Of a stretch of DNA of 64,000 bases, positions 1-64,000 are shown piece after piece. Where the stretch lies: assembly GCF_900112315.1 (NCBI RefSeq), contig NZ_FOLL01000015.1:62001-126000 (forward strand). The letters run 5' to 3'. Numbering within the stretch: position 1 is the stretch's first letter; every line of letters begins with the position of its first letter. Source of the DNA: Parapedobacter composti. Lineage in GTDB: Bacteria > Bacteroidota > Bacteroidia > Sphingobacteriales > Sphingobacteriaceae. Under the pieces are notes generated by a model that saw only the letters and a list, made by a program, of their open reading frames with translations, had not been told where the DNA came from and made no database searches. Position numbers and translations under genes: made by a program.

Positions 1-1026
1 GTGCTCGACGAATCCCAGGCTGTGAAAAACCGGAACTCAAAGCGTTTCGAGGCAGCCGGACAACTGAACGCATACTACCGGATAGCCATGACCGGTACGC
101 CAATAGAAAATGGTATCGGCGATCTGTATGCGCAACTGTCGTTCGTTAATCCCGGGTTCTTCGGCACCTTCGCAGATTTCAAAAGGACCTATCCGGGTAT
201 CGCAGATGGAACGGCAACAGCAGAAACCAAAACGGAATTGCAACGGGTGATCAGCCCCTTTATCCTCCGCCGTACCAAAAAACAGGTGGCCACCGAATTG
301 CCGGATAAATCCGAGATGCTCCTGTACTGCGACATGCTGCCGGAACAGCGCCGGCTTTACGATGAATACCGGAAGCTTTTCAAGAGTAAGCTTACCGACA
401 GCCTGCAAGGGAGCAATACCGGGCGGTCAAAATTTCTGGCCATAGAAGGGTTGATGAAATTGCGGCAGATCTGCAACTCACCGGCGTTGCTGAAAGATGG
501 CGGCCATCCGAACGCATCCGCAAAGCTGGATGAACTGATGGACCAGATCGGCGAACTGCAAGGCCAGCACAAAATACTGGTTTTCTCGGCGTTCACCGCA
601 ATGCTGGCTTTGTTGAAAGACCGGTTAGTGTCTGCGGACATCGGATTCGCTTACCTCGATGGAAAAACTACAGGGGATGAACGCCAAAAACAGGTGGCGG
701 AATTCCAGGAGAACGAGCAATGCCGACTATTCCTGCTGAGCCTTAAGGCCGGAGGGGCAGGCCTGAACCTCACCGCCGCGGATTATGTGTATATCCTCGA
801 TCCGTGGTGGAATCCGGCTGCGGAAGCGCAGGCCATCGACCGGTGTTACCGCATTGGGCAGGATAAGCATGTGATGGCGTATCGGATGATCTGCAAAGAC
901 AGCATCGAGGAAAAAATCCTCGATATGCAGGCCGGCAAGCGGGAGTTGGCCGGTTCGCTGATTCAAACGGACGGCAATATGCTGGAAGCGCTGAACAAGG
1001 AAGATTTACTGAAATTATTTGATTGA
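1..1026 (+). CDS. SNF2-family DEAD/DEAH helicase, C-terminal part (5' end outside window)
   Basis: The reading frame is open at the first base, so this is the C-terminal 341 residues of a larger Swi2/Snf2 ATPase; the GTG at base 1 is not a credible start. Visible motifs run in family order: motif II (LDESQAVKN, a DExx box with S-Q), motif III (MTGTPIEN, residues ~30-38), the LRRTKKQV segment, then the second RecA lobe with KILVFSAF, LDGKTTGDERQ, motif V (LSLKAGGAGLNLTAA) and motif VI (AQAIDRCYRIGQ). Such proteins use ATP to translocate on duplex DNA and remodel bound protein. Bacterial members are often fused or adjacent to SWIM zinc-finger proteins, and one lies at 2442-4202. The specific role is unknown. 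Confidence 0.95.
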   Translation: MLDESQAVKNRNSKRFEAAGQLNAYYRIAMTGTPIENGIGDLYAQLSFVNPGFFGTFADFKRTYPGIADGTATAETKTELQRVISPFILRRTKKQVATELPDKSEMLLYCDMLPEQRRLYDEYRKLFKSKLTDSLQGSNTGRSKFLAIEGLMKLRQICNSPALLKDGGHPNASAKLDELMDQIGELQGQHKILVFSAFTAMLALLKDRLVSADIGFAYLDGKTTGDERQKQVAEFQENEQCRLFLLSLKAGGAGLNLTAADYVYILDPWWNPAAEAQAIDRCYRIGQDKHVMAYRMICKDSIEEKILDMQAGKRELAGSLIQTDGNMLEALNKEDLLKLFD

Positions 1027-1061
1027 TAAATGGATTGTTTTTTAATCAGCGGATGTTGTAA

Positions 1062-1104
1062 TTACTCAATGTATTGAGTAATTTTACTCATTATATTGAG
1101 GTAA
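1062..1104. promoter_or_regulatory. two palindromes upstream of the AAA/DUF4143 ATPase
   Basis: TTACTCAATGTATTGAGTAA (1062-1081) is a perfect 9-bp inverted repeat around GT. A second, imperfect copy with the same TTACTCA and TGAG-GTAA arms follows at 1084-1104. They fill the 88-bp gap and end 10 bp before the ATPase ATG at 1115. The tandem arrangement suggests an operator, possibly autoregulatory; that function is inferred. Confidence 0.5.
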
Positions 1105-1114
1105 TTCCAAAGAT

Positions 1115-2299
1115 ATGTTTGAAAGGCCTTATTTACAGGTGCTTAAATCAAGGATAAATGAGCCGCGCAGGTTTATTCAAGTGATTATGGGGCCGCGTCA
1201 GGTAGGAAAAACGACACTGGTCAGTCAATTGACGACAGGGTATACTTACCCCTTTCATTTTGTTACGGCCGATGCGGTGCCGGCTGCAGGCATCACTTGG
1301 CTGGAGCAACAATGGGAGGCTGCGAGGTTAATGATGCTTCAACAGGAAGCTGACGAGTTTTTATTGGTCATTGATGAGATTCAGAAGGTGTCAAACTGGA
1401 GCGAGACGGTCAAACTACTATGGGATACGGATACCCGTGAGCAACGGAATATCAAGGTAATCCTGTTGGGGGCTTCTCGGCTCTTATTACAACAAGGCCT
1501 GACAGAATCGTTGGCGGGTAGGTTTGAAACGTCTTACCTTGGCCACTGGTCTTTTGGGGAGATGCAGGATGCATTTGGTTGGGATGCATCGACCTATGTC
1601 TGGTTCGGGGGGTATCCGGGTGCTGCTGTGCTGACCGGTGATGAGGATCGTTGGAAACGGTATGTGCACGATTCGCTGATTGAGACAAGCATTTCACGGG
1701 ACATTCTGATGTTGACCCGCGTGGATAAGCCCGCCTTAATGAAACGGCTGTTTGAACTTGGATGTCTGTATTCCGGAAAAATTATGGCCTATTCCAAGAT
1801 GTTGGGGCAGCTCGTCGATGCCGGTAACACGACTACTTTGGCGCACTACTTGGACTTGCTGAATACGGCTGGTTTGCTCGGCGGCCTGGAGAAGTTTGAT
1901 CCAAAACTGATCCGTAAGCGGTCGTCCAGCCCCAAATTCCAGGTACACAATACGGCCCTAATCAGTGCGCAGCGGGACGAACAGTTTGGCGAAGTCCGCC
2001 AGCTTCCGGATAAATGGGGACATATGGTCGAATCGGCCGTGGGTACCCATTTGATCAATAGCGCCTATTCAGGAGGTTATAACGTACATTATTGGCGGGC
2101 GGGTGGTCACGAAGTTGACTTTGTGTTGGAACGTCGTGGGAAAGTGATTGGAATCGAAGTTAAAAGCGGTAAAACGCAAACAGGGACGAGTATGCCTGCA
2201 TTCCGGAAAGCCGTTAATCCGGATAAAGTCTTGCTGGTGGGTGCTTCTGGTATTCCATGGGAAGCGTTTTTGGCGATAAATCCAGCTGAGTTATTTTGA
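1115..2299 (+). CDS. AAA ATPase with C-terminal DUF4143
   Basis: This is a 394-residue P-loop ATPase of the AAA_14/DUF4143 type. The Walker A motif is GPRQVGKTT near residue 27 and the Walker B is LLVIDEIQKV near residue 85. The C-terminal third (GHMVESAVGTHLIN, then YWRAGGHEVDFVLE and GIEVKSGK) is the DUF4143 domain, whose E...D..E..K pattern resembles a PD-(D/E)XK nuclease fold. The family is widespread in bacteria, highly duplicated and biologically poorly defined; mobile or conflict-related roles have been suggested. It sits alone behind two palindromes and splits the SNF2 gene from the SWIM gene, which fits a later insertion. Length and motifs look intact. Confidence 0.9.
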   Translation: MFERPYLQVLKSRINEPRRFIQVIMGPRQVGKTTLVSQLTTGYTYPFHFVTADAVPAAGITWLEQQWEAARLMMLQQEADEFLLVIDEIQKVSNWSETVKLLWDTDTREQRNIKVILLGASRLLLQQGLTESLAGRFETSYLGHWSFGEMQDAFGWDASTYVWFGGYPGAAVLTGDEDRWKRYVHDSLIETSISRDILMLTRVDKPALMKRLFELGCLYSGKIMAYSKMLGQLVDAGNTTTLAHYLDLLNTAGLLGGLEKFDPKLIRKRSSSPKFQVHNTALISAQRDEQFGEVRQLPDKWGHMVESAVGTHLINSAYSGGYNVHYWRAGGHEVDFVLERRGKVIGIEVKSGKTQTGTSMPAFRKAVNPDKVLLVGASGIPWEAFLAINPAELF

Positions 2300-2441
2300 A
2301 GGCCGGCGACCGAACACTGTTTCCTTTCAGCACATCTACGGGGTGGTAGTCAGCCAGTGCGAATGCTGGGTAAAGCGATGTGAAACCGGATTTGTACGGC
2401 CGACCATTCGTTGCGCATGGGGTGTGTGTGGCGGTCCCTCA

Positions 2442-4202
2442 TCAACCGATGGCGGATAGCAGTTTCACCAGCTCATCCTGCAACGCCCTCCGGAAACCAT
2501 AATGGCGATACAAAGCCTGTGCCAGCTCGGCTATGCGGGGCTTTCCTGCAGGAATGTCTTCAACCACCTTCCGCATCATGCTTACCAGTTGCTGATACTG
2601 CCGGCGGTTGCCAGCGTGGTCGGCGAACTGCTCCAGTTGGCGCAGGTAAAGCTCCAGTAACTCATCCGGATACCGCGGCAGCAAAACTTCATGGTATTCA
2701 GTGGTGGTATCCAGCCGGTTTTCCTGCTGCACGGCATGCAGGAGGCGGTCCCAGTATTCCTCCTCAATAAAAATACGGCCCAGCGGGATGAGCAGCAGCG
2801 GGGCTTCGGTGCGGTAGTGTGCAGGCATGGCCATCCACTGTTCGGTAGCTTTCCGGGTCACCGCTTCGATGTGTTCGTTGATGACCGCCGTCCACTCATC
2901 GGGAGGGTAGGTTGCCTTCCACGCGCGGTAGTGCTCGGGCGATAGCCCGCGGCCGTCCAGCGCGAGTTTCTTGGCCTGCTGGCGGATTGCGGGCAGATCG
3001 TTTTCCAATTGGGCTACCCGGAGCAGCTGCTTTTCCCAGATAGACGTCACGCCGGGATGCCGTGCAGCCTCAGCCAACGCGATGCCTTCGGCTATCAATG
3101 CCTTGGCTTGCCTGAAGTCGTTCGTCGCCAATACCCTTTCAAGCTTTCTCATCCGCACAGCAGGTAGATTCAGGTGTCCGTCAATCAACCGTGCAGCCTC
3201 GTCGGGCCGTCCAGTTTCCGTGAGGTAATCGATTTTGGCGGTAAGCAGAAAGGACGTCCGGTAATCCGTTATGTAACCCGCAGCCAGCGGCAATTGTTCG
3301 TCCACATGTCCCAGGAAAGCGTCGTGCTCGCCAAACAGCAAAGCCAGTTGTTTGAACACCTCGAATGCCCGGGGATAGAAATCGCCGTACTCGTGGTAAA
3401 TGGGGTTGCGCAATTCCTGATCCACCAGGCGGAAAAGCTCCTGTTTGAGGTCGATGGGCGCCGAGGGCGATGCCGAAAGGCTTTCCAGCAAGTCCAGCAG
3501 CAGGTGAATAGCCGTGCCGAGGTAACCGCTGGAATCATCGCTTTGGGTGATGGCATCCATTGCCGCTGGCAGGGTCCCTGATACCAATGCGTACGCATCG
3601 CGCATATTCCCTCTTTCCAGCAACTGCTTCCCGTCCGAAGCGAGCTTGCCCAGTTCCTTGGCCAGTCTGCCGGATGCCCGGTAGTCGATGAACCCCCGGC
3701 GGGTGTATTTCTGGACGATTTTTTTTGCTGCGTCCGCGTAGTGCTGGCCTGCATCCACGCTGCCTTCGCGGCCTGCGAAATACAGTTCGAAATCCGCTTT
3801 GAACCCCTTGTGGCGGGCGGCATAGTCCAGCACAAACTGGCGGAACTCGTCCAGGCTGACATCCTGCACCAGCTTTTTGAGGTTCCGGCGCTTCTTGGGG
3901 GCTGCGGTTTTTTGGGTGTGTTCCCCGGCGGCGATACCTTTTTGTTTGCGAAGCTCAAGCCATACCGCAACCTTATGCCTGCACAATTTGTTTCCGTCGG
4001 CGCATTGGCATTCATGGACGGCGACGGCATCGCCCCGCAAAATAATATCCACCTGATAAACATCCTGGTCGCGGACCAAAGCCATCCAAGCATCCTGTTC
4101 GTATTCGACCAATTCATCGAAATCATCCCGTTGGGCGATCAGCTTTCCGGCTTTTAACGCAGCTTTGGTTACCTTATCCTCAAAATTTGCTAACGTCAGC
4201 AT
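2442..4202 (-). CDS. SWIM zinc-finger domain protein
   Basis: This is a 586-residue protein with a SWIM zinc finger near residues 63-75 (ECQCADGNKLCRHK, matching CxCx(n)CxH). The rest is alpha-helical with many LL/AL pairs, consistent with helical repeats after the finger. SWIM domains bind nucleic acid or protein and in bacteria commonly accompany SNF2 ATPases, so it may partner with the helicase at 1-1026. It is convergent with the DUF4143 ATPase. Long frames on the opposite strand inside this gene are shadows. The partner assignment is inferred. Confidence 0.85.
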   Translation of the reverse strand: MLTLANFEDKVTKAALKAGKLIAQRDDFDELVEYEQDAWMALVRDQDVYQVDIILRGDAVAVHECQCADGNKLCRHKVAVWLELRKQKGIAAGEHTQKTAAPKKRRNLKKLVQDVSLDEFRQFVLDYAARHKGFKADFELYFAGREGSVDAGQHYADAAKKIVQKYTRRGFIDYRASGRLAKELGKLASDGKQLLERGNMRDAYALVSGTLPAAMDAITQSDDSSGYLGTAIHLLLDLLESLSASPSAPIDLKQELFRLVDQELRNPIYHEYGDFYPRAFEVFKQLALLFGEHDAFLGHVDEQLPLAAGYITDYRTSFLLTAKIDYLTETGRPDEAARLIDGHLNLPAVRMRKLERVLATNDFRQAKALIAEGIALAEAARHPGVTSIWEKQLLRVAQLENDLPAIRQQAKKLALDGRGLSPEHYRAWKATYPPDEWTAVINEHIEAVTRKATEQWMAMPAHYRTEAPLLLIPLGRIFIEEEYWDRLLHAVQQENRLDTTTEYHEVLLPRYPDELLELYLRQLEQFADHAGNRRQYQQLVSMMRKVVEDIPAGKPRIAELAQALYRHYGFRRALQDELVKLLSAIG

Positions 4203-4326
4203 GGTTTTCCTTCTTGGGAAGGCAAGATACTGAAATAATCCGAACTGGTTTTAAATTTGCTGTTTCGCGCTGCCATAGGGCTGTCAGTGGATGCAGGTAG
4301 ATTTGCCTCAGTAACAACAAACATGT

Positions 4327-4827
4327 ATGAAGATGGATATCATTAAAGAACTATTGACTGAACTGGAAAGCGAAGGAGCGATAACCCGCAAGATGCTGGC
4401 ACTTGTGCCGGAAGATCGATTCGATTGGGCCCCGCACCCCAAAAGCATGACACTGAAACAATTGGCTACGCATTTGGCCGAAATTCCTTCATGGTATGCG
4501 CTGGCCGTGGATCAGGATGAGCTGGATTTCAATGAGGGAGCCTATCAGCCTACCTCCATTGCCAATAGCGCAGAACTCCTGGCGTTGTTCGAAAAATCCT
4601 ATCAAGCCGGAAAGGCCGCGCTGCAACGCTTGCCGGAAGCTGCGCTTGACAAACCTTGGGTGATGCGTGGCGGGGACGCCGTGTACCTGGATACCACGAA
4701 ATACGGGATGGTTCGCCACGCCTTTGCCCAGACCATCCACCACCGGGCGCAATTGGGTGTTTTCCTGCGCCTCTTGGATATCCCTATACCGGGAAGTTAT
4801 GGGCCAAGTGCAGATGAGATGGGTTAG
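4327..4827 (+). CDS. DinB/YfiT-like four-helix protein
   Basis: This 166-residue protein has the DinB-superfamily pattern. The first metal-ligand histidine lies in LKQLATHLAEIP (near residue 48) and the HxxxH pair in HAFAQTIHHRAQLG (near residues 131-139). These histidines bind a divalent metal in the family, whose members include thiol-transferases (bacillithiol or mycothiol dependent) and damage-inducible proteins of unknown activity. It is a stand-alone gene divergent from the SWIM gene. No substrate can be named. Confidence 0.85.
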   Translation: MKMDIIKELLTELESEGAITRKMLALVPEDRFDWAPHPKSMTLKQLATHLAEIPSWYALAVDQDELDFNEGAYQPTSIANSAELLALFEKSYQAGKAALQRLPEAALDKPWVMRGGDAVYLDTTKYGMVRHAFAQTIHHRAQLGVFLRLLDIPIPGSYGPSADEMG

Positions 4828-4834
4828 CGGCCGC

Positions 4835-5144
4835 CTAATCAGTCGCCGTAATTGACCGGATGGAGATACCCGTGAAGCAATCATCCATGCAGCCATTTGG
4901 CTGGAAGTCCCGCTGTACCACCCGGCCTTGCCTGACGGTAATGGTGGTAAGCCACGACGAGCCCGCCCTTATGGCGCCGGATACCTCGTAGCGGTATGTG
5001 TTGCCGGATGCAGTCTTGAAGGCTAACCATGGCTCATAGCTCCGTTCGAAACGGTTTTCGTGTTCGATTTGGCCCCTTCTCGCATGAAGTGCATAGGAAA
5101 AGGTCGACAATGATGGCCAGGAAGACAGCTGTTCTCTTGGTCAT
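4835..5144 (-). pseudogene. frameshifted small lipoprotein (DUF6174-like)
   Basis: An ATG at 5144 opens a frame encoding a classic lipoprotein signal (TKRTAVFLAIIVDLFLCTSC, with the lipobox cysteine at the end). That frame stops at 5034 after 36 codons. Another frame continues without interruption to 4835 with a plausible mature domain (WLAFKTASGNTYRYEV, then TTITVRQGRVVQRDF), which resembles small DUF6174-type lipoproteins. The two join if one indel is allowed near 5060-5090. The C-terminus also looks short. I read it as a recent pseudogene; a sequencing error is the alternative. Confidence 0.6.
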
Positions 5145-5369
5145 TTGGTATGCGTTTGTTTGATATACCTATAAACGCAGTGCCGTACGCTTTTGCTATA
5201 GCTGCCATGCTTTTTGTCGCGATGCGTTCACTGCTGAAAAATCAGCCGACCGGCGGCGTTAGGGCCTGACCGAGTTGATATTGCCGGCCGGCTTACCAAT
5301 TTGGCGGGTAGTCATTTATCCAATGGAAGCCTCGATTGATCAGCGAGTAACATACAGCTGGTTTGGCTG

Positions 5370-6695
5370 CTAAAAGAAGTCAACCACCTGGATGATGGCA
5401 AGCGCACTGTAAAAGAGTCCGGCGCATAGGAGGATGCCGGATGACAGTGCACCGGGCTGACAGATTTTAGGGAGCAGCTTTTTGTTGAGGTAAAAGGTGA
5501 AAAAGACAATGACCGGAATCTGTATCGCGGAGATGATTCCGGCAAGCGAGAGGATTTTTACCGGGTCGCGTTCAATGATGTAAATCAGCAAAGGTATCAC
5601 CATGCCGACGGTGACAATGAAAAATTTACTGACGTTATTACGGTTGGAAAGGTAGTTGTTCGGCCGTTGGAAAAGCAAACGGGCTGCATCGGAAAACATC
5701 CTTCCGCCACCATCCTGATTGGCAAGAATGCTGCTGCCCAGCGCGATGGCAACGCAGACCAAAAAGGCCCAATAGCCTGCCGGCCCCCAGACGCCTTCAA
5801 GCGACTGCGTAAGTTTTTCAACGACATCCGCCCCCTCGGGAAGGTCATCCTCGCTGGCGAGCAATTCGGCACCCAATATCATGAAAGCGACGTTTACCAA
5901 GGTGCCCAACAGGATCCCGATTCCGCTGGTGAGGCCAAGCGATCGCATCCATAGCGTTACTTTCGCTAATTTTTTCCGGTCATCATCCACTTCTTCGTTG
6001 ACCTCGACCGTCTCTGAGCGGTCGTTGGGCGTGCCTCCGAATTCCTTGTCCCCTACCCAATAAGAATACCATAAGATGCCAGAGGCTCCGGCTAAAAAGA
6101 ATCCCACCCACGGCATGACGAAGGTCATTTCAAAATCGTCCGGGATCGAGGGGGCCAATCCGGCTGCCAAGTCGCCGGGCGATGACAATACGCGGATGGC
6201 GGTGACTGCTGAAATGACTATCAGCAGGGCTGCGAGATTATCGCTCCCTTTTCCACCGCCGAGTATGAGCCACTTAATACCAACAGACCGCAGCCGATGA
6301 TAAAAATAAGCGCATAAACCATGATATCCGTTTCCCATATCATGGCTAATACGCTCCCGAGCAGCGCAGCCGCTCCGGCGACAACCAAAGGCACCAAGGC
6401 CAGCTGCGGCACGTTCATCAACCAGATTCCCCATTTGTTCCCCCTGGGGAGATCTTGCAGCCCATTCGTAATGCTTCTGCCGCTCACCACGGTAAACCGC
6501 CCGACTTCCCGGATGATGAAGAAGAGCGCTACAGCAACCAGGATAGACATCCAGAGCAATGAATATTCGTACCGTGCAGCGATGCGCGGTGTAAAAAGGA
6601 TTTGTCCGGTGCCGATGGACGGCCTTTCCTTTGCCTGTCGGCGGGTCGTGCACGTCGTTGCGAAGTATGTTCTGCTGAGCGTATTGTCCTTTCAT
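5370..6695 (-). pseudogene. Nramp-family divalent metal transporter, frameshifted
   Basis: A membrane transporter gene is spread over more than one frame. From the ATG at 6695 the first ~20 codons (MKGQYAQQNILRN) are in one frame. The next block, starting GTGQILFTPRIAARYEYSLL and containing EVGRFTVVSGRSI, is in a second frame to about 6245. At an AAAAGGGAGC stretch the reading moves to the frame carrying ALLIVISAVTAIRVLSSP and then WVGFFLAGASGILWYSYWVG, which runs to 5370. The hydrophobic helices and the EVGRxTVxSG element fit Nramp (SLC11-like) proton-coupled Mn/Fe transporters of Bacteroidota. At least two indels are needed, so a functional product is unlikely. Confidence 0.7.
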
Positions 6696-6711
6696 GTACA
6701 GGAAAGGATAA

Positions 6712-6774
6712 CAGCACTGCCGCATAAAGGTTTTGCTTTAGCGGCATCGCGATTTCGGTCGATTAGCTCCTGCG
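6712..6774. repeat. 63-bp dispersed repeat, copy 1
   Basis: CAGCACTGCC through AGCTCCTGCG recurs at 7947-8010 with a few substitutions and one indel, in the same orientation. It lies just beyond the 5' end of the Nramp relic. The two copies bracket the 1.2-kb block holding DUF6266 copy 1 and a glgP fragment. I cannot assign it to a known element. Confidence 0.7.
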
Positions 6775-6894
6775 GATGAGGAGCTGGTGACGGCTTCCGT
6801 AATGAATTTGAATACCGCTTGATTGCTCAGTAAGCGCTTGTAGCCTTGGCGGTGCGTTGTCCTTGGCATAAGGATTCAAAGGCTGTTGCGGTAT

Positions 6895-7548
6895 TCAATC
6901 TTTGGGCTGTTCGGCCGCTACATGGACATGGGTGCTATTGGAAACCCGTTCGCTTCCAAACGACATGAACGTGAGGAAGACTTCGACTTCAGTGCCTATC
7001 CAATTTGCCGATGCCGGAAGGATGCATGCCCCAGCATTACGGGTTGTTTCTTCAAGGAAATTTTGCCAGACGCCCAATGCATGCGAATAGATGAGTATGG
7101 ATAGCCTATCAGAGTCATAGGCACCTTCTGCACCGGAGTTGTCGTGCCAGGAGACGTGAAGCCCGCTGTCGGTCCATTCGGCGTTTACTGCGTCGGCGCC
7201 CGGAAGATTGCCTTGGCTGGTACGGAATTGGCTCCAGTCGATTTCAAGGTGGGGATATTCTCCTTTAATCGCCTGTTTTTTGTTAAGGGAAAGTGCCAGG
7301 TTAAACGCGCTCATGTTTAGCGGCTCCGCTACGTTGCGGAAGCTCGTGCGGATGAATACCTTCAAGGGTTTGAGCGCTTCCATAACGACCTTCATAGCCT
7401 GCTCATTAGCGAGCCGGGCCTCGCTTCTCGGTTTGTGGCTTTTACGGGGTAATCCGCGAATGACATCGAGTCCCTTCCACTTATAGCCGACCACACTGCC
7501 TACTTTTCCGCTGAAGCTCCCGTTTGGTCCGTTTTTGAATACTGCCAT
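6895..7548 (-). CDS. DUF6266 family protein, copy 1
   Basis: The start is the ATG at 7548 (MAVFKNGPNGSFSGKVGS), typical of DUF6266, rather than an upstream in-frame start at 7572. The N-terminal GxxxGSFSGKVGSVVGYKWKG motif and the RSEARLANEQ segment are diagnostic; the C-terminal part is beta-rich with SGLHVSW and HVHV. DUF6266 proteins are abundant and multicopy in Pedobacter-like genomes, with unknown function. A close paralogue, frameshifted, lies at 15928-16571. In both places a relic of glycogen phosphorylase lies upstream on the opposite strand. Confidence 0.8.
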   Translation of the reverse strand: MAVFKNGPNGSFSGKVGSVVGYKWKGLDVIRGLPRKSHKPRSEARLANEQAMKVVMEALKPLKVFIRTSFRNVAEPLNMSAFNLALSLNKKQAIKGEYPHLEIDWSQFRTSQGNLPGADAVNAEWTDSGLHVSWHDNSGAEGAYDSDRLSILIYSHALGVWQNFLEETTRNAGACILPASANWIGTEVEVFLTFMSFGSERVSNSTHVHVAAEQPKD

Positions 7549-7650
7549 GACTAAACGCTTTTTTATAACCAAATTTACATTATTGGGTTAATTAAACAAA
7601 ATATTAATAATAATTCTATAATATTTAATACATGTTTTAATCGTGTTTTC

Positions 7651-7707
7651 CCCTATGAAGTCCCTATAAAAACCCTATTATATATGAATAATGTCTCATT
7701 AACTTGG
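7651..7707. repeat. conserved DUF6266 upstream region, copy 1
   Basis: The stretch CCCCTATGAAGTCCCTATAA to TTAACTT matches 16677-16732 with interspersed substitutions, at a similar distance upstream of both DUF6266 starts. It is AT-rich and probably holds the DUF6266 promoter. It is also part of the duplicated block. Confidence 0.55.
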
Positions 7708-7769
7708 GCTATAGGTGGAGTTTCAATGTGCAAATAGGGTTATTTTTCGGTTATCGTGCCACTTGTGGG

Positions 7770-7880
7770 AGTAGGCGCGCAATGCAAACCAGACAATGGC
7801 GTGGATTGGCAGCAAAACCGTATACTTACCTCGAAGACACGGGTAATACATTCACCGTTCGCATCCATAATGCGGACACC
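7770..7880 (+). pseudogene. fragment of alpha-glucan (glycogen) phosphorylase
   Basis: This short block decodes, across two frames, as VDWQQ, then YTYLEDTGNTFTVRIHNADT. It matches VDWQQKLYAYLEDTGITFTV and HGADV of the larger glgP relic at 16892-18489. The preceding bases (CGCAATGCAAACCAGACAATG) also resemble the DNA encoding RNEDQTLC there. Nothing further of the gene remains on either side. It is a decayed leftover of a duplicated DUF6266/glgP unit. Confidence 0.7.
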
Positions 7881-7946
7881 CTGCCGTGCTGCACATTCCC
7901 GGCGAGCCATTGGTGGGGATAGATTCGCGTCGCGAACCAGTGGAAC

Positions 7947-8010
7947 CAGCACTGCCGTGTAAAGGTTTTGCTTTAGCGGCATCACGATTTCGGTCGGATT
8001 AGCTCCTGCG
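7947..8010. repeat. 63-bp dispersed repeat, copy 2
   Basis: This is the second copy of the repeat at 6712-6774. It abuts the truncated end of the permease relic at 8017-8731. Both copies sit exactly where a broken gene ends, which fits a recombination or insertion boundary. Confidence 0.7.
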
Positions 8011-8016
8011 CTATGT

Positions 8017-8731
8017 CTAATAAAGCGGCCGATACGTTGACATGGAACCGGGATTCCAACATCTTGCCGATAAGTGTATTGAAGCTGGGCAATGCCGACC
8101 AGACCAGTTTTGCCGGTGATAGTTGTTTTTTTCATAGGGTGAACGATGCACGACTTGAATATCCAGATGTGTCGGCCCTTCGGGCTGTTCCATTACCGCA
8201 GTCACTTCGCAGTCGTACGAGTTGTACACCTTGATCGCCTTGCCGATTGGGTTTTCGGAACCAAAGAGCTTGGCGGCTATCCCTTCATTGATGACCATGG
8301 CGTTGGGTTTGTTCAGCGGAGCTAATGCATCCCCCGCTACAATTTTGTACGGGAAGACTTTAAAGAATAAAGAATCGGCAGAAATTACACCGGGTTGTGT
8401 GACTGTTTTTTCGGCGAAAGACAACGGGGTTTCATAGCGCGCATCCGCCGATATTTTGGTGGCAGCTTCGATTTGCGAAGCGTTGTCGCGGAGCAAAGCG
8501 GCCAATGGCGCTGGCGTTCTCCTGAGGATATCCTCCTCCCCACGGAGTGATACCTTATACACTTTTGCCAATTCGGGATGCCATCGGTCATAGCCCAGTT
8601 CATGGTTGAGATACAGTAGGAGCACCAAAACTGGTTAACCCTACAGCTAACCCCAAGATGTTAATTGTACTGTACGCTTTGTTCTTCCAAAGGTTGCGTA
8701 AAGCGGTTTTTATATAGTTCTTTATCATCAT
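8017..8731 (-). pseudogene. MacB/FtsX-like ABC permease C, N-terminal remnant
   Basis: From the ATG at 8731 the sequence encodes the standard opening of a MacB-like permease (KNYIKTALRNLWKNKAYSTI, then NILGLAVGLTS). An extra G near 8628 moves the reading to the frame LLLYLNHELGYDRWHPEL, which continues through the periplasmic domain (VINEGIAAKLFGSENPIGKAIKVY) to about 8150. After that the frame is lost again, and homology fades at the dispersed repeat. The remaining ~550 residues, including three transmembrane helices, are absent. It would have been the third permease of the array. Confidence 0.8.
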
Positions 8732-8738
8732 AAAAAAG

Positions 8739-11206
8739 TCATTCATTCCTCAACGACTCCACCGGATTGGCTACAGCCGCCCGGATGGCCTGTCCGCTTA
8801 CCGTGAGCAGGGCAATGACCGCGGCCACCAGCCCCGCGGCAGTAAACATCCACCACTGGATATCGATGCGGTAAGCAAAGTCTTCCAGCCACTTGTTCAT
8901 CGCCCACCATGCGACGGGCGAAGCAATGACCACGGCTATCAAAACCAATTTGACAAAATCTTTGGAAAGCAACCCTACAATGCCCGACACCGTTGCTCCC
9001 AGCACTTTCCGGATGCCAATTTCCTTGGTGCGCTGGAAAGCAGTGAGTGTAGCCAGGCCGAAAAGGCCTAAGCAGCTGATGAGGATGGTGATAGCCGTTG
9101 CCAGGTTGATGAGTTTTCCGATCTGCCGTTCCTGCTTGTACATCGCTTCCAGCATTTCATCGTAAAAGCGGTACTGATAAGTATCGGCAGGATAAAACTG
9201 CGCCCATTTTTCGCCGATCCGCTTCAATGTGGCCTGCCACCGTGCAGGATCGTGGCCATCCAGTTTAATGTTGAATGAAGAAAGATCTCCTTTATAGGTC
9301 GACAGCACTGTCGGCGTGATCGGTGTGTAAAAGTCCTGCGTGTGAAAATCCTTGACAACGCCGACAACGGGGTGTTTGCTGTTTCCCCGCTGGCCGATGA
9401 ATTGCCCGAGAGCTTCTTCAGGAGTGGTGAAACCGAAGGCCCGGGCTGCGGTTTCGTTGACGATGTACTCGGAAGTGGTGTCCGAGGCACGGATGTTCCG
9501 GCCCGCCAGCAGCTCCATCCGGTACAACGCCAGATAAGCCGTATCGATGGTCTTTTTGAAACTGATGATTTCCACGGGGGCCTCACCTTGGGGCGTATAC
9601 CCGAAAGGGCTGGACGAATAGCCCGATGACAGCGGGGCGGTACCCATGGCTACCTGATCAACCCCCGGCAGGTTCCGGAGCTCGTTCAACAGCGTAAACT
9701 GCTTGTCCTGGTAGCGCGGGTCGGAGAGGTATTTCCACGGCACGTTTACCAGCACGGTGGCGTCTTTATCAAAACCCATGTCGGCCTTCATGGTATGCCG
9801 GAGCTGCGCTCCTACAATAATGGTGCAGATGATGAATATCAGTGCAATGGTAAACTGGAACACAATGAGGATCTTCTGTAGGCTGAAGCGATGGACTGAC
9901 GGAGACACGAAGAAATTTTTGAATACGTCTACGGTCTTTACTTTGGTAATCAGCCAGCTGGGATATAGCCCGGCCAGCAGGGTGGTCAGGAGCACCAGGC
10001 CCAGCATAAATCCCAAGAACAGGAAGATGTTGTCCGCCGCTGTGACGCCAGCGGGGATGATGTCGTCCAGCAGCCAGAACGCCAGGCGGCCGAGGCAGAA
10101 AGCCAGTACTGAGGCAATCAAGGCCGTCAGCAACGTCTCACTGAGAAACTGGCCGATCAGTTGCGGGGAGCCGCCGCCGAGCGTTTTCCGTACGCCGATT
10201 TCTTTGCCACGTTGGGGGATTTGTGCAACGCTCATGTTGATGTAGTTGATGCAGGCGAGGATGAGCAGGAACGCCCCGATACCGATCAGTCCATATAGCA
10301 CGGGTTTACTGGTTTTGCTTACGTTTGCACTGTCAGACACGTTGGTCGAAAAATGGACGTCCCTGATAGGCAGGAGTTCATATGACCGTATCCGGGGGGG
10401 ATATTGGCATTTCCCCCGCTTTTCCGTTCATCTTCAAAGGCTTTCCAATGCCTCGCATCCAGTTCGTTGATCTGATCCAGCTTGGTGCGAACATCCACTC
10501 CACCCTGGAGTTGCAGGTAAAGCCGGTCGCTCCCGTTGGTGTTGGTCCATACGTAGGTATCATAGGCCACTCTCGGCAGTACGACAAACTCTTGTGCCGT
10601 AAACTCCGAGGGCGTAAAATAATCGGCCACTATTCCCGTAACCGTGCGCACCACAGTATCCTGCCCGTAGTAGGTGATGGTCCGATGAAGCATGTCCTCC
10701 GTTTGGATATCCGGGAAGTATATGGCTGCCCGGCTTTGGGTGAGTACCACGCTTTCCGGGGCATCCAATGCCGTATGCTTATTACCGGCCAGCCAGGCGT
10801 ACGGAAGCATCTTGAAATAAGAAGCATTGGTGGCTACAATGCCACTTGGGTCTTCCTGGATAAAAGCGGCCTGGTTTTGCCGCTTGATTTCAACGCTGCT
10901 TACCCATTTGCCGAATACCGGCACCACATGCTGCACCCCCGCGAGCTCTTCTTCGATGCCCTGATACAGCGGCGCCGACACCCCGCCCATCCTTGATTCC
11001 CTGCCTTCTCGGCTGAATGCGCTGATTACCTTATAAATGCGGTCACTGTTCGGTAGGTTTGCATCGTAGCTGAATTCATGATCAATGATCCGGTAAATGA
11101 CCCAGCACGCGCTGATGCCGATGGCCAGCCCCAGGATATTTAACGCTGTAAACAGTCGGTTACGCCACAGGTGGCGGAGGGTGAGCTTGAGATCGTTCAT
11201 GTTCAT
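8739..11206 (-). pseudogene. MacB/FtsX-like ABC permease B, single frameshift at a G7 tract
   Basis: Two frames together give a full ~820-residue MacB-like permease. The N-terminal half (11206 to about 10390) has TM1 in LTLRHLWRNRLFTALNILGL and the MacB_PCD periplasmic domain. The C-terminal half (about 10390 to 8739) has LIGIGAFLLILACINYINMS, FtsX helices and the ending NPVESLRNE. They are out of phase across seven G on the plus strand (10394-10400); one more G would restore SYELLPIRDVHFSTNVSDSA. Slipped-strand phase variation, fixed mutation or a homopolymer sequencing error are all possible. It follows permease A by 61 bp, so the two are probably co-transcribed. Confidence 0.85.
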
Positions 11207-11267
11207 GTTTTTTATTTGCTTTGGATCGTGCCCTATGATGAAAATGCCTGTCTTTATATAGCAAAAA

Positions 11268-13673
11268 CTATTCGTCCCTTAAACTATCCACCGGATTGGC
11301 TGTTGCTGCCCGTATCGCTTGCCAGCTAACCGTGAGCAGCGCAATCACCACGGCCGCCAGCCCCGCGGCAGCAAACATCCACCACTGAATATCGATGCGG
11401 TAGGCAAAGTCTTCCAGCCACTTGTTCATCGCCCACCATGCAATGGGGGAGGCGATGACAACGGCGACCAGTACCAACTTCACGAAGTCAGCCGAGAGCA
11501 ACCGCATAATGCTTGAAACGGAGGCCCCCAGCACTTTACGGATACCGATTTCTTTTACGCGCAAACTGGTGGCATGTACCACAAGTCCAAATACGCCCAA
11601 TGCCGCCAAAAGCATGGTGAGGAGGCTAAATCCGCCAAATATTTCCTGGAGTTTTTCCTCCGCTTCGTATTGTTTCGCCAACGTTTCCCTGACGATCTGC
11701 ATGTCGATTAATTTGTCTGGGTAAAGGCTTTTCCAGATGGCCGCTACAGACCGCATGACACGCTGGGATGTTCCCGGCCGACTGCGAATGAGCAACGGGC
11801 CGTACGAGGGATTCCGCTGCCCGACGATCACGGTGGGTACCGTGGCGTTATGCAGCGACTCGCTGTTGAAATCGTCAATGATGCCCACGGGTATGATCTT
11901 GGCTTCATGCAGCGGTACGTTCAATTGTGTTATGCCGAGCATATGTGCGGTGCTGGCCGTTATTAGGCAGGGGCGTATGCTATTGAACGCTGCATCCAAG
12001 TCTGTCGCCTCAATAGCATCGCCGGGCTTCGATCCGTTCAGGAAGCGCCCTTCCTTCAGCCGCAGGCCTAGGGTTTGAGCCATATCCGGATCGCCTGCGA
12101 TATACCAGAGGTCGGTTTTATTTCCTGGGTCACGCGGGTCGTCAATGAGCCTGGTCATGTAGCCCGCGCCATCGGTTGGCAGCCACGTGCTAAAGCTCGC
12201 TGAGAGGATGTCGGGGTGTTGCGCCAACTCAGCTTTCAACACGCTGGCTTTATTGTCCCACGATACGTGATTGAGGCTAAGCAGCCCTTCCGTATCGAAG
12301 CCTACATCCTTGTTTTTCAGGAAGTCTACCTGGTGCTGTACGACAAACAGCGCTACCAGGATACCGATGGATAGGGCAAACTGTGTGACCACCAGTGCTT
12401 CGCGCAACCCCTTTTGGTTCGTGCTTCGTTCTTTCAATACCTGGTTGATGCTCCCTACTGCGCGGAATCCGGATACAAGCCACGCAGGATATAGGCCGCT
12501 AAACAGACAAATCAGCAAGAAAACCAAAAAAGCTGCGGTGAGGTAGGGCCAGCCCGCACCGAAACGGAATGCCAGCGGATGTCCGATGAAATGCTGCAAT
12601 GAAGGAAGCACGAGCTGATAACATAAGCAGGCGATTAGCCCCGCTGCACTGAACGTGAGCAGCGATTCAATCAATGACTGTCCCGTGATTTGGCGTCGCG
12701 ATGCACCCAATATTTTATGGACGCCGGTTGTCTTTAGCCGACTGCTGGCGCGCGCTGTACTTAAGTTGATGTAGTTGATACAGGCAATCAAAAGCAGCAT
12801 GGCCGCAACCGCCATGAAGATATAACTGTGTCTTATGTTGCCTTTAACCAATTGGTAAGCGGGGAAATCGGTTTTCAGGTAGATGTCTTCCATGGGCTGT
12901 AACCCGAACTGCAATCCCTTGTCGTTCTCGGGGATATCCCGGTACCAGGCATTGATCTTCCGCTCAAATTCCGTTGGGTCGGTTCCATCGCGCAGCAGGA
13001 CGTAGTGCCTTGCATAATGCGCACCGCGGCCGCCGTTCGTCAGTTCCTGCTCGGTGCGTTCATGCAGCAAAAGCGCATCCGCGCGTAGGTGAGTATTCGG
13101 CGGCAGGTCTTTCATTACTCCTGCTATGACATATTCATTGGGTTCGTCATATTGTGGTACATCGTAGATACGCTTACCCAAGGGATTGGTGCCCGAAAAA
13201 TGGGTGTTGCTGAATCGTTGGGAGATGACGATTTTCTTGATGTCGCGGCTCGGCGTCAGGTCCTGATGGGAAAGGAGCCGGATGTCAAGCAACTGCATGA
13301 CGGCACTATCCGCATGGAGCATTGTCGCTTTGAGCGGTACTGGACCTGCTTTGTCGATTTTCAGGTGGATGGGTGCGGGGTAGATTTCGCTGTAATCTAC
13401 CACTTCCGGAAACTGATGCTTTAAAGTTGGAGCAAGCGTAGCAAATACGGTTCCTCCCTTTTGGCTGTAATCTCCACTGTTCTCTCGGATGGAGAGTAGC
13501 CTGTACAGGTTTTTCGAATGGCTCCAATGGGTATCATAAGATAGTTCGTCAAATACGACCGCACCGATCAGCAGGCAAGACGTCAAGCCTAACGTAAGCC
13601 CTAAAATATTGATGATGGTGTACAGCTTTCCTTTCAGCAGCGTGCGAAAGGCGATTTTCAGGTTACACTTCAT
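11268..13673 (-). CDS. MacB/FtsX-like ABC transporter permease A
   Basis: This is an intact 801-residue permease. TM1 follows KIAFRTLLKGKLYTIINILG, the periplasmic MacB_PCD domain covers residues ~45-270, and the first FtsX block contains AVAAMLLLIACINYINLSTA. A second periplasmic domain precedes the C-terminal FtsX block ending NPVDSLRDE. Two-domain permeases of this kind export or mechanically release substrates with a LolD/MacB-type ATPase and a MacA-like adaptor; both partners occur here (14951-15625 and 48065-49318). The last ~100 residues are nearly identical to permease B. Its upstream region carries the TGTCC operator pair at 13906-13943. Confidence 0.9.
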   Translation of the reverse strand: MKCNLKIAFRTLLKGKLYTIINILGLTLGLTSCLLIGAVVFDELSYDTHWSHSKNLYRLLSIRENSGDYSQKGGTVFATLAPTLKHQFPEVVDYSEIYPAPIHLKIDKAGPVPLKATMLHADSAVMQLLDIRLLSHQDLTPSRDIKKIVISQRFSNTHFSGTNPLGKRIYDVPQYDEPNEYVIAGVMKDLPPNTHLRADALLLHERTEQELTNGGRGAHYARHYVLLRDGTDPTEFERKINAWYRDIPENDKGLQFGLQPMEDIYLKTDFPAYQLVKGNIRHSYIFMAVAAMLLLIACINYINLSTARASSRLKTTGVHKILGASRRQITGQSLIESLLTFSAAGLIACLCYQLVLPSLQHFIGHPLAFRFGAGWPYLTAAFLVFLLICLFSGLYPAWLVSGFRAVGSINQVLKERSTNQKGLREALVVTQFALSIGILVALFVVQHQVDFLKNKDVGFDTEGLLSLNHVSWDNKASVLKAELAQHPDILSASFSTWLPTDGAGYMTRLIDDPRDPGNKTDLWYIAGDPDMAQTLGLRLKEGRFLNGSKPGDAIEATDLDAAFNSIRPCLITASTAHMLGITQLNVPLHEAKIIPVGIIDDFNSESLHNATVPTVIVGQRNPSYGPLLIRSRPGTSQRVMRSVAAIWKSLYPDKLIDMQIVRETLAKQYEAEEKLQEIFGGFSLLTMLLAALGVFGLVVHATSLRVKEIGIRKVLGASVSSIMRLLSADFVKLVLVAVVIASPIAWWAMNKWLEDFAYRIDIQWWMFAAAGLAAVVIALLTVSWQAIRAATANPVDSLRDE

Positions 13674-13836
13674 TTTTTTAGTGTTCGGTGGCGAATGAAC
13701 AGTGTCCGGTGACCTGCCGTTATTGCCTGTAGTCGTTTATACGTCTTTATTCATTTATCGTTGTTCCTCGATCGCTGTTCCTGTAACTTTCTCTTTTTCC
13801 ACCCATTACTGACCACCCACCGCCAATCAATAAACA

Positions 13837-13852
13837 GGCAGCAACTGGGCCA
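13837..13852 (-). promoter_or_regulatory. candidate -24/-12 (sigma-54) element of permease array
   Basis: On the minus strand TGGCCCAGTTGCTGCC has GG and GC separated by the ten bases expected for a sigma-54 promoter. It lies 53 bp downstream of the proximal TGTCC palindrome. The same GG position recurs 52 and 53 bp from the palindromes of the ABC ATPase and the adaptor genes, but those two lack the GC at -12. The sigma-54 call is inference. Confidence 0.4.
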
Positions 13853-13905
13853 AAAATATAAAGAATTAACAGTGAGCTGGTTATGAGGGCTTGGTGCTGA
13901 AATAG

Positions 13906-13943
13906 TGTCCGTTTCCGGACACTTGGCTGTGCGGATGCGGACA
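13906..13943. promoter_or_regulatory. tandem TGTCC-N6-GGACA operator, permease array
   Basis: TGTCCGTTTCCGGACA (plus strand, 13906-13921) is a near-perfect palindrome. A weaker copy, TGTGCGGATGCGGACA, follows at 13928-13943, 22 bp centre to centre, about two helical turns. It lies between permease A (leftward) and the ketopantoate reductase gene (rightward, start 13999). Equivalent pairs occur at 15787-15823 and 49433-49469. Confidence 0.75.
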
Positions 13944-13998
13944 AGATAGTCGTATAGTTCCCGCTTGCTCATACGGATGTTTTTCGTACTTTTGATGT

Positions 13999-14925
13999 GT
14001 GGACTCCCGTACAATTAAAAACGTCTATTTTCTCGGATTAGGGGCCCTTGGCACCATGTACGCCTCGAAACTCCATGCACTGGATGATTCGCTGGTAAAA
14101 GTTGTCGTTGATGAAGAGCGAAAGCGTCGGTATGAACAGAAAGCCATTTTGGTAAATGAACAACCCTATCGGTTTCAGTATCTCACGCCGTCTTCTGAGG
14201 CACCCGTGGCCGATCTGGTAATCATCGCGGTAAAAGAATACCAGTTGGCAGATGCGCTTCCGCTGCTGAAACCCTTTGTGGGCCAGCATACGTGTTTTTT
14301 GTCGCTGCTGAACGGGATTTCCAGCGAAAAAACCATTGGAGAGGCTTACGGGATAGAGCGCGTACTGTATGCATTCGGCATTGCAATGGACGCGCAACGC
14401 ACGGGCCGGGACGTTAGCTATACCGATATGGGGCACATGGTGTTCGGTGAGGCTGACAATGCCGTGAGCCCACGGGTAAAGGCGATTAAAGCGCTGTTTG
14501 AAGCTGCGGCTATCCCTTATCAGGTTCCGCCCGATATCCATCAAGCCATGTGGTTTAAATTTATGGTCAATGTCGCGGTCAATCAGGTGTCGGCTTTGTT
14601 GCGCATACCATTCGGAGTGTTTGCAAAATACCAAGAGGCGCGTGCATTGCTGATCCAAGCGGCACAGGAAGTTCAGGAGGTGGCGCAGCGGAAGGGCATT
14701 GATTTAACTGAAACAGCTATTGGCAAGATGGTAGATACCATTCTATCACTCAACCCTGATGGTAAGACATCTATGCTGCAAGATGTAGAAGCACAGCGGC
14801 CAACGGAATTGGAGACATTTGCCGGAGAGGTTATTCGTCAAGGGGAAGCCTTAACCGTTGCCACGCCAATTAACCGGTTTCTCTATAACGCACTTGCGTT
14901 GGTGGAGAAAGGATATTCGGGATAA
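13999..14925 (+). CDS. ketopantoate reductase-like (ApbA/PanE) protein
   Basis: This 308-residue protein starts at GTG 13999. The N-terminal Rossmann fold has GLGALGTMYASKL (residues ~12-25; the family has GxGxxG) and the ADLVIIAVKEYQ strand. The C-terminal helical domain carries MWFKFMVNVAVNQVSALL, matching the conserved K-x-N-x-x-N catalytic helix. ApbA/PanE enzymes reduce 2-dehydropantoate to pantoate with NADPH. Paralogues act on other 2-keto acids, and with no pantothenate gene nearby the substrate is not certain. Confidence 0.85.
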   Translation: MDSRTIKNVYFLGLGALGTMYASKLHALDDSLVKVVVDEERKRRYEQKAILVNEQPYRFQYLTPSSEAPVADLVIIAVKEYQLADALPLLKPFVGQHTCFLSLLNGISSEKTIGEAYGIERVLYAFGIAMDAQRTGRDVSYTDMGHMVFGEADNAVSPRVKAIKALFEAAAIPYQVPPDIHQAMWFKFMVNVAVNQVSALLRIPFGVFAKYQEARALLIQAAQEVQEVAQRKGIDLTETAIGKMVDTILSLNPDGKTSMLQDVEAQRPTELETFAGEVIRQGEALTVATPINRFLYNALALVEKGYSG

Positions 14926-14950
14926 TTGCGTCTTACCGTTCGCATCGCCG

Positions 14951-15625
14951 CTAACCGACAGTTTCCATCAGTACTCGTCCGTCCAGCATCCGGATGATAC
15001 GATCGGCATAACGGGCATCGTGCTCGCTGTGCGTTACCATAACGATGGTCGTGCCGGCTTCGTTGAGTTCAGTGAGCAGTTGCATCACTTCATTGCCATT
15101 ATTGGAATCGAGGTTGCCTGTCGGTTCGTCGGCCAGAATAAGTTTGGGCCGATTTACAACTGCACGGGCCACCGCTACACGCTGCTGCTGGCCACCGGAA
15201 AGCTGTTGCGGAAAGTGGTTACGCCGATGCATGATCTGTACTTTTTCCAGCACCTCCTCCACTCGTTTCTTTCGCTCGGCAGCAGGCACTTTGGTGTAGA
15301 TGAGCGGCAGCTCTACGTTTTCGAATACGGTAAGTTCATCGATGAGGTTGAAGCTCTGGAAGACGAACCCGATGTTGTGCTTGCGCAGGTCGGAGCGTTT
15401 CCGCTCGTTGAAGTTTGCCACTTCAATGCCATTAAATAGGTAGCTGCCGCTGTCGAGATCGTCAAGCAACCCCACAATATTAAGCAAAGTCGATTTGCCG
15501 CAGCCCGATGGGCCCATCACGGCCACAAATTCGCCCTCCTTTACATGGATGCTTAAGTTGTTGAGTGCCATGGTTTCCACCTCTTCGGTGCGGTAAAATT
15601 TTTGCAGTTCGGTAATCTTGATCAT
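14951..15625 (-). CDS. ABC transporter ATP-binding protein (MacB/LolD type)
   Basis: This is a 224-residue ABC ATPase with Walker [13 protein letters not shown] (near residue 40), Q-loop [18 protein letters not shown], signature [14 protein letters not shown], Walker [14 protein letters not shown] and H-loop [11 protein letters not shown]. The insert after the Q-loop and overall length match the LolD/MacB/FtsE group, which drives FtsX-type permeases. It is separated from its likely permeases (11268-13673 and relics) by the reductase gene and has its own operator pair at 15787-15823. The adaptor with matching operators lies 33 kb away. Confidence 0.95.
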
Positions 15626-15718
15626 ATTATGTTGCTTTATAGCAGCCGCCCACCAACCGGTGGCATGTGCGTGGTTCTTTGCCGTTTAATCGTTGTTCGT
15701 TATTGTTCAAGCCACCCT

Positions 15719-15734
15719 ATACATTATCGTTCCA
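15719..15734 (-). promoter_or_regulatory. candidate promoter element of ABC ATPase
   Basis: On the minus strand TGGAACGATAATGTAT begins 52 bp downstream of the TGTCC palindrome, the position equivalent to the TGG elements of the permease and adaptor genes. The GG of a -24 box is present; the GC of a -12 box is not. The fixed spacing supports function more than the sequence does. Confidence 0.35.
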
Positions 15735-15786
15735 ATTTTTCAAATTGCCCATAATCAGCCGCATGAAGTATTCATGATTTGAGGAC

Positions 15787-15823
15787 TGTCCGATATCGGA
15801 CACCTGTTGTCCGCTTGCGGACA
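15787..15823. promoter_or_regulatory. tandem TGTCC-N6-GGACA operator, ABC ATPase
   Basis: TGTCCGATATCGGACA (15787-15802) and TGTCCGCTTGCGGACA (15808-15823) are two strong 16-bp palindromes, 21 bp centre to centre. They lie about 160 bp upstream of the ABC ATPase start. The first is base-for-base identical to the site in front of the MacA-like adaptor at 49433-49448. It is the best-preserved pair in the window. Confidence 0.85.
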
Positions 15824-15927
15824 GGGGAGTGGCCGCCGCAAGGAGATTGCAGAAGCTATCAACCGTGATGTAGCTTTTGGCCCTTCAGGGTGGTTTTGTT
15901 TGTTTGTCTTAGCGGAATGGCGGCCTT

Positions 15928-16571
15928 TCAGCTGCGGGCGGGGACATGCACGTGCCTGCTGTCGGACACCGCGTCTCCGGTGTAGGACACGGAAAAGCCG
16001 ACGACATGCGCCTCGAAGGAATGCCAGTCCTTGTCATGCGATAGTTCGCATTCACCGGCATCGCGGGTAGCCGCATTGAAAAAGGGCCACCAGTAATCTT
16101 CCGAGGTCGAATACACGGCGAGTGACAGCAGGTCTGCTGCATGGCCCGGCGCGTTGCCGGTGTCTGTATCCCAGCTGACACGGAGGCCAGTGTCGGTCCA
16201 TTCGGCGGCCAGGCTTTTGATTCCGGCGAGGTTACCCTTGCTTATTTGCAGGTTATCCCAGTCGATTTCCAGGTCGGGATACTGGCCTTTAATTGCATGT
16301 TTTTTGTTGATGGACAGCGCGAGGTTAAAGGCGCTCATGTTCAACGGTTCCGCCGCATACCGGAAGCCCATGCGGATGAAGAGTTTCAACGGCGTCAGTA
16401 CGCTCATGATGAGTTTCATTGCCTGTTCATTGGCCAACCGGGCCTCGCTGCGCGGTTTGTGGCTCTTGCGCGGTAGTCCGCGGATTACATCGAGGCCTTT
16501 CCATTTATAGCCCACACGCTTCCCACCTTTCCGCTGAAGCTGCCATTTGGCCCGTTCTTGAATATTGCCAT
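15928..16571 (-). pseudogene. DUF6266 family protein, copy 2, N-terminal frameshift
   Basis: The natural start ATG at 16571 gives MAIFKNGPNGSFSGKVGSV, the same opening as copy 1. One missing base near 16513 breaks the frame just before GYKWKGLDVIRGLPRKSH. From there a clean frame runs 195 codons to 15928, closely matching copy 1 through NEQAMKLIM, EPLNMSAFNLALSINKKHAI and SRHVHV. Translation could in theory initiate at the internal ATG overlapping 16515, losing the glycine-rich N-terminus. I treat it as a pseudogene; a one-base sequencing error would make it intact. Confidence 0.65.
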
Positions 16572-16676
16572 ATCCTGTTTCCTGAATGGTTATTACCCAA
16601 AGGTACGACGTTTTTTAGAAGTATAAAATATATATCGTATTTTAAAAGTATATTATTCGTATTAAATTCGTATTTG

Positions 16677-16732
16677 CCCCTGTAAAGTCCCTATAAAATA
16701 CCTATAATGTACGGATAATATACTTATTACTT
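16677..16732. repeat. conserved DUF6266 upstream region, copy 2
   Basis: CCCCTGTAAAGTCCCTATAA to TTATTACTT corresponds to 7651-7707. The 320-bp gap from 16572 to 16891 is otherwise AT-rich and contains no credible gene. Confidence 0.55.
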
Positions 16733-16891
16733 AAGGATGCGTTGGCTGTACTTTCTGGAAACTGTGGGGAAATCATGAATTCCTTTTGCAGGCAGGGCAG
16801 TGGTGAATAAAGGTGCTGCGGATTAAAAACGATTATTATTGTATATCAACGCAACTTTGTCTAAGTTTAGGCACAACAATATGCAATCGCT

Positions 16892-18489
16892 ATGGCAGCT
16901 TCACTTTCCCCATTCCCCTATCCTGTGCAGGAACCATTCAGCAAACGGGTGGCTTATTCTCCATGGAATTCGCTATCGACCAGGCACTGGAAATCTACAG
17001 CGGTGGCCTCGGCTTCCTGACCGGATCGCATATGCGCAGTGCCCATGATCTCGGGCAGCATATGGTCGGCATCGGCATGCTCTGGAAGCTGGGCTACTAC
17101 GACCAGGGCCGCAATGAGGACCAGACCCTGTGCGTGGACTGGCAGCAGAAATTATATGCTTACCTGGAAGATACGGGCATCACGTTCACCGTTAACATCC
17201 ACGGTGCGGATGTGTGGGTAAAGGCCTATTACCTGCCGCCCTATGTCTTCGGAAGCGCTCCGCTCTACCTGCTGACGACCGACTTTGCCGAAAACGATGA
17301 GGTTTCACGCACCATCTCTTACCGGCTGTATGACGGTAACACGGCGACTAAGCTGGCGCAGTACATGGTTTTGGGCATCGGCGGCGGAAAACTGCTCGAT
17401 TTGCTGGGTTACGATGCGGAGGTATACCACCTGAATGAGGCCCATGCGCTGCCGGTGGCTTTCCACCTGCACAACGACAAAGCCGAGGTGCACAAACGGC
17501 TGGTATTCACCACGCACACGCCCGAAGAGGCGGGAAACGAGAAACACCCCTTCGACCTATGTTTGGAAATGGGGTATTTCGGCGGATTGTCCAAGGCGGT
17601 TGTGCAGGAAGCCACCGGGATTTATGACGATTCGTTCAACCTCTCCCTCGCCGCATTAAGGCTGGCCAAAGGCGAACGGGGTGTCTGAACTGCACGGGCA
17701 CGTCTCGCGCGGGATGTGGGAGAAGCATGGCGATATCTGCGAGATCGACCACATCACGAATGCGCAGACTACCGCTACTGGGCGGATACCGAACTTTATG
17801 AGGCTGCGGCCCGGGGAGATGATGCTCACCTGGCTGTGCGCAAAAAGGAGCTGAAGAGACGGGCATTCCTTACCGTGGCCGACCAGACGGGGCGGTTTGC
17901 GGGGTATAAGCGCGCCGACCTGCTGCTGCGCGACCGTGAATGGTTCGAGCGGCTGGTGTCGAATACCCAATACCCGGTGCAACTGATCTGGGCGGGCAAG
18001 CCATACCCTGCCGATCAGGGCGCCATTGACCTGTTCAATTCCCTTGTGCAGCTCAGCCACAGGTATCCGAATGTGGCCGTGCTCACGGGCTATGAGCTGG
18101 CCCTGAGCAAGCTATTGAAGCAGGGCGCCGACATCTGGCTCAATAATCCGCGGATACCGCGCGAAGCGTCGGGAACCAGCGGGATGACCGCCGCGATGAA
18201 CGGGGCGCTCAACCTGTCGACCAACGATGGCTGGATACCGGAGTTTATTAAACCGGGTGTCAACGGGTTTTTGGTGCCGGAGGCCGATTACCGGCACCTC
18301 GATGTCAATGAGCAGGATAACCACGATGCCTATCACCTCTATGAGCTGCTCGAGAAGCACGTATTGCCGATGTATTACCAGCGGCAGCAGGAATGGACCG
18401 GCATGGTGAAGCAGAGTATGGCGGATGTCCGTGTGGCGTTTGACAGCGGGCGGATGGCCAGGGAGTATTATGATAAGCTGTATGTATAA
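16892..18489 (+). pseudogene. glgP: alpha-glucan/glycogen phosphorylase, multiply frameshifted
   Basis: The frame from ATG 16892 has the family N-terminus (PFSKRVAY), then loses one T at about 16953. Another frame takes over at MEFAIDQALEIYSGGLGFLT and runs through HLNEAHALPVAFHL and VFTTHTPEEAGNEKH to a stop at 17688. About 90 bp (17665-17757) are out of phase but decode as NGVSELHGHVSRGMWEKHGD before the first frame returns at DYRYWADTELYEAAA. A further in-frame gap removes ~14 residues before RFAGYKRAD, the conserved substrate-binding stretch. The end (SGTSGMTAAMNGALNLSTND, then YYDKLYV) is normal. The enzyme releases glucose-1-phosphate from glycogen; this copy should be inactive. Confidence 0.9.
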
Positions 18490-18548
18490 TCTATAATCCC
18501 TTGGCCGTGTATCTTTCCGGCCCGTGACGGAGCGCCGTCTGTCTCCCG

Positions 18549-19787
18549 TCACGAAGTGATGGCCAGCAGCCGGTCCCTTACGAGCAGGCAAGCCCCGATG
18601 ATACCGGCTTTATCGCCTAACTGGGAGATGGTCAACTGCGTGTCGTTATTGACCAGGCTGAGTGAATACTTATTGAGTGCGTTTTTGATAGGCAGCTTGA
18701 TGTAGTCACCGGTTGCAGCCAGTGCGCCGCCGAGGATGATGAGCTCGGGATTGAAAAGGTTGACCAGTGTGGCCATGGCTTTCCCAATTTTCTCGCCGGC
18801 CTCGGTGATGAGTTCGATGGCCAGGGTATCGTCGTTGTTGGCCGCTTCGATGATGTCTTCGAGCATGATATCATCGGGGTCAGCACGCTTATTGGTGACG
18901 ATGCTGCTGGCTCCTTGGTTTATCTTTTCTTGGAAAAGGCGGGTGAGCGCTTGTCCAGAAGCTTCTGTTTCCAAACACCCTTTTTTTCCACAGTGACATA
19001 GGATTTCGTTGCTGAACATCGGAATGTGGCCGAGTTCGCCGGCAAAGCCCGATTTGCCATAATACAACTGGCCGTTGACCATGATTCCCATACCGATACC
19101 GTGATCGAGGTTAACAAACAAAACGTTCTTTTCGTCTTTGACGCCGCCGCTGCAAAATTCGCCATAAGCCATTGCCCGGGAATCGTTTTCTAAGTACGTG
19201 TGGATTCCGACGACAGATTCAATGATCTTACTTAGCGGGTCCTCGTGGAAATTAAAAAAACTGTAGCTATAGCCCGTGCGGTAATTGATACGGCCGGTAA
19301 GGTTTACTCCAATGCCCAGGATTTTTTCCCAGGGTACAGCGCTATTGCCAATGAATCCATCGATGGAGGAGCACAGTATATTCAGCGAATCTTCGGTATT
19401 ATTGAGGTGGTACGGAATTTCCATGGAAGCCTTAATGAGATTGCGCTTGAAGTCCATTAGACCGATATTGATGTAAAAATTTTTCACCTCGACACCCACA
19501 AAAAATGCCGAATCGGGTTCTAATCCATACATATTGGGTTTGCGACCGACACCAGAGCCGGTTTTCCCATAATCTTTTGCCAGGCCATCAACGATCAATT
19601 CGTTGACCAGTTCGTTGGCTTTTGGGATACTGATATTTAATGTTTTGCTAAGATCCGTAAGGGTAGTGTTTCCATCATTAGCAAACAGTGTTAAAATACG
19701 TTTTTTTAATTGTACGTTTTTATAAGCTACACCCGACAATTCGGGGCTGTGTAAGTCTTCGAAAAAAGTGGTGCTCTGCTGCGTCAT
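18549..19787 (-). CDS. ROK-family transcriptional repressor (NagC/XylR-like)
   Basis: This is a 412-residue protein with an N-terminal winged helix (residues ~25-85, TDLSKTLNISIPKANELVNE) followed by a ROK sugar-kinase-like domain. The zinc-binding ROK signature GELGHIPMFSNEILCHCGKK then GCLE lies near residues 245-270, and the NLFNPELIILGG and ATP-binding-like DHGIG elements are present. ROK repressors release DNA on binding a sugar or sugar phosphate. It is divergent from the AGE epimerase operon, so it probably controls that locus in response to an amino-sugar or hexose derivative; the ligand is inferred. Confidence 0.9.
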   Translation of the reverse strand: MTQQSTTFFEDLHSPELSGVAYKNVQLKKRILTLFANDGNTTLTDLSKTLNISIPKANELVNELIVDGLAKDYGKTGSGVGRKPNMYGLEPDSAFFVGVEVKNFYINIGLMDFKRNLIKASMEIPYHLNNTEDSLNILCSSIDGFIGNSAVPWEKILGIGVNLTGRINYRTGYSYSFFNFHEDPLSKIIESVVGIHTYLENDSRAMAYGEFCSGGVKDEKNVLFVNLDHGIGMGIMVNGQLYYGKSGFAGELGHIPMFSNEILCHCGKKGCLETEASGQALTRLFQEKINQGASSIVTNKRADPDDIMLEDIIEAANNDDTLAIELITEAGEKIGKAMATLVNLFNPELIILGGALAATGDYIKLPIKNALNKYSLSLVNNDTQLTISQLGDKAGIIGACLLVRDRLLAITS

Positions 19788-19821
19788 TATATTGGGATAT
19801 GCTCAATGGATGTTAGCTAGG

Positions 19822-19829
19822 CAAAGATA
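19822..19829 (-). promoter_or_regulatory. TAnnTTTG -7 box of ROK regulator gene
   Basis: On the minus strand TATCTTTG matches the Bacteroidota -7 consensus TAnnTTTG exactly. TTTT stands 19 bp upstream in place of the -33 TTTG. The position predicts a short leader before the ATG at 19787. Confidence 0.5.
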
Positions 19830-19991
19830 TATATTTTTAAAAAAAATTAAAAATAGCAATGATTCTTGTGTTTGACTGAAATTGTAAGCACAGAATCCCC
19901 CATTTTTATTCCTTTGAACAATCGGATTCCATTATTATATGTAAATAAAATTGATAAAATTAACATATATAAAAAAATAATTTAATAATAA

Positions 19992-20053
19992 TTTGCTTAA
20001 TTTGAAAATATGTTATTATTTAGTGGTGCAATTGGAAACGCTAACAGCCAATT
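19992..20053 (+). promoter_or_regulatory. candidate promoter and inverted repeat of the sugar operon
   Basis: Within the 356-bp AT-rich divergent gap (19788-20143), TTTG at 19992 and TATTTAG at 20017 are spaced like a -33/-7 pair. Just downstream, AATTGG (20030) and CCAATT (20048) form a 6-bp inverted repeat over 12 bp, GGAAACGCTAACAGCC inclusive. This is a reasonable place for the ROK repressor to bind. Nothing else in the gap looks like a gene. Confidence 0.35.
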
Positions 20054-20143
20054 ATACCGAAATAAACAAGGGGTAGGACGAAAATTAAGCAGAAAGAGGC
20101 CAATGGAAAACGTTGATCGTGGCCATTTTATAACTGAGTTACT

Positions 20144-21343
20144 ATGATAGATGCAGAGAATTTAGCGAAACTTTACCGGGATAATCTATTAAGTGATGTA
20201 ATCCCTTTTTGGCAGAGGAATGCCGTAGACTGGACAAATGGCGGATATTTTACCTGTTTGGATCGGAAAGGGAGAGTATATGATACCGATAAGTTTGTAT
20301 GGTTGCAGGCACGTCAAATATGGATGTTTTCCATGCTGTACAATAAGCTCGAAAAACGGCAGGAGTGGTTGGATGTCGCCCTTGCGGGCGCAAAATTTTT
20401 AGAAAAGCATGGCCGAGATGCCGAGGGGAATTGGTATTTCGCACTTAACCGGGAAGGAAAACCTCTTGTTCAACCATACAATATCTTTTCCGACTGTTTT
20501 GCAGCGATGGCGTTCGGTCAGTTGTTCCAAGCAACCGGTCTCAGTAATCACGGGAATCTTGGACGTGATACATTTAATAACATTTTGAAGCGACGTCAGA
20601 ATCCGAAGGGGAAGTATGCGAAGGGCGTGCCGGGCACGCGTAACTTGAAAGACTTTGCATTGCCGATGATTCTTTGCAATCTTGTCCTTGAACTGGAGCA
20701 TCTACTGGATGCCCCCTTGGTTACGGATACCATCCAATATGGTATCAACGAAGTAATGACAACCTTTTACCGCCCCGATGAACGGGTGATTTTAGAGGCG
20801 GTTAACCTGGATGGAAGTTTCTCGGATTCCTTTGAGGGCCGGTTGGTTAATCCGGGGCATGGATTGGAAGCGATGTGGTTTATGATGGATCTGGCGGAGC
20901 GGTCAGGCGATAACGAACTGATGAAAAAGGCCGCAGATATTACCCTGCAACTTATGGAGTACGGGTGGGATCGCACACATGGCGGTATTTTTTACTTTTT
21001 GGATGTCGAACAAAAGCCACTACAGCAATTGGAATGGGACCAAAAGTTATGGTGGGTACACATCGAGGCGCTGATCAGTTTGGCAAAAGGCTATCTACAT
21101 ACCGGCGATGAACGGTTTAGCCAATGGTTTAGTAAGCTACACGACTACACATGGGCACATTTTCCTGATATGGAATTCGGCGAGTGGTATGGCTACCTGA
21201 ATCGCCATGGCGAAGTGCTGTTGCCCTCCAAGGGCGGAAAATGGAAGGGTTGCTTTCACATACCGCGGGGATTGTATCAATTGTGGAAAACAATGGAGGC
21301 AATCGCAGAAAAACAACGACAGCTGATAATTCAGGATAAATAA
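20144..21343 (+). CDS. AGE-family epimerase/isomerase
   Basis: This 399-residue protein is an (alpha/alpha)6-barrel of the N-acylglucosamine 2-epimerase family. Typical segments are KFVWLQARQIWMFSMLYN (near residue 50), GREGKPL-like RLVNPGHGLEAMWFMMDLA (near 235) and the last barrel motif GRHGE-type YLNRHGEVLLPSKGGKWKGC FH near 355, with the conserved catalytic histidines in PGH and FHIPR. Members interconvert N-acetylglucosamine/N-acetylmannosamine, cellobiose or mannose/glucose. First gene of the operon, it ends one base before the MFS gene. With a ROK regulator, an amino-sugar or manno-configured substrate is plausible but not proven. Confidence 0.9.
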   Translation: MIDAENLAKLYRDNLLSDVIPFWQRNAVDWTNGGYFTCLDRKGRVYDTDKFVWLQARQIWMFSMLYNKLEKRQEWLDVALAGAKFLEKHGRDAEGNWYFALNREGKPLVQPYNIFSDCFAAMAFGQLFQATGLSNHGNLGRDTFNNILKRRQNPKGKYAKGVPGTRNLKDFALPMILCNLVLELEHLLDAPLVTDTIQYGINEVMTTFYRPDERVILEAVNLDGSFSDSFEGRLVNPGHGLEAMWFMMDLAERSGDNELMKKAADITLQLMEYGWDRTHGGIFYFLDVEQKPLQQLEWDQKLWWVHIEALISLAKGYLHTGDERFSQWFSKLHDYTWAHFPDMEFGEWYGYLNRHGEVLLPSKGGKWKGCFHIPRGLYQLWKTMEAIAEKQRQLIIQDK

Positions 21344-21344
21344 T

Positions 21345-22589
21345 ATGGCTTTTGTACCCACAGATCAATCCGCGGCCAGCCAAACCGGTGGACAACGTGA
21401 TACACTGGCACTGACCATTTTGGCGGTATTGTATTTCATGATGGGATTCATTACCTGTCTGAATGATACGTTGGTCCCCTTTTTCAAAGCCGGATTTACG
21501 CTAGGGTATGCCGAGTCTTCGTTAGTCCAGTTCTATTTTTTTCTGACATATGCGGTCATGTCCATTCCTGCAGGGAAAATTGTGAACAAAGTAGGTTATA
21601 AGCGGGGAATGGTGATCGGTTTTGCAATTTCTGGCGTGGGCGCCTTTTTGTTCTTGCCTGCTTCATGGTGGCACCAGTACCCGCTTTTTTTGTGTGCACT
21701 ATTCGTTTTGGCAATTGGCATCGTCTTATTGCAGGTTGCCGCCAATCCTTACATCACCTTACTGGGAAAACCCGAAACAGCTTCGTCAAGGCTTACACTG
21801 GTGCAAGGCGTAGGGTCAGTAGGAACGACCGTAGCTCCACTTTTTGGTGCGCATTTTATACTGTCAAGACTTTCTGATTCCGGCGTGTCAAGCGACGCGG
21901 TCAGCATCCCTTATTTAGCTATCGGAGGGGTATTGTTACTAATTGCGGGGGCAGTCTCTTTTTTGTCTTTACCTCAAATCAGCATCGGCTCCCCGTCCGT
22001 AAGCACCGAGGAGAAAATTGCCAGCGGAATATTTTCATTCCGTAACCTTAATTTCGGACTGTTGGGCATTTTTGCTTATGTAGGGGCGGAAGTAGCCATC
22101 GGTACGTTTCTAACCAATTATATCGCCAAGCTGTTGCACATTGAGGAACACGCGGCCAATAGTTACGTTGCATTCTATTGGGGCGGCATGCTCATAGGTA
22201 GACTGGTCGGTTCGCTGCTGCTGAAAATCGTCAGGCCACAGGTATTACTGGCCTACGTCGCCATCACTTCAATTGTGTTGATCGGGACTTCCATTGGTTC
22301 AGGCGGCTACTTTGCGGTTTGGACAATGATCGCAGTAGGATTATGCAACTCAGTCATGTTTGCCATTATATTTTCTTTGTCAATCAAAGGTTTGGGTGGC
22401 TATACTACCCAAGCGTCGGGCCTGCTTTCAACTGCTATTGTCGGTGGTGCGGTAGTGCCTTATCTGCAAGGTGTGCTGATAGATAACTATGGATGGACGA
22501 TTGCATTTATACTGCCCATACTATGTTATGCTTATCTCTGCTTTTATGCCGGATACGGGCATCGATCAACACACGCGTTGATGGAATAA
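21345..22589 (+). CDS. MFS sugar transporter (FucP/GluP-like)
   Basis: This is a 414-residue twelve-helix major facilitator protein. The opening FMMGFITCLNDTLVPFFKAG is the FucP/GluP-family signature of Bacteroidota hexose:proton symporters. VQFYFFLTYAVMSIPAGKIV and the loop GYKRGMVIG follow, and the second half opens with FGLLGIFAYVGAEVAIGTFL. It would import the monosaccharide released or epimerised by the operon into the cytoplasm. The start overlaps the epimerase stop region (TAATATG), indicating translational coupling. Confidence 0.9.
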   Translation: MAFVPTDQSAASQTGGQRDTLALTILAVLYFMMGFITCLNDTLVPFFKAGFTLGYAESSLVQFYFFLTYAVMSIPAGKIVNKVGYKRGMVIGFAISGVGAFLFLPASWWHQYPLFLCALFVLAIGIVLLQVAANPYITLLGKPETASSRLTLVQGVGSVGTTVAPLFGAHFILSRLSDSGVSSDAVSIPYLAIGGVLLLIAGAVSFLSLPQISIGSPSVSTEEKIASGIFSFRNLNFGLLGIFAYVGAEVAIGTFLTNYIAKLLHIEEHAANSYVAFYWGGMLIGRLVGSLLLKIVRPQVLLAYVAITSIVLIGTSIGSGGYFAVWTMIAVGLCNSVMFAIIFSLSIKGLGGYTTQASGLLSTAIVGGAVVPYLQGVLIDNYGWTIAFILPILCYAYLCFYAGYGHRSTHALME

Positions 22590-22677
22590 TCAATCACAAT
22601 AAAATAGCTATATGTAGAATCCAACCTGTCGAAATCTAAAACGAACGAATCCAATCAGTAAAAAACTTATTAACAGT

Positions 22678-25600
22678 ATGAAAAAAAAGTACCATCTTTT
22701 AATCTTATTCATGAGCTCGCTATTACGGTTGACACGGGCGAAATGGCTATTCGGCTTTGCGATTTTCTTGTTGCCTTGCTGCCAGACGCTCTATGGGGCC
22801 GAGCATGCTTTCTATCAAAGGCAAATCAAAGGGATTGTTGTCGACTCCAATCAGGTGGCGTTGGCGGGTGCGTCCGTTACCATCAAAGGGACAAGTGTGG
22901 GGACCCAAACAGACAAAAACGGGGCATTTGCTTTTCCTGACATTGGCAATGAGGTAGTGCTTGTTGTTTCGTATACCGGTTACGTCACGCAGGAAGTTCC
23001 GGTTACGCAATCCGATCTGGTCATTGTATTAAAGGAAGATCAATCAGAGCTCGGCGAGGTGGTTGTTGTCGCATTCGGTACACAGAAGAAAACGGATATG
23101 GTGGGATCGGTCACTTCTGTCAAACCTTCAAACCTGCGTGTACCGTCGAGCAATTTAACGACGGCTCTCGCCGGCCAGGCAGCAGGCATCATCGCCTACC
23201 AACGCAGCGGTGAACCGGGCCAGGATAATGCCGATTTCTTTATCCGGGGAGTCACTTCATTCGGCACCGGTAAGGTGGACCCGCTGATTCTGATCGACGG
23301 CGTAGAACTCAGTGTAACGGAACTGGCCCGCCTCCGGCCCGATGACATCGAGAGTTTTTCCATTATGAAGGATGCGACATCGACGGCGCTCTACGGCGCC
23401 AGAGGTGCCAACGGGGTGATTTTCGTAACCACTAAACAGGGAAAGGAAAGTACCGCATCGATATTCTTCCGTGCGGAAAGTTCGCTCTCAGCGCCGACCC
23501 GGAACATCGAACTTGCCGATCCGGTAACGTTTATGAGGCTTTACAACGAAGCACAATATGCGCGGAACCCATTTGATGAACCGCTTTATAGCTCGGAAAA
23601 GATCGATATGACGGCAGAAGGGGTCAGCCCCGTGATTTTTCCTGCGGTTGATTGGCGGAAAGCGCTGTTCAAGGACCAGACGATCAATCACCGCTATAAC
23701 CTGAACGTTTCCGGCGGCGGCAAAGTGGCCCGTTATTATGTAGCGGGATCATTTGCACAGGATAATGGTGTGCTCCGCGTAGACCCCGTTAATAACTTCA
23801 ATAACAACATCGATCTCAAAAGCTATACATTGCGGGCCAACGTCAACATCAATTTAACCAAATCAACGGAGTTGATCGTGCGGTTAAACGGAAACTTTGA
23901 CGACTATACGGGGCCGATTCAGGGAGGTGGCGAAATTTATAACACGGTGATCCGCACCAGCCCCGTTGATTTCCTGCCCTATTATCCCAAAAATGAAGAA
24001 CATCAGCATGTACAGCACATCATGTTTGGCGGTGTGTCTGGTAGGGCATTCCTGAACCCTTACGCGGATATGGTCAAGGGATATAAAGATTACAACCGAT
24101 CCCTGATGATGGCCCAGTTGGAATTGAAGCAGGACTTAGCTTTCCTTACAGAAGGCCTGACATTCCGGACCATGTTTAATACCAACCGGATCTCGCGTTT
24201 TGACATTGAACGGGCCTATAAGCCGTTTTTCTACCAATTGGAATCATACGACAAACGGACACTGGATTATTCCATTGGCGTTTTCAACGAAACCGCCGGT
24301 GAGGAGTTCCTGAGTTTCACGCTAAATCCGGATCTTCGGGAGCAGCAAAGCGTCTTTTACATGGAATCGGCGCTGAATTATAACCGTGCCTTTGCCGAGC
24401 GCCACAATCTGAGCGGTATGCTCGTTTCTATCATGCGGTCTGGTATGGATGCGCGGGCAGGTAGCTTGCAGCTCTCGTTGCCGTCGCGGAATTTCGGCGT
24501 TTCGGGACGGGCAACCTACGCGTACGACAGCCGGTATTTCGCAGAGTTCAATTTTGGCTACAATGGTTCCGAACGGTTCTATGAAGACAAACGTTTTGGA
24601 TTTTTCCCTTCATTCGGGGTGGCGTGGACCCTTTCCAATGAACGGTTCTGGCAAACGCTGAAAGATAAAATCACCAATTTACGCCTGCGTGCAACATACG
24701 GGCTGGTGGGAAATGATGCCATTGGTTCTGCCACAGACCGTTTCTTCTACCTTTCAAATGTGGAGATGAATGCCGCAAACCGGGGATTCTCTTTCGGTAG
24801 GGAATCCGGAAGAACGTTGACCGGTATCGACATCACCCGGTATTCCAACACCGACATTACCTGGGAGAAGTCCTATAAGACGAATCTGGCACTGGAACTC
24901 GGGCTGTTCAATGAGATAACCATCCAAGCCGATTATTTCAGGGAAAGACGTACAAAGATCCTGATGGACCGCGCGGATATCCCGTCTACCATGGGACTGA
25001 CCGCACCCGTAAGGGCCAATGTGGGAGAAGCGGAAGGCCAGGGGATTGATGTTTCCGTTGATTATGCCCATAGTTTTTCCAACGGGATATGGATGCAGGC
25101 ACGTGGAAATTTCACGTATGCAACCAACAAGTACCTGACATACGAAGAGCCGCTGTATGAAAGAGAATGGTGGAAATCCCGGATCGGCTATCCGCTCAGC
25201 CAACAATGGGGGTACATCGCCGAGCGGTTGTTTGTAGACGACAATGAAGTGAGAAACTCCCCCGCCCAGAATTTCGGTACAACGAATGTTGCGGGTGACA
25301 TCAAGTACAAAGATGTCAACGGTGATGGGGAAATCACCGCTTTGGACATGGTGCCGATCGGCTATCCGACGGTTCCGGAAATTATTTACGGCGGCGGTTT
25401 TTCCATCGGATTCAAGGGGTTTGACCTTTCGGCGTTTTTCCAGGGGTCGGCTTACTCTTCTTTTTGGACCGGTGGCACGGTTTACGACGCCGCTACGGGA
25501 GGATACGTAACCGGGCCGTCCAATGTCCAGCCGTTTGTTGGCGGGAAGCAAATTATCAAAGCGTTTGCGGATAGCCATTATTCCTCGGAAAATCCGGATT

Positions 25601-25893
25601 TATATGCCCGTTGGCCAAGGTTTAGCACCGAGACTCAACTGAACAATATGCAGCCCAGCACCTGGTGGTTGAATGACGGTGCGTTCGTGCGGCTGAAACA
25701 GGCGGAGTTTGGATATACGCTTCCGCAGAATGTAGCAGAGAAGATGTATATGAAAAATCTGCGGATTTACCTCAGTGGTACTAACCTCTTGTTGTTGAGC
25801 GGCTTCAAGTTATGGGATGTTGAGATGGGAGGCAACGGGTTGGGCTATCCGCTCCAGCGCGTTTATAACCTGGGTGTTAATCTAACTTTTTAG
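22678..25893 (+). CDS. SusC/RagA-type TonB-dependent outer-membrane transporter
   Basis: This is a 1071-residue SusC homologue. A signal-like N-terminus is followed by a CarboxypepD_reg-like domain (IKGIVVDSNQVALAGASVTI), the TonB-box-like ELGEVVVVAFGTQKK near residue 125, and the plug (STALYGARGANGVIFVTTKQ). A long beta-barrel ends in the aromatic LGVNLTF. There is no STN domain, so unlike the relic at 44426 it should not signal through FecR. It forms an outer-membrane import complex with the SusD at 25905 for an oligosaccharide or glycan fragment. The gene is complete. Confidence 0.95.
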   Translation: MKKKYHLLILFMSSLLRLTRAKWLFGFAIFLLPCCQTLYGAEHAFYQRQIKGIVVDSNQVALAGASVTIKGTSVGTQTDKNGAFAFPDIGNEVVLVVSYTGYVTQEVPVTQSDLVIVLKEDQSELGEVVVVAFGTQKKTDMVGSVTSVKPSNLRVPSSNLTTALAGQAAGIIAYQRSGEPGQDNADFFIRGVTSFGTGKVDPLILIDGVELSVTELARLRPDDIESFSIMKDATSTALYGARGANGVIFVTTKQGKESTASIFFRAESSLSAPTRNIELADPVTFMRLYNEAQYARNPFDEPLYSSEKIDMTAEGVSPVIFPAVDWRKALFKDQTINHRYNLNVSGGGKVARYYVAGSFAQDNGVLRVDPVNNFNNNIDLKSYTLRANVNINLTKSTELIVRLNGNFDDYTGPIQGGGEIYNTVIRTSPVDFLPYYPKNEEHQHVQHIMFGGVSGRAFLNPYADMVKGYKDYNRSLMMAQLELKQDLAFLTEGLTFRTMFNTNRISRFDIERAYKPFFYQLESYDKRTLDYSIGVFNETAGEEFLSFTLNPDLREQQSVFYMESALNYNRAFAERHNLSGMLVSIMRSGMDARAGSLQLSLPSRNFGVSGRATYAYDSRYFAEFNFGYNGSERFYEDKRFGFFPSFGVAWTLSNERFWQTLKDKITNLRLRATYGLVGNDAIGSATDRFFYLSNVEMNAANRGFSFGRESGRTLTGIDITRYSNTDITWEKSYKTNLALELGLFNEITIQADYFRERRTKILMDRADIPSTMGLTAPVRANVGEAEGQGIDVSVDYAHSFSNGIWMQARGNFTYATNKYLTYEEPLYEREWWKSRIGYPLSQQWGYIAERLFVDDNEVRNSPAQNFGTTNVAGDIKYKDVNGDGEITALDMVPIGYPTVPEIIYGGGFSIGFKGFDLSAFFQGSAYSSFWTGGTVYDAATGGYVTGPSNVQPFVGGKQIIKAFADSHYSSENPDLYARWPRFSTETQLNNMQPSTWWLNDGAFVRLKQAEFGYTLPQNVAEKMYMKNLRIYLSGTNLLLLSGFKLWDVEMGGNGLGYPLQRVYNLGVNLTF

Positions 25894-25904
25894 CATAGAA
25901 AGTA

Positions 25905-27803
25905 ATGAAGATCTTTAAGTCAATTATATGTGGGTTGGTGATGTGCCTGACCGTCTCCTGCCAAAAATACCTCGATATCGTTCCCGATAATGTCGCGACT
26001 GTGGAATACGCTTTCCGCATGCGAGTCACGGCAGAGAAGTATTTGTTTACGTGTTATTCTTTTCTTCCGAAAATGGGAGATATGTACCAAAACCCCGGCA
26101 TGTTCGGTGGCGACGAGCTATGGCTCTCAGCAGACAAAACCTGGTGGTCCAATTGGGTGGTTGCATTGGGCAACCAGAATGTAAACAATCCGGTGTTGGA
26201 CTATTGGAACGGAGCGAATGCCGCAACAGCACTGTGGATGGGGATCAGTCAGTGCAATATTTTTCTGGAGAATATCCAGCAGGTGCCGGATATGGATGAT
26301 CGCGAGAAAGCGCAATGGGCGGCAGAAGTGAAATTTCTGAAGGCATATTACCACTTTTTCCTGCTACGTATGTATGGGCCGATTCCGATCATTGACAAAA
26401 ATCTGCCTATTTCCGCCTCGGGAGAAGAAGTACGTATTTCGCGTAAGCCCATCGACGAGGTGTTTGATTACATTGTGAACCTGATCGACGAATTGGCACC
26501 GGATTTACCCAATGCGGTCCGCGATGAAAATTCGGAACTTGGCCGGATTACGAAACCTATTGCCCTGGGTATGAAAGCTAAAATACTGGTTTACGCCGCC
26601 AGCCCACTTTTCAATGGAAATGCGGATTACGAAGGCTTTGCCAACTCCGATGGTACGCCGTTGTTTAATACAGTTTACAGCGCACAAAAATGGGAAAAGG
26701 CCGCCGCAGCTTGTAAGGAGGCGATCGATTTGTGCCATTCATTGGGCTACGACTTGTTCGATTTTGAAGGAAGTCAGCAAACCAGGAATATTTCGGAAGA
26801 AACACGGCTTCATCTGAATGCCAGAGGTACCCTTACCGAACGGTGGAACCCGGAAATTATCTGGGCCAACACCGGCAGCACTACCCGCGAGCTGCAGGTA
26901 TGGGCTGCTCCGCGTGTGCTTGAAGCATCCCATATCGGAAATCAGGAACCCAATGGCAGTATTGGTGTAACGATGAAAGTGGTCAATCTGTTTTACTCAA
27001 AGAACGGGGTGCCAATCGATGAGGATACTGAATTCGGTTATGTGGAGCGCTTTGCATTACGGACGAGTACCGCAGAGGACAAATACCGGATCAAGGAAGG
27101 GTATACCACATCCCGGCTCAACTTCGACCGCGAACCCCGCTTCTACGGAACGTTAGGATTTGATGGTGGCGTTTGGTATGGCCAGGGGCGGTTTGACGAT
27201 GAAGACCCTTATTACCTTCAGATCAAAAAAGAACAGATCGGGGGTAAGGTACAGGTAGGATGGCATTCCGTAACGGGCTATTATGCAAAAAAATGGATCA
27301 ATTATACTAATACCTCGGTAAATACCGGAACGTACACTACGGTCAATTGGCCATGGGTCATGCTGCGATTGGGCGACCTCTACTTGCTTTACGCCGAAGC
27401 GTTGAACGAATTGAATGGCTCGAATGACGAGAGTATTCGTTTTCTGGACCTGATCCGGGCTAAAGCTGGATTGGAGGGCGTGGTTGAATCCTGGACAGCG
27501 CATTCCCGGAACCCGAATAAGTACACGACTGCCGAGGGGTTGCAGGAAATCATTCGCCATGAGCGGGGTATCGAACTGGCATTAGAGGGCGAACGTTTCT
27601 GGGACTTGCGTAGGTGGAAAACGGCGCCGGAAGAATTGAATCAGCCGATATCTGGGTGGGACGTCGACCAGGTTACAGCGGAGGCCTATTACCGGGAGCG
27701 GGTGCTGTATAACCAGACTTTTGCGCTAAAGGATTATTTCTGGCCGATTCGCGAAAACGACTTGATCGTGAATAAAAATTTGGTCCAGAATCCGGGATGG
27801 TAA
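25905..27803 (+). CDS. SusD/RagB-type surface glycan-binding lipoprotein
   Basis: This 632-residue lipoprotein (lipobox LTVSC near residue 19) has the SusD core: an N-terminal TPR-like region (AAEVKFLKAYYHFFLLRMYG), the SusD-typical LRLGDLYLLYAEALNELNG and the C-terminal HERGIELALEGERFWDLRRW. It starts 11 bp after susC and would cap the SusC pore, delivering ligand. Its sequence gives no direct clue to the glycan. Confidence 0.95.
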   Translation: MKIFKSIICGLVMCLTVSCQKYLDIVPDNVATVEYAFRMRVTAEKYLFTCYSFLPKMGDMYQNPGMFGGDELWLSADKTWWSNWVVALGNQNVNNPVLDYWNGANAATALWMGISQCNIFLENIQQVPDMDDREKAQWAAEVKFLKAYYHFFLLRMYGPIPIIDKNLPISASGEEVRISRKPIDEVFDYIVNLIDELAPDLPNAVRDENSELGRITKPIALGMKAKILVYAASPLFNGNADYEGFANSDGTPLFNTVYSAQKWEKAAAACKEAIDLCHSLGYDLFDFEGSQQTRNISEETRLHLNARGTLTERWNPEIIWANTGSTTRELQVWAAPRVLEASHIGNQEPNGSIGVTMKVVNLFYSKNGVPIDEDTEFGYVERFALRTSTAEDKYRIKEGYTTSRLNFDREPRFYGTLGFDGGVWYGQGRFDDEDPYYLQIKKEQIGGKVQVGWHSVTGYYAKKWINYTNTSVNTGTYTTVNWPWVMLRLGDLYLLYAEALNELNGSNDESIRFLDLIRAKAGLEGVVESWTAHSRNPNKYTTAEGLQEIIRHERGIELALEGERFWDLRRWKTAPEELNQPISGWDVDQVTAEAYYRERVLYNQTFALKDYFWPIRENDLIVNKNLVQNPGW

Positions 27804-27835
27804 CTAGTTATATGAGACTTAAAAAAGATATTCCA

Positions 27836-29026
27836 ATGAAGAAGAAACAATTTGTCTCGGTCTTTATTGCTTTCGTAATGGTTCTGGCGGGATGCAAAGA
27901 CAACGAGATGGGACCGTTGGTTACAAATGGCGATAAACCCGGCGCCATCTCCAATGTGCGGGTTGAAAATATAGCGGGTGGTGCCAAGATCACCTATACG
28001 TTGCCGTCCGACGAAGATGTGTTATATGTCCTCGCCGAATATCCTTCCACGGCTGGTGGAACGCGAATTACCAAAGCTTCCTCGTATACAAATTACGTGG
28101 TGCTTGATGGATTTGCGGACACGCAACCGCGCGAAGTTACGTTGTATGTGGTCAACCGTTCGGAAAATCGCTCGGAACCGGTTTCGGTCGCCATCCAGCC
28201 GTTAAAAGCCAACCTGCACTTCGTGTTCGAATCGCTGCAAGTACGGGAAACGTTCGGAGGAGTCAACGCAACCTTTACGAATGAAAAAGAAGGCGAATAC
28301 ATTTTCTATACGATGACGAAGGATGAAGGAGGTAGCTGGGTACCGTACGACCGTCTGTATACGAATTCCAAAAACCGCGATTATTCCGTTAGGGGGTTAG
28401 CTTCGGAACCGACTGAGTTTGCCTTTTTCTTTACGGATAAGTGGCAAAATTCTTCCGATACACTCTTTGCCAGCTTGACTCCGTTGTTCGAAACCCAGCT
28501 TGACAAAGCGTTGTGGAAACATCATCCCCTGCCGGGCGATACCTATATACCGGAGTTTGACTCTTGGCGGATCCAAAATCTGTGGGATGGAACCACCGCC
28601 AACATTTTTTATGTGAAACCCAATTTGGAAGGCTTGGTACTGCCCAATTGGTTTACCATCGATCTGGGGCAGGAAGCTAAGTTCAGCCGAATCCGTGTGA
28701 ATCAGCTTTCACACCACGACTCTTGGATGTTCGCCTCGGGGGCACCGCGTGTATTTGAAATTTATGGCAGCAACGATCCGCCTTCCGACGGCAGTTGGAA
28801 TAACTGGACATTGCTGTCGACCTACGAATCCCAGAAACCATCGGGTTCACCACTTGGCTCGCTGACCAATGAAGACCGTGCGGTTGCGATCGCAGGAGAG
28901 GATTTTACATTCCCGATCGATATCGACTCTTACCGGTATATCCGTTTCAAGACGAACCGTACCTACGGGGGAAATACCAATGTGATGATCTCCGAATTGA
29001 CGTTCTGGGGCCAACCGATGAATTAA
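27836..29026 (+). CDS. surface lipoprotein, DUF4959/DUF5126/DUF5000-like
   Basis: I chose the ATG at 27836 because it gives a proper lipoprotein signal (MKKKQFVSVFIAFVMVLAGC); in-frame starts upstream would bury it. After the lipid anchor comes an Ig-like N-terminal module (PGAISNVRVENIAGGAKITY, DUF4959-like), a central beta domain, and a C-terminal discoidin-like DUF5000 domain (LPNWFTIDLGQEAKFSRIRV, EIYGSNDP, RYIRFKTN). Such proteins follow SusCD pairs and act as surface glycan-binding proteins. It is paralogous in its C-terminal half to the next gene. Confidence 0.85.
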   Translation: MKKKQFVSVFIAFVMVLAGCKDNEMGPLVTNGDKPGAISNVRVENIAGGAKITYTLPSDEDVLYVLAEYPSTAGGTRITKASSYTNYVVLDGFADTQPREVTLYVVNRSENRSEPVSVAIQPLKANLHFVFESLQVRETFGGVNATFTNEKEGEYIFYTMTKDEGGSWVPYDRLYTNSKNRDYSVRGLASEPTEFAFFFTDKWQNSSDTLFASLTPLFETQLDKALWKHHPLPGDTYIPEFDSWRIQNLWDGTTANIFYVKPNLEGLVLPNWFTIDLGQEAKFSRIRVNQLSHHDSWMFASGAPRVFEIYGSNDPPSDGSWNNWTLLSTYESQKPSGSPLGSLTNEDRAVAIAGEDFTFPIDIDSYRYIRFKTNRTYGGNTNVMISELTFWGQPMN

Positions 29027-29060
29027 ACAATTAGGTGCTGAAAAATTTAAAAATACAACA

Positions 29061-30293
29061 ATGATAGCCAATCAAAGACCATTTTATCAATTCGGTCTTC
29101 CCTTTATTTGCTTGTTGGCAATGGTTAGCTGCAAGCGTATGGACGACCCCTACCGTGAATTCATCAAAGGGGGCGAAACCATCTATGTCGGTAAGGCAGA
29201 CTCCCTGGTGGCCTATGGTGGCAACCATCGCGTGCTCGTTTCCTGGCTGCTTATCTCGGATCCCAAAGTGGCTGGATATAGACTGTTTTGGAATAATGGT
29301 AGGGATTCCCTGACTGGGAGTATCACCAAAACGGACGGCATAGATACCATCCGTTTGGAAGTTGGGGATCTTGCGGAGGGTACGCACCATTTCGATGTAT
29401 ATCTTTATGATCATTATGGCAATTCATCCATAAAAGCCTCCGTGGCAGGTAAGGTATATGGGGAGCGATATGAACGCTCATTGCTCAATCGGGCATACCG
29501 GAGTATACGGCGAGTTGGCGACCATCTGGAAATTCGTTGGATGCCGGCCGATGGGACGATGACCCAGGTAGAGGTAAGCTACATCGGGAACGATGAAAAG
29601 TTGGTGAAGCACATTGTCCCTGCGCGACGGGAGGTGGACACGCTGTTTCAATTTCCCCGCAATGGTAAATTGAGATATAAAACAGCTTTCTTGCCGGAAG
29701 CGGGCGCGCTGGATACGTTTTATACCGACGAAGAAACGTATCAGGAGGTATTAACAGAGGGCATACTAGACAAAGCCTCATTCGCCCATTTGCCATTGCC
29801 GACCGATAGTTACCAGCCCGAATTTGCCGCATGGGCTATCCAAAACCTATGGGATGATCAGATTACCAGCCCCAACTTTTTTTACATGAACCCCAATATG
29901 GCGGGCTTGACGCTCCCCAACTGGTTTACATTGGACCTGGGTTACGCAAGTAGGCTGACCAAAATGAAAGTCAATTCATTATCGCACGATGACTACTGGA
30001 TGTTTAATGTAGGAGCCCCGAAGTCCTTTGAAATCTATGGGAGCAATGACCCAGCAGCAGATGGCAGTTGGGACAGCTGGACCTTATTGGGAACGTTTGA
30101 ATCGGTCAAGCCTTCCGGCCTTCCGGCAGGACAGGTGGCTGAAGATGACCGTATTGTGGCCGTCGAAGGAGAGACCTTTAATTTGCTGCCTACTGATCAG
30201 TTTTATCGGTATGTACGCTTCAAGACCAATTCCACATGGGGCGGTAACTTGAATGTGATGATTGCTGAGCTGACATTCTGGGGGTATCAATAA
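29061..30293 (+). CDS. surface lipoprotein, DUF4998/DUF5000-like
   Basis: This is a 410-residue lipoprotein with lipobox AMVSC near residue 24. The N-terminal part matches the DUF4998 pattern (DDPYREFIKGGETIYVGKAD, then a fibronectin-like module). The C-terminal part is a DUF5000 discoidin-like domain (LPNWFTLDLGYASRLTKMKV, FEIYGSNDP, YRYVRFKTN) clearly related to the preceding protein. It probably binds glycan at the cell surface. The tandem pair suggests one duplicated binding domain attached to two different N-terminal modules. Confidence 0.85.
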   Translation: MIANQRPFYQFGLPFICLLAMVSCKRMDDPYREFIKGGETIYVGKADSLVAYGGNHRVLVSWLLISDPKVAGYRLFWNNGRDSLTGSITKTDGIDTIRLEVGDLAEGTHHFDVYLYDHYGNSSIKASVAGKVYGERYERSLLNRAYRSIRRVGDHLEIRWMPADGTMTQVEVSYIGNDEKLVKHIVPARREVDTLFQFPRNGKLRYKTAFLPEAGALDTFYTDEETYQEVLTEGILDKASFAHLPLPTDSYQPEFAAWAIQNLWDDQITSPNFFYMNPNMAGLTLPNWFTLDLGYASRLTKMKVNSLSHDDYWMFNVGAPKSFEIYGSNDPAADGSWDSWTLLGTFESVKPSGLPAGQVAEDDRIVAVEGETFNLLPTDQFYRYVRFKTNSTWGGNLNVMIAELTFWGYQ

Positions 30294-30348
30294 TTGACAA
30301 AATTTAGCTGGAAGGATTGCCGATTTGAAAAAAAGGAGATATTTTCAG

Positions 30349-31452
30349 ATGCATATACCGAAGGGACTTCCGTTGCTGACCCTCCTGTTGTTGGTATCGG
30401 TTCGGTTGGTTTCTCAGGTGCCAAGCTGGACTCCGGCACTTAGTGATTCCGGTTCATGGAGTATTATTTTACTTCCGGATGTACAGGGATATGCAAAGTT
30501 TAATAGAAACCAACCGATTTTTGATTTAATGGTCAGATGGATTGAAGATAACCGGGAACGCTTAAATATACAGATGGTACTCTGTACAGGTGATATCGTT
30601 GAGCAGAACTATATCACTGCGCTGCCTGAAGAAAACGGCGATCAGCTCAGTAGCGTTCAATGGCGTTTCATGTCGGAGACATTTGGCCGGTTGGATCGCA
30701 AATTGCCTTATGTATTATGCACAGGCAATCACGATTATGGGACAAACCATACGGAAAATCGATACAGTCAGTTCAATAGCTTCTTCCCACCCGATAAAAA
30801 TCCGCTGGCGCAGGCCCTGTTGGTAGATATGGCACCGAATGCTTCGGGTGTAAAAACGCTCGAAAATGCCTGCTATGCCTATAACTCTCCATTAGGGCAG
30901 CAACTGCTTGTTTTTTCGTTGGAGTATGCTCCAAGGAAAGCGGTTGTTGACTGGGCAAAGGAAATGATGGATCAACCGGCCTATGCCAACCATATGGGTG
31001 TACTGCTTACCCACAGTTATATGCGTTCGTCGGTAAAAGGAAATGAACGCATCGAACAGGAGGACTATCCCCCCGGATTTTCAGATATGACAACCGGCCA
31101 GCAATTGTGGGATCGTCTGGTTTCCGTTTCACCTAATTTACGTCTTGTTTTGTGCGGGCACGTCGTGGATGTAGCCAGCCATGAGGGCCATGTCGGATTC
31201 CGGACAGATACGAATCAGGTCGGAAAAATAGTCAACCAGATGCTTTTCAACGCTCAAAATGAAGGCGGGAACTGGAAAGGAAATGGCGGCGACGGCTGGC
31301 TGCGCATACTGGAATTTTTACCCGACGGAAAGACGGTTCAGGTCCGTACGTTTTCACCGCTTTTTGCCAGCTCACCGGCTACCGCGCATCTGGCGTGGCG
31401 TACCGATAAATTTGACCAATTCAGTTTCGAACTAAACAGGAACAATCCATGA
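30349..31452 (+). CDS. secreted calcineurin-like metallophosphoesterase
   Basis: The ATG at 30349 has AGGAG eight bases upstream and gives a signal peptide (HIPKGLPLLTLLLLVSVRLV); an in-frame TTG at 30325 is less likely. The metallophosphoesterase motifs are all visible: D in LLPDVQGYA, GD in LCTGDIVEQNY, GNHD in LCTGNHDYG, H in LLTHSYMRS and GH in LCGHVVDVA. It should be a binuclear-metal phosphoesterase in the periplasm or on the surface, perhaps removing phosphate from a decorated glycan. It overlaps the next start by 4 bp (ATGA). Confidence 0.9.
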   Translation: MHIPKGLPLLTLLLLVSVRLVSQVPSWTPALSDSGSWSIILLPDVQGYAKFNRNQPIFDLMVRWIEDNRERLNIQMVLCTGDIVEQNYITALPEENGDQLSSVQWRFMSETFGRLDRKLPYVLCTGNHDYGTNHTENRYSQFNSFFPPDKNPLAQALLVDMAPNASGVKTLENACYAYNSPLGQQLLVFSLEYAPRKAVVDWAKEMMDQPAYANHMGVLLTHSYMRSSVKGNERIEQEDYPPGFSDMTTGQQLWDRLVSVSPNLRLVLCGHVVDVASHEGHVGFRTDTNQVGKIVNQMLFNAQNEGGNWKGNGGDGWLRILEFLPDGKTVQVRTFSPLFASSPATAHLAWRTDKFDQFSFELNRNNP

Positions 31453-32915
31453 ATGCAATGTATTTTTTAACAGCCTGTTTGCTGGCTGTGACTTCCTCTT
31501 GTAACAAGAATGCGGCAAAAACAGCGGATGAAACGCCTACCTATTTGGTGCCTCCGGAGAAATTGGCCGCTATTCAGGCAGATGATGTCACGATTCAGGT
31601 TGATCCTTCTTTTGCCTATTACCAAAACCGCTCGGTAGAGAGCATCGCCGAAGAGATTCAACTGGCCGGCTTCAAAGCGGTGCATTATTTCGTTGTTAAT
31701 GAAAATCAGGTAAATGGCGCACTGATCGACGCTTTTCACGAAAGGGGTATGCGAGTTTGGCTGCTCACCCTGGGAAATGGCACGTATTCCACCGCCGATT
31801 ATCCGGCCGGATGGGAGCAATGGAAAATGGGGCTCAGCAAACGCGAAAATGGCGTGGACGGCTTTACCTTTTTGTCTCCTTTCAACAGCGATTTTGTCTC
31901 GTGGAAAAAAGAAAGACTGGTAAAACTAATGACGGACTATCCATTCGATGGCCTTGAATTGGCGGAATCCTATTTTCCCGAGTGGGATGCCATTGCAAAG
32001 GGTACTTACGGCGATGTAGGACCGAATGCCAAACAGGCATTTAAAGCGGAATACGGACTGGAATTGCCCGACTTTTCGGATCCGGCCGCAGCTAATTATT
32101 ATACCAAGAAGCCTGAGATTTATCAACAGTGGATCGCCTTCCGTGTTGAAGCCGTTAACCGTTTTTTGAACGAACTGATTAACGGGTCGGGAGGGATCCG
32201 CGAAGCACGACCGGATGCCCTGATTGCCACCTGGAGTCTGGCTATTGATGCCGGCCCGCAATCCGTGGAAAAGCTGAAAGAGGATCAGGGACTGGACGCT
32301 GCTGCCATGGTGAGTTTGGTAAGACCCGATGTTCACTATTTCCAGACCCACTGGCCGGACTGGGTAAAACCGGAAACACAGCTGCCCCCCGACTACATGC
32401 GGTACTACCAACCGTTTGTAGACCAGCTTAAGCAGGTACATCCCCACGTGCCGATTGGTATTCAGGCCGATATCGGATCTGCGAAAAATATGGTTAAGTC
32501 GGCGTATTGGGTGAAGCAATTTGACAAGGCTGCAGCTCAATACGGATATACCACGTGGACAAGTTACGAATATCACCTCGGCGGATATATCTTTACGGAA
32601 AAGCCCCAGCCCATGAAGGCGATCCGGAGCGGTACACATTCGGTGACGGTCTCGTTTAATAAGCGGATCGATGAAAAATCCGCAAAGGAAAAGTCGAACT
32701 ACCAATTTTTTGTACGGGGGAATCCGGTGTCCATAGACCTGGCGGATATTCAGGTTGATGGTAACCGGATCACGCTGGGGGCAGACAGCTGGCCTTCGGA
32801 AGCGTTCGAAATCGGATTTAGCCGTATCCAGGATACACCTGATCTGTGGTTTCACAAAGGTTTCCCGGCGAATACGGTAAGCGAAAACAGCAGAATAACG
32901 GTAAATATTTTGTAA
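31449..32915 (+). CDS. lipoprotein with glycoside-hydrolase-like TIM barrel
   Basis: This 488-residue lipoprotein (lipobox VTSSC near residue 18) shows a TIM-barrel-like pattern: AEEIQLAGFKAVHYFVVNEN, a FHERGMRVWLLTLGN strand, LVKLMTDYPFDGLELAESYF with an acidic pair at a strand end, and PHVPIGIQADIG. These resemble putative glycosyl-hydrolase-like barrels of Bacteroidota, but I cannot assign a CAZy family. The last ~90 residues look like a small beta domain (SVTVSFNKRIDEKSAKEKSN). It overlaps the phosphoesterase gene, so the two are coupled. A glycosidase role is inferred. Confidence 0.65.
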   Translation: MNAMYFLTACLLAVTSSCNKNAAKTADETPTYLVPPEKLAAIQADDVTIQVDPSFAYYQNRSVESIAEEIQLAGFKAVHYFVVNENQVNGALIDAFHERGMRVWLLTLGNGTYSTADYPAGWEQWKMGLSKRENGVDGFTFLSPFNSDFVSWKKERLVKLMTDYPFDGLELAESYFPEWDAIAKGTYGDVGPNAKQAFKAEYGLELPDFSDPAAANYYTKKPEIYQQWIAFRVEAVNRFLNELINGSGGIREARPDALIATWSLAIDAGPQSVEKLKEDQGLDAAAMVSLVRPDVHYFQTHWPDWVKPETQLPPDYMRYYQPFVDQLKQVHPHVPIGIQADIGSAKNMVKSAYWVKQFDKAAAQYGYTTWTSYEYHLGGYIFTEKPQPMKAIRSGTHSVTVSFNKRIDEKSAKEKSNYQFFVRGNPVSIDLADIQVDGNRITLGADSWPSEAFEIGFSRIQDTPDLWFHKGFPANTVSENSRITVNIL

Positions 32916-32926
32916 ATCGACAGGCT

Positions 32927-34627
32927 ATGCAAAGACGGAAATTCATCCAAATGGTATCTGCGGGGGGCGCGCTGTTCTCCTGTTCCGGTATTCCCCTATG
33001 GGCTACAGCGTCGGCAGATCGGATGAAATCCCGCTTCGAAGTCACTGCCGACGTTGTGGTAGCTGGCGGCGGGCTGGGTGGTTTTGCTGCCACGTTGGCC
33101 ATGCTGAAAAGCGGATTCAAAGTCGTCCTGACGGAGGAAACCGACTGGATAGGCGGACAGATCACCCAGCAAGGGGTGCCTCCGGATGAACACCAGTGGA
33201 TTGAGACGCATGGAGCGCCTCAAAGTTATCGGGATTTCCGGACGGCTGTACGTCACTATTATCGGCAACATTATCCCTTAAAAGATGAGGCAAAGGCAAA
33301 TGCGTATTTAAACCCGGGAAATGGTTCCGTTTCGCGACTTTGTCACGAGCCGCGTGTCGCGCTATCCATAATGGAAAGTTTGCTTGCTCCCTATGTCAGC
33401 TCCGGACAGTTGACGCTGCTGCTCCGTTGCCGGATTTCCGGTGCGGATATGCAGGGAGATCGGATTCGGGCATTGACAGGAAATTCTCCGTACTTTCAGG
33501 GAGACGTGATCCTAAATGCTCGCTTTTTTGTCGACGCAACCGAATTAGGCGATTTACTGCCGCTTTCGCGTACGGAATATGTAACGGGGACGGAATCGCG
33601 CAACGAGACAGGTGAATTGCATGCACCCTTGGAAGGCAATCCGCAAAACAACCAAGCATTTACCATGTGTTTGGCAATGGACTATGAACCGGATGCAGAT
33701 CACACAATCCCCAAACCACGGATGTATGACCACTGGCGCAATTACATCCCAAAGCTTTCCCCTCCTTGGCCCGGACGGCTGTTGGATCTTCATTATGCCA
33801 ACCCCAAAACACTACAGCCCAAAAAATTAGCTTTTGATCCCAACGGAACGGCCACAGGGTCGTTACTGAATCTATGGAATTACCGTAGGATTATTGATCA
33901 CCGGCAGTTTGGCGACGGTTTTTATCGAGGCGGTATTTCTATTATGAACTGGCCCCAAAACGATTACATGGAAGGGAATTTGATCGACGTTTCGAATGAT
34001 GCGTTTCAACACCATGTAGACCGCGCAAAACAACTCAGCTTGTCGATGTTTTACTGGTTGCAGACGGAGGCACCCACGCCAGAAGGTAAGCCCGGATGGA
34101 AAGGTTTACGATTGCGGGGGGATGTCCTTGGAACCCACGATGGACTGGCAAAATATCCGTATATCCGCGAGTCACGGCGCATTAAAGCGAAGTTTACGGT
34201 TCTGGAAGAGCATGTCGGCGCCGAGCAGCGCAAAATGGTTACCGGCAAGGACGAAAAGTTAGCCGCCGATTTTTTTGACAGCGTGGGCATCGGATATTAT
34301 CATATCGATCTGCATCCTTCTAACTTGGGAAATAACTACATCGATTTCTCGTCGCTGCCTTTCCAGATCCCGTTGGGCGCCTTGCTTCCCGAGCGTGTGG
34401 AAAACCTCCTCCCCGCAAACAAGAATATTGGCACAACCCACATCACAAACGGCTGCTACCGTTTGCATCCGGTAGAATGGAGTATCGGCGAAGCTGTTGG
34501 GCTGCTGATAGTTTTTTCCGACGCGAAGCAAACGGTACCAGCCCATGTTTGGGAAAACCGGCAGATGCTGGCAGAATTTCAAACGTTCATACGGAAACAC
34601 GGCATCGATACGCATTGGCCATCTTAA
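32927..34627 (+). CDS. secreted FAD-dependent oxidoreductase
   Basis: The start at 32927 (MQRRKFIQMVSAGGALFSCS) gives a Tat-like or lipoprotein-like export signal; an in-frame upstream start would place it internally. The FAD-binding Rossmann motif VVVAGGGLGGFAATLAMLKS lies near residues 40-60, followed by TDWIGGQITQQGV, typical of the FAD_oxidored (PF12831) group. The C-terminal LLPANKNIGTTHITNGCYRL is also family-typical. It probably oxidises a sugar or cyclitol before further processing. It lies 11 bp after the previous stop, within the sugar operon. Confidence 0.85.
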   Translation: MQRRKFIQMVSAGGALFSCSGIPLWATASADRMKSRFEVTADVVVAGGGLGGFAATLAMLKSGFKVVLTEETDWIGGQITQQGVPPDEHQWIETHGAPQSYRDFRTAVRHYYRQHYPLKDEAKANAYLNPGNGSVSRLCHEPRVALSIMESLLAPYVSSGQLTLLLRCRISGADMQGDRIRALTGNSPYFQGDVILNARFFVDATELGDLLPLSRTEYVTGTESRNETGELHAPLEGNPQNNQAFTMCLAMDYEPDADHTIPKPRMYDHWRNYIPKLSPPWPGRLLDLHYANPKTLQPKKLAFDPNGTATGSLLNLWNYRRIIDHRQFGDGFYRGGISIMNWPQNDYMEGNLIDVSNDAFQHHVDRAKQLSLSMFYWLQTEAPTPEGKPGWKGLRLRGDVLGTHDGLAKYPYIRESRRIKAKFTVLEEHVGAEQRKMVTGKDEKLAADFFDSVGIGYYHIDLHPSNLGNNYIDFSSLPFQIPLGALLPERVENLLPANKNIGTTHITNGCYRLHPVEWSIGEAVGLLIVFSDAKQTVPAHVWENRQMLAEFQTFIRKHGIDTHWPS

Positions 34628-34709
34628 ACTGTAATTGCTATAACACTTGAAATCCAGAACCCGCACCCTGATTATGAATTGCAATCGCTTACTTTTGTGT
34701 CGTATGGTA

Positions 34710-36278
34710 ATGAAATTCAATAAAATGTTTCAAACAAATCCTAGCTATGTAAAACGCTGGCTTTGCCTATGGATCATGGGAGTGTCCATGTATTCAACGC
34801 AGAACTGTGTCGCGTCAGATTCGATATCAATACGGAATCATCGCATGGAAAAGTCTGTGCTACTCGATAAAATCAAGGGGGGCTGGGCCGGTCAGACGAT
34901 CGGAGTGACGTTCGGTTGGCCTTCTGAATTCAAGTATCTGGGCACGTACATACAAGACTATGAAACCATACCCTGGCATGCCGATTACGTAAACGAGGCC
35001 ATGACCACATTCCCAGGCCTATATGATGATGTGTATGTAGACCTGACCTTCGTAGAAGTCTTCGAGAAGTTCGGAATGGACGCGCCATTGGATGAATTTG
35101 GCAAGGCTTTCGCCGGGAAAGCGTATGAGTTATGGCACGCTAACCAAGCAGGTAGATATAATTTACAACAGGGAGTCCCTGCCATAGAAGCCGGTCATTG
35201 GCTGAACAATCCGCATGCGGACGATATCGATTTTCAGATAGAGGCGGATTTTGCGGGACTGATGAGCCCGGGCATGGCTGACGTTGCCACAGATATTACA
35301 GATAAGGTAGGTAGAATTATCAATTCAGGTGATGGCTTGTATGGAGGGGTCTATGTAGCCAATTTATATGCATTGGCATTTATCCATGACAATATCTTCT
35401 TTATCATCACTGAGGCGCTCCGAGCAATCCCTATGGAAAGCAAATTCCATCATTGCATTTCGGACGTGATCAGGTGGCATAAAGCGTACCCGGATGACTG
35501 GAAACAAACTTGGTTCGAAGTACAGAAAAAATGGGCCGAGGATGTGGGTTGTCCCCATGGTGTATTTCATCCTCTAAACATCGACGCTAAGTTAAATGCC
35601 GCCTATGTGGTTGCAGGATTGCTTTATGGAAACGGTGATTTTACCCGCACACTTGAAATAGCAACACGACTGGGGCAAGATTCGGATTGCAATCCTGCCA
35701 CCGCTGCAGGTATATTGGGAGTGTTGAAGGGATACCGTCATATACCCGAATATTGGCTGAAGCCGCTCCAGCAGGCGGAACACCGTAATTTCGCATACAC
35801 GGACCTTTCTTTGGATCAGGTTTACCGGCTTAGCTATCAACATGCGCTGGCCAATATCCAGTACCATGGTGGAGATACCGTTGGTACCGCGGTGCGGATA
35901 CCGATTTCGGAAGCCAGGACGGTGGCTTTTGAGGAAAATTTTGCGGGGCATTATCCACGGGAATATATTTCATTGAAAAAGACATTTTCAGATGAGATCG
36001 CATTTGACATAGAAGGAATTGGCTTCGTTATCCGGGGTTACGTGCAAAAAAAGGTAACTGACGCAGAAGAGCATGTAGTACGTGCGGCGCTCTATATAGA
36101 CGGAGAAGAGGTAGAGCAGGCTAACTTTCCCAGTGATCCGATGAAAAGCAGAACAGAATTATTTTGGAGATATCAGTTGCCTAAAAAAGGACATCGGATA
36201 GAAATAAAAATTTTATCTCCTCACCCACAGTACGAGCTATATGCGGTCGACTGCTTGATATATGATAATCTGAAATGA
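34710..36278 (+). CDS. ADP-ribosylglycohydrolase-fold protein, exported
   Basis: The core has the ADP-ribosylglycohydrolase pattern: GGWAGQTIGVTFG near the N-terminus, an acidic YDDVYVDLTF metal site, and the C-terminal GQDSDCNPATAAGILGVLKG. The last ~120 residues form a separate beta-rich module, perhaps carbohydrate binding. The start is uncertain: 34710 yields a hydrophobic stretch (YVKRWLCLWIMGVSMYS) resembling a signal peptide. Exported members in sugar loci probably hydrolyse N- or O-glycosidic ribose-like bonds rather than protein ADP-ribose. That role, and therefore the true substrate, is inferred. Confidence 0.8.
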   Translation: MKFNKMFQTNPSYVKRWLCLWIMGVSMYSTQNCVASDSISIRNHRMEKSVLLDKIKGGWAGQTIGVTFGWPSEFKYLGTYIQDYETIPWHADYVNEAMTTFPGLYDDVYVDLTFVEVFEKFGMDAPLDEFGKAFAGKAYELWHANQAGRYNLQQGVPAIEAGHWLNNPHADDIDFQIEADFAGLMSPGMADVATDITDKVGRIINSGDGLYGGVYVANLYALAFIHDNIFFIITEALRAIPMESKFHHCISDVIRWHKAYPDDWKQTWFEVQKKWAEDVGCPHGVFHPLNIDAKLNAAYVVAGLLYGNGDFTRTLEIATRLGQDSDCNPATAAGILGVLKGYRHIPEYWLKPLQQAEHRNFAYTDLSLDQVYRLSYQHALANIQYHGGDTVGTAVRIPISEARTVAFEENFAGHYPREYISLKKTFSDEIAFDIEGIGFVIRGYVQKKVTDAEEHVVRAALYIDGEEVEQANFPSDPMKSRTELFWRYQLPKKGHRIEIKILSPHPQYELYAVDCLIYDNLK

Positions 36279-36394
36279 GCAAGCACACAGTTACTAAAAT
36301 ATCTGGCCTTCGTTATTCTGCAGATTGCGATTGACCGTTTCAATGGGAAGTTAACCAGACATTCGAATTGTTAGTGATTAAATTAAAACAGAAA

Positions 36395-37414
36395 ATGCGA
36401 ATAAAAAAATATAACCGAAGGGAGTTTGTAAAAGCAGCTTCATTTGCTGCTGCAGGAGTGGGTGTATTGCACCACCCGTTCCTGCAAGCACGTCCTTTGG
36501 CAGCGTTGGCTGGAAAACGCGTCGGCGTAATCGGTCTGGATACTTCGCATAGCGAGGTGTTTACCCGGATGATCAATACGGGCGGTGCAGAAATGCGTGG
36601 CTACCGTGTGGTGGCAGCCTACCATCCCGCAGCGAATCGCGATATTCTAAACATCAAGCCGCAGATGGCTGCCGCGGTGCAAAAGCATGGTGTCAGGCTT
36701 GTGAACAGTATGGACGCGTTGCTGGATGCATGTGATGCAGTATTGCTGGAAACGATAGACGGGGTTCCGCACCTGGAGCAGGCCCTTCCAGTACTGAAGG
36801 CGGGCAAACCGGTGTTCATTGATAAACCGCTGTCTGCCACCCTGGAGGGGGCAAAAGCGATTGTCGCTGCGGCAGAAAAATACAAAACCCCTTTCTTTTC
36901 TTCCTCTTCGCTTCGTTTTGACGCAAACGTACAAAAGGTGGTTGCGGGAAGCATCGGTCGCGTAACGGGGGGCGATGTCTTCACCCCCGCGGAGATGGAA
37001 TCAAGCCATCTGGACATGGCGTGGTATGCGCTGCACGGCCTGGAAATGCTGTATGCCGTATTGGGTCGGGGATGCAAATCCGTGACCCGGTTATACCAAG
37101 AAGAGACCGACATCATCATCGGCACGTGGGAAGACGGGCGGATGGGTACGGTCCGGGGTGTGCGTAAATGGCCGGCGGGAATAGCAGGAACGGCGTTCGG
37201 GGAAAAGGGAACTGCCCCATTGGGGCCGTTTTCGGAAGCTACTTATCAGCAACTGATCGGCCAGATCATCCACTTCTTTGACAGCAAGGTTCCTCCGGTC
37301 AGTGCGGCGGAAACGTTGGAACTTTTTGCTTTCATGCAGGCAGCGGACGAAAGCCGCAGGAACCAAGGGCGGTCCGTTTCCGTAGCATCTTTACTAACTA
37401 ACAACGAACGATAA
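36395..37414 (+). CDS. Gfo/Idh/MocA oxidoreductase with Tat-like signal
   Basis: The ATG at 36395 gives KKYNRREFVKAASFAAAG, an RR-containing export signal; the longer frame from 36368 does not. Next comes a Rossmann N-terminus (GKRVGVIGLDTSHSEVFTRM), the ALPVLKAGKPVFIDKPLSA segment with the conserved E/D-K-P lysine, and a C-terminal substrate domain. Family members oxidise or epimerise sugars with NAD(P). Exported ones in Bacteroidota carry tightly bound cofactor and take part in 3-keto-sugar chemistry. It directly precedes the sugar dehydrogenase/cytochrome fusion, a possible electron partner. Confidence 0.85.
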   Translation: MRIKKYNRREFVKAASFAAAGVGVLHHPFLQARPLAALAGKRVGVIGLDTSHSEVFTRMINTGGAEMRGYRVVAAYHPAANRDILNIKPQMAAAVQKHGVRLVNSMDALLDACDAVLLETIDGVPHLEQALPVLKAGKPVFIDKPLSATLEGAKAIVAAAEKYKTPFFSSSSLRFDANVQKVVAGSIGRVTGGDVFTPAEMESSHLDMAWYALHGLEMLYAVLGRGCKSVTRLYQEETDIIIGTWEDGRMGTVRGVRKWPAGIAGTAFGEKGTAPLGPFSEATYQQLIGQIIHFFDSKVPPVSAAETLELFAFMQAADESRRNQGRSVSVASLLTNNER

Positions 37415-37415
37415 G

Positions 37416-40085
37416 ATGAGACAACCTTCGATTTTCTTTTGTCTGGGCATTGCTTTATCCGGGCTGCTGGCATCCTGCAACCGCGCAGGTAGCAGCGACC
37501 CGACCGTGAAACCCGACAGCAGCCGTTACACCCGTACGGTACTGGCCGAAGGCCTCGATGAGCCGATGGAAATGGTAATTCTTCCGGGCAATGATGTGCT
37601 GTTTGTGGAACGCAAGGGCGGGGTGCGGTTGTATAAAGACGCAACGAAAGAACTTCGGACCGTGGCCAATTTCGAGGTATTCAGCGGCATTGAAGACGGC
37701 TTACTCGGTGTGGTTGCCGATCCCGATTTCGAAAAGAATCACTGGCTATACTTCTATTATGCTGTGGCAGGGGATAGTGCCAAAAACCGCCTGTCACGGA
37801 TGGAGTTCCGTAACGACAGCCTGTACCGCTCCACCGAGCGCATCATCCTCGAAATCCCCACGCAGCGGATTTACTGCTGCCACTCGGCGGGTTACCTGAA
37901 ATTCGATAGGCACGGCAACCTGTACCTTTCTACTGGCGACAACACGAACGCTGAAGAAACCGAAGGTTACACGCCGGTGGACGAGCGCCCCGGACATGAA
38001 CTTGCCGATGACCAAGCCACGGCGGCCAATACCAATGACCTGAGGGGCAAGATACTGCGTATCAAGCCGCTTCCCGCGGGGGGGTACATGATTCCGGAGG
38101 GTAACCTTTACGCCCCGGGCACGCCTGAAACCCGACCGGAAATCTACGCCATGGGCATGCGTAACCCCTACCGGTTCAGCATCGACCAGGAGACCGGTTA
38201 CCTGTATTTCGGCGACGTCGGCCCGGATACCAAGGTGCGTGGTACCGACGGCGAGCTGATGAGCTACGACGAGATCAATCAGGTACGCGAACCGGGCTTC
38301 TTCGGATGGCCTTATTTCCTCGGCAATAACGATGTGTTCCCGAAATATAACTACGAAACGAAAGAAGAGGAGCCGGGAAAAGACCCCAACCGGCCACTGA
38401 ATGGGTCGCCGAACAACACTGGCCTGACCGAACTGCCGCCGGCACAGCCGGCGATGATCTGGTACAACAAGGGCAAGTCCGCCCGTTTCCCGCTGGTGGG
38501 CAGCGGCGGGGCGACGGCAATGGCTGGACCCGTGTTTTATAGCAAACATTTCAAAGGGGCGCCGTTTAAGCTTTCGGATTACTACGACGGCAAACTATTC
38601 ATCTATGAGTGGATACGGGGGTGGATCATGGCCGTTGCTTTTGACGAGACGGGAAATTATGCCGGCATGGAGCCCTTCCTGAGCCACTGGAAATTTGATG
38701 CCCCTATTGACATGCAGTTTGCTCCCGATGGAGCCATCTATATACTTGAATACGGCACCAACTGGTTTTCCAAGAACAGCAACGCCCGGCTTATCCGCAT
38801 CGAATATACCGAAGGTAACCGCAACCCCATCGCGGAAATCAAAATGAATGGCCAATACGGCGCCGCGCCGTTCACCGTAACATTCAGTGCCGAGGGGACG
38901 ATGGATCACGACGGTAACGATGGACTGCGCTACCGCTGGCGAATTGACGGCAACGATTATGAAGGATTCGAAGCTACCCATACCTTCACGGAAAACGGCA
39001 CCCATGAAGTCACCCTGACGGTCACCGACCCGGATGGCGGCATCGGCACGGCGACGCGTAGGGTCTACGTAGGCAATACTCCGCCTGAAGTTGCGATACG
39101 GACCTCCGCCAACCGGAGCTTTTACTGGGACGGGGCGACCGTTCCTTACGAGGTGGAGGTTCGCGATGCCGAGGAGGCGATCGATCCCTCACGGATTGCC
39201 ATCGCCTTCGGTTACATCCCCGACGGACGCGACGCCGCGGTGGTGCTGGCAAGCGGGGGCGATGCGTCAACTTACCGGTTCCTGAAAGGGCAGGCCCTTG
39301 TGGCCAGCCTGGACTGCCGGTCGTGCCATGCCGTTGACCAGGAATCCGTCGGACCGACTTACCAAGCCATCGCCCAGCGCTATGCCGGCAAGCCGGGCGT
39401 ACGGGAGCTGCTTGTCGATAAGATCATCGAAGGGGGCAGTGGCAATTGGGGTGAGCGTGCCATGTCGCCGCACCCGGACCTGCCGCGTGCGGACGCCCAG
39501 GAAATGGTCGATTATATCCTTTCGCTCGGTACCGAAGAAAAGAGGCTGCCGCTGTCCGGTACGCTGGAATTGACGGACCACATCGGCCAGCGCGAAGGGG
39601 GAGCGTACCTGCTCAGCGCCAGCTACCGTGACGGTGGGGCAGGCGGCATCGGCAGCCTGGTGGGCCATGACCACCTGCTGCTCCGTTATCCCATCATCCA
39701 GGCGGAAGACTTTGATGAAGGCAATGTAAGCATCGCCACCATCACTACCGCTTTCATGGCCTATACCAATGGTATCAAGCACAGCAGTTACATCTCCTTT
39801 GATGATGTCGATCTCCGCGGGGTCAAGCGCATCGGTCTTCGCGTGCAGGCAAGCGGAGCGGGCGGTATGATCGTGGTGCGCCAAGGGAATTCCGACGGAG
39901 CGGTAGTGGGTTCGGTGAGCATCCCGCCGGGCCAGGCGAAAAGCCATGATGAAGGTTGGAAGGAATACATGGTCCGGGTGCCGGACAACTTGGGGCGCAA
40001 TCGGCTACATATCGGTTTCCAGCGTACCGTCGATACGGACAATTACCTCTTCCACGTAGACTGGTTGAAGTTCTATAACCACTAA
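37416..40085 (+). CDS. sugar dehydrogenase - PKD - cytochrome c - CBM-like fusion lipoprotein
   Basis: This 889-residue lipoprotein (lipobox GLLASC near residue 22) carries four modules. Residues ~40-460 form a PQQ-type glucose/sorbosone dehydrogenase propeller (EGLDEPMEMVILPGNDVLFV, YAMGMRNPYRFSIDQETGYL). A PKD domain follows near 475-560 (YRWRIDGNDYEGFEATHTFT). Near 620-710 is a c-type cytochrome with the haem motif CRSCH and a distal methionine in ERAMSPHP. The last ~150 residues (IIQAEDFDEGNVSIATITTA) look like a CBM6-type module. It should oxidise a sugar and pass electrons through its own haem. The start follows the previous stop by one base. Confidence 0.9.
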   Translation: MRQPSIFFCLGIALSGLLASCNRAGSSDPTVKPDSSRYTRTVLAEGLDEPMEMVILPGNDVLFVERKGGVRLYKDATKELRTVANFEVFSGIEDGLLGVVADPDFEKNHWLYFYYAVAGDSAKNRLSRMEFRNDSLYRSTERIILEIPTQRIYCCHSAGYLKFDRHGNLYLSTGDNTNAEETEGYTPVDERPGHELADDQATAANTNDLRGKILRIKPLPAGGYMIPEGNLYAPGTPETRPEIYAMGMRNPYRFSIDQETGYLYFGDVGPDTKVRGTDGELMSYDEINQVREPGFFGWPYFLGNNDVFPKYNYETKEEEPGKDPNRPLNGSPNNTGLTELPPAQPAMIWYNKGKSARFPLVGSGGATAMAGPVFYSKHFKGAPFKLSDYYDGKLFIYEWIRGWIMAVAFDETGNYAGMEPFLSHWKFDAPIDMQFAPDGAIYILEYGTNWFSKNSNARLIRIEYTEGNRNPIAEIKMNGQYGAAPFTVTFSAEGTMDHDGNDGLRYRWRIDGNDYEGFEATHTFTENGTHEVTLTVTDPDGGIGTATRRVYVGNTPPEVAIRTSANRSFYWDGATVPYEVEVRDAEEAIDPSRIAIAFGYIPDGRDAAVVLASGGDASTYRFLKGQALVASLDCRSCHAVDQESVGPTYQAIAQRYAGKPGVRELLVDKIIEGGSGNWGERAMSPHPDLPRADAQEMVDYILSLGTEEKRLPLSGTLELTDHIGQREGGAYLLSASYRDGGAGGIGSLVGHDHLLLRYPIIQAEDFDEGNVSIATITTAFMAYTNGIKHSSYISFDDVDLRGVKRIGLRVQASGAGGMIVVRQGNSDGAVVGSVSIPPGQAKSHDEGWKEYMVRVPDNLGRNRLHIGFQRTVDTDNYLFHVDWLKFYNH

Positions 40086-40097
40086 TCGGACACGAAG

Positions 40098-41351
40098 ATG
40101 AAAAAGGAACTTCGCGGCAAGTTGTCGCTGGTCATGTTCTTGGAGTATTTCACCTGGGGTACCTGGTATGTCACATTGGGCACCTTCCTGATGGAAACCT
40201 TTCAGGCCAGCGCGGCACAGGTGGGCTCGGCCTACGCCAACCTGTCCATCGCGGCCGCTGTATCACCTATTTTCGTGGGTATGGTGGCTGACCGCTATTT
40301 CTCCGCACAGAAGGTGCTGGGGACTCTCCACTTAGCAGGGGCCGTCGTTCTGATGGTGCTTGGGCAAGCGGCCTCCTACGGTACGTTTTGGTGGTTGCTG
40401 TTACTGTATACCATGCTGTACATGCCCACCATGGCCTTGGTCAATGCCATCACCTTCAGGCAACTGGACGATGACGGGAAGACCTTTCCTTACATCCGCG
40501 TCTTCGGCACGGTGGGGTGGATCGCAGTGGGCCTGCTGATCGGTTCCCTCAATTTGGAAAGCAGCCGGATGATTTTTAATTTCGGTGCGGCCGCCTCACT
40601 GTTGCTGGGTGTCGTAAGCTTCACGCTGCCCGATACCCCGCCTGTCAAAACCCAATCGACCGACATCCTGTCGCTGCTGGGGGGGGAGGCACTGGTGTTG
40701 TTCCGCAAGTGGTCGTTCGTTGTGTTTTTTCTCTCCTCGTTAGCCATCTGTATCCCGCTGTCGTTTTACTACAGCTTTGCCAACCCGTTTCTGAACGACG
40801 TCGGCATGGCGAACGCCGCGGGCAAGATGACCCTGGGTCAGGTCTCCGAGTTCCTGTTCCTGCTGGTCATCCCGCTGGCATTCCGAAAATTCGGGATCAA
40901 GGCCATGCTTGCCGTCGGGATCATTGCGTGGATTGTTCGCTATGTGCTGTTCGCCTACGGTGGTACGGACCAAGGGATTTGGATGCTATACGCAGGCATC
41001 CTGCTGCACGGCGTATGCTACGACTTCTTTTTCGTGACTGGCCAACTGTACGTGGATAATGTGGCGGGAAAATCCATACGCAATGCCGCACAGGGATTGA
41101 TTACCTTTGCCACCTATGGCGTGGGGATGCTGATCGGCTCTCATGTTGCTGGCCTCATCACCGCCCGGTACGCCCGGCAAGTTGGAAGTGCGCAGCAATT
41201 CGACTGGCAGGGCGTCTGGTTGGTCCCGGCAGCAATTGCGTTGGTGGTATTGGTACTGTTCATAGTGTTGTTTCGTGACCCCGGACGAAAGACCAACGCT
41301 GCCGGCAGCTTTAATGAAGATAAAAAGGAAACAAAGGAATATGACAACTAA
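40098..41351 (+). CDS. MFS transporter, NupG-like nucleoside/sugar permease
   Basis: This 417-residue protein has twelve predicted helices. The N-terminus KLSLVMFLEYFTWGTWYVTL and the FRQLDDDGKTFPYIRVFGTV loop are typical of the nucleoside:proton symporter (NupG/XapB) branch. In Bacteroidota such proteins often sit beside Gfo/Idh/MocA dehydrogenases and probably import modified sugars rather than nucleosides. The stop codon overlaps the next gene by 11 bp. With the nearby ADP-ribosylglycohydrolase-fold gene, a ribosyl-containing substrate remains possible. Confidence 0.85.
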   Translation: MKKELRGKLSLVMFLEYFTWGTWYVTLGTFLMETFQASAAQVGSAYANLSIAAAVSPIFVGMVADRYFSAQKVLGTLHLAGAVVLMVLGQAASYGTFWWLLLLYTMLYMPTMALVNAITFRQLDDDGKTFPYIRVFGTVGWIAVGLLIGSLNLESSRMIFNFGAAASLLLGVVSFTLPDTPPVKTQSTDILSLLGGEALVLFRKWSFVVFFLSSLAICIPLSFYYSFANPFLNDVGMANAAGKMTLGQVSEFLFLLVIPLAFRKFGIKAMLAVGIIAWIVRYVLFAYGGTDQGIWMLYAGILLHGVCYDFFFVTGQLYVDNVAGKSIRNAAQGLITFATYGVGMLIGSHVAGLITARYARQVGSAQQFDWQGVWLVPAAIALVVLVLFIVLFRDPGRKTNAAGSFNEDKKETKEYDN

Positions 41352-42423
41352 GACAGATAACGTACGCGTACTCGTTGTTGGCTGCGGAAACATGGGTGCC
41401 TCGCATGCCATGGCCTACCACACCGAAGAAGGTTTCGAGATCTGCGGGCTGGTGGCCCGGGGATCCAGCAAGGAAAAGCTCAACAAGCGGCTCGGCGGTG
41501 GCTACGCCCTGTTCGACGATTATGAAACAGCACTTAAGGCCACCCGGCCCGACGCGGTGTGTATTTCCACCTACCCCGACACCCACGAAACCTATGCCAT
41601 CATGGCCATGGAACATGGGTGCCATGTTTTTATCGAAAAGCCGTTGGCTGACACCTTGGCGGGTGCGCGGCGCGTGGCCGAAACAGCCAGACGGACCGGT
41701 AGGAAACTGGTGGTGGGTTACATTTTGCGTTATCACCCCAGTTGGCAGAAGTTCGTTGAACTCGGTGGGCAACTGGGCAGGCCGCTGGTGATGCGTATGA
41801 ACCTCAACCAGCAGAGCCAGGGACATATGTGGGACGTGCACCGCAGCCTGATGGCCAGTCTGAGTCCCATCGTGGATTGCGGGGTGCATTACATCGATGT
41901 GATGTGCCAGTTGACAGGCAGTAAGCCCGTGCAAGTCAATGCGATCGGGGCGCGGCTCACGGAAGATATTCCGGAGGATAATTACAACTATGGGCAACTG
42001 CAAATCCGGTTTGACGATGGATCTGTAGGCTGGTATGAGGCTGGGTGGGGACCGATGGTGAGCGAAACGGCATTTTTCATCAAGGACGTGTTCGGCCCGA
42101 AAGGTTCGCTGTCGATTGTAGCAAAAGAAGCCGGTAGGTCAGGCAATTCGGACAATGTAGCGGCCCACACGCAAACGGAATCGCTGCGGTTGCACCATGC
42201 GGATATTGATGCCGCCAATCGGTTTACGAAACCGGACGAGTGGATTGATCTGGCTGACGAACCGGATCACCAGGAGCTGTGCAACCGCGAACAGCGTTTT
42301 TTTCTGAATGCCATCCGCAATGATTTGGATCTGTCTGTACAGACGGAACAGGCGATCAGTAGTTTGGAAGTCGCTTTGGCTTGCGATGAGTCTGTGCGGA
42401 GCGGGCAACCTGTGAAACTTTGA
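41341..42423 (+). CDS. Gfo/Idh/MocA family oxidoreductase, cytoplasmic
   Basis: The start at 41341 (MTTKTDNVRVLVVGCGNMGA) is placed at the Rossmann strand; the frame extends upstream but only over the transporter 3' end. NAD-binding GCGNMGASHAM, the EKP motif in GCHVFIEKPLADTLAG and the substrate-side SPIVDCGVHYIDVMCQLTGS are clear. No export signal is present, so unlike the homologue at 36395 it acts in the cytoplasm, probably on the sugar imported by the adjacent MFS protein. It closes the 14-gene run. Confidence 0.9.
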   Translation: MTTKTDNVRVLVVGCGNMGASHAMAYHTEEGFEICGLVARGSSKEKLNKRLGGGYALFDDYETALKATRPDAVCISTYPDTHETYAIMAMEHGCHVFIEKPLADTLAGARRVAETARRTGRKLVVGYILRYHPSWQKFVELGGQLGRPLVMRMNLNQQSQGHMWDVHRSLMASLSPIVDCGVHYIDVMCQLTGSKPVQVNAIGARLTEDIPEDNYNYGQLQIRFDDGSVGWYEAGWGPMVSETAFFIKDVFGPKGSLSIVAKEAGRSGNSDNVAAHTQTESLRLHHADIDAANRFTKPDEWIDLADEPDHQELCNREQRFFLNAIRNDLDLSVQTEQAISSLEVALACDESVRSGQPVKL

Positions 42424-42515
42424 CGATATTTTTACAACCGGATACCGATCTCTGTGACATGAGGGATTGATTGAAAGAACACGCCGCGCAGGGCATGACG
42501 CAGTAATGAAGAAAT

Positions 42516-42535
42516 ATGACTACTTTCGTAGTCAT
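42516..42535. promoter_or_regulatory. inverted repeat covering the sigma-factor start codon
   Basis: ATGACTAC-TTTC-GTAGTCAT is a perfect 8-bp stem with a 4-base loop. Its last two bases are the first two of the likely ATG start at 42534. As RNA it could occlude initiation; as DNA it could be an operator. There is also an in-frame ATG at the left edge of the stem. Confidence 0.5.
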
Positions 42536-43115
42536 GAATAACTCGGATTTCCTTACTGACCAACAGTTAGCTTCACTGCTGCGGAAGGGAGATGCCGATG
42601 CATTCAAACAGCTGTACGACCGATTTTGGAGCAAAATGTTGGTGGTCGCCGCCAAACGGCTGGATGATGTAGCGGAGGCCGAAGAGGCCGTACAGGATAT
42701 TTTCGTGAACCTCTGGCGCAAGCGGGAGACATTTGAACTGAAGGTATCGTTCGAACACTACCTGGCGGTGGCCGTAAAGTTTGAAATCATCAACCGCCGG
42801 GCAAAATGGGCACGTAAGGAGGCGCTGCACAACAGCGTGAACGTTGCCGATGCGGTTTACGATGGCGGCGCGGACCTCGAACTGAAGGATCTTCTCCAGC
42901 AGCTTGAACGCACCATCAATTCGCTCCCGCCCAAATGCCGGCTTGTTTTCCGCCTGAGCCGCGATGACGAGTTTACCAACCGGCAAATCGCAGAAGAACT
43001 CGGTGTCAGCGAGAAAGCTGTGGAAAAACACATCTCCAAAGCGCTGAAGGTGCTGCGGGAGAAATTCGGCAGGAAATACTGTCTGGTCGTGCCTTATCTG
43101 GGCATCAACGGCTAA
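42534..43115 (+). CDS. ECF-type RNA polymerase sigma factor (FecI-like)
   Basis: I prefer the ATG at 42534 (NNSDFLTDQQLASLLRKGDA); an in-frame ATG six codons upstream lies in the hairpin. Region 2 is seen in FKQLYDRFWSKMLVVAAKRL and AEEAVQDIFVNLWRKRE. Region 4 is seen in LPPKCRLVFRLSRDDEFTNR and IAEELGVSEKAVEKHISKAL. It is followed by a FecR anti-sigma gene and an STN-containing SusC, the usual trans-envelope signalling order. Because that SusC is destroyed (44426-46279), this sigma factor may be uninducible or deregulated. Confidence 0.92.
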   Translation: MNNSDFLTDQQLASLLRKGDADAFKQLYDRFWSKMLVVAAKRLDDVAEAEEAVQDIFVNLWRKRETFELKVSFEHYLAVAVKFEIINRRAKWARKEALHNSVNVADAVYDGGADLELKDLLQQLERTINSLPPKCRLVFRLSRDDEFTNRQIAEELGVSEKAVEKHISKALKVLREKFGRKYCLVVPYLGING

Positions 43116-43196
43116 CTTCTGAAAAAAAATAAAAAAAATCGAATCGGAGGTAGGGTATTGCATCCGGCGCTTTTTTTTACTATAAAAAGGCAATTA

Positions 43197-44207
43197 ATGA
43201 GCTACCCGGAAATCGATCGCTTGGCTAAGAAGTGGCAGGAGGGAACCCTGAACGAAGAGGAACGTGCCCGTTTCGAGGCGTGGTACCGTTCTTTTGACGA
43301 TTCCACGCTCGAAATTGATTCTGACGAGGGGGAAGAAGCCATGAAATCACGGCTGTACCGGCAGATCATCGAAAAAGGCATGGGTACCGCAACGCGGCCT
43401 GCCCGCCGCCGCATCCTTTGGGTGCGGAGTGTGGCGGCTGCCATTGCTTTTTTGGCCATTTTTGGCTGGTATTGGGATTATCAAAACGGGTTTACCGACA
43501 AGCCATGGATTGCATTCAAGCAGGTGCGGGCCGGTCAGAGCGTGCGGCAGGAGACGCTGCCCGATGGTTCCATCGTATGGCTCCGGCCGGGAGCCTCATT
43601 GCGGTTCAGCAAGCGCTTCAGGTTGCGCGACGTGGAATTGACCGGAGAAGCTTTGTTTGAGGTGGCCAAAAATGAGGAAAAGCCGTTCCGCGTGAATGTG
43701 GGGAATTACGTGGCTACCGTACTGGGGACAAGCTTCCACATCAGGCAATCGGCCAATCCCGCTGAAATGGAGCTGGTCGTGCTAACCGGCAAAGTGGCGG
43801 TGAGCCGGCAGCCTGAGAAAAAAGGTAAAGCGAAGAGCCCTGCGCCGGCCGGCCCGCCGGCGGCTGTGCTGATGCCGAGCCAGCGGCTGAAAACCAATGA
43901 TGGACTTCGGGCAGATTCAATAACGGTGGATTCCGTGGATGTCAGTGTGGATAACGAGTATACTGCCGGAACAAACTATAACATGCGGTTTGACGATACG
44001 CCCTTTGAAGAAGTGGCTAGCCGCATCTCGAATAAGTTCGGGGTTGCCGTGGAGGCTGACGAACGCCGTTACCGTGGCTGCCGCGTGAGCGCTGACCTTA
44101 GCGGCCAGCCGCTGCATTATACGGCCGAACTGGTGGCCGCGGCCCTGGATGCGCAATACGAAATCAAGAAAGATAAAATTGTCCTGAAAGGAGGAGGATG
44201 CCTATGA
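43197..44207 (+). CDS. FecR-family anti-sigma factor
   Basis: This protein starts at ATG 43197 (MSYPEIDRLAKKWQEG). It has a cytoplasmic N-terminal sigma-binding region, one transmembrane helix (RSVAAAIAFLAIFGWYWDYQ, near residues 75-95) and the periplasmic FecR domain (RQETLPDGSIVWLRPGASLR, then GEALFEVAKNEEKPF and VATVLGTSFHIR). The C-terminal DUF4974-like domain (MRFDDTPFEEVASRISNKFG) is intact. It normally relays the liganded state of an STN-bearing transporter to the sigma factor. The partner downstream is now a pseudogene. Confidence 0.92.
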   Translation: MSYPEIDRLAKKWQEGTLNEEERARFEAWYRSFDDSTLEIDSDEGEEAMKSRLYRQIIEKGMGTATRPARRRILWVRSVAAAIAFLAIFGWYWDYQNGFTDKPWIAFKQVRAGQSVRQETLPDGSIVWLRPGASLRFSKRFRLRDVELTGEALFEVAKNEEKPFRVNVGNYVATVLGTSFHIRQSANPAEMELVVLTGKVAVSRQPEKKGKAKSPAPAGPPAAVLMPSQRLKTNDGLRADSITVDSVDVSVDNEYTAGTNYNMRFDDTPFEEVASRISNKFGVAVEADERRYRGCRVSADLSGQPLHYTAELVAAALDAQYEIKKDKIVLKGGGCL

Positions 44208-44319
44208 TGAAATGACAGATATACCCTCATAGCCGCACCAGCTTATATTACCTAAAATAGATTAAGGTTATTGTATGAAGGGGATATACCGATTGTGCAT
44301 AGTCATTAGACTAAAAAGT

Positions 44320-44351
44320 GTCCGGATTCTGGCTGCAACCGGAACCCGGAC
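44320..44351. other. strong imperfect hairpin upstream of the broken susC
   Basis: GTCCGGATTCTGG (44320-44332) pairs with CCGGAACCCGGAC (44339-44351) around CTGCAA, with one mismatch and one G-U pair. No T-run follows, so it is not a standard terminator. It lies in the 218-bp FecR-SusC gap, which holds no gene; a mRNA-processing or attenuator role is possible. Confidence 0.45.
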
Positions 44352-44425
44352 GATGGTTCAGTTAAATGTAGTAAGTACTTAATGCTTGGGAATTATGAGT
44401 TCCCGACCAAACCAACAACAAATAT

Positions 44426-46279
44426 ATGAAAATCCATTTGTATGGAAAAGCCTTGTATTGGCATATGATCCGTATCGCTTTCTTTTACCTAGCCGCCCCG
44501 CTCCAGGGAGGCGGGCTGCTGTACGCAGAGGCCACCAACGCTCAATTGCTTAACCAACCTGTTTTTCTCGACGTCAAGAACGCGCCGGTTGCACAGGTGC
44601 TTCGCCAGATCGAACAGCAGACCGAGGTACGGTTTGTGTATACCAACAACTTGCTGGACGAGGCCGGAAATGTGACGATAGCTGTACGGCAGCAACGCGC
44701 ATTGGAGGTGTTGAATGAACTGTTCAAGCCGCTTGCGATCCAGTTTGAAGAGAAGGAAAAGGGTTTTGTCATCCTGAAAAAGCGCTTCGATGAAAGCGGC
44801 ACGGAAAATACCGTGGGGCTAAAGCTGGAGGACCCCGCCATTGGCGAAACAGGCGCGCAGCAGTCGCAGGTGGCAGGCAAGGTTATTGCCGTGGCAGACA
44901 GGCAACCGTTGGCCGGTGTGACGGTGACCAACAAGCGTACCGGCGCCATCGCGATGACGGATGCGGAGGGCACTTACCGCATTGAAGCGCTGGCGACCGA
45001 TGTGCTCGTTTTTAGCTATGTGGGGTACCAGGAGCACGAAGAGCCCGCAAAACAGGACATCGTGGTCCAACTGGTGGAATCCAGTACAGACCTCGATGAG
45101 GTCGTGGTGGTAGCCTATGGCACTACCCGCGAGCGTGATCTCACCGGTTCTTTATCCACGATTGATAACAAATTGCTGACGAACCGGTCCAACTCTACCG
45201 TGAGCAGGGCATTGGAAGGCGCAGCGCCCGGCATACAGGTCTCTGCGGTAGACGGGCAGCCGGGACTGGACATGGGCATCCGCGTGCGGGGCCTGGGGTC
45301 TGCAAGCCAAAACACGTCTAATGCGCTGGTGGTTATTGATGGCGTGCCTGCCCAGAATGCCAACCCGTTGTCTACCATCAATCCGAAGGATATTGAAAAT
45401 GTGACCATTTTGAAAGATGCCGCGTCGACGGCGCTATACGGATCCAGGGGGGCCAACGGCGTGGTGCTCATCACCACCAAGCGGGGCAACAAGGGTGTGC
45501 CGCGCATTTCCTTTGAAGGGAGGACGGGAATGAACCAGGTAGGGCCATACCAGTTTGATAAAATTTTGGATCCAAAGGATATCTATGAGTTCGCCTGGCT
45601 TTCCATCTACAATTCGGCAAGGTATGGGGTGGATGGTTCTGGAGTTTCCAAAAGCTACACCACCAATGTTCGGAATCCGAACATGAGCCATGAGGACGCT
45701 GCGTAGTTCGCCAGCGCGCACTTATTCGATTATGTCGGTTCAACCACCAATTTCCAGCGGAATAACCTCGGAAACTGGATGCTGTACGACGTTCCCGGAG
45801 CGGTGTACACGCCTACGGGTTCGGGAGCCGCGGCAAGCGCTACGATGTCCGGGGCCTACCTCGTAAATCCTGACGGCAAACTCAACCCCGACGCCAGGCT
45901 GCTTTACAACGATAACTATGACAAATACCTCCTCGAAAACCGGCTGAGGCAGGACTATAACCTGTCGGCTTCAGGGGGCTCGGATCGCGTGAACTATTTC
46001 TTCTCCGGCGGTTACCTTGAGGATCCTTCCTACATCAGGGGCTCTGCCTTCGAACGGTACAACGCCCGCGCGAACGTGGATGCGCAGGTATTCGACTGGC
46101 TGAAAATCGGCACGAACGTCGGGTTCTCGAACCGCACCACGCAGTCGCCGGCCACGCGCTTCGGCCGGAATCCGGGCAGTGCCGTGGCCAACGTTTTCCG
46201 GTTCATCAACGGGCAGAACCAGCTGACGCAGCTTTATGCACGGGACCAAGCCGGAAATATCATCACGGAAAATGGACAG
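44426..46279 (+). pseudogene. STN-containing SusC, amber-interrupted and 3'-deleted
   Basis: After a signal peptide comes an STN domain (VFLDVKNAPVAQVLRQIEQQ to GFVILKKR, residues ~38-120), a CarboxypepD_reg-like domain, TonB-box-like DLDEVVVVAYGTTRERD and the plug with DAASTALYGSRGANGVVLIT. The frame stops at TAG 45704-45706 after HEDAA, but the same frame continues with barrel sequence (RQDYNLSASGGSDRVNYFFS) to about 46279. There it changes abruptly to beta-helix sequence. The remaining barrel (~500 residues) and any SusD are missing. It was the outer-membrane sensor of the adjacent sigma/FecR pair. Confidence 0.9.
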
Positions 46280-47100
46280 AAGAAAATGTCGTGGCGCATT
46301 GCGAGATGTTCGATATCCCCGGAGCTGCGATCCTGATGAACGGCAACGACCACGTACTGGAATACAATTACATACACGATGTGGCAAAGGAAGTCAACGA
46401 CCTGGGTGCCATCTACTACGGCCGGGATCCGTCGGAGCGGGGCATCGTTGTCCGCTATAACGTGATTGCCGACATCCCCCACCGATTTTTGACGGCGGGC
46501 ATCTACCACGACGATGGCGCATGCGGCCTTACGGCTTACTCCAATATCCTTGTCAATGCGGGCCAACGGGCGGTGCTGATGGGCGGAGGGTCTGACAACA
46601 AATACTACAATAACCTCTTTATCGGCAGCGAGGCCGGAATCTTCATCGATGACCGGTTGCGTGCCTAGGCGAAGCACCTGTTAGTTCCGGATAGCGGACT
46701 GTATGCGAAGCGCCTGCGTGCCGTGGACTACACCGGTCCGGTCTACGCACTGGCGTACCCGACGTTGCCCGGCTATTTCGAAACTGTGCCGGAGCCTTCC
46801 TATAACCTGGTGCACCGGAACGTGTTCATCAATTTCAGGGATCCGATCTATGCGAAGGGAAAGACCATGGCATGGCGCATCAAGGCACTGGGAGTGAGCA
46901 GGGCAAACATTTTCCGTAACCAAGCGGATATCCTGACGGAGATCCGTACATCCGGGTTGCAGCGTGTGCTCGGGAAAGAAAAGATACTCGATCCGATTCC
47001 CGTGGAGGAGATCGGGTTAACGCCTTCTGCGTACATTGCCACCCAGCCCTCGGCATGGGGGCTAAGCCACGTGTACATTTGTGAAAATAAACGCAGTTAA
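46280..47100 (+). pseudogene. right-handed parallel beta-helix protein, C-terminal remnant
   Basis: Sequence typical of parallel beta-helix polysaccharide-acting proteins begins without a start at about 46280 (ENVVAHCEMFDIPGAAILMN, then NHVLEYNYIHDVA-like repeats). An in-frame TAG at 46666-46668 follows DDRLRA, after which the same frame continues (GLYAKRLRAVDYTGPVYALA, HRNVFINF) to the natural stop at 47100. The N-terminal half is lost in the deletion that fused it to susC. The opal/amber position aligns with a tryptophan in what I recall of the family, suggesting TGG to TAG; that comparison is from memory. Confidence 0.8.
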
Positions 47101-47200
47101 TTGCCGATTTACAGCGGGAGATAAGGGATCGAGGTGACCCTATGTGTCCAGTCCTGAATTTGGGGTTCGAAGTGTTGCTGTGCTTATTTAATCACTATTA

Positions 47201-47216
47201 TCCGACTAAAGTCGGA
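47201..47216. promoter_or_regulatory. palindrome upstream of yceI-like gene
   Basis: TCCGACT-AA-AGTCGGA is a perfect 7-bp inverted repeat located ~60 bp upstream of the promoter at 47276. It may be an operator, or the end of the transcript from the upstream relic. Confidence 0.4.
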
Positions 47217-47275
47217 GTTGTTTACATTTAAATGTTGCCTGTTATGTAGCCGGATTGTCATATAATAAATTTGTG

Positions 47276-47307
47276 TTTGAACATTTAATTGGAACGTGCT
47301 TATTTTG
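47276..47307 (+). promoter_or_regulatory. Bacteroidota-type promoter of yceI-like gene
   Basis: TTTG (47276-47279), 20 bp, TTATTTTG (47300-47307) fits the -33 TTTG / -7 TAnnTTTG consensus with one mismatch. The spacing is within the accepted 19-21. It predicts a short leader before the ATG at 47334. Confidence 0.6.
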
Positions 47308-47333
47308 CCGCCTAAATAAATTTAAACAGATTT

Positions 47334-48014
47334 ATGAAAAAATTTAATGCACTTTTTTTAGCCGGGCTGGCCGCTTTTGCGGTGGCTTGCGGCGGTAACA
47401 CCACGAAACAGGCGCAAACTGCCGAGGCCCAGCAGGTTGCTGAAAAACAGGGTGCGGTTTATGCCGTTAATCTTGACGCAAGTGAGCTAACCTGGAAGGC
47501 GTTTCACAAAGGCGGTTTCGCGCCGCGCTGGGGCACACTGAACATCCAGTCGGGTGAGCTGTCTGTAGCAGACGGAGCGATCACCGGAGGCGATTTTGTT
47601 ATTGACATGGCTTCCTTGAAAGTGGATTCGGCATCGGTTACTGAAGGGGATAAGAAGCATACGGATCTCGAAGGTCACTTGAAAAGCGAAGACTTTTTCA
47701 ATGTGGCTCAGTTTCCTGTAGCTGAATTCAAGATTACGCAGATTGCCGATCTGGGCGGAGAACCGGTTGATGGTGCGGTAGCGGGCGCCAACAAAAGGGT
47801 AAGCGGTAATCTTACCCTGCTGGACAGTACGTTGAACATCGCTTTTCCAGCCAAGGTAGTGGTTGCAGACGGCAAGGTTTCCGTAGTCGCTCAATTCACG
47901 GTAAACCGTGCCGATTGGGGTATTAAATTCGGTACGTCAGAAGCTGATCCCGCTGAATGGGGAATCAGCAAGGACATCGAAATCGGTGTAGCGGTTGAAG
48001 CTGAAGCTAAGTAA
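47334..48014 (+). CDS. YceI-like lipocalin-fold lipoprotein
   Basis: This 226-residue protein has a lipoprotein-like signal (NALFLAGLAAFAVACGGNTT). The YceI domain follows from residue ~45: SELTWKAFHKGGFAPRWGTL, GGDFVIDMASLKVDS, HLKSEDFFNVAQFPVAEFKI and a final DWGIKFGTSEADPAEWGIS. The fold is a beta-barrel binding isoprenoid-like or polar lipids. In the periplasm it has been linked to stress and to quinone precursors. Composition and length are normal. It is convergent with the adaptor gene; a weak CGGTG/CACCG hairpin at 48038-48053 may terminate both. Confidence 0.9.
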   Translation: MKKFNALFLAGLAAFAVACGGNTTKQAQTAEAQQVAEKQGAVYAVNLDASELTWKAFHKGGFAPRWGTLNIQSGELSVADGAITGGDFVIDMASLKVDSASVTEGDKKHTDLEGHLKSEDFFNVAQFPVAEFKITQIADLGGEPVDGAVAGANKRVSGNLTLLDSTLNIAFPAKVVVADGKVSVVAQFTVNRADWGIKFGTSEADPAEWGISKDIEIGVAVEAEAK

Positions 48015-48064
48015 TTCGGTGATCCGTGGTGGGGGATCGGTGACTGACCACCGACCACCCGCCA

Positions 48065-49318
48065 TTAATAACCAATCCTCAACTCCTGTATCCTGTCATA
48101 CGTTTCATAGCTAGATGTTACCACCTTATCGCCGGGTGTCAAACCGCTGATAACTTCGTAGTAGTCCGGGTTCTGGCGGCCTAACTGTATATCCACCCGA
48201 TAGGCTGCCTTGCCGTCGTCAGTTAGTTTAAATACCCAGTTGCCACCGGTTTGCTGATAGAATCCACCTTTGGCCAGCAAGATCGCTTTGGTTTCGTCGC
48301 TTAGCGCCAGCCGGATCTGCAGGGTCTGTCCGCGGCGGATGCCTTCTGGCACTTTATTCACAAATTCCATATCCACCTGGAAACGCCCGTTCGTCACTTG
48401 GGTGTATACCTTTTTGATGATGAGCTTATAGCTTTTTCCGGCAAATGTAAACTCGCCTTCCAAATCAGGATATATGCGCGAAATGTAGTGCTCATCAATA
48501 TCTGCCCGTACTTTGAAGCCGGTGAGCACATCGATTTGTCCGAGGCGTTCGCCGGGGTTCTTGCTTTGGCCGATTTCAGCATCGAAGGAGGTAAGCTGCC
48601 CATCCACCGGGGCACGGAGGGTTAGGTCGTCTACCTTCTTCCGCATAAGTTCCAGCGCGGCCTGTGTGCGTTCATACGTGCGGCGGTCTTGTTCGGCTTT
48701 CTGTGCCGTACTCAATGAGTCCTGACGGATGATTTGTTTGGTGAGCTCCAGCTTTTGCTTTTGGTAGCTATAGTCGTTCACCGCTTTCTGGTACTCTTGG
48801 GAGCCGATGGCTTTTTTTTCATAAAGCGTTTTGTTCAACTTATATAAACGCTCAGCTTCTTTGAGTTGATTCTCCACGTCGGCCAGTTGGTTCCTGTTGT
48901 TGATCGTTACCTGCTGCGCGTTGGTTTGGGCTATCTGGGCTTGGGTAAGCAGGTTCAATACCTGCGTTTCTTGCGTAACCAGGCTGAGCTCTAAATCGGT
49001 GTTGGACAGTCGCATGATGGGGGTGCCTTTCTTCAGGTGAGCGCCGTCTTCCACGTATTTTTCTTCTACGCGGCCGCCAACAGCGGCATCCAGAAAGATA
49101 CTGGTGATGGGAAGTACGGTGCCGTTTACCGGAATAAATTCACGGAAGGAATCTTCTTTAACTTCGGATATAGTAATCCGCTCGGCATCCACGTTAAGAC
49201 GTGAATTGCCGGAGGTAAAGTAATAGCTGGCCGCTAGCAAGGCGAGTATGCCTGTGGCTCCAGCAACCAAGGTGATCCGCTTGCTGTTCCATGTTTTTTT
49301 CGGTAAGGCTCTGTCCAT
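48065..49318 (-). CDS. MacA/HlyD-like periplasmic efflux adaptor
   Basis: This is a 417-residue membrane-fusion protein. One N-terminal transmembrane helix (ITLVAGATGILALLAASYYF) precedes the first lipoyl half (LDAAVGGRVEEKYVEDGAHL). A long coiled-coil hairpin (residues ~110-225, rich in Q, K, E) is followed by the second lipoyl half (LRAPVDGQLTSFDAEIGQSK) and beta-barrel/MP domains (EVISGLTPGDKVVTSSYETY). It would bridge MacB-like permeases and a TolC-type channel. Its operator pair at 49433-49469 matches those of the ABC ATPase and permease genes 33-36 kb away, so they probably form one machine despite being separated. Confidence 0.93.
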   Translation of the reverse strand: MDRALPKKTWNSKRITLVAGATGILALLAASYYFTSGNSRLNVDAERITISEVKEDSFREFIPVNGTVLPITSIFLDAAVGGRVEEKYVEDGAHLKKGTPIMRLSNTDLELSLVTQETQVLNLLTQAQIAQTNAQQVTINNRNQLADVENQLKEAERLYKLNKTLYEKKAIGSQEYQKAVNDYSYQKQKLELTKQIIRQDSLSTAQKAEQDRRTYERTQAALELMRKKVDDLTLRAPVDGQLTSFDAEIGQSKNPGERLGQIDVLTGFKVRADIDEHYISRIYPDLEGEFTFAGKSYKLIIKKVYTQVTNGRFQVDMEFVNKVPEGIRRGQTLQIRLALSDETKAILLAKGGFYQQTGGNWVFKLTDDGKAAYRVDIQLGRQNPDYYEVISGLTPGDKVVTSSYETYDRIQELRIGY

Positions 49319-49363
49319 GTTTCTTTGCTTGTGACCGGTGTCTGTAACCGGCCACTCATCACG

Positions 49364-49379
49364 CTAAAACGACATGCCA
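49364..49379 (-). promoter_or_regulatory. candidate promoter element of efflux adaptor
   Basis: On the minus strand TGGCATGTCGTTTTAG begins 53 bp from the palindrome, like the permease gene element. TGGCATG is close to the sigma-54 -24 box TGGCACG; the -12 GC is shifted by two bases, which weakens the call. Confidence 0.4.
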
Positions 49380-49432
49380 AAAGTATAATGTGTTTGAATA
49401 CAGTGTGTTTGATATAGACATCGCACATAAAT

Positions 49433-49469
49433 TGTCCGATATCGGACAGTTCATGTGCGATAGCGTACA
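49433..49469. promoter_or_regulatory. tandem TGTCC-N6-GGACA operator, efflux adaptor
   Basis: TGTCCGATATCGGACA (49433-49448) is identical to 15787-15802. A degenerate second copy, TGTGCGATAGCGTACA, lies at 49454-49469, 21 bp centre to centre. The murF fragment begins only 12 bp beyond it, so the rearrangement stopped just short of destroying this control region. Confidence 0.8.
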
Positions 49470-49480
49470 GAAGCCGTTAC

Positions 49481-49610
49481 AGTGTGTCCATCAATTGCTC
49501 AAAAGCCATCCCACGGGAGGCCTTAAGCAGCACCAGCGCTCCGTTGATGGGACGTTGTTGCAGGGCGGCTTTGACCGCATCGGTGGTTTCATAAAATTCA
49601 GCGCCTTCCT
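49481..49610 (-). pseudogene. duplicated 130-bp 3' end of murF
   Basis: All 130 bases equal 59626-59755, as far as I can compare by eye, and encode the last 43 residues of MurF (ALQQRPINGALVLLKASRGM to MDTL). The stop codon is retained here only because the next base restores TAA. No start codon or upstream murF sequence is present. Transposase-derived sequence begins 2 bp away at 49613, and transposase sequence also abuts the real murF. The perfect identity points to a recent event. Confidence 0.92.
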
Positions 49611-49612
49611 CC

Positions 49613-49707
49613 TGACTTGTCTATCGCGGTCATTTCGGCGGTTGGCTCGGCTTTAATGGTCACGGTTTCCCCGGTGGTCATCAGTTCCTGAAGCTCCGCA
49701 TCGGTGC
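49613..49707 (-). mobile_element. transposase N-terminal fragment (IS4/IS1634-like), copy 1
   Basis: The minus strand decodes as TDAELQELMTTGETVTIKAE and beyond, matching HTDAELQELMTTEE of the relic at 51108-51244. CGGTGGTCATCAGTTCCTGA is shared word for word. Only a short inner piece remains. It joins directly to the murF fragment. Confidence 0.65.
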
Positions 49708-49850
49708 GGTAAGTTCAGCTGATTACGGCTGAAGTAAATGAGAGAGGGACAAGTCAGGAATCAGTACAAAAATTTATTTCTGACCGTTCGATGAGGGATA
49801 AGGACTGTTTATGTCGTTTTTTCTGTTTTCAAAAAAAATTTTCTTGGAAA

Positions 49851-49891
49851 GGGGGTAACATTTAGGAAATGCCGGTGATTTATCTACAAAA
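49851..49891 (+). promoter_or_regulatory. two-block promoter of the glycine-zipper lipoprotein gene
   Basis: GGGGGTAACATTT, 12 unrelated bases, then TGATTTATCTACAAAA. The same two blocks with identical 12-base spacing precede the OmpA gene (51543-51583). The layout matches an ECF-type -35/-10 pair, with GTAAC as the -35 core. The leader to the ATG at 49954 would be ~65 nt. Confidence 0.65.
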
Positions 49892-49953
49892 GCACGAAAA
49901 AGGCGGATTCCGAAAAGCCTAAAAAGAGTAGGAGAACTTTAAAAATAAATATT

Positions 49954-50781
49954 ATGAAAAATTTACTTAACACCATCGCCATTGCCTTGATCAGTCTCTT
50001 CATTTTCACTTCATGTGATAAAGCTGATGACATACCCATGGAAAAGAAAGAACGTGAAATCTCAAACACGCAAATGCAGAATCCGAAAAACCCATATGAT
50101 AAGGAAGGGGAGCAGCACAATGCATTTCTCGACTACTTTATCGCCAAAGCAGACGGCAGCAAAGAAATGAATCGGGAGAAGATGCTGAAGATTTATGCCG
50201 ACTTCTACGCTTCTCAGAAAATGGAGTTTGGGGACGAGCAAATTGCAGGTTACGGGGAGTTGTTTGATGCCTATAGTGAAATGAACATCGGTGTGCCTTC
50301 CTCTAATTTTCCACCTCAGTTCTGCCGTTGGTTCCCCGTGATATGTGACATCTTGACGCCTTCACCGACTTTTCCGTACCCGCTTCCGCTAGGTTTATTG
50401 AATGAGGATAATGGTGGCACCTCTACCGATCGTACATTAACATTTATTGACGCGGTAAAAGAAAATGAGGCGAAGATACTGGCTGATAAAGAGCTGAGCG
50501 AAGAACAGCAAAAAGCCTTATTAAACCAACATGCCATTGCCCGTTATTCTTCTGGATATTGGCACAATGTTTCTGCTATTCAGCAGGGTAAAAGCGGTTA
50601 CTACGAAGCTTTTCAAGAAGCCCACGCTGCAAAAGTATGTCATACTTGTGACGTCGTAGGAGCTGATGCTGCCGGGGCAGCTGTTGGAGCGCTCGTGGGT
50701 GGTGTTGGTGCAGGTCCCGGAGCCGGCATCGCCAGTGGGGCTGCCTTACTGGAAAAAGCATGGAATTGGTTCTGGAATTAG
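49954..50781 (+). CDS. unknown lipoprotein with C-terminal glycine-zipper helix
   Basis: I do not recognise this 275-residue protein. It has a lipoprotein signal (lipobox FIFTSC near residue 20), a charged helical region (residues 30-120), a short proline/aromatic segment with two cysteines (PPQFCRWFPVICDILTPSPT), another helical region and a CHTC pair near 228. It ends with a glycine/alanine-rich hydrophobic stretch (GADAAGAAVGALVGGVGAGP onward) and WNWFWN. The tail resembles membrane-inserting glycine-zipper or class II bacteriocin-like helices. It has its own promoter shared with the OmpA gene and a strong terminator, so it is monocistronic. A pore-forming or envelope role is inference. 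Confidence 0.75.
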   Translation: MKNLLNTIAIALISLFIFTSCDKADDIPMEKKEREISNTQMQNPKNPYDKEGEQHNAFLDYFIAKADGSKEMNREKMLKIYADFYASQKMEFGDEQIAGYGELFDAYSEMNIGVPSSNFPPQFCRWFPVICDILTPSPTFPYPLPLGLLNEDNGGTSTDRTLTFIDAVKENEAKILADKELSEEQQKALLNQHAIARYSSGYWHNVSAIQQGKSGYYEAFQEAHAAKVCHTCDVVGADAAGAAVGALVGGVGAGPGAGIASGAALLEKAWNWFWN

Positions 50782-50798
50782 TTGCTTGAAACATATGA

Positions 50799-50838
50799 TA
50801 AAATAGGAGAGAAATAATAGCGTTTCTCTCCTATTTTA
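50799..50838 (+). terminator. intrinsic terminator of the glycine-zipper lipoprotein
   Basis: TAAAATAGGAGAGAAA pairs perfectly with TTTCTCTCCTATTTTA around TAATAGCG: a 16-bp stem whose right arm ends in a T-rich tract. It begins 17 bp after the stop codon and could also stop leftward transcripts. Confidence 0.85.
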
Positions 50839-50841
50839 TAT

Positions 50842-51087
50842 TTAAACGAATTTCAAGCTATACGTAATCTCCACATCGCCGGCAGCTAACTTCTTCTCGA
50901 CGCTTCCCTTCCACCTCAACCTGTATATCTTCTATGGTTTGACGTTGCATCTTCAGCATGCTGGAAAGATCAAATACGCTTCACCGCCGATACTTTCCGA
51001 ACCGTCAATATTTACTTTTACATCGACAAGTTCACTCGAACCTTCGAAATGAATGGCTTCGTTTTTCCGTTGTAAATGGATTTTCAT
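50842..51087 (-). pseudogene. OsmC-family protein relic
   Basis: An ATG at 51087 opens MKIHLQRKNEAIHFEGSSEL and VDVKVNIDGSESIGGE, the N-terminus of an OsmC-like peroxiredoxin. About 60 expected residues, including the first catalytic cysteine region, are missing. Then QRQTIEDIQVEVEGKR appears in another frame, and the C-terminal strand AGDVEITYSLKF in yet another, ending at the stop near 50842. It is a collapsed gene between the terminator and a transposase relic. Confidence 0.75.
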
Positions 51088-51107
51088 TCGAATAAATTAT
51101 TTCCTCG

Positions 51108-51244
51108 GTGGTCATCAGTTCCTGAAGCTCCGCATCGGTATGCGCCGAACCGATGTGACGCAGGATGGTTCGCCTGTTGTTTTGATACCGCACAATCTGG
51201 ACCGCCCTGGCTTTTGAGGCGGTCTTTACCACCCTGATTTTCAT
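51108..51244 (-). mobile_element. transposase N-terminal fragment (IS4/IS1634-like), copy 2
   Basis: Minus-strand ATG 51244 begins MKIRVVKTASKARAVQIVRY, QNNRRTILRHIGSAHTDAEL and QELMTT. This is the usual N-terminus of Bacteroidota IS4/IS1634-type DDE transposases. Homology stops after ~46 codons, where the OsmC relic begins. No inverted repeats were recognised. Confidence 0.75.
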
Positions 51245-51445
51245 GTAAAAAAACCTTAGTGCGGTAAATTTACGTAAATAAAATGTGTTTCGCGGTTACA
51301 GGGGCATTCTTGTGCAAAGCATGGAGACAACTTTATCACATGATCTTTCATCCTACAGACTGCTGGCCCAATCCTGTACTGTCAATCGACCAGCTTGTGG
51401 TGTTGGAACGGGCACCGTAGTTTGACAGAAGCTTACCAACAAGCA

Positions 51446-51478
51446 GCAAAGGGGTGGTCCAAAAGACTGCCCCTTTGT
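51446..51478. terminator. terminator-like hairpin in the 51.25-51.54 kb gap
   Basis: AAAGGGG-TG-GTC, loop CAAAA, GAC-TG-CCCCTTT forms a symmetric hairpin with a small internal loop, followed by GTTT. It is the only clear structure in the otherwise featureless ~300 bp between the transposase relic and the OmpA promoter. It may mark the end of a lost gene or IS. Confidence 0.5.
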
Positions 51479-51542
51479 TTATGTGTGCCTGTCATGGGTG
51501 ATAACTATAGCGCGGGTAAGTCCCGAACATGCTTTGGTGGTA

Positions 51543-51583
51543 GGGGGTAACATTTGCGGCTGCGGGTTGATTTACCTCCAAAA
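51543..51583 (+). promoter_or_regulatory. two-block promoter of the OmpA-family gene
   Basis: GGGGGTAACATTT, 12 bases, TGATTTACCTCCAAAA: identical first block, identical spacing and nearly identical second block to 49851-49891. It ends 26 bp before the OmpA ATG, giving a short leader. Confidence 0.65.
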
Positions 51584-51608
51584 TATAGTTCAACAAAATT
51601 CAACGATC

Positions 51609-53411
51609 ATGAAAAAGTTTACACAACGAGTATGGATAGCGGTAGTAACCCTGATGTTATTGACCGCGGCTTTTCCACCAGCACAGGCGCAAGAGCGTCA
51701 TCCCTGGCAGGTCGGTTTATTTGGTGGCACCAGTGCTACACTGGGCAATTATCACGGGGATACGGCCCGGGCTAATCTGGGCTATGTGGGCGGGGTGTTT
51801 GCCGACCATTATTTTGGTGGCGGCAATTTCGGTCTGGGCATCGACGTCCGTATACTACAGCATCCGGTATGGGGGCGCGATAGCCTGATTTTTGAAAACG
51901 GCTACCTGGCGACAACTTATGACAATACGAAGCGCTTTCGCCATTTCGGACTGGCTATAGGGCCTACTTATCAGTTTACGGCGGGTAAGTTCAGTCTGGA
52001 GGCATTCGTGAAAGGCGGATTGCTTTACCAACAGTTCCCCGCTTACCAGCGGCACCTGGTGTATACGGTGGAGAATCCACAGACGGGCACGGGTATGCGA
52101 ACGGATACGTTGCTGGTCCGCGCTTCAGCCAATGCATCTGATAACGCCTGGGCATGGATGGGGGTAGGCGGTCTGCGGTTCAACTATGCGCTGAGTCCAA
52201 ATTGGAGTGTGTTTGCACAGGGCGACTACCTATCAACCTTTGGCCGGCAATTTGGAGGCAAGGACAGTGACTTCTTCATCGAGGAGCGGGAAGAAATGTT
52301 GCCGATTGCGCCAAATACGTTCGTAAATAACGGCTATGACCACTATACCGACCATACGGCCGTGCGGAGTACATATACGCAGGCAGTAAACATGACGGTG
52401 GGTGTGAAATACACATTTGGCAAGCGTAAGGCACGTAAACCGGTGGAGCGTCCGGTTCCTCCGGTGGTGGAGACAGTGCCTGACGTACAGCCTGTGCAAC
52501 AACAGCCTAAGGATGTGCTGGTGGTGGTAAAGGATAAGCAGACCGGACTGGCGCTGAGCGGGGTGAAGGTGGTGATCGATGGCGGCGATGGTGAACAGGT
52601 GTCCATTACCAATGCGCATGGTGAGGCTGAACGGCTGGCAGGAGCAAAAAGCGGAACGTACCGCATCAGTGGCGAGAAGAACGGTATCCGGACCACCGAG
52701 GTGGTGCTGACAGCGGCCGACTTTGCCGGCGGTGGTGCCACGATTTACAAGGAGTTACTGCACGATGACCCCCGTTTTACGTTGATCGGTGAAACGGTAG
52801 AAGGCAACAGTGACCGTAAGCTGGCCGGGATCAACACCACGCTGACCAACGAAGGAACGGATGCGAACATGAGCCAAGTATCCGACGGTGAAGGTAAATT
52901 CATCTACCAGTTGGATCAGCGGGCGGATTACAATGTGGTCGCGAATCAGGCCGGGAAATATTCGCAGACGGAGCGCGTTACCACCAAGGGACTGGATCGC
53001 AGCAAAACGCTGTATGTGACGCTCAAATTGGGTGTGAGTGATCTGGAGGAAGGTGCAAGCTGGGTGCTGAAGAATATCCTGTACGATTTCGACCGGAGCA
53101 ATATCCGACCCGACGCAGCGCGTGTATTGGACAATGTGGCCAACATTATGCAGCAAAATCCGACCCTGCGTATCGAACTATCGTCGCATACGGATAGCCG
53201 GGGCAACGACGCCTACAACCTGAGCCTGTCGCAGCGCCGCGCGGATGCGGCGGTGGCTTACCTTGTGCGCAAAGGTATTGACCGGAGCCGTATGGTTGCC
53301 CGCGGTTATGGTGAAACCCGCCTGCTGAACGACTGTGGGAATGGTGTGGATTGCCCGGAGGAACTGCACCAGGCGAATAGGCGGACGGAGATCGAGGTAT
53401 TGAACTATTGA
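51609..53411 (+). CDS. OmpA-family outer-membrane protein with Ig/CarboxypepD-like middle
   Basis: The start at 51609 gives a signal peptide (VWIAVVTLMLLTAAFPPAQA); the frame extends upstream across the promoter and is rejected there. Residues ~25-280 look like an eight-stranded barrel (HPWQVGLFGGTSATLGNYHG). A proline-rich linker (RPVPPVVETVPDVQPVQQQP) and two CarboxypepD_reg-like modules follow. The OmpA peptidoglycan-binding domain is C-terminal (LYDFDRSNIRPDAARVLDNV, NLSLSQRRADAAVAYL, GYGETRLLNDC). It anchors the outer membrane to peptidoglycan. It is convergent with the CHAT gene and is a plausible partner or target of that cluster. Confidence 0.92.
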   Translation: MKKFTQRVWIAVVTLMLLTAAFPPAQAQERHPWQVGLFGGTSATLGNYHGDTARANLGYVGGVFADHYFGGGNFGLGIDVRILQHPVWGRDSLIFENGYLATTYDNTKRFRHFGLAIGPTYQFTAGKFSLEAFVKGGLLYQQFPAYQRHLVYTVENPQTGTGMRTDTLLVRASANASDNAWAWMGVGGLRFNYALSPNWSVFAQGDYLSTFGRQFGGKDSDFFIEEREEMLPIAPNTFVNNGYDHYTDHTAVRSTYTQAVNMTVGVKYTFGKRKARKPVERPVPPVVETVPDVQPVQQQPKDVLVVVKDKQTGLALSGVKVVIDGGDGEQVSITNAHGEAERLAGAKSGTYRISGEKNGIRTTEVVLTAADFAGGGATIYKELLHDDPRFTLIGETVEGNSDRKLAGINTTLTNEGTDANMSQVSDGEGKFIYQLDQRADYNVVANQAGKYSQTERVTTKGLDRSKTLYVTLKLGVSDLEEGASWVLKNILYDFDRSNIRPDAARVLDNVANIMQQNPTLRIELSSHTDSRGNDAYNLSLSQRRADAAVAYLVRKGIDRSRMVARGYGETRLLNDCGNGVDCPEELHQANRRTEIEVLNY

Positions 53412-53447
53412 TGGGGTATCGGTAACAAACAACACCTGTTGAATCCG

Positions 53448-53483
53448 GGCGGTCCCGACAAAATGGTGGGGGCCGCCTTTTTT
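53448..53483 (+). terminator. terminator after the OmpA-family gene
   Basis: GGCGG (53448) pairs with CCGCC (53473) through a GC-rich stem with one internal mismatch region, followed by TTTTTT. It fills the 77-bp convergent gap with the CHAT gene. Confidence 0.7.
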
Positions 53484-53488
53484 GATGG

Positions 53489-56101
53489 CTACACCTTGTC
53501 TTTGCTTTTCCGGTGTCGGTACCATCGCCACCCAATTCCAAGCAGGCACAACATCCCGAGGCCCACTAACGGGTAGTACCAGCGCGATCGGCCAGGCAGT
53601 GTAATCCGGGTTTCCACCCCGGTGTAATTGAGGGTTGCCCAGTACCAAGGGTTTCGGCGGGCGGGTGGAGCTTCTTGGAGATAGTGTTGCTTCGCACGGG
53701 CGAGAGCCAGCGAAGGGACTTCATAATCGGCCAACTGTTCGTAAAACAACGCCATGAACTGCGGCATAGTCGCATCATCCACCGGCCAATACGCCGCAAT
53801 GACACCCAATACACCTTTACTGATGAACGCTTTGTTGAGGCTTTCCAAACCTTCGGCCTGAACGGCAACGCCTGCGGCCGTATGGCAGGCAGAGAGGACG
53901 ACCAATGGGGATTGGGAAATGGAGTAACGTAACTTATCCAACGTAAAGGGTTGGTTGAAGGCGAGATAAGGTGATGTGTTGTTTCCTGTTACGGCATGTG
54001 CGGCGATATGCAGCAAAGCCCCGTGTTCGAGCGCATCCAGCAGCGCGGCGTCAGTCAATGCGTTCCCCTCCATGATCCGGCCGTGGAAGCGTTTGGCCAG
54101 CAGCTGCTTTTCGGCCGCTACGGAAGGCAGGTCGGGTAGCTCTCCCCCATAGTCGGATCTGGCAAAACAATGTATATCCGGCTGGAAACTGGTGCCGGTC
54201 GTATGCCGCTGGTTAAGCAACAAGGTATAGGTATAGCTGATGGGATACTGCTCAGCCAGGAACTGACCGTCTGCCATCAGCGCATCAAAAGGCAGCGTAA
54301 ACAGGATACCGTCCAGGGAAATGACGAGTTCGCTATGCGGCTGTTCACCGATAAACGGCAACAGTGTTTCCCGCAGGCTGTGTGCTTCCTGTTGGTAGGC
54401 GTGAGGAGCATTCTCGTAGGCATCGGGCCCCTTATGGAAGTATTCGTTCATGAAGCGCCCGACGCGTTGTACGACCTGTTCCACATGTTCTATGGCATGG
54501 ACATGGTAAGCTCCATCGGCCCGGTATACCGCCAATGCCAAGCCGCTGTCAGGCAGGCAATAGCTGACGAGCATGCTGGAATCCGGGATGTGTTCCACAA
54601 ATCGGCGGAAATCCGCCATAGCCGGCGGGGCGAAATCCCGGTCGAAATGCTCCTCCGCAAGTTGCAGCTGGAATGCCGTTTCAGCAATCTGGCGTTGGTA
54701 TTCGATGCGTTCGGCGGAGTCCGCCGCCGCAGCCAGTTGGCCGTAGAGGTATTGCAGCCGTTGCCGACTTTCCCGGAGGTCATCCCGCTCGGAGGTATCC
54801 CACCGATCTGTGCGGCTCACCTCCTGCAGGAGTTGCCGTCCCTTGGAAAGTTCAATGAGCCAAAGCATCCGTAGCGCAAGCTCTTGCCGCTCCACCGGAT
54901 GCGTTTGCCGGGTATACGCCCTGTAAAGGTAGGTCAGCGCTTCCTGCAGCAATGTTCTGTTCCAAGCCGAGTTCTGGTAGTGGCTCGTTTTGCTGGTAAT
55001 CAGTTGTTGGGTATAGTAGGCGTGCTCCAGGGCCAGGGAGTAGTAGTGGATCACCGAATCCGGTGCAGCATGTACGCGAGCCAGGCCCCACAGCGCATCC
55101 GTAATGGTGTAGTCGGGTGGTAGCCGGTCTTTGGTCGCCCCGAGCAGGTGAAGCACACGGTCGAAATCGGAGCGGGCTTCCGTCGGGTGGAGGTCGTATC
55201 GGTGTAAATTGCCCCGCATATAGTGATACTTGGCTTTTTCACGTGCCTTGCTGGTCGGGAAATATGCATCGATCAGGGCAATGGCGCGGTTGACATCATG
55301 GAACGCTTCCCGAAATTGACGTTGACCGGCGGCCAGCGATGCCCGCTGGTGGAGCGCTTCGGTATACCAGAGCAACGTGTCGCCCTGCAGAGGCCTGTCC
55401 GACAGCAAGGCCAATGCCCGTGTATTAGCCGTGCGGGCACTATCTGATTTACCCATTTCCTGATAGCATCGCGCCAGGGTGTTATAGAGCGGAGTTGTCT
55501 GCCTGTCGGCCGGATCGAGGTAAGCCAAACCGCTTTTACAGGTCTGCAACACACGGTCCGGTTGACCCAGTTGCTGGTAAACAATAGCGAGGTTGCTGTA
55601 GAGTGCTGCCTGTTGGGCTGGCTGACCGGCCGTGAGCCGGATCGCTTCCTGCTGGATGTGCAACGCTTTTTCGAGGTCTCCGACTTGCGTGTAGAGGTTG
55701 CCCAGGGGTTTGGCGATATACAGCACCCGGTCGGGGACTGTCAGTTGTTCGGCCGCACAATACGTCAATGCCGTCTCATAATACCGGATGCTTTCGAGAA
55801 TCCGGCCATGTTCGCGAAGGGCATAGCCGACATTGAGCAGCAGCCAGGCGTATAGTTCTTTGCCCTCCGGAGAAGCGGGTTGGCGGGGCAACAGATTGAT
55901 GAACGAATCCGGATGGTGGATGAAGCGTTCCGGATGGTCGTAAGCGATGGCCCCGAGCGTATCCAGTATATTGAGCAAGGCTTCTTCATCGATGACGGCC
56001 ATTGGTTTTTCTTCGTCGCGGGTAGTCTGCGGTCCGGGCGACTGGCAGGCGGTGAAAGCAACCATAAGGAGGGTCGTATGAAGCAGCCACTTCATCATCA
56101 T
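53489..56101 (-). CDS. TPR-CHAT caspase-like lipoprotein with C-terminal membrane anchor
   Basis: This 870-residue protein has a lipoprotein signal (LHTTLLMVAFTAC), then ~10 TPR-like repeats (residues ~60-400, such as ESIRYYETALTYCAAEQLTV and YSNLAIVYQQLGQPDRVLQT). A helical linker leads to a CHAT domain (~530-835). The caspase-clan dyad is intact: His in LLHIAAHAVTG (near 699) and Cys in VVLSACHTAAG (near 736). A final helix (WYYPLVGLGMLCLLGIGWRW) followed by basic RHRKSKDKV fits a transmembrane anchor with a cytoplasmic tail, which places CHAT in the periplasm. CHAT proteins are proteases in several immune and death systems. Its start overlaps the PKD gene stop (TGATG). Confidence 0.9.
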   Translation of the reverse strand: MMMKWLLHTTLLMVAFTACQSPGPQTTRDEEKPMAVIDEEALLNILDTLGAIAYDHPERFIHHPDSFINLLPRQPASPEGKELYAWLLLNVGYALREHGRILESIRYYETALTYCAAEQLTVPDRVLYIAKPLGNLYTQVGDLEKALHIQQEAIRLTAGQPAQQAALYSNLAIVYQQLGQPDRVLQTCKSGLAYLDPADRQTTPLYNTLARCYQEMGKSDSARTANTRALALLSDRPLQGDTLLWYTEALHQRASLAAGQRQFREAFHDVNRAIALIDAYFPTSKAREKAKYHYMRGNLHRYDLHPTEARSDFDRVLHLLGATKDRLPPDYTITDALWGLARVHAAPDSVIHYYSLALEHAYYTQQLITSKTSHYQNSAWNRTLLQEALTYLYRAYTRQTHPVERQELALRMLWLIELSKGRQLLQEVSRTDRWDTSERDDLRESRQRLQYLYGQLAAAADSAERIEYQRQIAETAFQLQLAEEHFDRDFAPPAMADFRRFVEHIPDSSMLVSYCLPDSGLALAVYRADGAYHVHAIEHVEQVVQRVGRFMNEYFHKGPDAYENAPHAYQQEAHSLRETLLPFIGEQPHSELVISLDGILFTLPFDALMADGQFLAEQYPISYTYTLLLNQRHTTGTSFQPDIHCFARSDYGGELPDLPSVAAEKQLLAKRFHGRIMEGNALTDAALLDALEHGALLHIAAHAVTGNNTSPYLAFNQPFTLDKLRYSISQSPLVVLSACHTAAGVAVQAEGLESLNKAFISKGVLGVIAAYWPVDDATMPQFMALFYEQLADYEVPSLALARAKQHYLQEAPPARRNPWYWATLNYTGVETRITLPGRSRWYYPLVGLGMLCLLGIGWRWYRHRKSKDKV

Positions 56102-58092
56102 CAGAAACGCCAGGCTACGTACAGGTGGGTAGCTTGGCCTTGCCCCGCGCCATACACATAGCGCAGTCCGGATACGGGCCCCAGATAGGTACGTCCCACG
56201 TTGACATCGACGAACGGCTGCACATACAGCCGACCCCTGGCGAGTCGGTCGGTCGTATGGAGCCGCTCCACTTCCACCATTTCGGGATCACTTTGTACGT
56301 GGTAGGTACGGCTTTCCCGATAGGCGGTATTGACGGAGGTTTCCGCTAATGCACCGATCCCTGCGGAAACCAAACTGTTGAAGTTATAACGGATGTGCAG
56401 CGGTACGATACGCAGCTGCAGGAACCGCGAGGAAACCAACCGGTCATAACTGAAATACGGCATCGGTTCGGGTTGGCCGCTCCGTTCCACTGGAATTTCG
56501 ATAGCCCCCTCCTCCGGGATACCACGTGCCGCCGATCCGGCCCGGTACGTGTTGGCGTACAACTCCACCTGCCAGTACAGCTTTCGGTAGGGCGCCAGGG
56601 GTGCCAAACCGATGCCGAACATCATCCCCGGATTGACGGAGGCTTCATCGCTACGCCACGTTTCCGGCCGTTTGAGGAACTGATGGTATCCGGCAAAAAC
56701 GATGGGCGATAGGCTTTTGCGAAACCGGCTTGTTGCCATATTGGTGACGATGGGGTCGTTTTTATCAAAGAAGATATGTGTTTGCCCCTTAAAGGCACGA
56801 TTTGGCAGCCTTTTTTTGGGTTGAACACGGAACCGGATAAAGCCCCGGGTGCTGTCCTTATCGTGTACATCGGGCGCTTTCGATCCCGGCAGTGCAATGT
56901 CCTTGAAGTGGAATACCAGCGTGTCTTCACCCCGGATCTCGTAATGATAGCAACCCACGCTCTGTCCGGTGAGACAGGTGTCACACTGCGGATACAGGTT
57001 GAGCAGCTCCAAGGTTGAGAGGTCGAGCACATCCGGCAACTTGACCTCCAGGCGGATGTTTTTCGCATCGCCTTCCCCATCGTTCTGGAATTGTACTTTA
57101 TAGGTGAGCGCTTTGCGCCTGGCCAATGCCCGGTAACGCATCCGCGACTGCTTTACAGACATTTTGTTGGGGTCGTGCGAGGTCACGACCGGCACGTCCA
57201 GTTGGTGTATCCGAGCCGGGCCTTCTTTCGGGATAAATACTCCGGTGATGGTCACTGTAGCGTTTGTGTCGGTGAGCATTTCGGGCGTGATGTCCAGGTT
57301 GATGAGCGAAAACTGGGCATCGGCACTACCGTCTACCTCGTATCCCGTAACCGTTTTGTAACTGCCATACAGGTCTGCAAAATAGTCGACCGCCTCATTT
57401 CCGGTAAATTCTACTTCTTCAAACACACCATAATCCGGGCTGCCGCTTTGTGTGACCGACACGCTGGGGACACCGGCCCACAGGCCTTTCAAAGTCCGGG
57501 AATCGTCGATTGGAATGACCCGTTCACCGTTGTAGGCCGACTGCCCGGCCAGGACAAAGCCCTCGGGGCCGAAGATTTTTTCATTGGTGAGCAGGAACAC
57601 CGTCCCTTTTTCGCCGGTTTTGACGCCAGCGATGACCACCATATCCTCCCCCGGTAACGCGTTTGCATTTTTAGAGAGCTTGAACGTGCCGTCCGGGCCG
57701 AAGAAATGCTGTTCCGCTCCCGACGCTACCTTTTGGGGGGCCGCTTTGGAAGCGTCTATCTTGATTTTCCGGGTAGGCCGCTTAGGGCGGGGACCATTAT
57801 CGTAGTTGCTTACCGTGTAGAGCGTTACCTCATACTCGCCGGGTTCGGTATATTGGTGTTCCGGTGCTTCGTCCATACTGAAATGGCCGTCACCAAAGTC
57901 CCACAGGTACGTATAAAACGGTGCGCGGCCACCGGGTATGCCAGCCAGTTCAGGCAGTTCGGGCTTGAACAGTACCCGAGTTCCTGCAAAATCGAAGTTG
58001 ATGCGTGCTTCCACCGTATCAGCCCCGGAAGCAAATGCGGATGCGGCAATGGTGAAAAGGAGGCCAACGGAGATGTATAGGCTTTTGCTCAT
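56101..58092 (-). CDS. PKD-domain protein with C-terminal outer-membrane-barrel-like region
   Basis: This 663-residue exported protein has a signal peptide (LYISVGLLFTIAASAFASGA) and a PKD domain (LWDFGDGHFSMDEAPEHQYT, residues ~60-115). The central region contains a DUF11-like beta module (NDGEGDAKNIRLEVKLPDVL). The last ~200 residues are rich in alternating aromatic strands (LYWQVELYANTY, VSAGIGALAETSVNTAYRES) and end in WRF, the terminal aromatic of outer-membrane barrels. It heads a two-gene unit with the CHAT gene, translationally coupled by TGATG. A surface or structural role next to a predicted periplasmic CHAT protease is suggested by context only. Confidence 0.8.
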   Translation of the reverse strand: MSKSLYISVGLLFTIAASAFASGADTVEARINFDFAGTRVLFKPELPELAGIPGGRAPFYTYLWDFGDGHFSMDEAPEHQYTEPGEYEVTLYTVSNYDNGPRPKRPTRKIKIDASKAAPQKVASGAEQHFFGPDGTFKLSKNANALPGEDMVVIAGVKTGEKGTVFLLTNEKIFGPEGFVLAGQSAYNGERVIPIDDSRTLKGLWAGVPSVSVTQSGSPDYGVFEEVEFTGNEAVDYFADLYGSYKTVTGYEVDGSADAQFSLINLDITPEMLTDTNATVTITGVFIPKEGPARIHQLDVPVVTSHDPNKMSVKQSRMRYRALARRKALTYKVQFQNDGEGDAKNIRLEVKLPDVLDLSTLELLNLYPQCDTCLTGQSVGCYHYEIRGEDTLVFHFKDIALPGSKAPDVHDKDSTRGFIRFRVQPKKRLPNRAFKGQTHIFFDKNDPIVTNMATSRFRKSLSPIVFAGYHQFLKRPETWRSDEASVNPGMMFGIGLAPLAPYRKLYWQVELYANTYRAGSAARGIPEEGAIEIPVERSGQPEPMPYFSYDRLVSSRFLQLRIVPLHIRYNFNSLVSAGIGALAETSVNTAYRESRTYHVQSDPEMVEVERLHTTDRLARGRLYVQPFVDVNVGRTYLGPVSGLRYVYGAGQGQATHLYVAWRF

Positions 58093-58130
58093 TACGTCGT
58101 ATTTTTAATCCATCGCATTTTAGTTCTGTG

Positions 58131-58144
58131 CCCTAAAAATAGGG
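58131..58144. promoter_or_regulatory. inverted repeat in the PKD/sigma divergent promoter region
   Basis: CCCTA-AAAA-TAGGG lies at the middle of the 89-bp gap between the PKD-CHAT unit and the sigma-TPR unit. Being equidistant from both starts, it is a natural site for co-regulation. On the plus strand TATCTTTA (58153-58160) resembles a -7 box. Confidence 0.4.
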
Positions 58145-58181
58145 AAATTTTTTATCTTTATGGCTTTAATACGATCATATA

Positions 58182-58745
58182 ATGCATCCCGACCAACGAT
58201 TTATCACCTGCCTACAGCAAAACGACAGCCGCGGCATTGCCGAAATTTACCGGTTATATGCCTCTAAGATCAGCCGCATGATCCGATACAATAGTGGTGA
58301 CGAAGCGGATGCGGCCGACATCATGCAGGAAGCATTGGTAGACATCTACCGGATGAGTGCCGATGGCCGGTTTGTGCTCACTTGTCCGTTCGAGGCTTTT
58401 CTGGTCACCATCTGCAAGCGCAAATGGCTGAATGTGTTGAAAAAAAGGGCATCCAGCCCGGTAACAAAATCGATCGACGATGGATTTAACTTTGATAAGG
58501 ACGATGAAGCCGAAGCTGGCCGGCATGCCGAGCAGCTGGAGCGGGAGCACACGGTGATGCAGTTACTGGCCAATATGGGCGATCGGTGCCGGGAAATCAT
58601 CCAAGCCTGCATGGGCAAGGAGCACCAGGAACAGGTAGCCGAACGACTGGGACTGACCTATGCCTACCTGCGCAAGAAGAAGAGCGAATGTATGGGGAAA
58701 TTGGGACAGTTGGTGAAGAAACACCCCCTATTTAAACGAAATTGA
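58182..58745 (+). CDS. sigma-70/ECF-like RNA polymerase sigma factor of the CHAT cluster
   Basis: This 187-residue sigma factor has region 2 (IAEIYRLYASKISRMIRYNS, then DEADAADIMQEALVDIYRMS) and region 4 (MGKEHQEQVAERLGLTYAYL, RKKKSECMGKL). The recognition helix is less conserved than in FecI-type factors, and the protein differs clearly from the sigma at 42534. It ends three bases before the start of the TPR anti-sigma-like gene. It is divergent from PKD-CHAT and a candidate activator of that unit and of the GGGGGTAAC promoters; the second link is speculative. Confidence 0.88.
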   Translation: MHPDQRFITCLQQNDSRGIAEIYRLYASKISRMIRYNSGDEADAADIMQEALVDIYRMSADGRFVLTCPFEAFLVTICKRKWLNVLKKRASSPVTKSIDDGFNFDKDDEAEAGRHAEQLEREHTVMQLLANMGDRCREIIQACMGKEHQEQVAERLGLTYAYLRKKKSECMGKLGQLVKKHPLFKRN

Positions 58746-58747
58746 TC

Positions 58748-59467
58748 ATGGCAGCATTTTTTGAACAGATTCAGGATTATCTGGACGGTACACTTGCGGT
58801 GGAAGAGCGGCAGGCTTTCGAACAGCAACTGAAGGAAGACGGGGCCCTTCGGGAGGAGCTGGCCCTGCAGCGTGAATTACGGGATCTCATCACGAAGCAC
58901 CGGGCTGCCGAAGCCGGCGTGTCCGCCCTGGAAGCGACCTTGCGGCAGGTACGGGCAGCCTATGAAGCAGAAGGGCCGAAGAAAAAGCCGGGTGTCATCC
59001 GGCTCCTGCTACCGGCCATTGCGGTTGCCGCCTGCTTGTTGGCCGTATTTAACTACGTCGGTTTTTTTGAGCCGGATTTTGAACAACTGCCCGAGATGGC
59101 TACATCGATAACCCGGGATGGCGGAGCGGATTCCACCTATCAGCAGGCAGTTTCTGCGTTCAACGAGGGCGATTACCAAACGAGTATCAGGTTGCTGGAC
59201 GGGTTGGTATCCGATGACACGAGCGTTGTGCGATACCGGTATTATCGCGGTCTCAGTCATCTTGGACTTGCGCAGTATCGCAAGGCGATAACTGACCTAA
59301 AACCGATTGCCGACGGGCCGTCTGTATTTGCGGGCGATGCCAGTTATTTTACTGCCGTGGCATGGTGGCGATTGGGGGATCACGACGAAGCGCTGTCGTA
59401 TGTGGAAAGGGTAACGGAAACAAGTGACTATCACAAAAAAGCGGAACGGTTGAAGAAAAAGCTCTAA
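58748..59467 (+). CDS. anti-sigma-like membrane protein with periplasmic TPRs
   Basis: I chose ATG 58748 (AAFFEQIQDYLDGTLAVEER), two bases after the sigma stop. The first ~75 residues resemble a zinc-less anti-sigma N-terminus (YLDGTL, EERQAFEQQLKED). One transmembrane helix (VIRLLLPAIAVAACLLAVFN, near 82-102) is followed by ~130 residues of TPR-like helices (YQQAVSAFNEGDYQTSIRLL, RYRYYRGLSHLGLAQYRKAI). The layout suggests a sigma-binding cytoplasmic part controlled by a periplasmic TPR sensor, mirroring the TPRs of the CHAT protein. The assignment as anti-sigma is inferred from position and topology. Confidence 0.78.
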   Translation: MAAFFEQIQDYLDGTLAVEERQAFEQQLKEDGALREELALQRELRDLITKHRAAEAGVSALEATLRQVRAAYEAEGPKKKPGVIRLLLPAIAVAACLLAVFNYVGFFEPDFEQLPEMATSITRDGGADSTYQQAVSAFNEGDYQTSIRLLDGLVSDDTSVVRYRYYRGLSHLGLAQYRKAITDLKPIADGPSVFAGDASYFTAVAWWRLGDHDEALSYVERVTETSDYHKKAERLKKKL

Positions 59468-59489
59468 GTGAGGTATCCCTTGGGGGGTA

Positions 59490-59620
59490 ACAATCAGTAT
59501 CTGGGGTTGCTGCGATGCGTTCTCTTTGGAAAATCCGTTCTTGCGCAACCCGTCTTCCTGGAAGGTCTGGAAGTAAAGCGTCGTGACGTCGTAAAACACG
59601 ATGTCGAAATCGAATGAATG
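59490..59620 (-). mobile_element. transposase catalytic-region fragment (IS4/IS1634-like)
   Basis: The minus strand decodes as FDFDIVFYDVTTLYFQTFQE then DGLRKNGFSKENASQQPQIL. This is the stretch with the first DDE aspartate (FYDVTTLYF) of the same transposase type whose N-terminus occurs at 49613 and 51108. It begins one base after the murF stop. The rest of the transposase is absent. Confidence 0.85.
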
Positions 59621-59621
59621 A

Positions 59622-60923
59622 TTAAAGTGTGTCCATCAATTGCTCAAAAGCCATCCCACGGGAGGCCTTAAGCAGCACCAGCGCTCCGTTGATGGGACGT
59701 TGTTGCAGGGCGGCTTTGACCGCATCGGTGGTTTCATAAAATTCAGCGCCTTCCTGTTGATGGCGGTAAAACGCTTTGCCCGCAAAGATCACCCGCGAAG
59801 GGTTCAGGGCCAAAGCGGTGTTTACCACCTTGCCATGTTCTTCATGCGACTCATCGCCCATTTCAAACATGTCGCCCAGAATGATCACTTTTTTGTCGGC
59901 GTCCAGCAGGCGGAGGTTTTCCAAAGCTGCGGCCATGCTGCTGGCATTGGCGTTGTAATAATCGCTGATAACGGTATTGTGCGCGGTTTTGGTGAGCTGT
60001 GAACGGTTGTTGGCCGGGCTGTAGCCGGATAAACCTTGGTTGATGGTGTCTGGACTGAGACCGAAATGATGGCCTATGCAGGCTGCTGCCAAGATGTTTT
60101 CGGTATTGTAAGATCCCGCAAGCTGGGTTTGGACGACATGGCTTGCCAGGCTTCCGTGGGTTTGCCACCTTACTTGCAGCAGCGGATTGGCGGATACCAG
60201 TTCGCCCCGGAGGTCATTCCCTTCAGTAAAGCCATAGGTAACCACCTTATCAATGCGGCGTGCGGCGGCCATCTCGCTGAGCAATGGGTTATCCTGCTGA
60301 AGAAACACGGTGCCGTAATGCATTGCCAAATAGTCGTATAGCTCGCCTTTGGTTTTCTTTACGCCTTCAAAACCACCGAACCCTTCGAGATGGGCCTTGC
60401 CTACATTGGTAATCAGTCCGTGTGTGGGTTGGGCGATGCCGCATAGGAAGGCGATTTCACCGGGATGATTAGCCCCCATCTCCACGATCGCGAGCTCCAC
60501 TTGTGTGTCAATGGAAAGCACTGTAAGCGGTACGCCGATGTGGTTGTTTAGGTTGCCCTTGGTAGCATAGGTCTTGAACTGACGGGATAAGACCGCTTGT
60601 ACTAACTCTTTGGTGGTGGTTTTACCGTTAGAACCGGTGATACCGATAAAGGGAATGTTTAGTTGCGTGCGATGGTGCCGCGCTAATGCTTGCAGTGCAG
60701 CCAAGACATCGGGTACCAGTAGAAAGCGCTCGTCCTGCTGGTATTGGGGGTCGTCAATAATGGCATACCGGGCCCCCTTTTCAAGAGCCTCCTCCGCAAA
60801 GGCATTACCGTTGAAGTTGGTCCCTTTTATAGCAAAAAAGAGGCTGTCCGGCTGGATATGCCGGGTGTCTGTACTGATGCGTGGATGCGCAAGGAAATAC
60901 GGGTATAACGCTGCCGGTTCCAT
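59622..60923 (-). CDS. murF: UDP-N-acetylmuramoyl-tripeptide--D-alanyl-D-alanine ligase
   Basis: This is a 433-residue Mur ligase. The N-terminal UMPAMP-binding domain (STDTRHIQPDSLFFAIKGTN) precedes the ATP loop GITGSNGKTTTKELV (near residue 95), NHIGVPLTVLSID, IVEMGANHPGEIAFLCGIAQ, VGKAHLEGFGGFEGVKKTKG and the C-terminal ISDYYNANASSMAAALENLR. It adds D-Ala-D-Ala to UDP-MurNAc-tripeptide in the cytoplasm and is essential. An IS relic abuts its stop codon, and its last 130 bp are duplicated at 49481. A 40-codon ORF starts upstream in the same direction. Confidence 0.97.
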   Translation of the reverse strand: MEPAALYPYFLAHPRISTDTRHIQPDSLFFAIKGTNFNGNAFAEEALEKGARYAIIDDPQYQQDERFLLVPDVLAALQALARHHRTQLNIPFIGITGSNGKTTTKELVQAVLSRQFKTYATKGNLNNHIGVPLTVLSIDTQVELAIVEMGANHPGEIAFLCGIAQPTHGLITNVGKAHLEGFGGFEGVKKTKGELYDYLAMHYGTVFLQQDNPLLSEMAAARRIDKVVTYGFTEGNDLRGELVSANPLLQVRWQTHGSLASHVVQTQLAGSYNTENILAAACIGHHFGLSPDTINQGLSGYSPANNRSQLTKTAHNTVISDYYNANASSMAAALENLRLLDADKKVIILGDMFEMGDESHEEHGKVVNTALALNPSRVIFAGKAFYRHQQEGAEFYETTDAVKAALQQRPINGALVLLKASRGMAFEQLMDTL

Positions 60924-60943
60924 ACTGCAAAGTTAGCGCAATA

Positions 60944-61066
60944 TTACGACTTCTGTACGCCTGTTATGTCATTCTGCCCCGTGTTATCCTTTATTTTCTG
61001 TTGGCCGTATGTCACGGCAATACTTAAACAGGAAAAAACGATCAGGAGTACTTGTCTTTTTTTCAT
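60944..61066 (-). CDS. tiny secreted peptide upstream of murF
   Basis: An ATG at 61066 opens 40 codons with a convincing signal peptide (KKRQVLLIVFSCLSIAVTYG, then Q as first mature residue) and a ~20-residue polar tail. It ends 20 bp before the murF ATG in the same direction. I do not recognise it. It may be a real secreted peptide or the truncated start of an exported protein gene lost before murF. Confidence 0.5.
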   Translation of the reverse strand: MKKRQVLLIVFSCLSIAVTYGQQKIKDNTGQNDITGVQKS

Positions 61067-61344
61067 AATCAGCCGATGAGGGGGTGGAAATAATGGGAAG
61101 TTAGCTGGTTTGTTTTAACTAATTTGCGTTTCAATAGTAAAAATAACCTGTTATTGTTAAAAAAACCAAATCAAATTGTTAAAAAATCGAAAGGCACCTG
61201 CTTCTGCAACTTTTTGACTGTAAACCCCAAAACGGTTAGATTGTTTTAAATTTTTTGCTTAATCTTGCTTCCGCTAAATATAAGCCTTTTTTAAACGCAG
61301 GGAGTGGTGGTCGGAGTGGCACCATAAAGGCCGCCAAAATATAA
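61067..61344. other. AT-rich divergent intergenic region
   Basis: This gap of ~280 bp lies between the small ORF/murF unit and the amidase gene. It contains several A/T tracts and two TGTTAAAAAA-type repeats (near 61157 and 61180) but no convincing ORF, RNA gene or exact promoter match. Confidence 0.5.
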
Positions 61345-63102
61345 ATGATGCGGAGAATATACCTATTTCTGGGCGTGGCCATTGGAGTCATGTGTTGTAA
61401 CCCATTTCATTCACATGGGCAGAAGGGAAGACTGCAGGTTGTTTCACCGATGGCGGATAGCAGTACGGTGGATAGGGCTGTGGTATATCTGCGGGGGAAG
61501 GCTGACCCGCAGGGTATGTTATTTCTTAATGGAACGCCATTGCCGGTACACAGCACCGGCGTATTTGCCGCGCCACTTGATTTGCGCGAAGGCGCGAACG
61601 AATGGGAGGTGTGGCATGTGATGGGTACTGATACGTTGCGAAAGCGAATCGTAGTGGTCTACGAGAAGCCATTGCCGCCGAAACCGACGGAAGGGTTTGC
61701 CATTGAGTACATCCGGATAGCTCCGGGAGGAGATCTGTGGCTGCAGCCGGGCGACCTGCTGCAGGTGGAAATGAAAGCCACGCCAGGGATGGCGGCTACC
61801 TTTTACCAAGGCATTCCGTTGTTTGAAGCAGACACAGCTGTTGCTAAGGTTGGCGGTATTTACCGGGGTGAATACCGGATTCAGCCGTCGGACAGCCTGA
61901 CCGGCCAGACCATCTCATTTTACTTGCTCGATTCCGTAAGCAAAAAGACGGTTATGATGGAAAGCCGGGAGCGGATAACTGTACTGAACCAGCCATATGT
62001 CTTGACCGGGCTTACCACTTCCAACGGAGTGCCGCTGTATTATGGCTTGGGTACAGACCGCCTGGGCGGGGCTAAGATGGGAACGCTGGATAGTTTGGTT
62101 AGGCTGGAGATAACCGGGAAAATGCATGACATGTACCGGGTAAGACTATCTACGGCCGATCAGGCCTATGTCCCAGCGGATCGGCTGGCGGTGCAACGCG
62201 GCGTACATTTCCGGCCGCATTCCCTTACCGGCAGTTGGACAGTATATTCGGATAGTACAGCCGACTTTGTGAGCATCGGCTTAGACGAACGGCTTCCTTA
62301 TGTGGCTACCGTACAGCAACATCCGACACGCATTGTGGTCGACATATATGGCGCCGTATCTAACAGCAACTGGATGACGCAGAAGGAGGGGTTGTTGGCT
62401 ATCCGGAACGTCTGGTATGAACAGCGTAGCAAAGATGTTTTCAGGGCGGTTATTGAGTTGAACGAACCGCAGCTATGGGGTTATGACATTCGGTACCGCG
62501 GCCGTAACCTGGTAATCCGGGTAAAGCCGCAGCCGGCTGTGTTAAGCCTCCGTCAGCTCACCGTGGCGGTGGATGCGGGGCATGGGGGAAGTAACCGCGG
62601 AGCGGTGGGCATGACGGGCGTGTTGGAAAAAGATTTGAACTTGTCGATGGCACGGAAGCTGAAGGATGCGCTGGAAAAGGCTGGAGCCAACGTAATCATG
62701 ACGCGTGAGGGTGATGAGGCGGTTAATAATGGAGAACGGTTGCGACGGCTTCAAGAGCAAGATCCAGATTTGTTAATAAGTATCCACTGCAATGCCTCGG
62801 CGAACCCAATGGTCCAGGGCGTCTCCACGTATTACCGCCATCAGGCATACCGGCCGCTGTCGCAGTATATTTTAACGGAGATGCGGAAACTGGATTTGGC
62901 CGACTTCGGTAATGTCGGCGGCTTTAATTTTACGTTAAACTCACCTACGTCCTTTCCCTCAGTGCTGGTGGAAGTTGCCTTTTTATCGAATCCGGCCGAT
63001 GAGGAACGGTTGTTGGACAACGGGTTCCACGAGGCGGTGGCCGGGAAAATTGTCGCCGGTTTGCGGGGATTTCTCAATGGCGTTCAAGGTAGAGCGCGAT
63101 AG
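61345..63102 (+). CDS. N-acetylmuramoyl-L-alanine amidase (Amidase_3)
   Basis: This 585-residue exported protein (signal RIYLFLGVAIGVMCCNPFHS) has ~390 residues of beta-rich domains, including an SH3-like part and an AMIN-like strand set (LPYVATVQQHPTRIVVDIYG). The catalytic domain follows: VAVDAGHGGSNRGAVG with the first zinc histidine, a conserved glutamate in GVLEKDLNLSMARKLKDALE, LLISIHCNASANP with the second zinc histidine, and the glutamate in SVLVEVAFLSNPADEERLL. It cleaves the MurNAc-L-Ala bond in peptidoglycan. The long N-terminus is larger than in minimal AmiC-type enzymes. It is followed by a glycosidase gene 24 bp later. Confidence 0.93.
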   Translation: MMRRIYLFLGVAIGVMCCNPFHSHGQKGRLQVVSPMADSSTVDRAVVYLRGKADPQGMLFLNGTPLPVHSTGVFAAPLDLREGANEWEVWHVMGTDTLRKRIVVVYEKPLPPKPTEGFAIEYIRIAPGGDLWLQPGDLLQVEMKATPGMAATFYQGIPLFEADTAVAKVGGIYRGEYRIQPSDSLTGQTISFYLLDSVSKKTVMMESRERITVLNQPYVLTGLTTSNGVPLYYGLGTDRLGGAKMGTLDSLVRLEITGKMHDMYRVRLSTADQAYVPADRLAVQRGVHFRPHSLTGSWTVYSDSTADFVSIGLDERLPYVATVQQHPTRIVVDIYGAVSNSNWMTQKEGLLAIRNVWYEQRSKDVFRAVIELNEPQLWGYDIRYRGRNLVIRVKPQPAVLSLRQLTVAVDAGHGGSNRGAVGMTGVLEKDLNLSMARKLKDALEKAGANVIMTREGDEAVNNGERLRRLQEQDPDLLISIHCNASANPMVQGVSTYYRHQAYRPLSQYILTEMRKLDLADFGNVGGFNFTLNSPTSFPSVLVEVAFLSNPADEERLLDNGFHEAVAGKIVAGLRGFLNGVQGRAR

Positions 63103-63126
63103 CGGAGATAGGTTGGTATGTAAATT

Positions 63127-64000
63127 ATGATGAAAACAGCAACATATACAAATCGGTTATTAAAAACCGCATTCAGCTGGTTGTTAATTAGCTTTGGTAC
63201 AATAACCCTAACCATAGGGCAACCCGTTACTTCCCCTGTCCCTGCAGCCCTGCGCGAATTCAGGGCGGCCTGGGTGGCCACTGTAGATAATATCAACTGG
63301 CCCAGCAAGCCGGGATTAAGCACGGCCGAGCAGCAGGAGGAGGCGCTGGCCTTGCTCGATTTTCTGAAGGATCACCATTTCAATGCGGTGATTTTCCAGG
63401 TACGGCCGCAGGCCGATGCATTGTATCCCAGTGATTTGGAACCTTGGTCTTACTACCTTACCGGAAAACAGGGGACGCCCCCTCATCCGTATTACGATCC
63501 GTTGGCGTTTTGGATCGCCGAAGCACACAAACGCGGCCTGGAGCTGCACGTATGGCTCAATCCCTACCGTGCGCATCATCCAGCCGCAGGGGCTGTGGAG
63601 CCCCCGTCACTTGTCAACAAAATGCGGGAGTCGGTCGTCCCGCTCAAAGAAGGATATTGGTGGTTCGACCCGGCTAAGCAAGCGACGCAAGACCATGCTG
63701 CTGCAGTGGTGATGGACATCGTGAAGCGCTACGATGTCGACGGTGTCCACTTTGACGACTATTTCTATCCCTATGAATCGTACAACGGCGGAGCAGATTT
63801 TCCGGACGACGACAGTTGGAGGGCTTATACCGCCGGCGGAGGGGCGCTGTCGCGGGGCGACTGGCGCCGCAACCATGTCAATCAGTTCATTGAACGTATA
63901 TACAAAGAGATAAAAACGGCAAAGAAACATGTCAAGTTTGGGCTGAGTCCGTTCGGTATCTGGCGGCCGGGTTACCCGGAAGGTATCGCGGGGATGGATC
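63127..64000 (+). CDS. GHL10-type glycosidase (YngK-like), 3' end outside window
   Basis: The frame is open to the window edge (291 codons seen). After a signal peptide (LLKTAFSWLLISFGTITLTI) comes the GHL10/DUF187 core: ALREFRAAWVATVDNINWPS, HFNAVIFQVRPQADALYPSD, LELHVWLNPYRAHH, YDVDGVHFDDYFYPYES and KFGLSPFGIWRPGYPEG. The family consists of TIM-barrel glycosidases; related YngK-like enzymes act on peptidoglycan-type glycans. Its position behind an amidase supports a cell-wall role. Confidence 0.92.
   Translation, partial: MMKTATYTNRLLKTAFSWLLISFGTITLTIGQPVTSPVPAALREFRAAWVATVDNINWPSKPGLSTAEQQEEALALLDFLKDHHFNAVIFQVRPQADALYPSDLEPWSYYLTGKQGTPPHPYYDPLAFWIAEAHKRGLELHVWLNPYRAHHPAAGAVEPPSLVNKMRESVVPLKEGYWWFDPAKQATQDHAAAVVMDIVKRYDVDGVHFDDYFYPYESYNGGADFPDDDSWRAYTAGGGALSRGDWRRNHVNQFIERIYKEIKTAKKHVKFGLSPFGIWRPGYPEGIAGMD

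Follow-up and report, generated by a model that had tools for sequence, protein, structure and literature searches.

What does a TPR-CHAT protease do when its gene stands divergently beside those of an ECF-type sigma factor and a membrane TPR protein, and does it act below the sigma factor or above it? The question is raised by four genes in the 64,000-nucleotide stretch of Parapedobacter composti DNA analyzed here, which we refer to as the window. A first-pass annotation of the same DNA had proposed that a periplasmic TPR sensor frees the sigma factor, which then drives expression of the protease and of a surface PKD protein as an envelope-stress, defense or self-lysis module. The comparative analysis described below argues for a different order of events, and the locus probably encodes an envelope-sensing ECF sigma circuit that is switched by the protease.

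Organization of the locus

The coordinates in Table 1 confirm the layout given in the first-pass annotation. The CHAT and PKD genes overlap by one base within TGATG and are separated by 89 bp (58093–58181) from the divergent sigma and anti-sigma genes, between which the gap is 2 bp if the anti-sigma gene starts at ATG 58748. An in-frame TTG at 58742 is also a possible start, and anti-sigma residues are numbered from it throughout (numbers from the ATG are 2 lower). The neighbors of the CHAT gene in the window are ompA and the PKD, sigma, anti-sigma, murF and amidase genes.

Table 1. Features of the locus and of its candidate regulon (positions in the window)
Feature	Position	Strand	Basis
Sigma-promoter-like site before lipoprotein gene	49854..49882	+	pattern match
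Predicted lipoprotein, 275 aa, without Pfam match; proposed regulon member	49954..50781	+	ORF and profile search
Sigma-promoter-like site GGTAACA-N16-GATTTA before ompA	51546..51574	+	pattern match
OmpA-family outer membrane protein; candidate regulon member	51609..53411	+	ATG 51609; start in ORF list is GTG 51483
TPR-CHAT protease of 870 aa, exported, ending in a hydrophobic helix and a basic tail	53489..56101	-	CHAT PF12770, E 7.5e-42
Codon of CHAT Asp776	53774..53776	-	column ranked second in covariation with anti-sigma P1
Codon of CHAT catalytic Cys739	53885..53887	-	alignment
Codon of CHAT catalytic His702	53996..53998	-	alignment
Codon of CHAT Glu664 (proposed S1-pocket residue)	54110..54112	-	covariation; start of helix 659-671 in model
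PKD - DUF7619 - DUF7849 protein, C-terminal part outer-membrane-barrel-like	56101..58092	-	profile matches
ECF-type sigma factor	58182..58745	+	Sigma70_r2, NCBIfam sigma70-ECF
Third site match, inside the sigma gene; perhaps a chance product of the coding sequence	58460..58488	+	pattern match
Anti-sigma factor, membrane TPR protein	58742..59467	+	TTG start; alternative ATG 58748
Codon of anti-sigma Arg125 (proposed P1; cut Arg125|Asp126)	59114..59116	+	covariation

The CHAT domain (144 bits; cut-off 24) is accompanied by several TPRs, and the His702/Cys739 dyad is intact, as had been read from the sequence. In the predicted structure (pLDDT 84), Glu664 lies within helix 659–671 and Asp776 immediately N-terminal of helix 778–793. 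The PKD protein consists of PKD and DUF7619 domains followed by a C-terminal DUF7849 domain (E 1.2e-37), and 59 of 69 full-length homologues end in WKF or WRF. Because the PKD domain precedes the C-terminal barrel, barrel topology suggests that a periplasmic position is likelier for it than the surface one assigned earlier. The protein is perhaps an envelope partner or sensor.

The sigma factor matches Sigma70_r2 (E 1.5e-6) and the NCBIfam sigma70-ECF model (E 4.2e-15). Residues 11–124 of the protein encoded by the fourth gene match an NCBIfam anti-sigma model with 33 bits, short of the 100-bit cut-off, and its predicted structure (pLDDT 85) comprises an N-terminal helical domain, a single transmembrane helix (86–106), a coil linker (107–130) and C-terminal TPRs (131–240). 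A sigma factor with a neighboring transmembrane protein bearing an N-terminal anti-sigma domain is the arrangement of an ECF sigma/membrane anti-sigma pair. Judged from sequence, the fourth gene product is thus an anti-sigma factor, predicted to inhibit the sigma factor, and the coupling of the two genes together with the profile match bears out the pairing proposed in the annotation.

Conservation of the gene set

Co-occurrence of the four families, set beforehand as a test, proved to be wide: of 71 distinct loci, 59 have CHAT, sigma and anti-sigma genes all alongside the barrel gene. Among barrel genomes of the order, a CHAT gene lies beside the barrel gene in 21/22, as does the sigma/anti-sigma pair (21/22); the figures for 14 further loci in the phylum are 14/14 and 12/14, respectively. 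A survey of 151 genomes from the order, in which scoring was confined to the top 18 candidates of each, gave 32 with a strong CHAT together with the anti-sigma factor, none with a strong CHAT alone, 4 with the anti-sigma factor alone and 115 with neither. The barrel-less CHATs of the order still lie near the same anti-sigma family in 13/13 loci (L023 and L025–L035, plus L036 at 5 kb), a linkage counted against contrast loci lacking a strong CHAT (L024 and L037–L040). Given this conservation across relatives, the four-gene arrangement is more than chance.

The idea that one neighboring gene fills a constant partner role throughout the loci was also considered and was set aside when the lipoproteins gave no common candidate. 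The ∼330-aa lipoprotein found in many genera had no Pfam family above cut-off in the five proteins tried, and no homologues of the window lipoprotein were found in the loci scanned with it.

Predicted export of the CHAT protease

The window CHAT had been credited with both a lipobox and a C-terminal helix with a basic tail. The first of these did not hold up as a defining feature and was set aside: the motif AFTAC is a relaxed one that does not satisfy the strict lipobox pattern, and in the alignment (A2) only the window CHAT and its five closest relatives (L017–L021) have a Cys at or beside this place, the other nine rows having none. The second fared better. The window helix is short and Trp/Tyr-rich, with a best 19-residue hydropathy (1.06) below the threshold of 1.6, and the threshold is passed by 105 of the 118 paired CHATs longer than 700 aa, with a net positive tail in all 105. 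The N-terminal stretch of the window protein is likewise below threshold (1.72; threshold 1.9), and 111 of the same 118 proteins pass. The dyad is kept in 118 of 121 paired CHAT rows, the other 3 having gaps or truncations there, so that retention of export signals and catalytic residues among homologues, on which the earlier proposal had been staked, was found in most of them.

Of 40 Bacteroidota CHATs sampled, 35 have a hydrophobic stretch at the very N-terminus. Export is therefore common among the CHATs of this phylum, contrary to the premise that these proteases usually work in the cytoplasm. Within this sample, the C-terminal membrane helix tracks linkage to a sigma factor (10 of 16 CHATs with the helix are linked, and 1 of 24 without it). 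The family-wide N-terminal export signal and C-terminal membrane helix with its basic tail point to a TPR-CHAT protease that would sit in the periplasm beside the anti-sigma linker.

A residue of the CHAT protease covaries with the anti-sigma linker

In the periplasmic linker of the anti-sigma factors, an Arg, Met or Leu precedes a small residue, at positions that we denote P1 and P1'. The P1 residues are Arg (99), Met (15) and Leu (5), with no others, and those at P1' are Gly (84), Ser (23), Ala (5), Asp (4) and Asn (3), again with no others; the Asp of the window is a minority choice. CHAT position 664 is Glu in systems with Arg linkers and Ser, Ala, Thr, Leu or Asp in those with Met or Leu linkers, and 113 of 117 pairs agree with this rule. 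In the discovery set of 57 pairs, assembled without a sigma filter, Glu664 was found in 49/49 Arg pairs and was absent from 7/7 Met/Leu pairs, with one pair unreadable. Six anti-sigma rows without a CHAT or a sigma factor of their own (L005|4118, L011|11297, L141, L142, L143 and L145) had been left out of this set beforehand. Position 664 ranks first of 780 CHAT columns and P1 first of 222 anti-sigma columns.

Agreement was also found out of sample, in 57 of 61 readable pairs (Fisher p 2.8e-8, with L286 taken as non-Arg). The 64 test pairs, from which six exact duplicates of discovery rows had been removed, comprise 28 from the barrel scan, which are close to the discovery set, and 36 from a class-wide anti-sigma search. 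An adjacent sigma gene and a CHAT gene within 6 kb were required; L235 was retained by hand though the sigma profile missed its neighbor, while L152 (9 kb) and L175 (10 kb) were excluded. L286, unreadable in the automatic column and Met by eye, was counted neither way in the 57/61. The exceptions are L177 and L178 (Glu with Met), L260 (Glu with Leu) and L266 (Arg at 664 with an Arg linker). In the excluded L152, a Met anti-sigma factor neighbors a CHAT fragment with Ser at 664.

As a control, CHATs unlinked to sigma and anti-sigma genes carry Glu at 664 in 34/34 cases, and Glu is therefore the default. Its loss in Met/Leu-linker systems suggests re-tuned, possibly insulated, protease-substrate pairs. 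Anti-sigma factors with no CHAT in the retrieved locus often retain the Arg/Met-small motif, and a CHAT was found elsewhere in 18 of 20 tested genomes of this kind (none in G393 and G503 at E 1e-20). Among the CHAT-less orphans, L141 and L142 retain the Arg but not the Gly, and the motif is lost in four others that have neither a CHAT nor their own sigma factor.

According to the portions of PMC4357240 and PMC4626109 drawn on here, the P1-binding residue lies at the start of helix α1 in caspase 3 and gingipain R and within α1 in MALT1, and a separase model relies on a Glu in the α1 region and an Asp close to the N-terminal end of helix α4. The profile match to solved CHATs begins after position 664, so the equivalent residue of Csx29 is not readable. 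The covariation of 664 with P1, combined with P1 binding at that position in kindred proteases, indicates that the CHAT protein most likely cleaves the anti-sigma factor and would act upstream of the sigma factor rather than as its product.

Promoter-like sites and a candidate regulon

The promoter-like site before ompA begins 63 bp ahead of its ATG (51609), and the OmpA orthologue is preceded by such a site in three relatives (L018, L020 and L021). OmpA is therefore probably a partner of the circuit, as had been suspected from its position next door. The narrow pattern (KATWTA) was picked after the window matches were known; a broader, previously fixed pattern gave the same three matches in the window, with 0.10 expected. 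The motif was derived from 13 of the loci then counted, which leaves the order-wide count as the independent part. The idea of a sigma site between the divergent pairs, in the 89-bp gap, was set aside because neither pattern matching in this genome nor an alignment of six intergenic regions gave a site or a common motif there. In many other genera, a promoter-like site precedes a lipoprotein-PKD-CHAT operon, and in those genera the CHAT gene is therefore probably also induced by the sigma factor, giving positive feedback. Downstream of distal sites, 14 of 20 genes look exported, these and the lipoprotein calls having been made by eye from the first residues.

Alternative explanations

Taken by itself, the covariation is evidence of docking and not of the direction of control. 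The same covariation would arise if the linker were an inhibitor whose Arg plugs the active site, so that an envelope effector protease stays silent for as long as the complex is intact, and the prodomain Arg of pro-gingipain sits in the S1 pocket in the account drawn on here (PMC4357240). We nevertheless regard inhibition as unlikely, since P1' is nearly always Gly or Ser, as a cut site would show, and since the TPR-CHAT precedent, Csx29, is described in the part of PMC10028731 consulted as cleaving the ECF sigma inhibitor Csx30. Motif loss in four of the six CHAT-less orphans fits inhibitor and substrate alike. Improbable to a slightly greater degree is the scheme of the first-pass annotation, in which CHAT and PKD are the envelope-stress, defense or self-lysis output switched on by the sigma factor and the CHAT substrates lie elsewhere. 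The site ahead of the lipoprotein-PKD-CHAT operon in many genera speaks for it, as does the occurrence of CHAT proteases in defense systems (PMC10907252, in part). Yet no site precedes PKD-CHAT in this genome, the covariation ties the CHAT pocket to the anti-sigma factor, and the distal genes resemble those for envelope proteins. The claim of defense or self-lysis was set aside as unsupported, the PADLOC profiles at E ≤ 0.1 giving weak matches only, namely BovA to the CHAT (E 1e-3, over 63 residues around the catalytic Cys, with no full-length Borvo (BovA) match) and Csx1 to the TPR part of the anti-sigma factor (E 4e-5).

It is also conceivable that the two proteins make no contact and that Glu664 and Arg125 are markers of two old CHAT/anti-sigma subfamilies inherited together. 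The non-Glu rows do lie mostly in two clades, a test confined to the catalytic domain did not reject a single non-Glu clade (AU p 0.45), and an independent-pairs sign test, with 1–2 pairs on well-supported branches, was not significant. We nonetheless give co-inheritance very little credence. Other columns with the same history rank far lower (Fisher p 1.8e-11 and 3.4e-7 for the next best, against 8e-16 for the top column), the runner-up CHAT columns 776 and 737 also adjoin the active site, none of 24,000 simulations of the traits on the CHAT tree reached the observed association, and a single non-Glu clade was rejected on full-length sequences (AU p 0.013).

A model for the circuit

In the cleavage model that we prefer, the anti-sigma factor would keep the sigma factor at the inner membrane in the resting state. 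An envelope signal, perhaps relayed by the PKD-barrel protein, would activate the CHAT protease, whose S1 pocket (Glu664, Asp776 and residue 737) would accept Arg125 of the linker and cut after it. Further proteolysis by putative site-2 and cytoplasmic proteases would release the sigma factor, which would then use GGTAACA-N16-GATATA/GATTTA promoters to transcribe genes for outer-membrane proteins and lipoproteins, the candidate targets in this genome being ompA and the lipoprotein gene at 49954. More broadly, we lean toward the view that an exported, inner-membrane-anchored CHAT protease of the caspase/separase type serves as the site-1 protease of a Bacteroidota-wide ECF sigma class, with several parallel copies in many genomes and a 664/P1 code (Arg, or Met/Leu) re-tuned more than once.

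If this is true, a caspase-fold protease outside the cytoplasm drives transcription in a major bacterial phylum, and many annotated "CHAT proteins" can be assigned a definite substrate, a cleavage site and an output. The predicted specificity code can be tested by one swap experiment, and the circuit would offer a starting point for learning how these bacteria sense outer-membrane damage.

Comparison with known systems

The first step that we propose, regulated cleavage of a membrane anti-sigma factor on its extracytoplasmic side, is that of the site-1 protease cascades (DegS/RseA and RsiW-type). To our knowledge, the site-1 enzymes of those cascades are not CHAT proteases. In a literature search that covered subscription journals and preprints thinly, type III-E CRISPR was the only setting in which we found a CHAT protease described as acting on an anti-sigma factor. 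Separase (C50), gingipain R and MALT1 belong, like the window CHAT, to clan CD, and in the portions consulted they have the Arg at P1 and the acidic S1 residue around helix α1 that are proposed here (PMC4357240, PMC4626109), though each is eukaryotic or secreted and acts on other substrates. The Das/Dma systems of Bacteroides likewise combine a Bacteroidota ECF sigma factor, an anti-sigma factor tied to an outer-membrane barrel and an envelope-stress output; there, however, the anti-sigma factor is fused to the barrel, whereas the PKD-barrel protein of the window is encoded separately, and the parts of PMC13088901 and PMC9308784 consulted describe no protease partner.

The closest parallels are two CHAT systems. 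In Myxococcus xanthus, the transmembrane anti-sigma factor DdvA of the ECF sigma factor DdvS itself bears a CHAT domain (PDB 8rot, 8rw5), which matches the window CHAT in sequence (E 3.3e-8) and fold (Z 21.7), and DdvS acts upon DdvA inactivation (PMC4374960, in part). DdvA unites anti-sigma domain, transmembrane segment and CHAT in one chain, whereas here two genes on opposite strands are involved. The CHAT model finds its best fold match in Csx29 (Foldseek E 4.2e-16; VIA Z 30.5 across 421 residues, 3.9 Å), and in the Csx29-Csx30-CASP-sigma system (type III-E CRISPR, Craspase) a TPR-CHAT protease has as its known substrate a protein that inhibits an ECF sigma factor, as is also proposed in our model. 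Craspase differs, in the sections consulted, in being cytoplasmic and RNA-activated via Cas7-11, with a Csx30 that is not a TM-TPR protein, while the window CHAT carries an export signal and has no CRISPR genes among its retrieved neighbors. The window CHAT would work like Csx29 but is not a member of Craspase. If the model is true, the Csx29-Csx30-sigma circuit and DdvA fit a wider pattern of CHAT proteases joined to ECF anti-sigma factors.

Organization and conservation of the four genes

The window was re-read against the first-pass annotation, which had described an envelope cluster of CHAT protease, PKD protein, sigma factor and TPR protein in which the sigma factor would drive the protease and the PKD protein as a stress, defence or self-lysis module; the coordinates and spacing that it gave for the four genes are correct. 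The TM-TPR protein appears to be an anti-sigma factor because its gene follows that of the sigma factor, an anti-sigma model aligns with its N-terminal region (score below cut-off), and its predicted structure has N-terminal helices, a single TM helix (residues 86–106), then a linker and a TPR domain.

Genes and promoter-like sites in the window
Feature	Position	Strand	Remark
TPR-CHAT protease gene, 870 aa	53489-56101	minus	overlaps end of PKD gene by one base
PKD-DUF7619-DUF7849 (barrel) gene	56101-58092	minus	
ECF sigma gene	58182-58745	plus	
TM-TPR gene (putative anti-sigma)	ends 59467	plus	directly after sigma gene
KATWTA-form site	100 bp before lipoprotein gene at 49954		pattern match
KATWTA-form site	63 bp before ompA ATG at 51609		pattern match
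KATWTA-form site	58460-58488		pattern match, inside sigma reading frame

DUF7849 barrels are present in 22 of the 151 Sphingobacteriales genomes sampled. The barrel gene is adjoined by CHAT in 21 of these (in G037 it lies 24 kb off) and by sigma and anti-sigma genes in 21 (in G079 they are on another contig). A phylum sample added 14 barrel loci, 14 with CHAT and 12 with sigma/anti-sigma. Of 71 distinct barrel loci, named loci included, 65 have CHAT, 64 have a sigma gene, 64 have an anti-sigma gene and 59 have all three, several loci short of the full set being on contigs <11 kb. Named genomes with the system include Sphingobacterium, Pedobacter, Niabella, Flavobacterium, Aquimarina, Tenacibaculum and Saprospiraceae.

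The barrel is optional, and it is the protease and the anti-sigma that travel together. CHAT matches were obtained in 40 of the 151 genomes, strong ones (E below 1e-20) in 32, and all 32 of the latter carry a full-type anti-sigma of the CHAT-linked family. Four genomes (G016, G023, G128 and, as a fragment, G057) carry the anti-sigma but lack a strong CHAT, and 115/151 have neither partner. The P. composti genome contains 60 sigma-70 region 2 matches and five matches to the CHAT-linked anti-sigma family, only one of them full-length, indicating a specific pairing. Among 40 Bacteroidota CHAT loci, taken at about one per genus and blind to neighbours, 10/16 proteins with a C-terminal membrane helix were anti-sigma-linked, as were 1/24 without it (Fisher 8.5e-5). 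Remnants also occur: CHAT and anti-sigma lie side by side, decayed together, in G085 (locus L147), and an anti-sigma remnant only is found in G057 (L148). Four genomes (G439, G751, G702, G511) have ten to 28 strong CHAT genes each, three of them with at least six anti-sigmas of the CHAT-linked type, a large expansion of parallel circuits.

Covariation between the protease and the anti-sigma linker

Arg125 in the periplasmic linker is the sole invariant residue in an alignment of 15 anti-sigmas (19–34% identity to that of the window). The linker (107–130) is predicted to be coil, with pLDDT 55–78 by blocks, and the TPR domain is predicted well. Position 125, the proposed P1 residue, is Arg in 51/63 full-length family members. 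Among those without CHAT or their own sigma, Arg is lost in 4/6 and the other two retain it without the following Gly; the remaining non-Arg members are CHAT-linked and have Met or Leu ahead of Gly or Ser. P1' is Gly or Ser in 107/119 anti-sigmas. Two loci have additional TPR anti-sigma-like genes adjoining CHAT (L005:4118-4867, L011:11297-12061), without their own sigma or the linker Arg, possibly decoys or CHAT regulators.

Each CHAT was matched to its anti-sigma, giving 57 discovery pairs and then 64 further non-identical test pairs, the latter aligned anew after the rule had been fixed. In the discovery set, 49/49 pairs with an Arg linker had Glu at CHAT residue 664, whereas 7/7 Met/Leu pairs had Ser, Ala or Leu there; one pair (L100) was unreadable. 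The test set comprised 48 pairs with Glu and Arg, nine with non-Glu and Met/Leu, three with Glu and Met/Leu (L177, L178, L260), one with non-Glu and Arg (L266) and three unreadable, so that 113/117 readable pairs fit the rule when pooled (Fisher 8e-16). The clearest exceptions combine a Glu664 CHAT with the Met linker TEM-SS (L177:14988-15743, Saprospiraceae MAG; L178:14979-15737, Bacteroidia MAG). Out of 780 CHAT columns, 664 is the most associated with P1 type, followed by 776 (1.8e-11) and 737 (6e-8); out of 222 anti-sigma columns, P1 is the most associated with 664 (next 3.4e-7). CHATs without a linked sigma/anti-sigma have Glu at 664 in 34/34 cases, and Glu is therefore the default. Among 35 CHAT sets read, Glu664 was absent only in anti-sigma-linked CHATs, 16/17 of which had a Met/Leu linker.

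Shared descent could also produce such an association. By parsimony, Glu changes 5 times and Arg 6 times. A single clade for all non-Glu CHATs was rejected on full-length sequences (AU p 0.013, 53 rows) and was not rejected for the catalytic domain under a mixture model (AU p 0.45, 61 rows); well-supported independent pairs were too few for a test. In traits simulated on the 121-row tree (three rates, two frequencies), 0/24,000 reached the observed association. We take the association to exceed shared descent.

A putative S1 pocket

CHAT is a clan CD protease, and the solved structures that best matched its model were Csx29 (Z 30.5) and, over some 310 residues at 3.6 A, separases (Z about 25). 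In clan CD proteases the P1 side chain is held by a residue located at, or close to, the beginning of helix alpha1: Arg64 of caspase 3, Asp163 of gingipain R and Asp365 of MALT1. A separase model from the literature includes a further residue, Asp1082, close to the helix alpha4 N-terminus, with Met1038 at the base of the pocket (PMC4357240, PMC4626109). In the CHAT model, Glu664 is within helix 659–671, Asp776 directly precedes helix 778–793, and 737 is two residues before the catalytic Cys. Separase Met1038 is likewise spaced two residues ahead of its Cys. Compared with clan CD pockets, the three top covarying columns would sit where the S1 pocket is expected. Loss of the acid along with the change from Arg to Met/Leu would be predicted of a re-tuned pocket. 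Together, these features would mean that the linker docks in the CHAT active site.

Promoter-like sites and further candidate components

In other genera, GGTAACA-N16-[GT]ATATA or close variants precede a ~330-aa lipoprotein gene, itself 5' of PKD-CHAT, in 26/30 loci by our own count (L001-L016, L057-L070). This conserved gene (L003:10087-11103, L059:7035-8006, L068:6772-7851 and equivalents) has no confident Pfam match; many genera have it in the interval from PKD to sigma, L069 has it after CHAT, and the window's clade lacks it at the PKD-sigma place. Across the order, the 22 genomes with a barrel contain 53 copies of the strict motif, against 8 for the reversed-pattern control, and the other 129 genomes contain 47. 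The KATWTA form occurs 4 times in the P. composti genome, 3 of them inside the window (window expectation 0.01). Pattern searching found no sigma site before PKD-CHAT in the window. The ompA orthologue is preceded by a site in L018, L020 and L021; none was found by pattern in L017. A match at a similar place within the sigma frame recurs in many loci (L057-L066, L069); it reflects either chance similarity in the coding sequence or a promoter within the sigma gene that would serve the anti-sigma gene. Of 20 distal sites from relatives, 14 precede exported-looking products (9 lipoprotein-like by eye), one a doubtful short ORF and five no called ORF. Given such outputs, the circuit looks like one of outer-membrane maintenance.

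The PKD-barrel protein ends in WKF or WRF in 59/69 full-length homologues, an ending typical of outer-membrane barrels. With the barrel at the C-terminus, both PKD and DUF7619 would be on the periplasmic side, where CHAT could reach them. The protein might be a sensor or brake of the circuit, which is the weakest link of the proposal. In 10/10 Flavobacterium-type loci (L058-L067), a small retropepsin-like aspartyl protease gene lies directly 3' of CHAT (for example L059:12780-13217; PF13650 E 2.7e-12 for one of the ten, the other nine assigned by similar protein ends); its product might serve as an additional protease in the cascade.

Comparison with known systems

The system is real and widely conserved, and its parts are known; for the wiring proposed here from sequence, in which an exported CHAT would cleave the ECF anti-sigma under a specificity code that can be read, no description was found in the literature searched. 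Docking by itself gives no direction, and the linker could be an inhibitor of CHAT or its substrate. We favour a substrate because of the small P1' residues, the predicted coil and the Csx29 precedent: Csx29 cleaves Csx30, an inhibitor of CASP-sigma, at a site where alanine scanning gave no essential residue and M427 deletion stopped cleavage (PMC10028731). A second precedent for the partnership is DdvA of Myxococcus (sequence match E 3.3e-8), a transmembrane anti-sigma carrying a CHAT domain in one chain (PDB titles; PMC4374960). In the Das/Dma pairs of Bacteroides, a single chain joins the anti-sigma domain to the outer-membrane barrel (PMC13088901, PMC9308784), and anti-sigma/outer-membrane-barrel coupling thus exists in the phylum.
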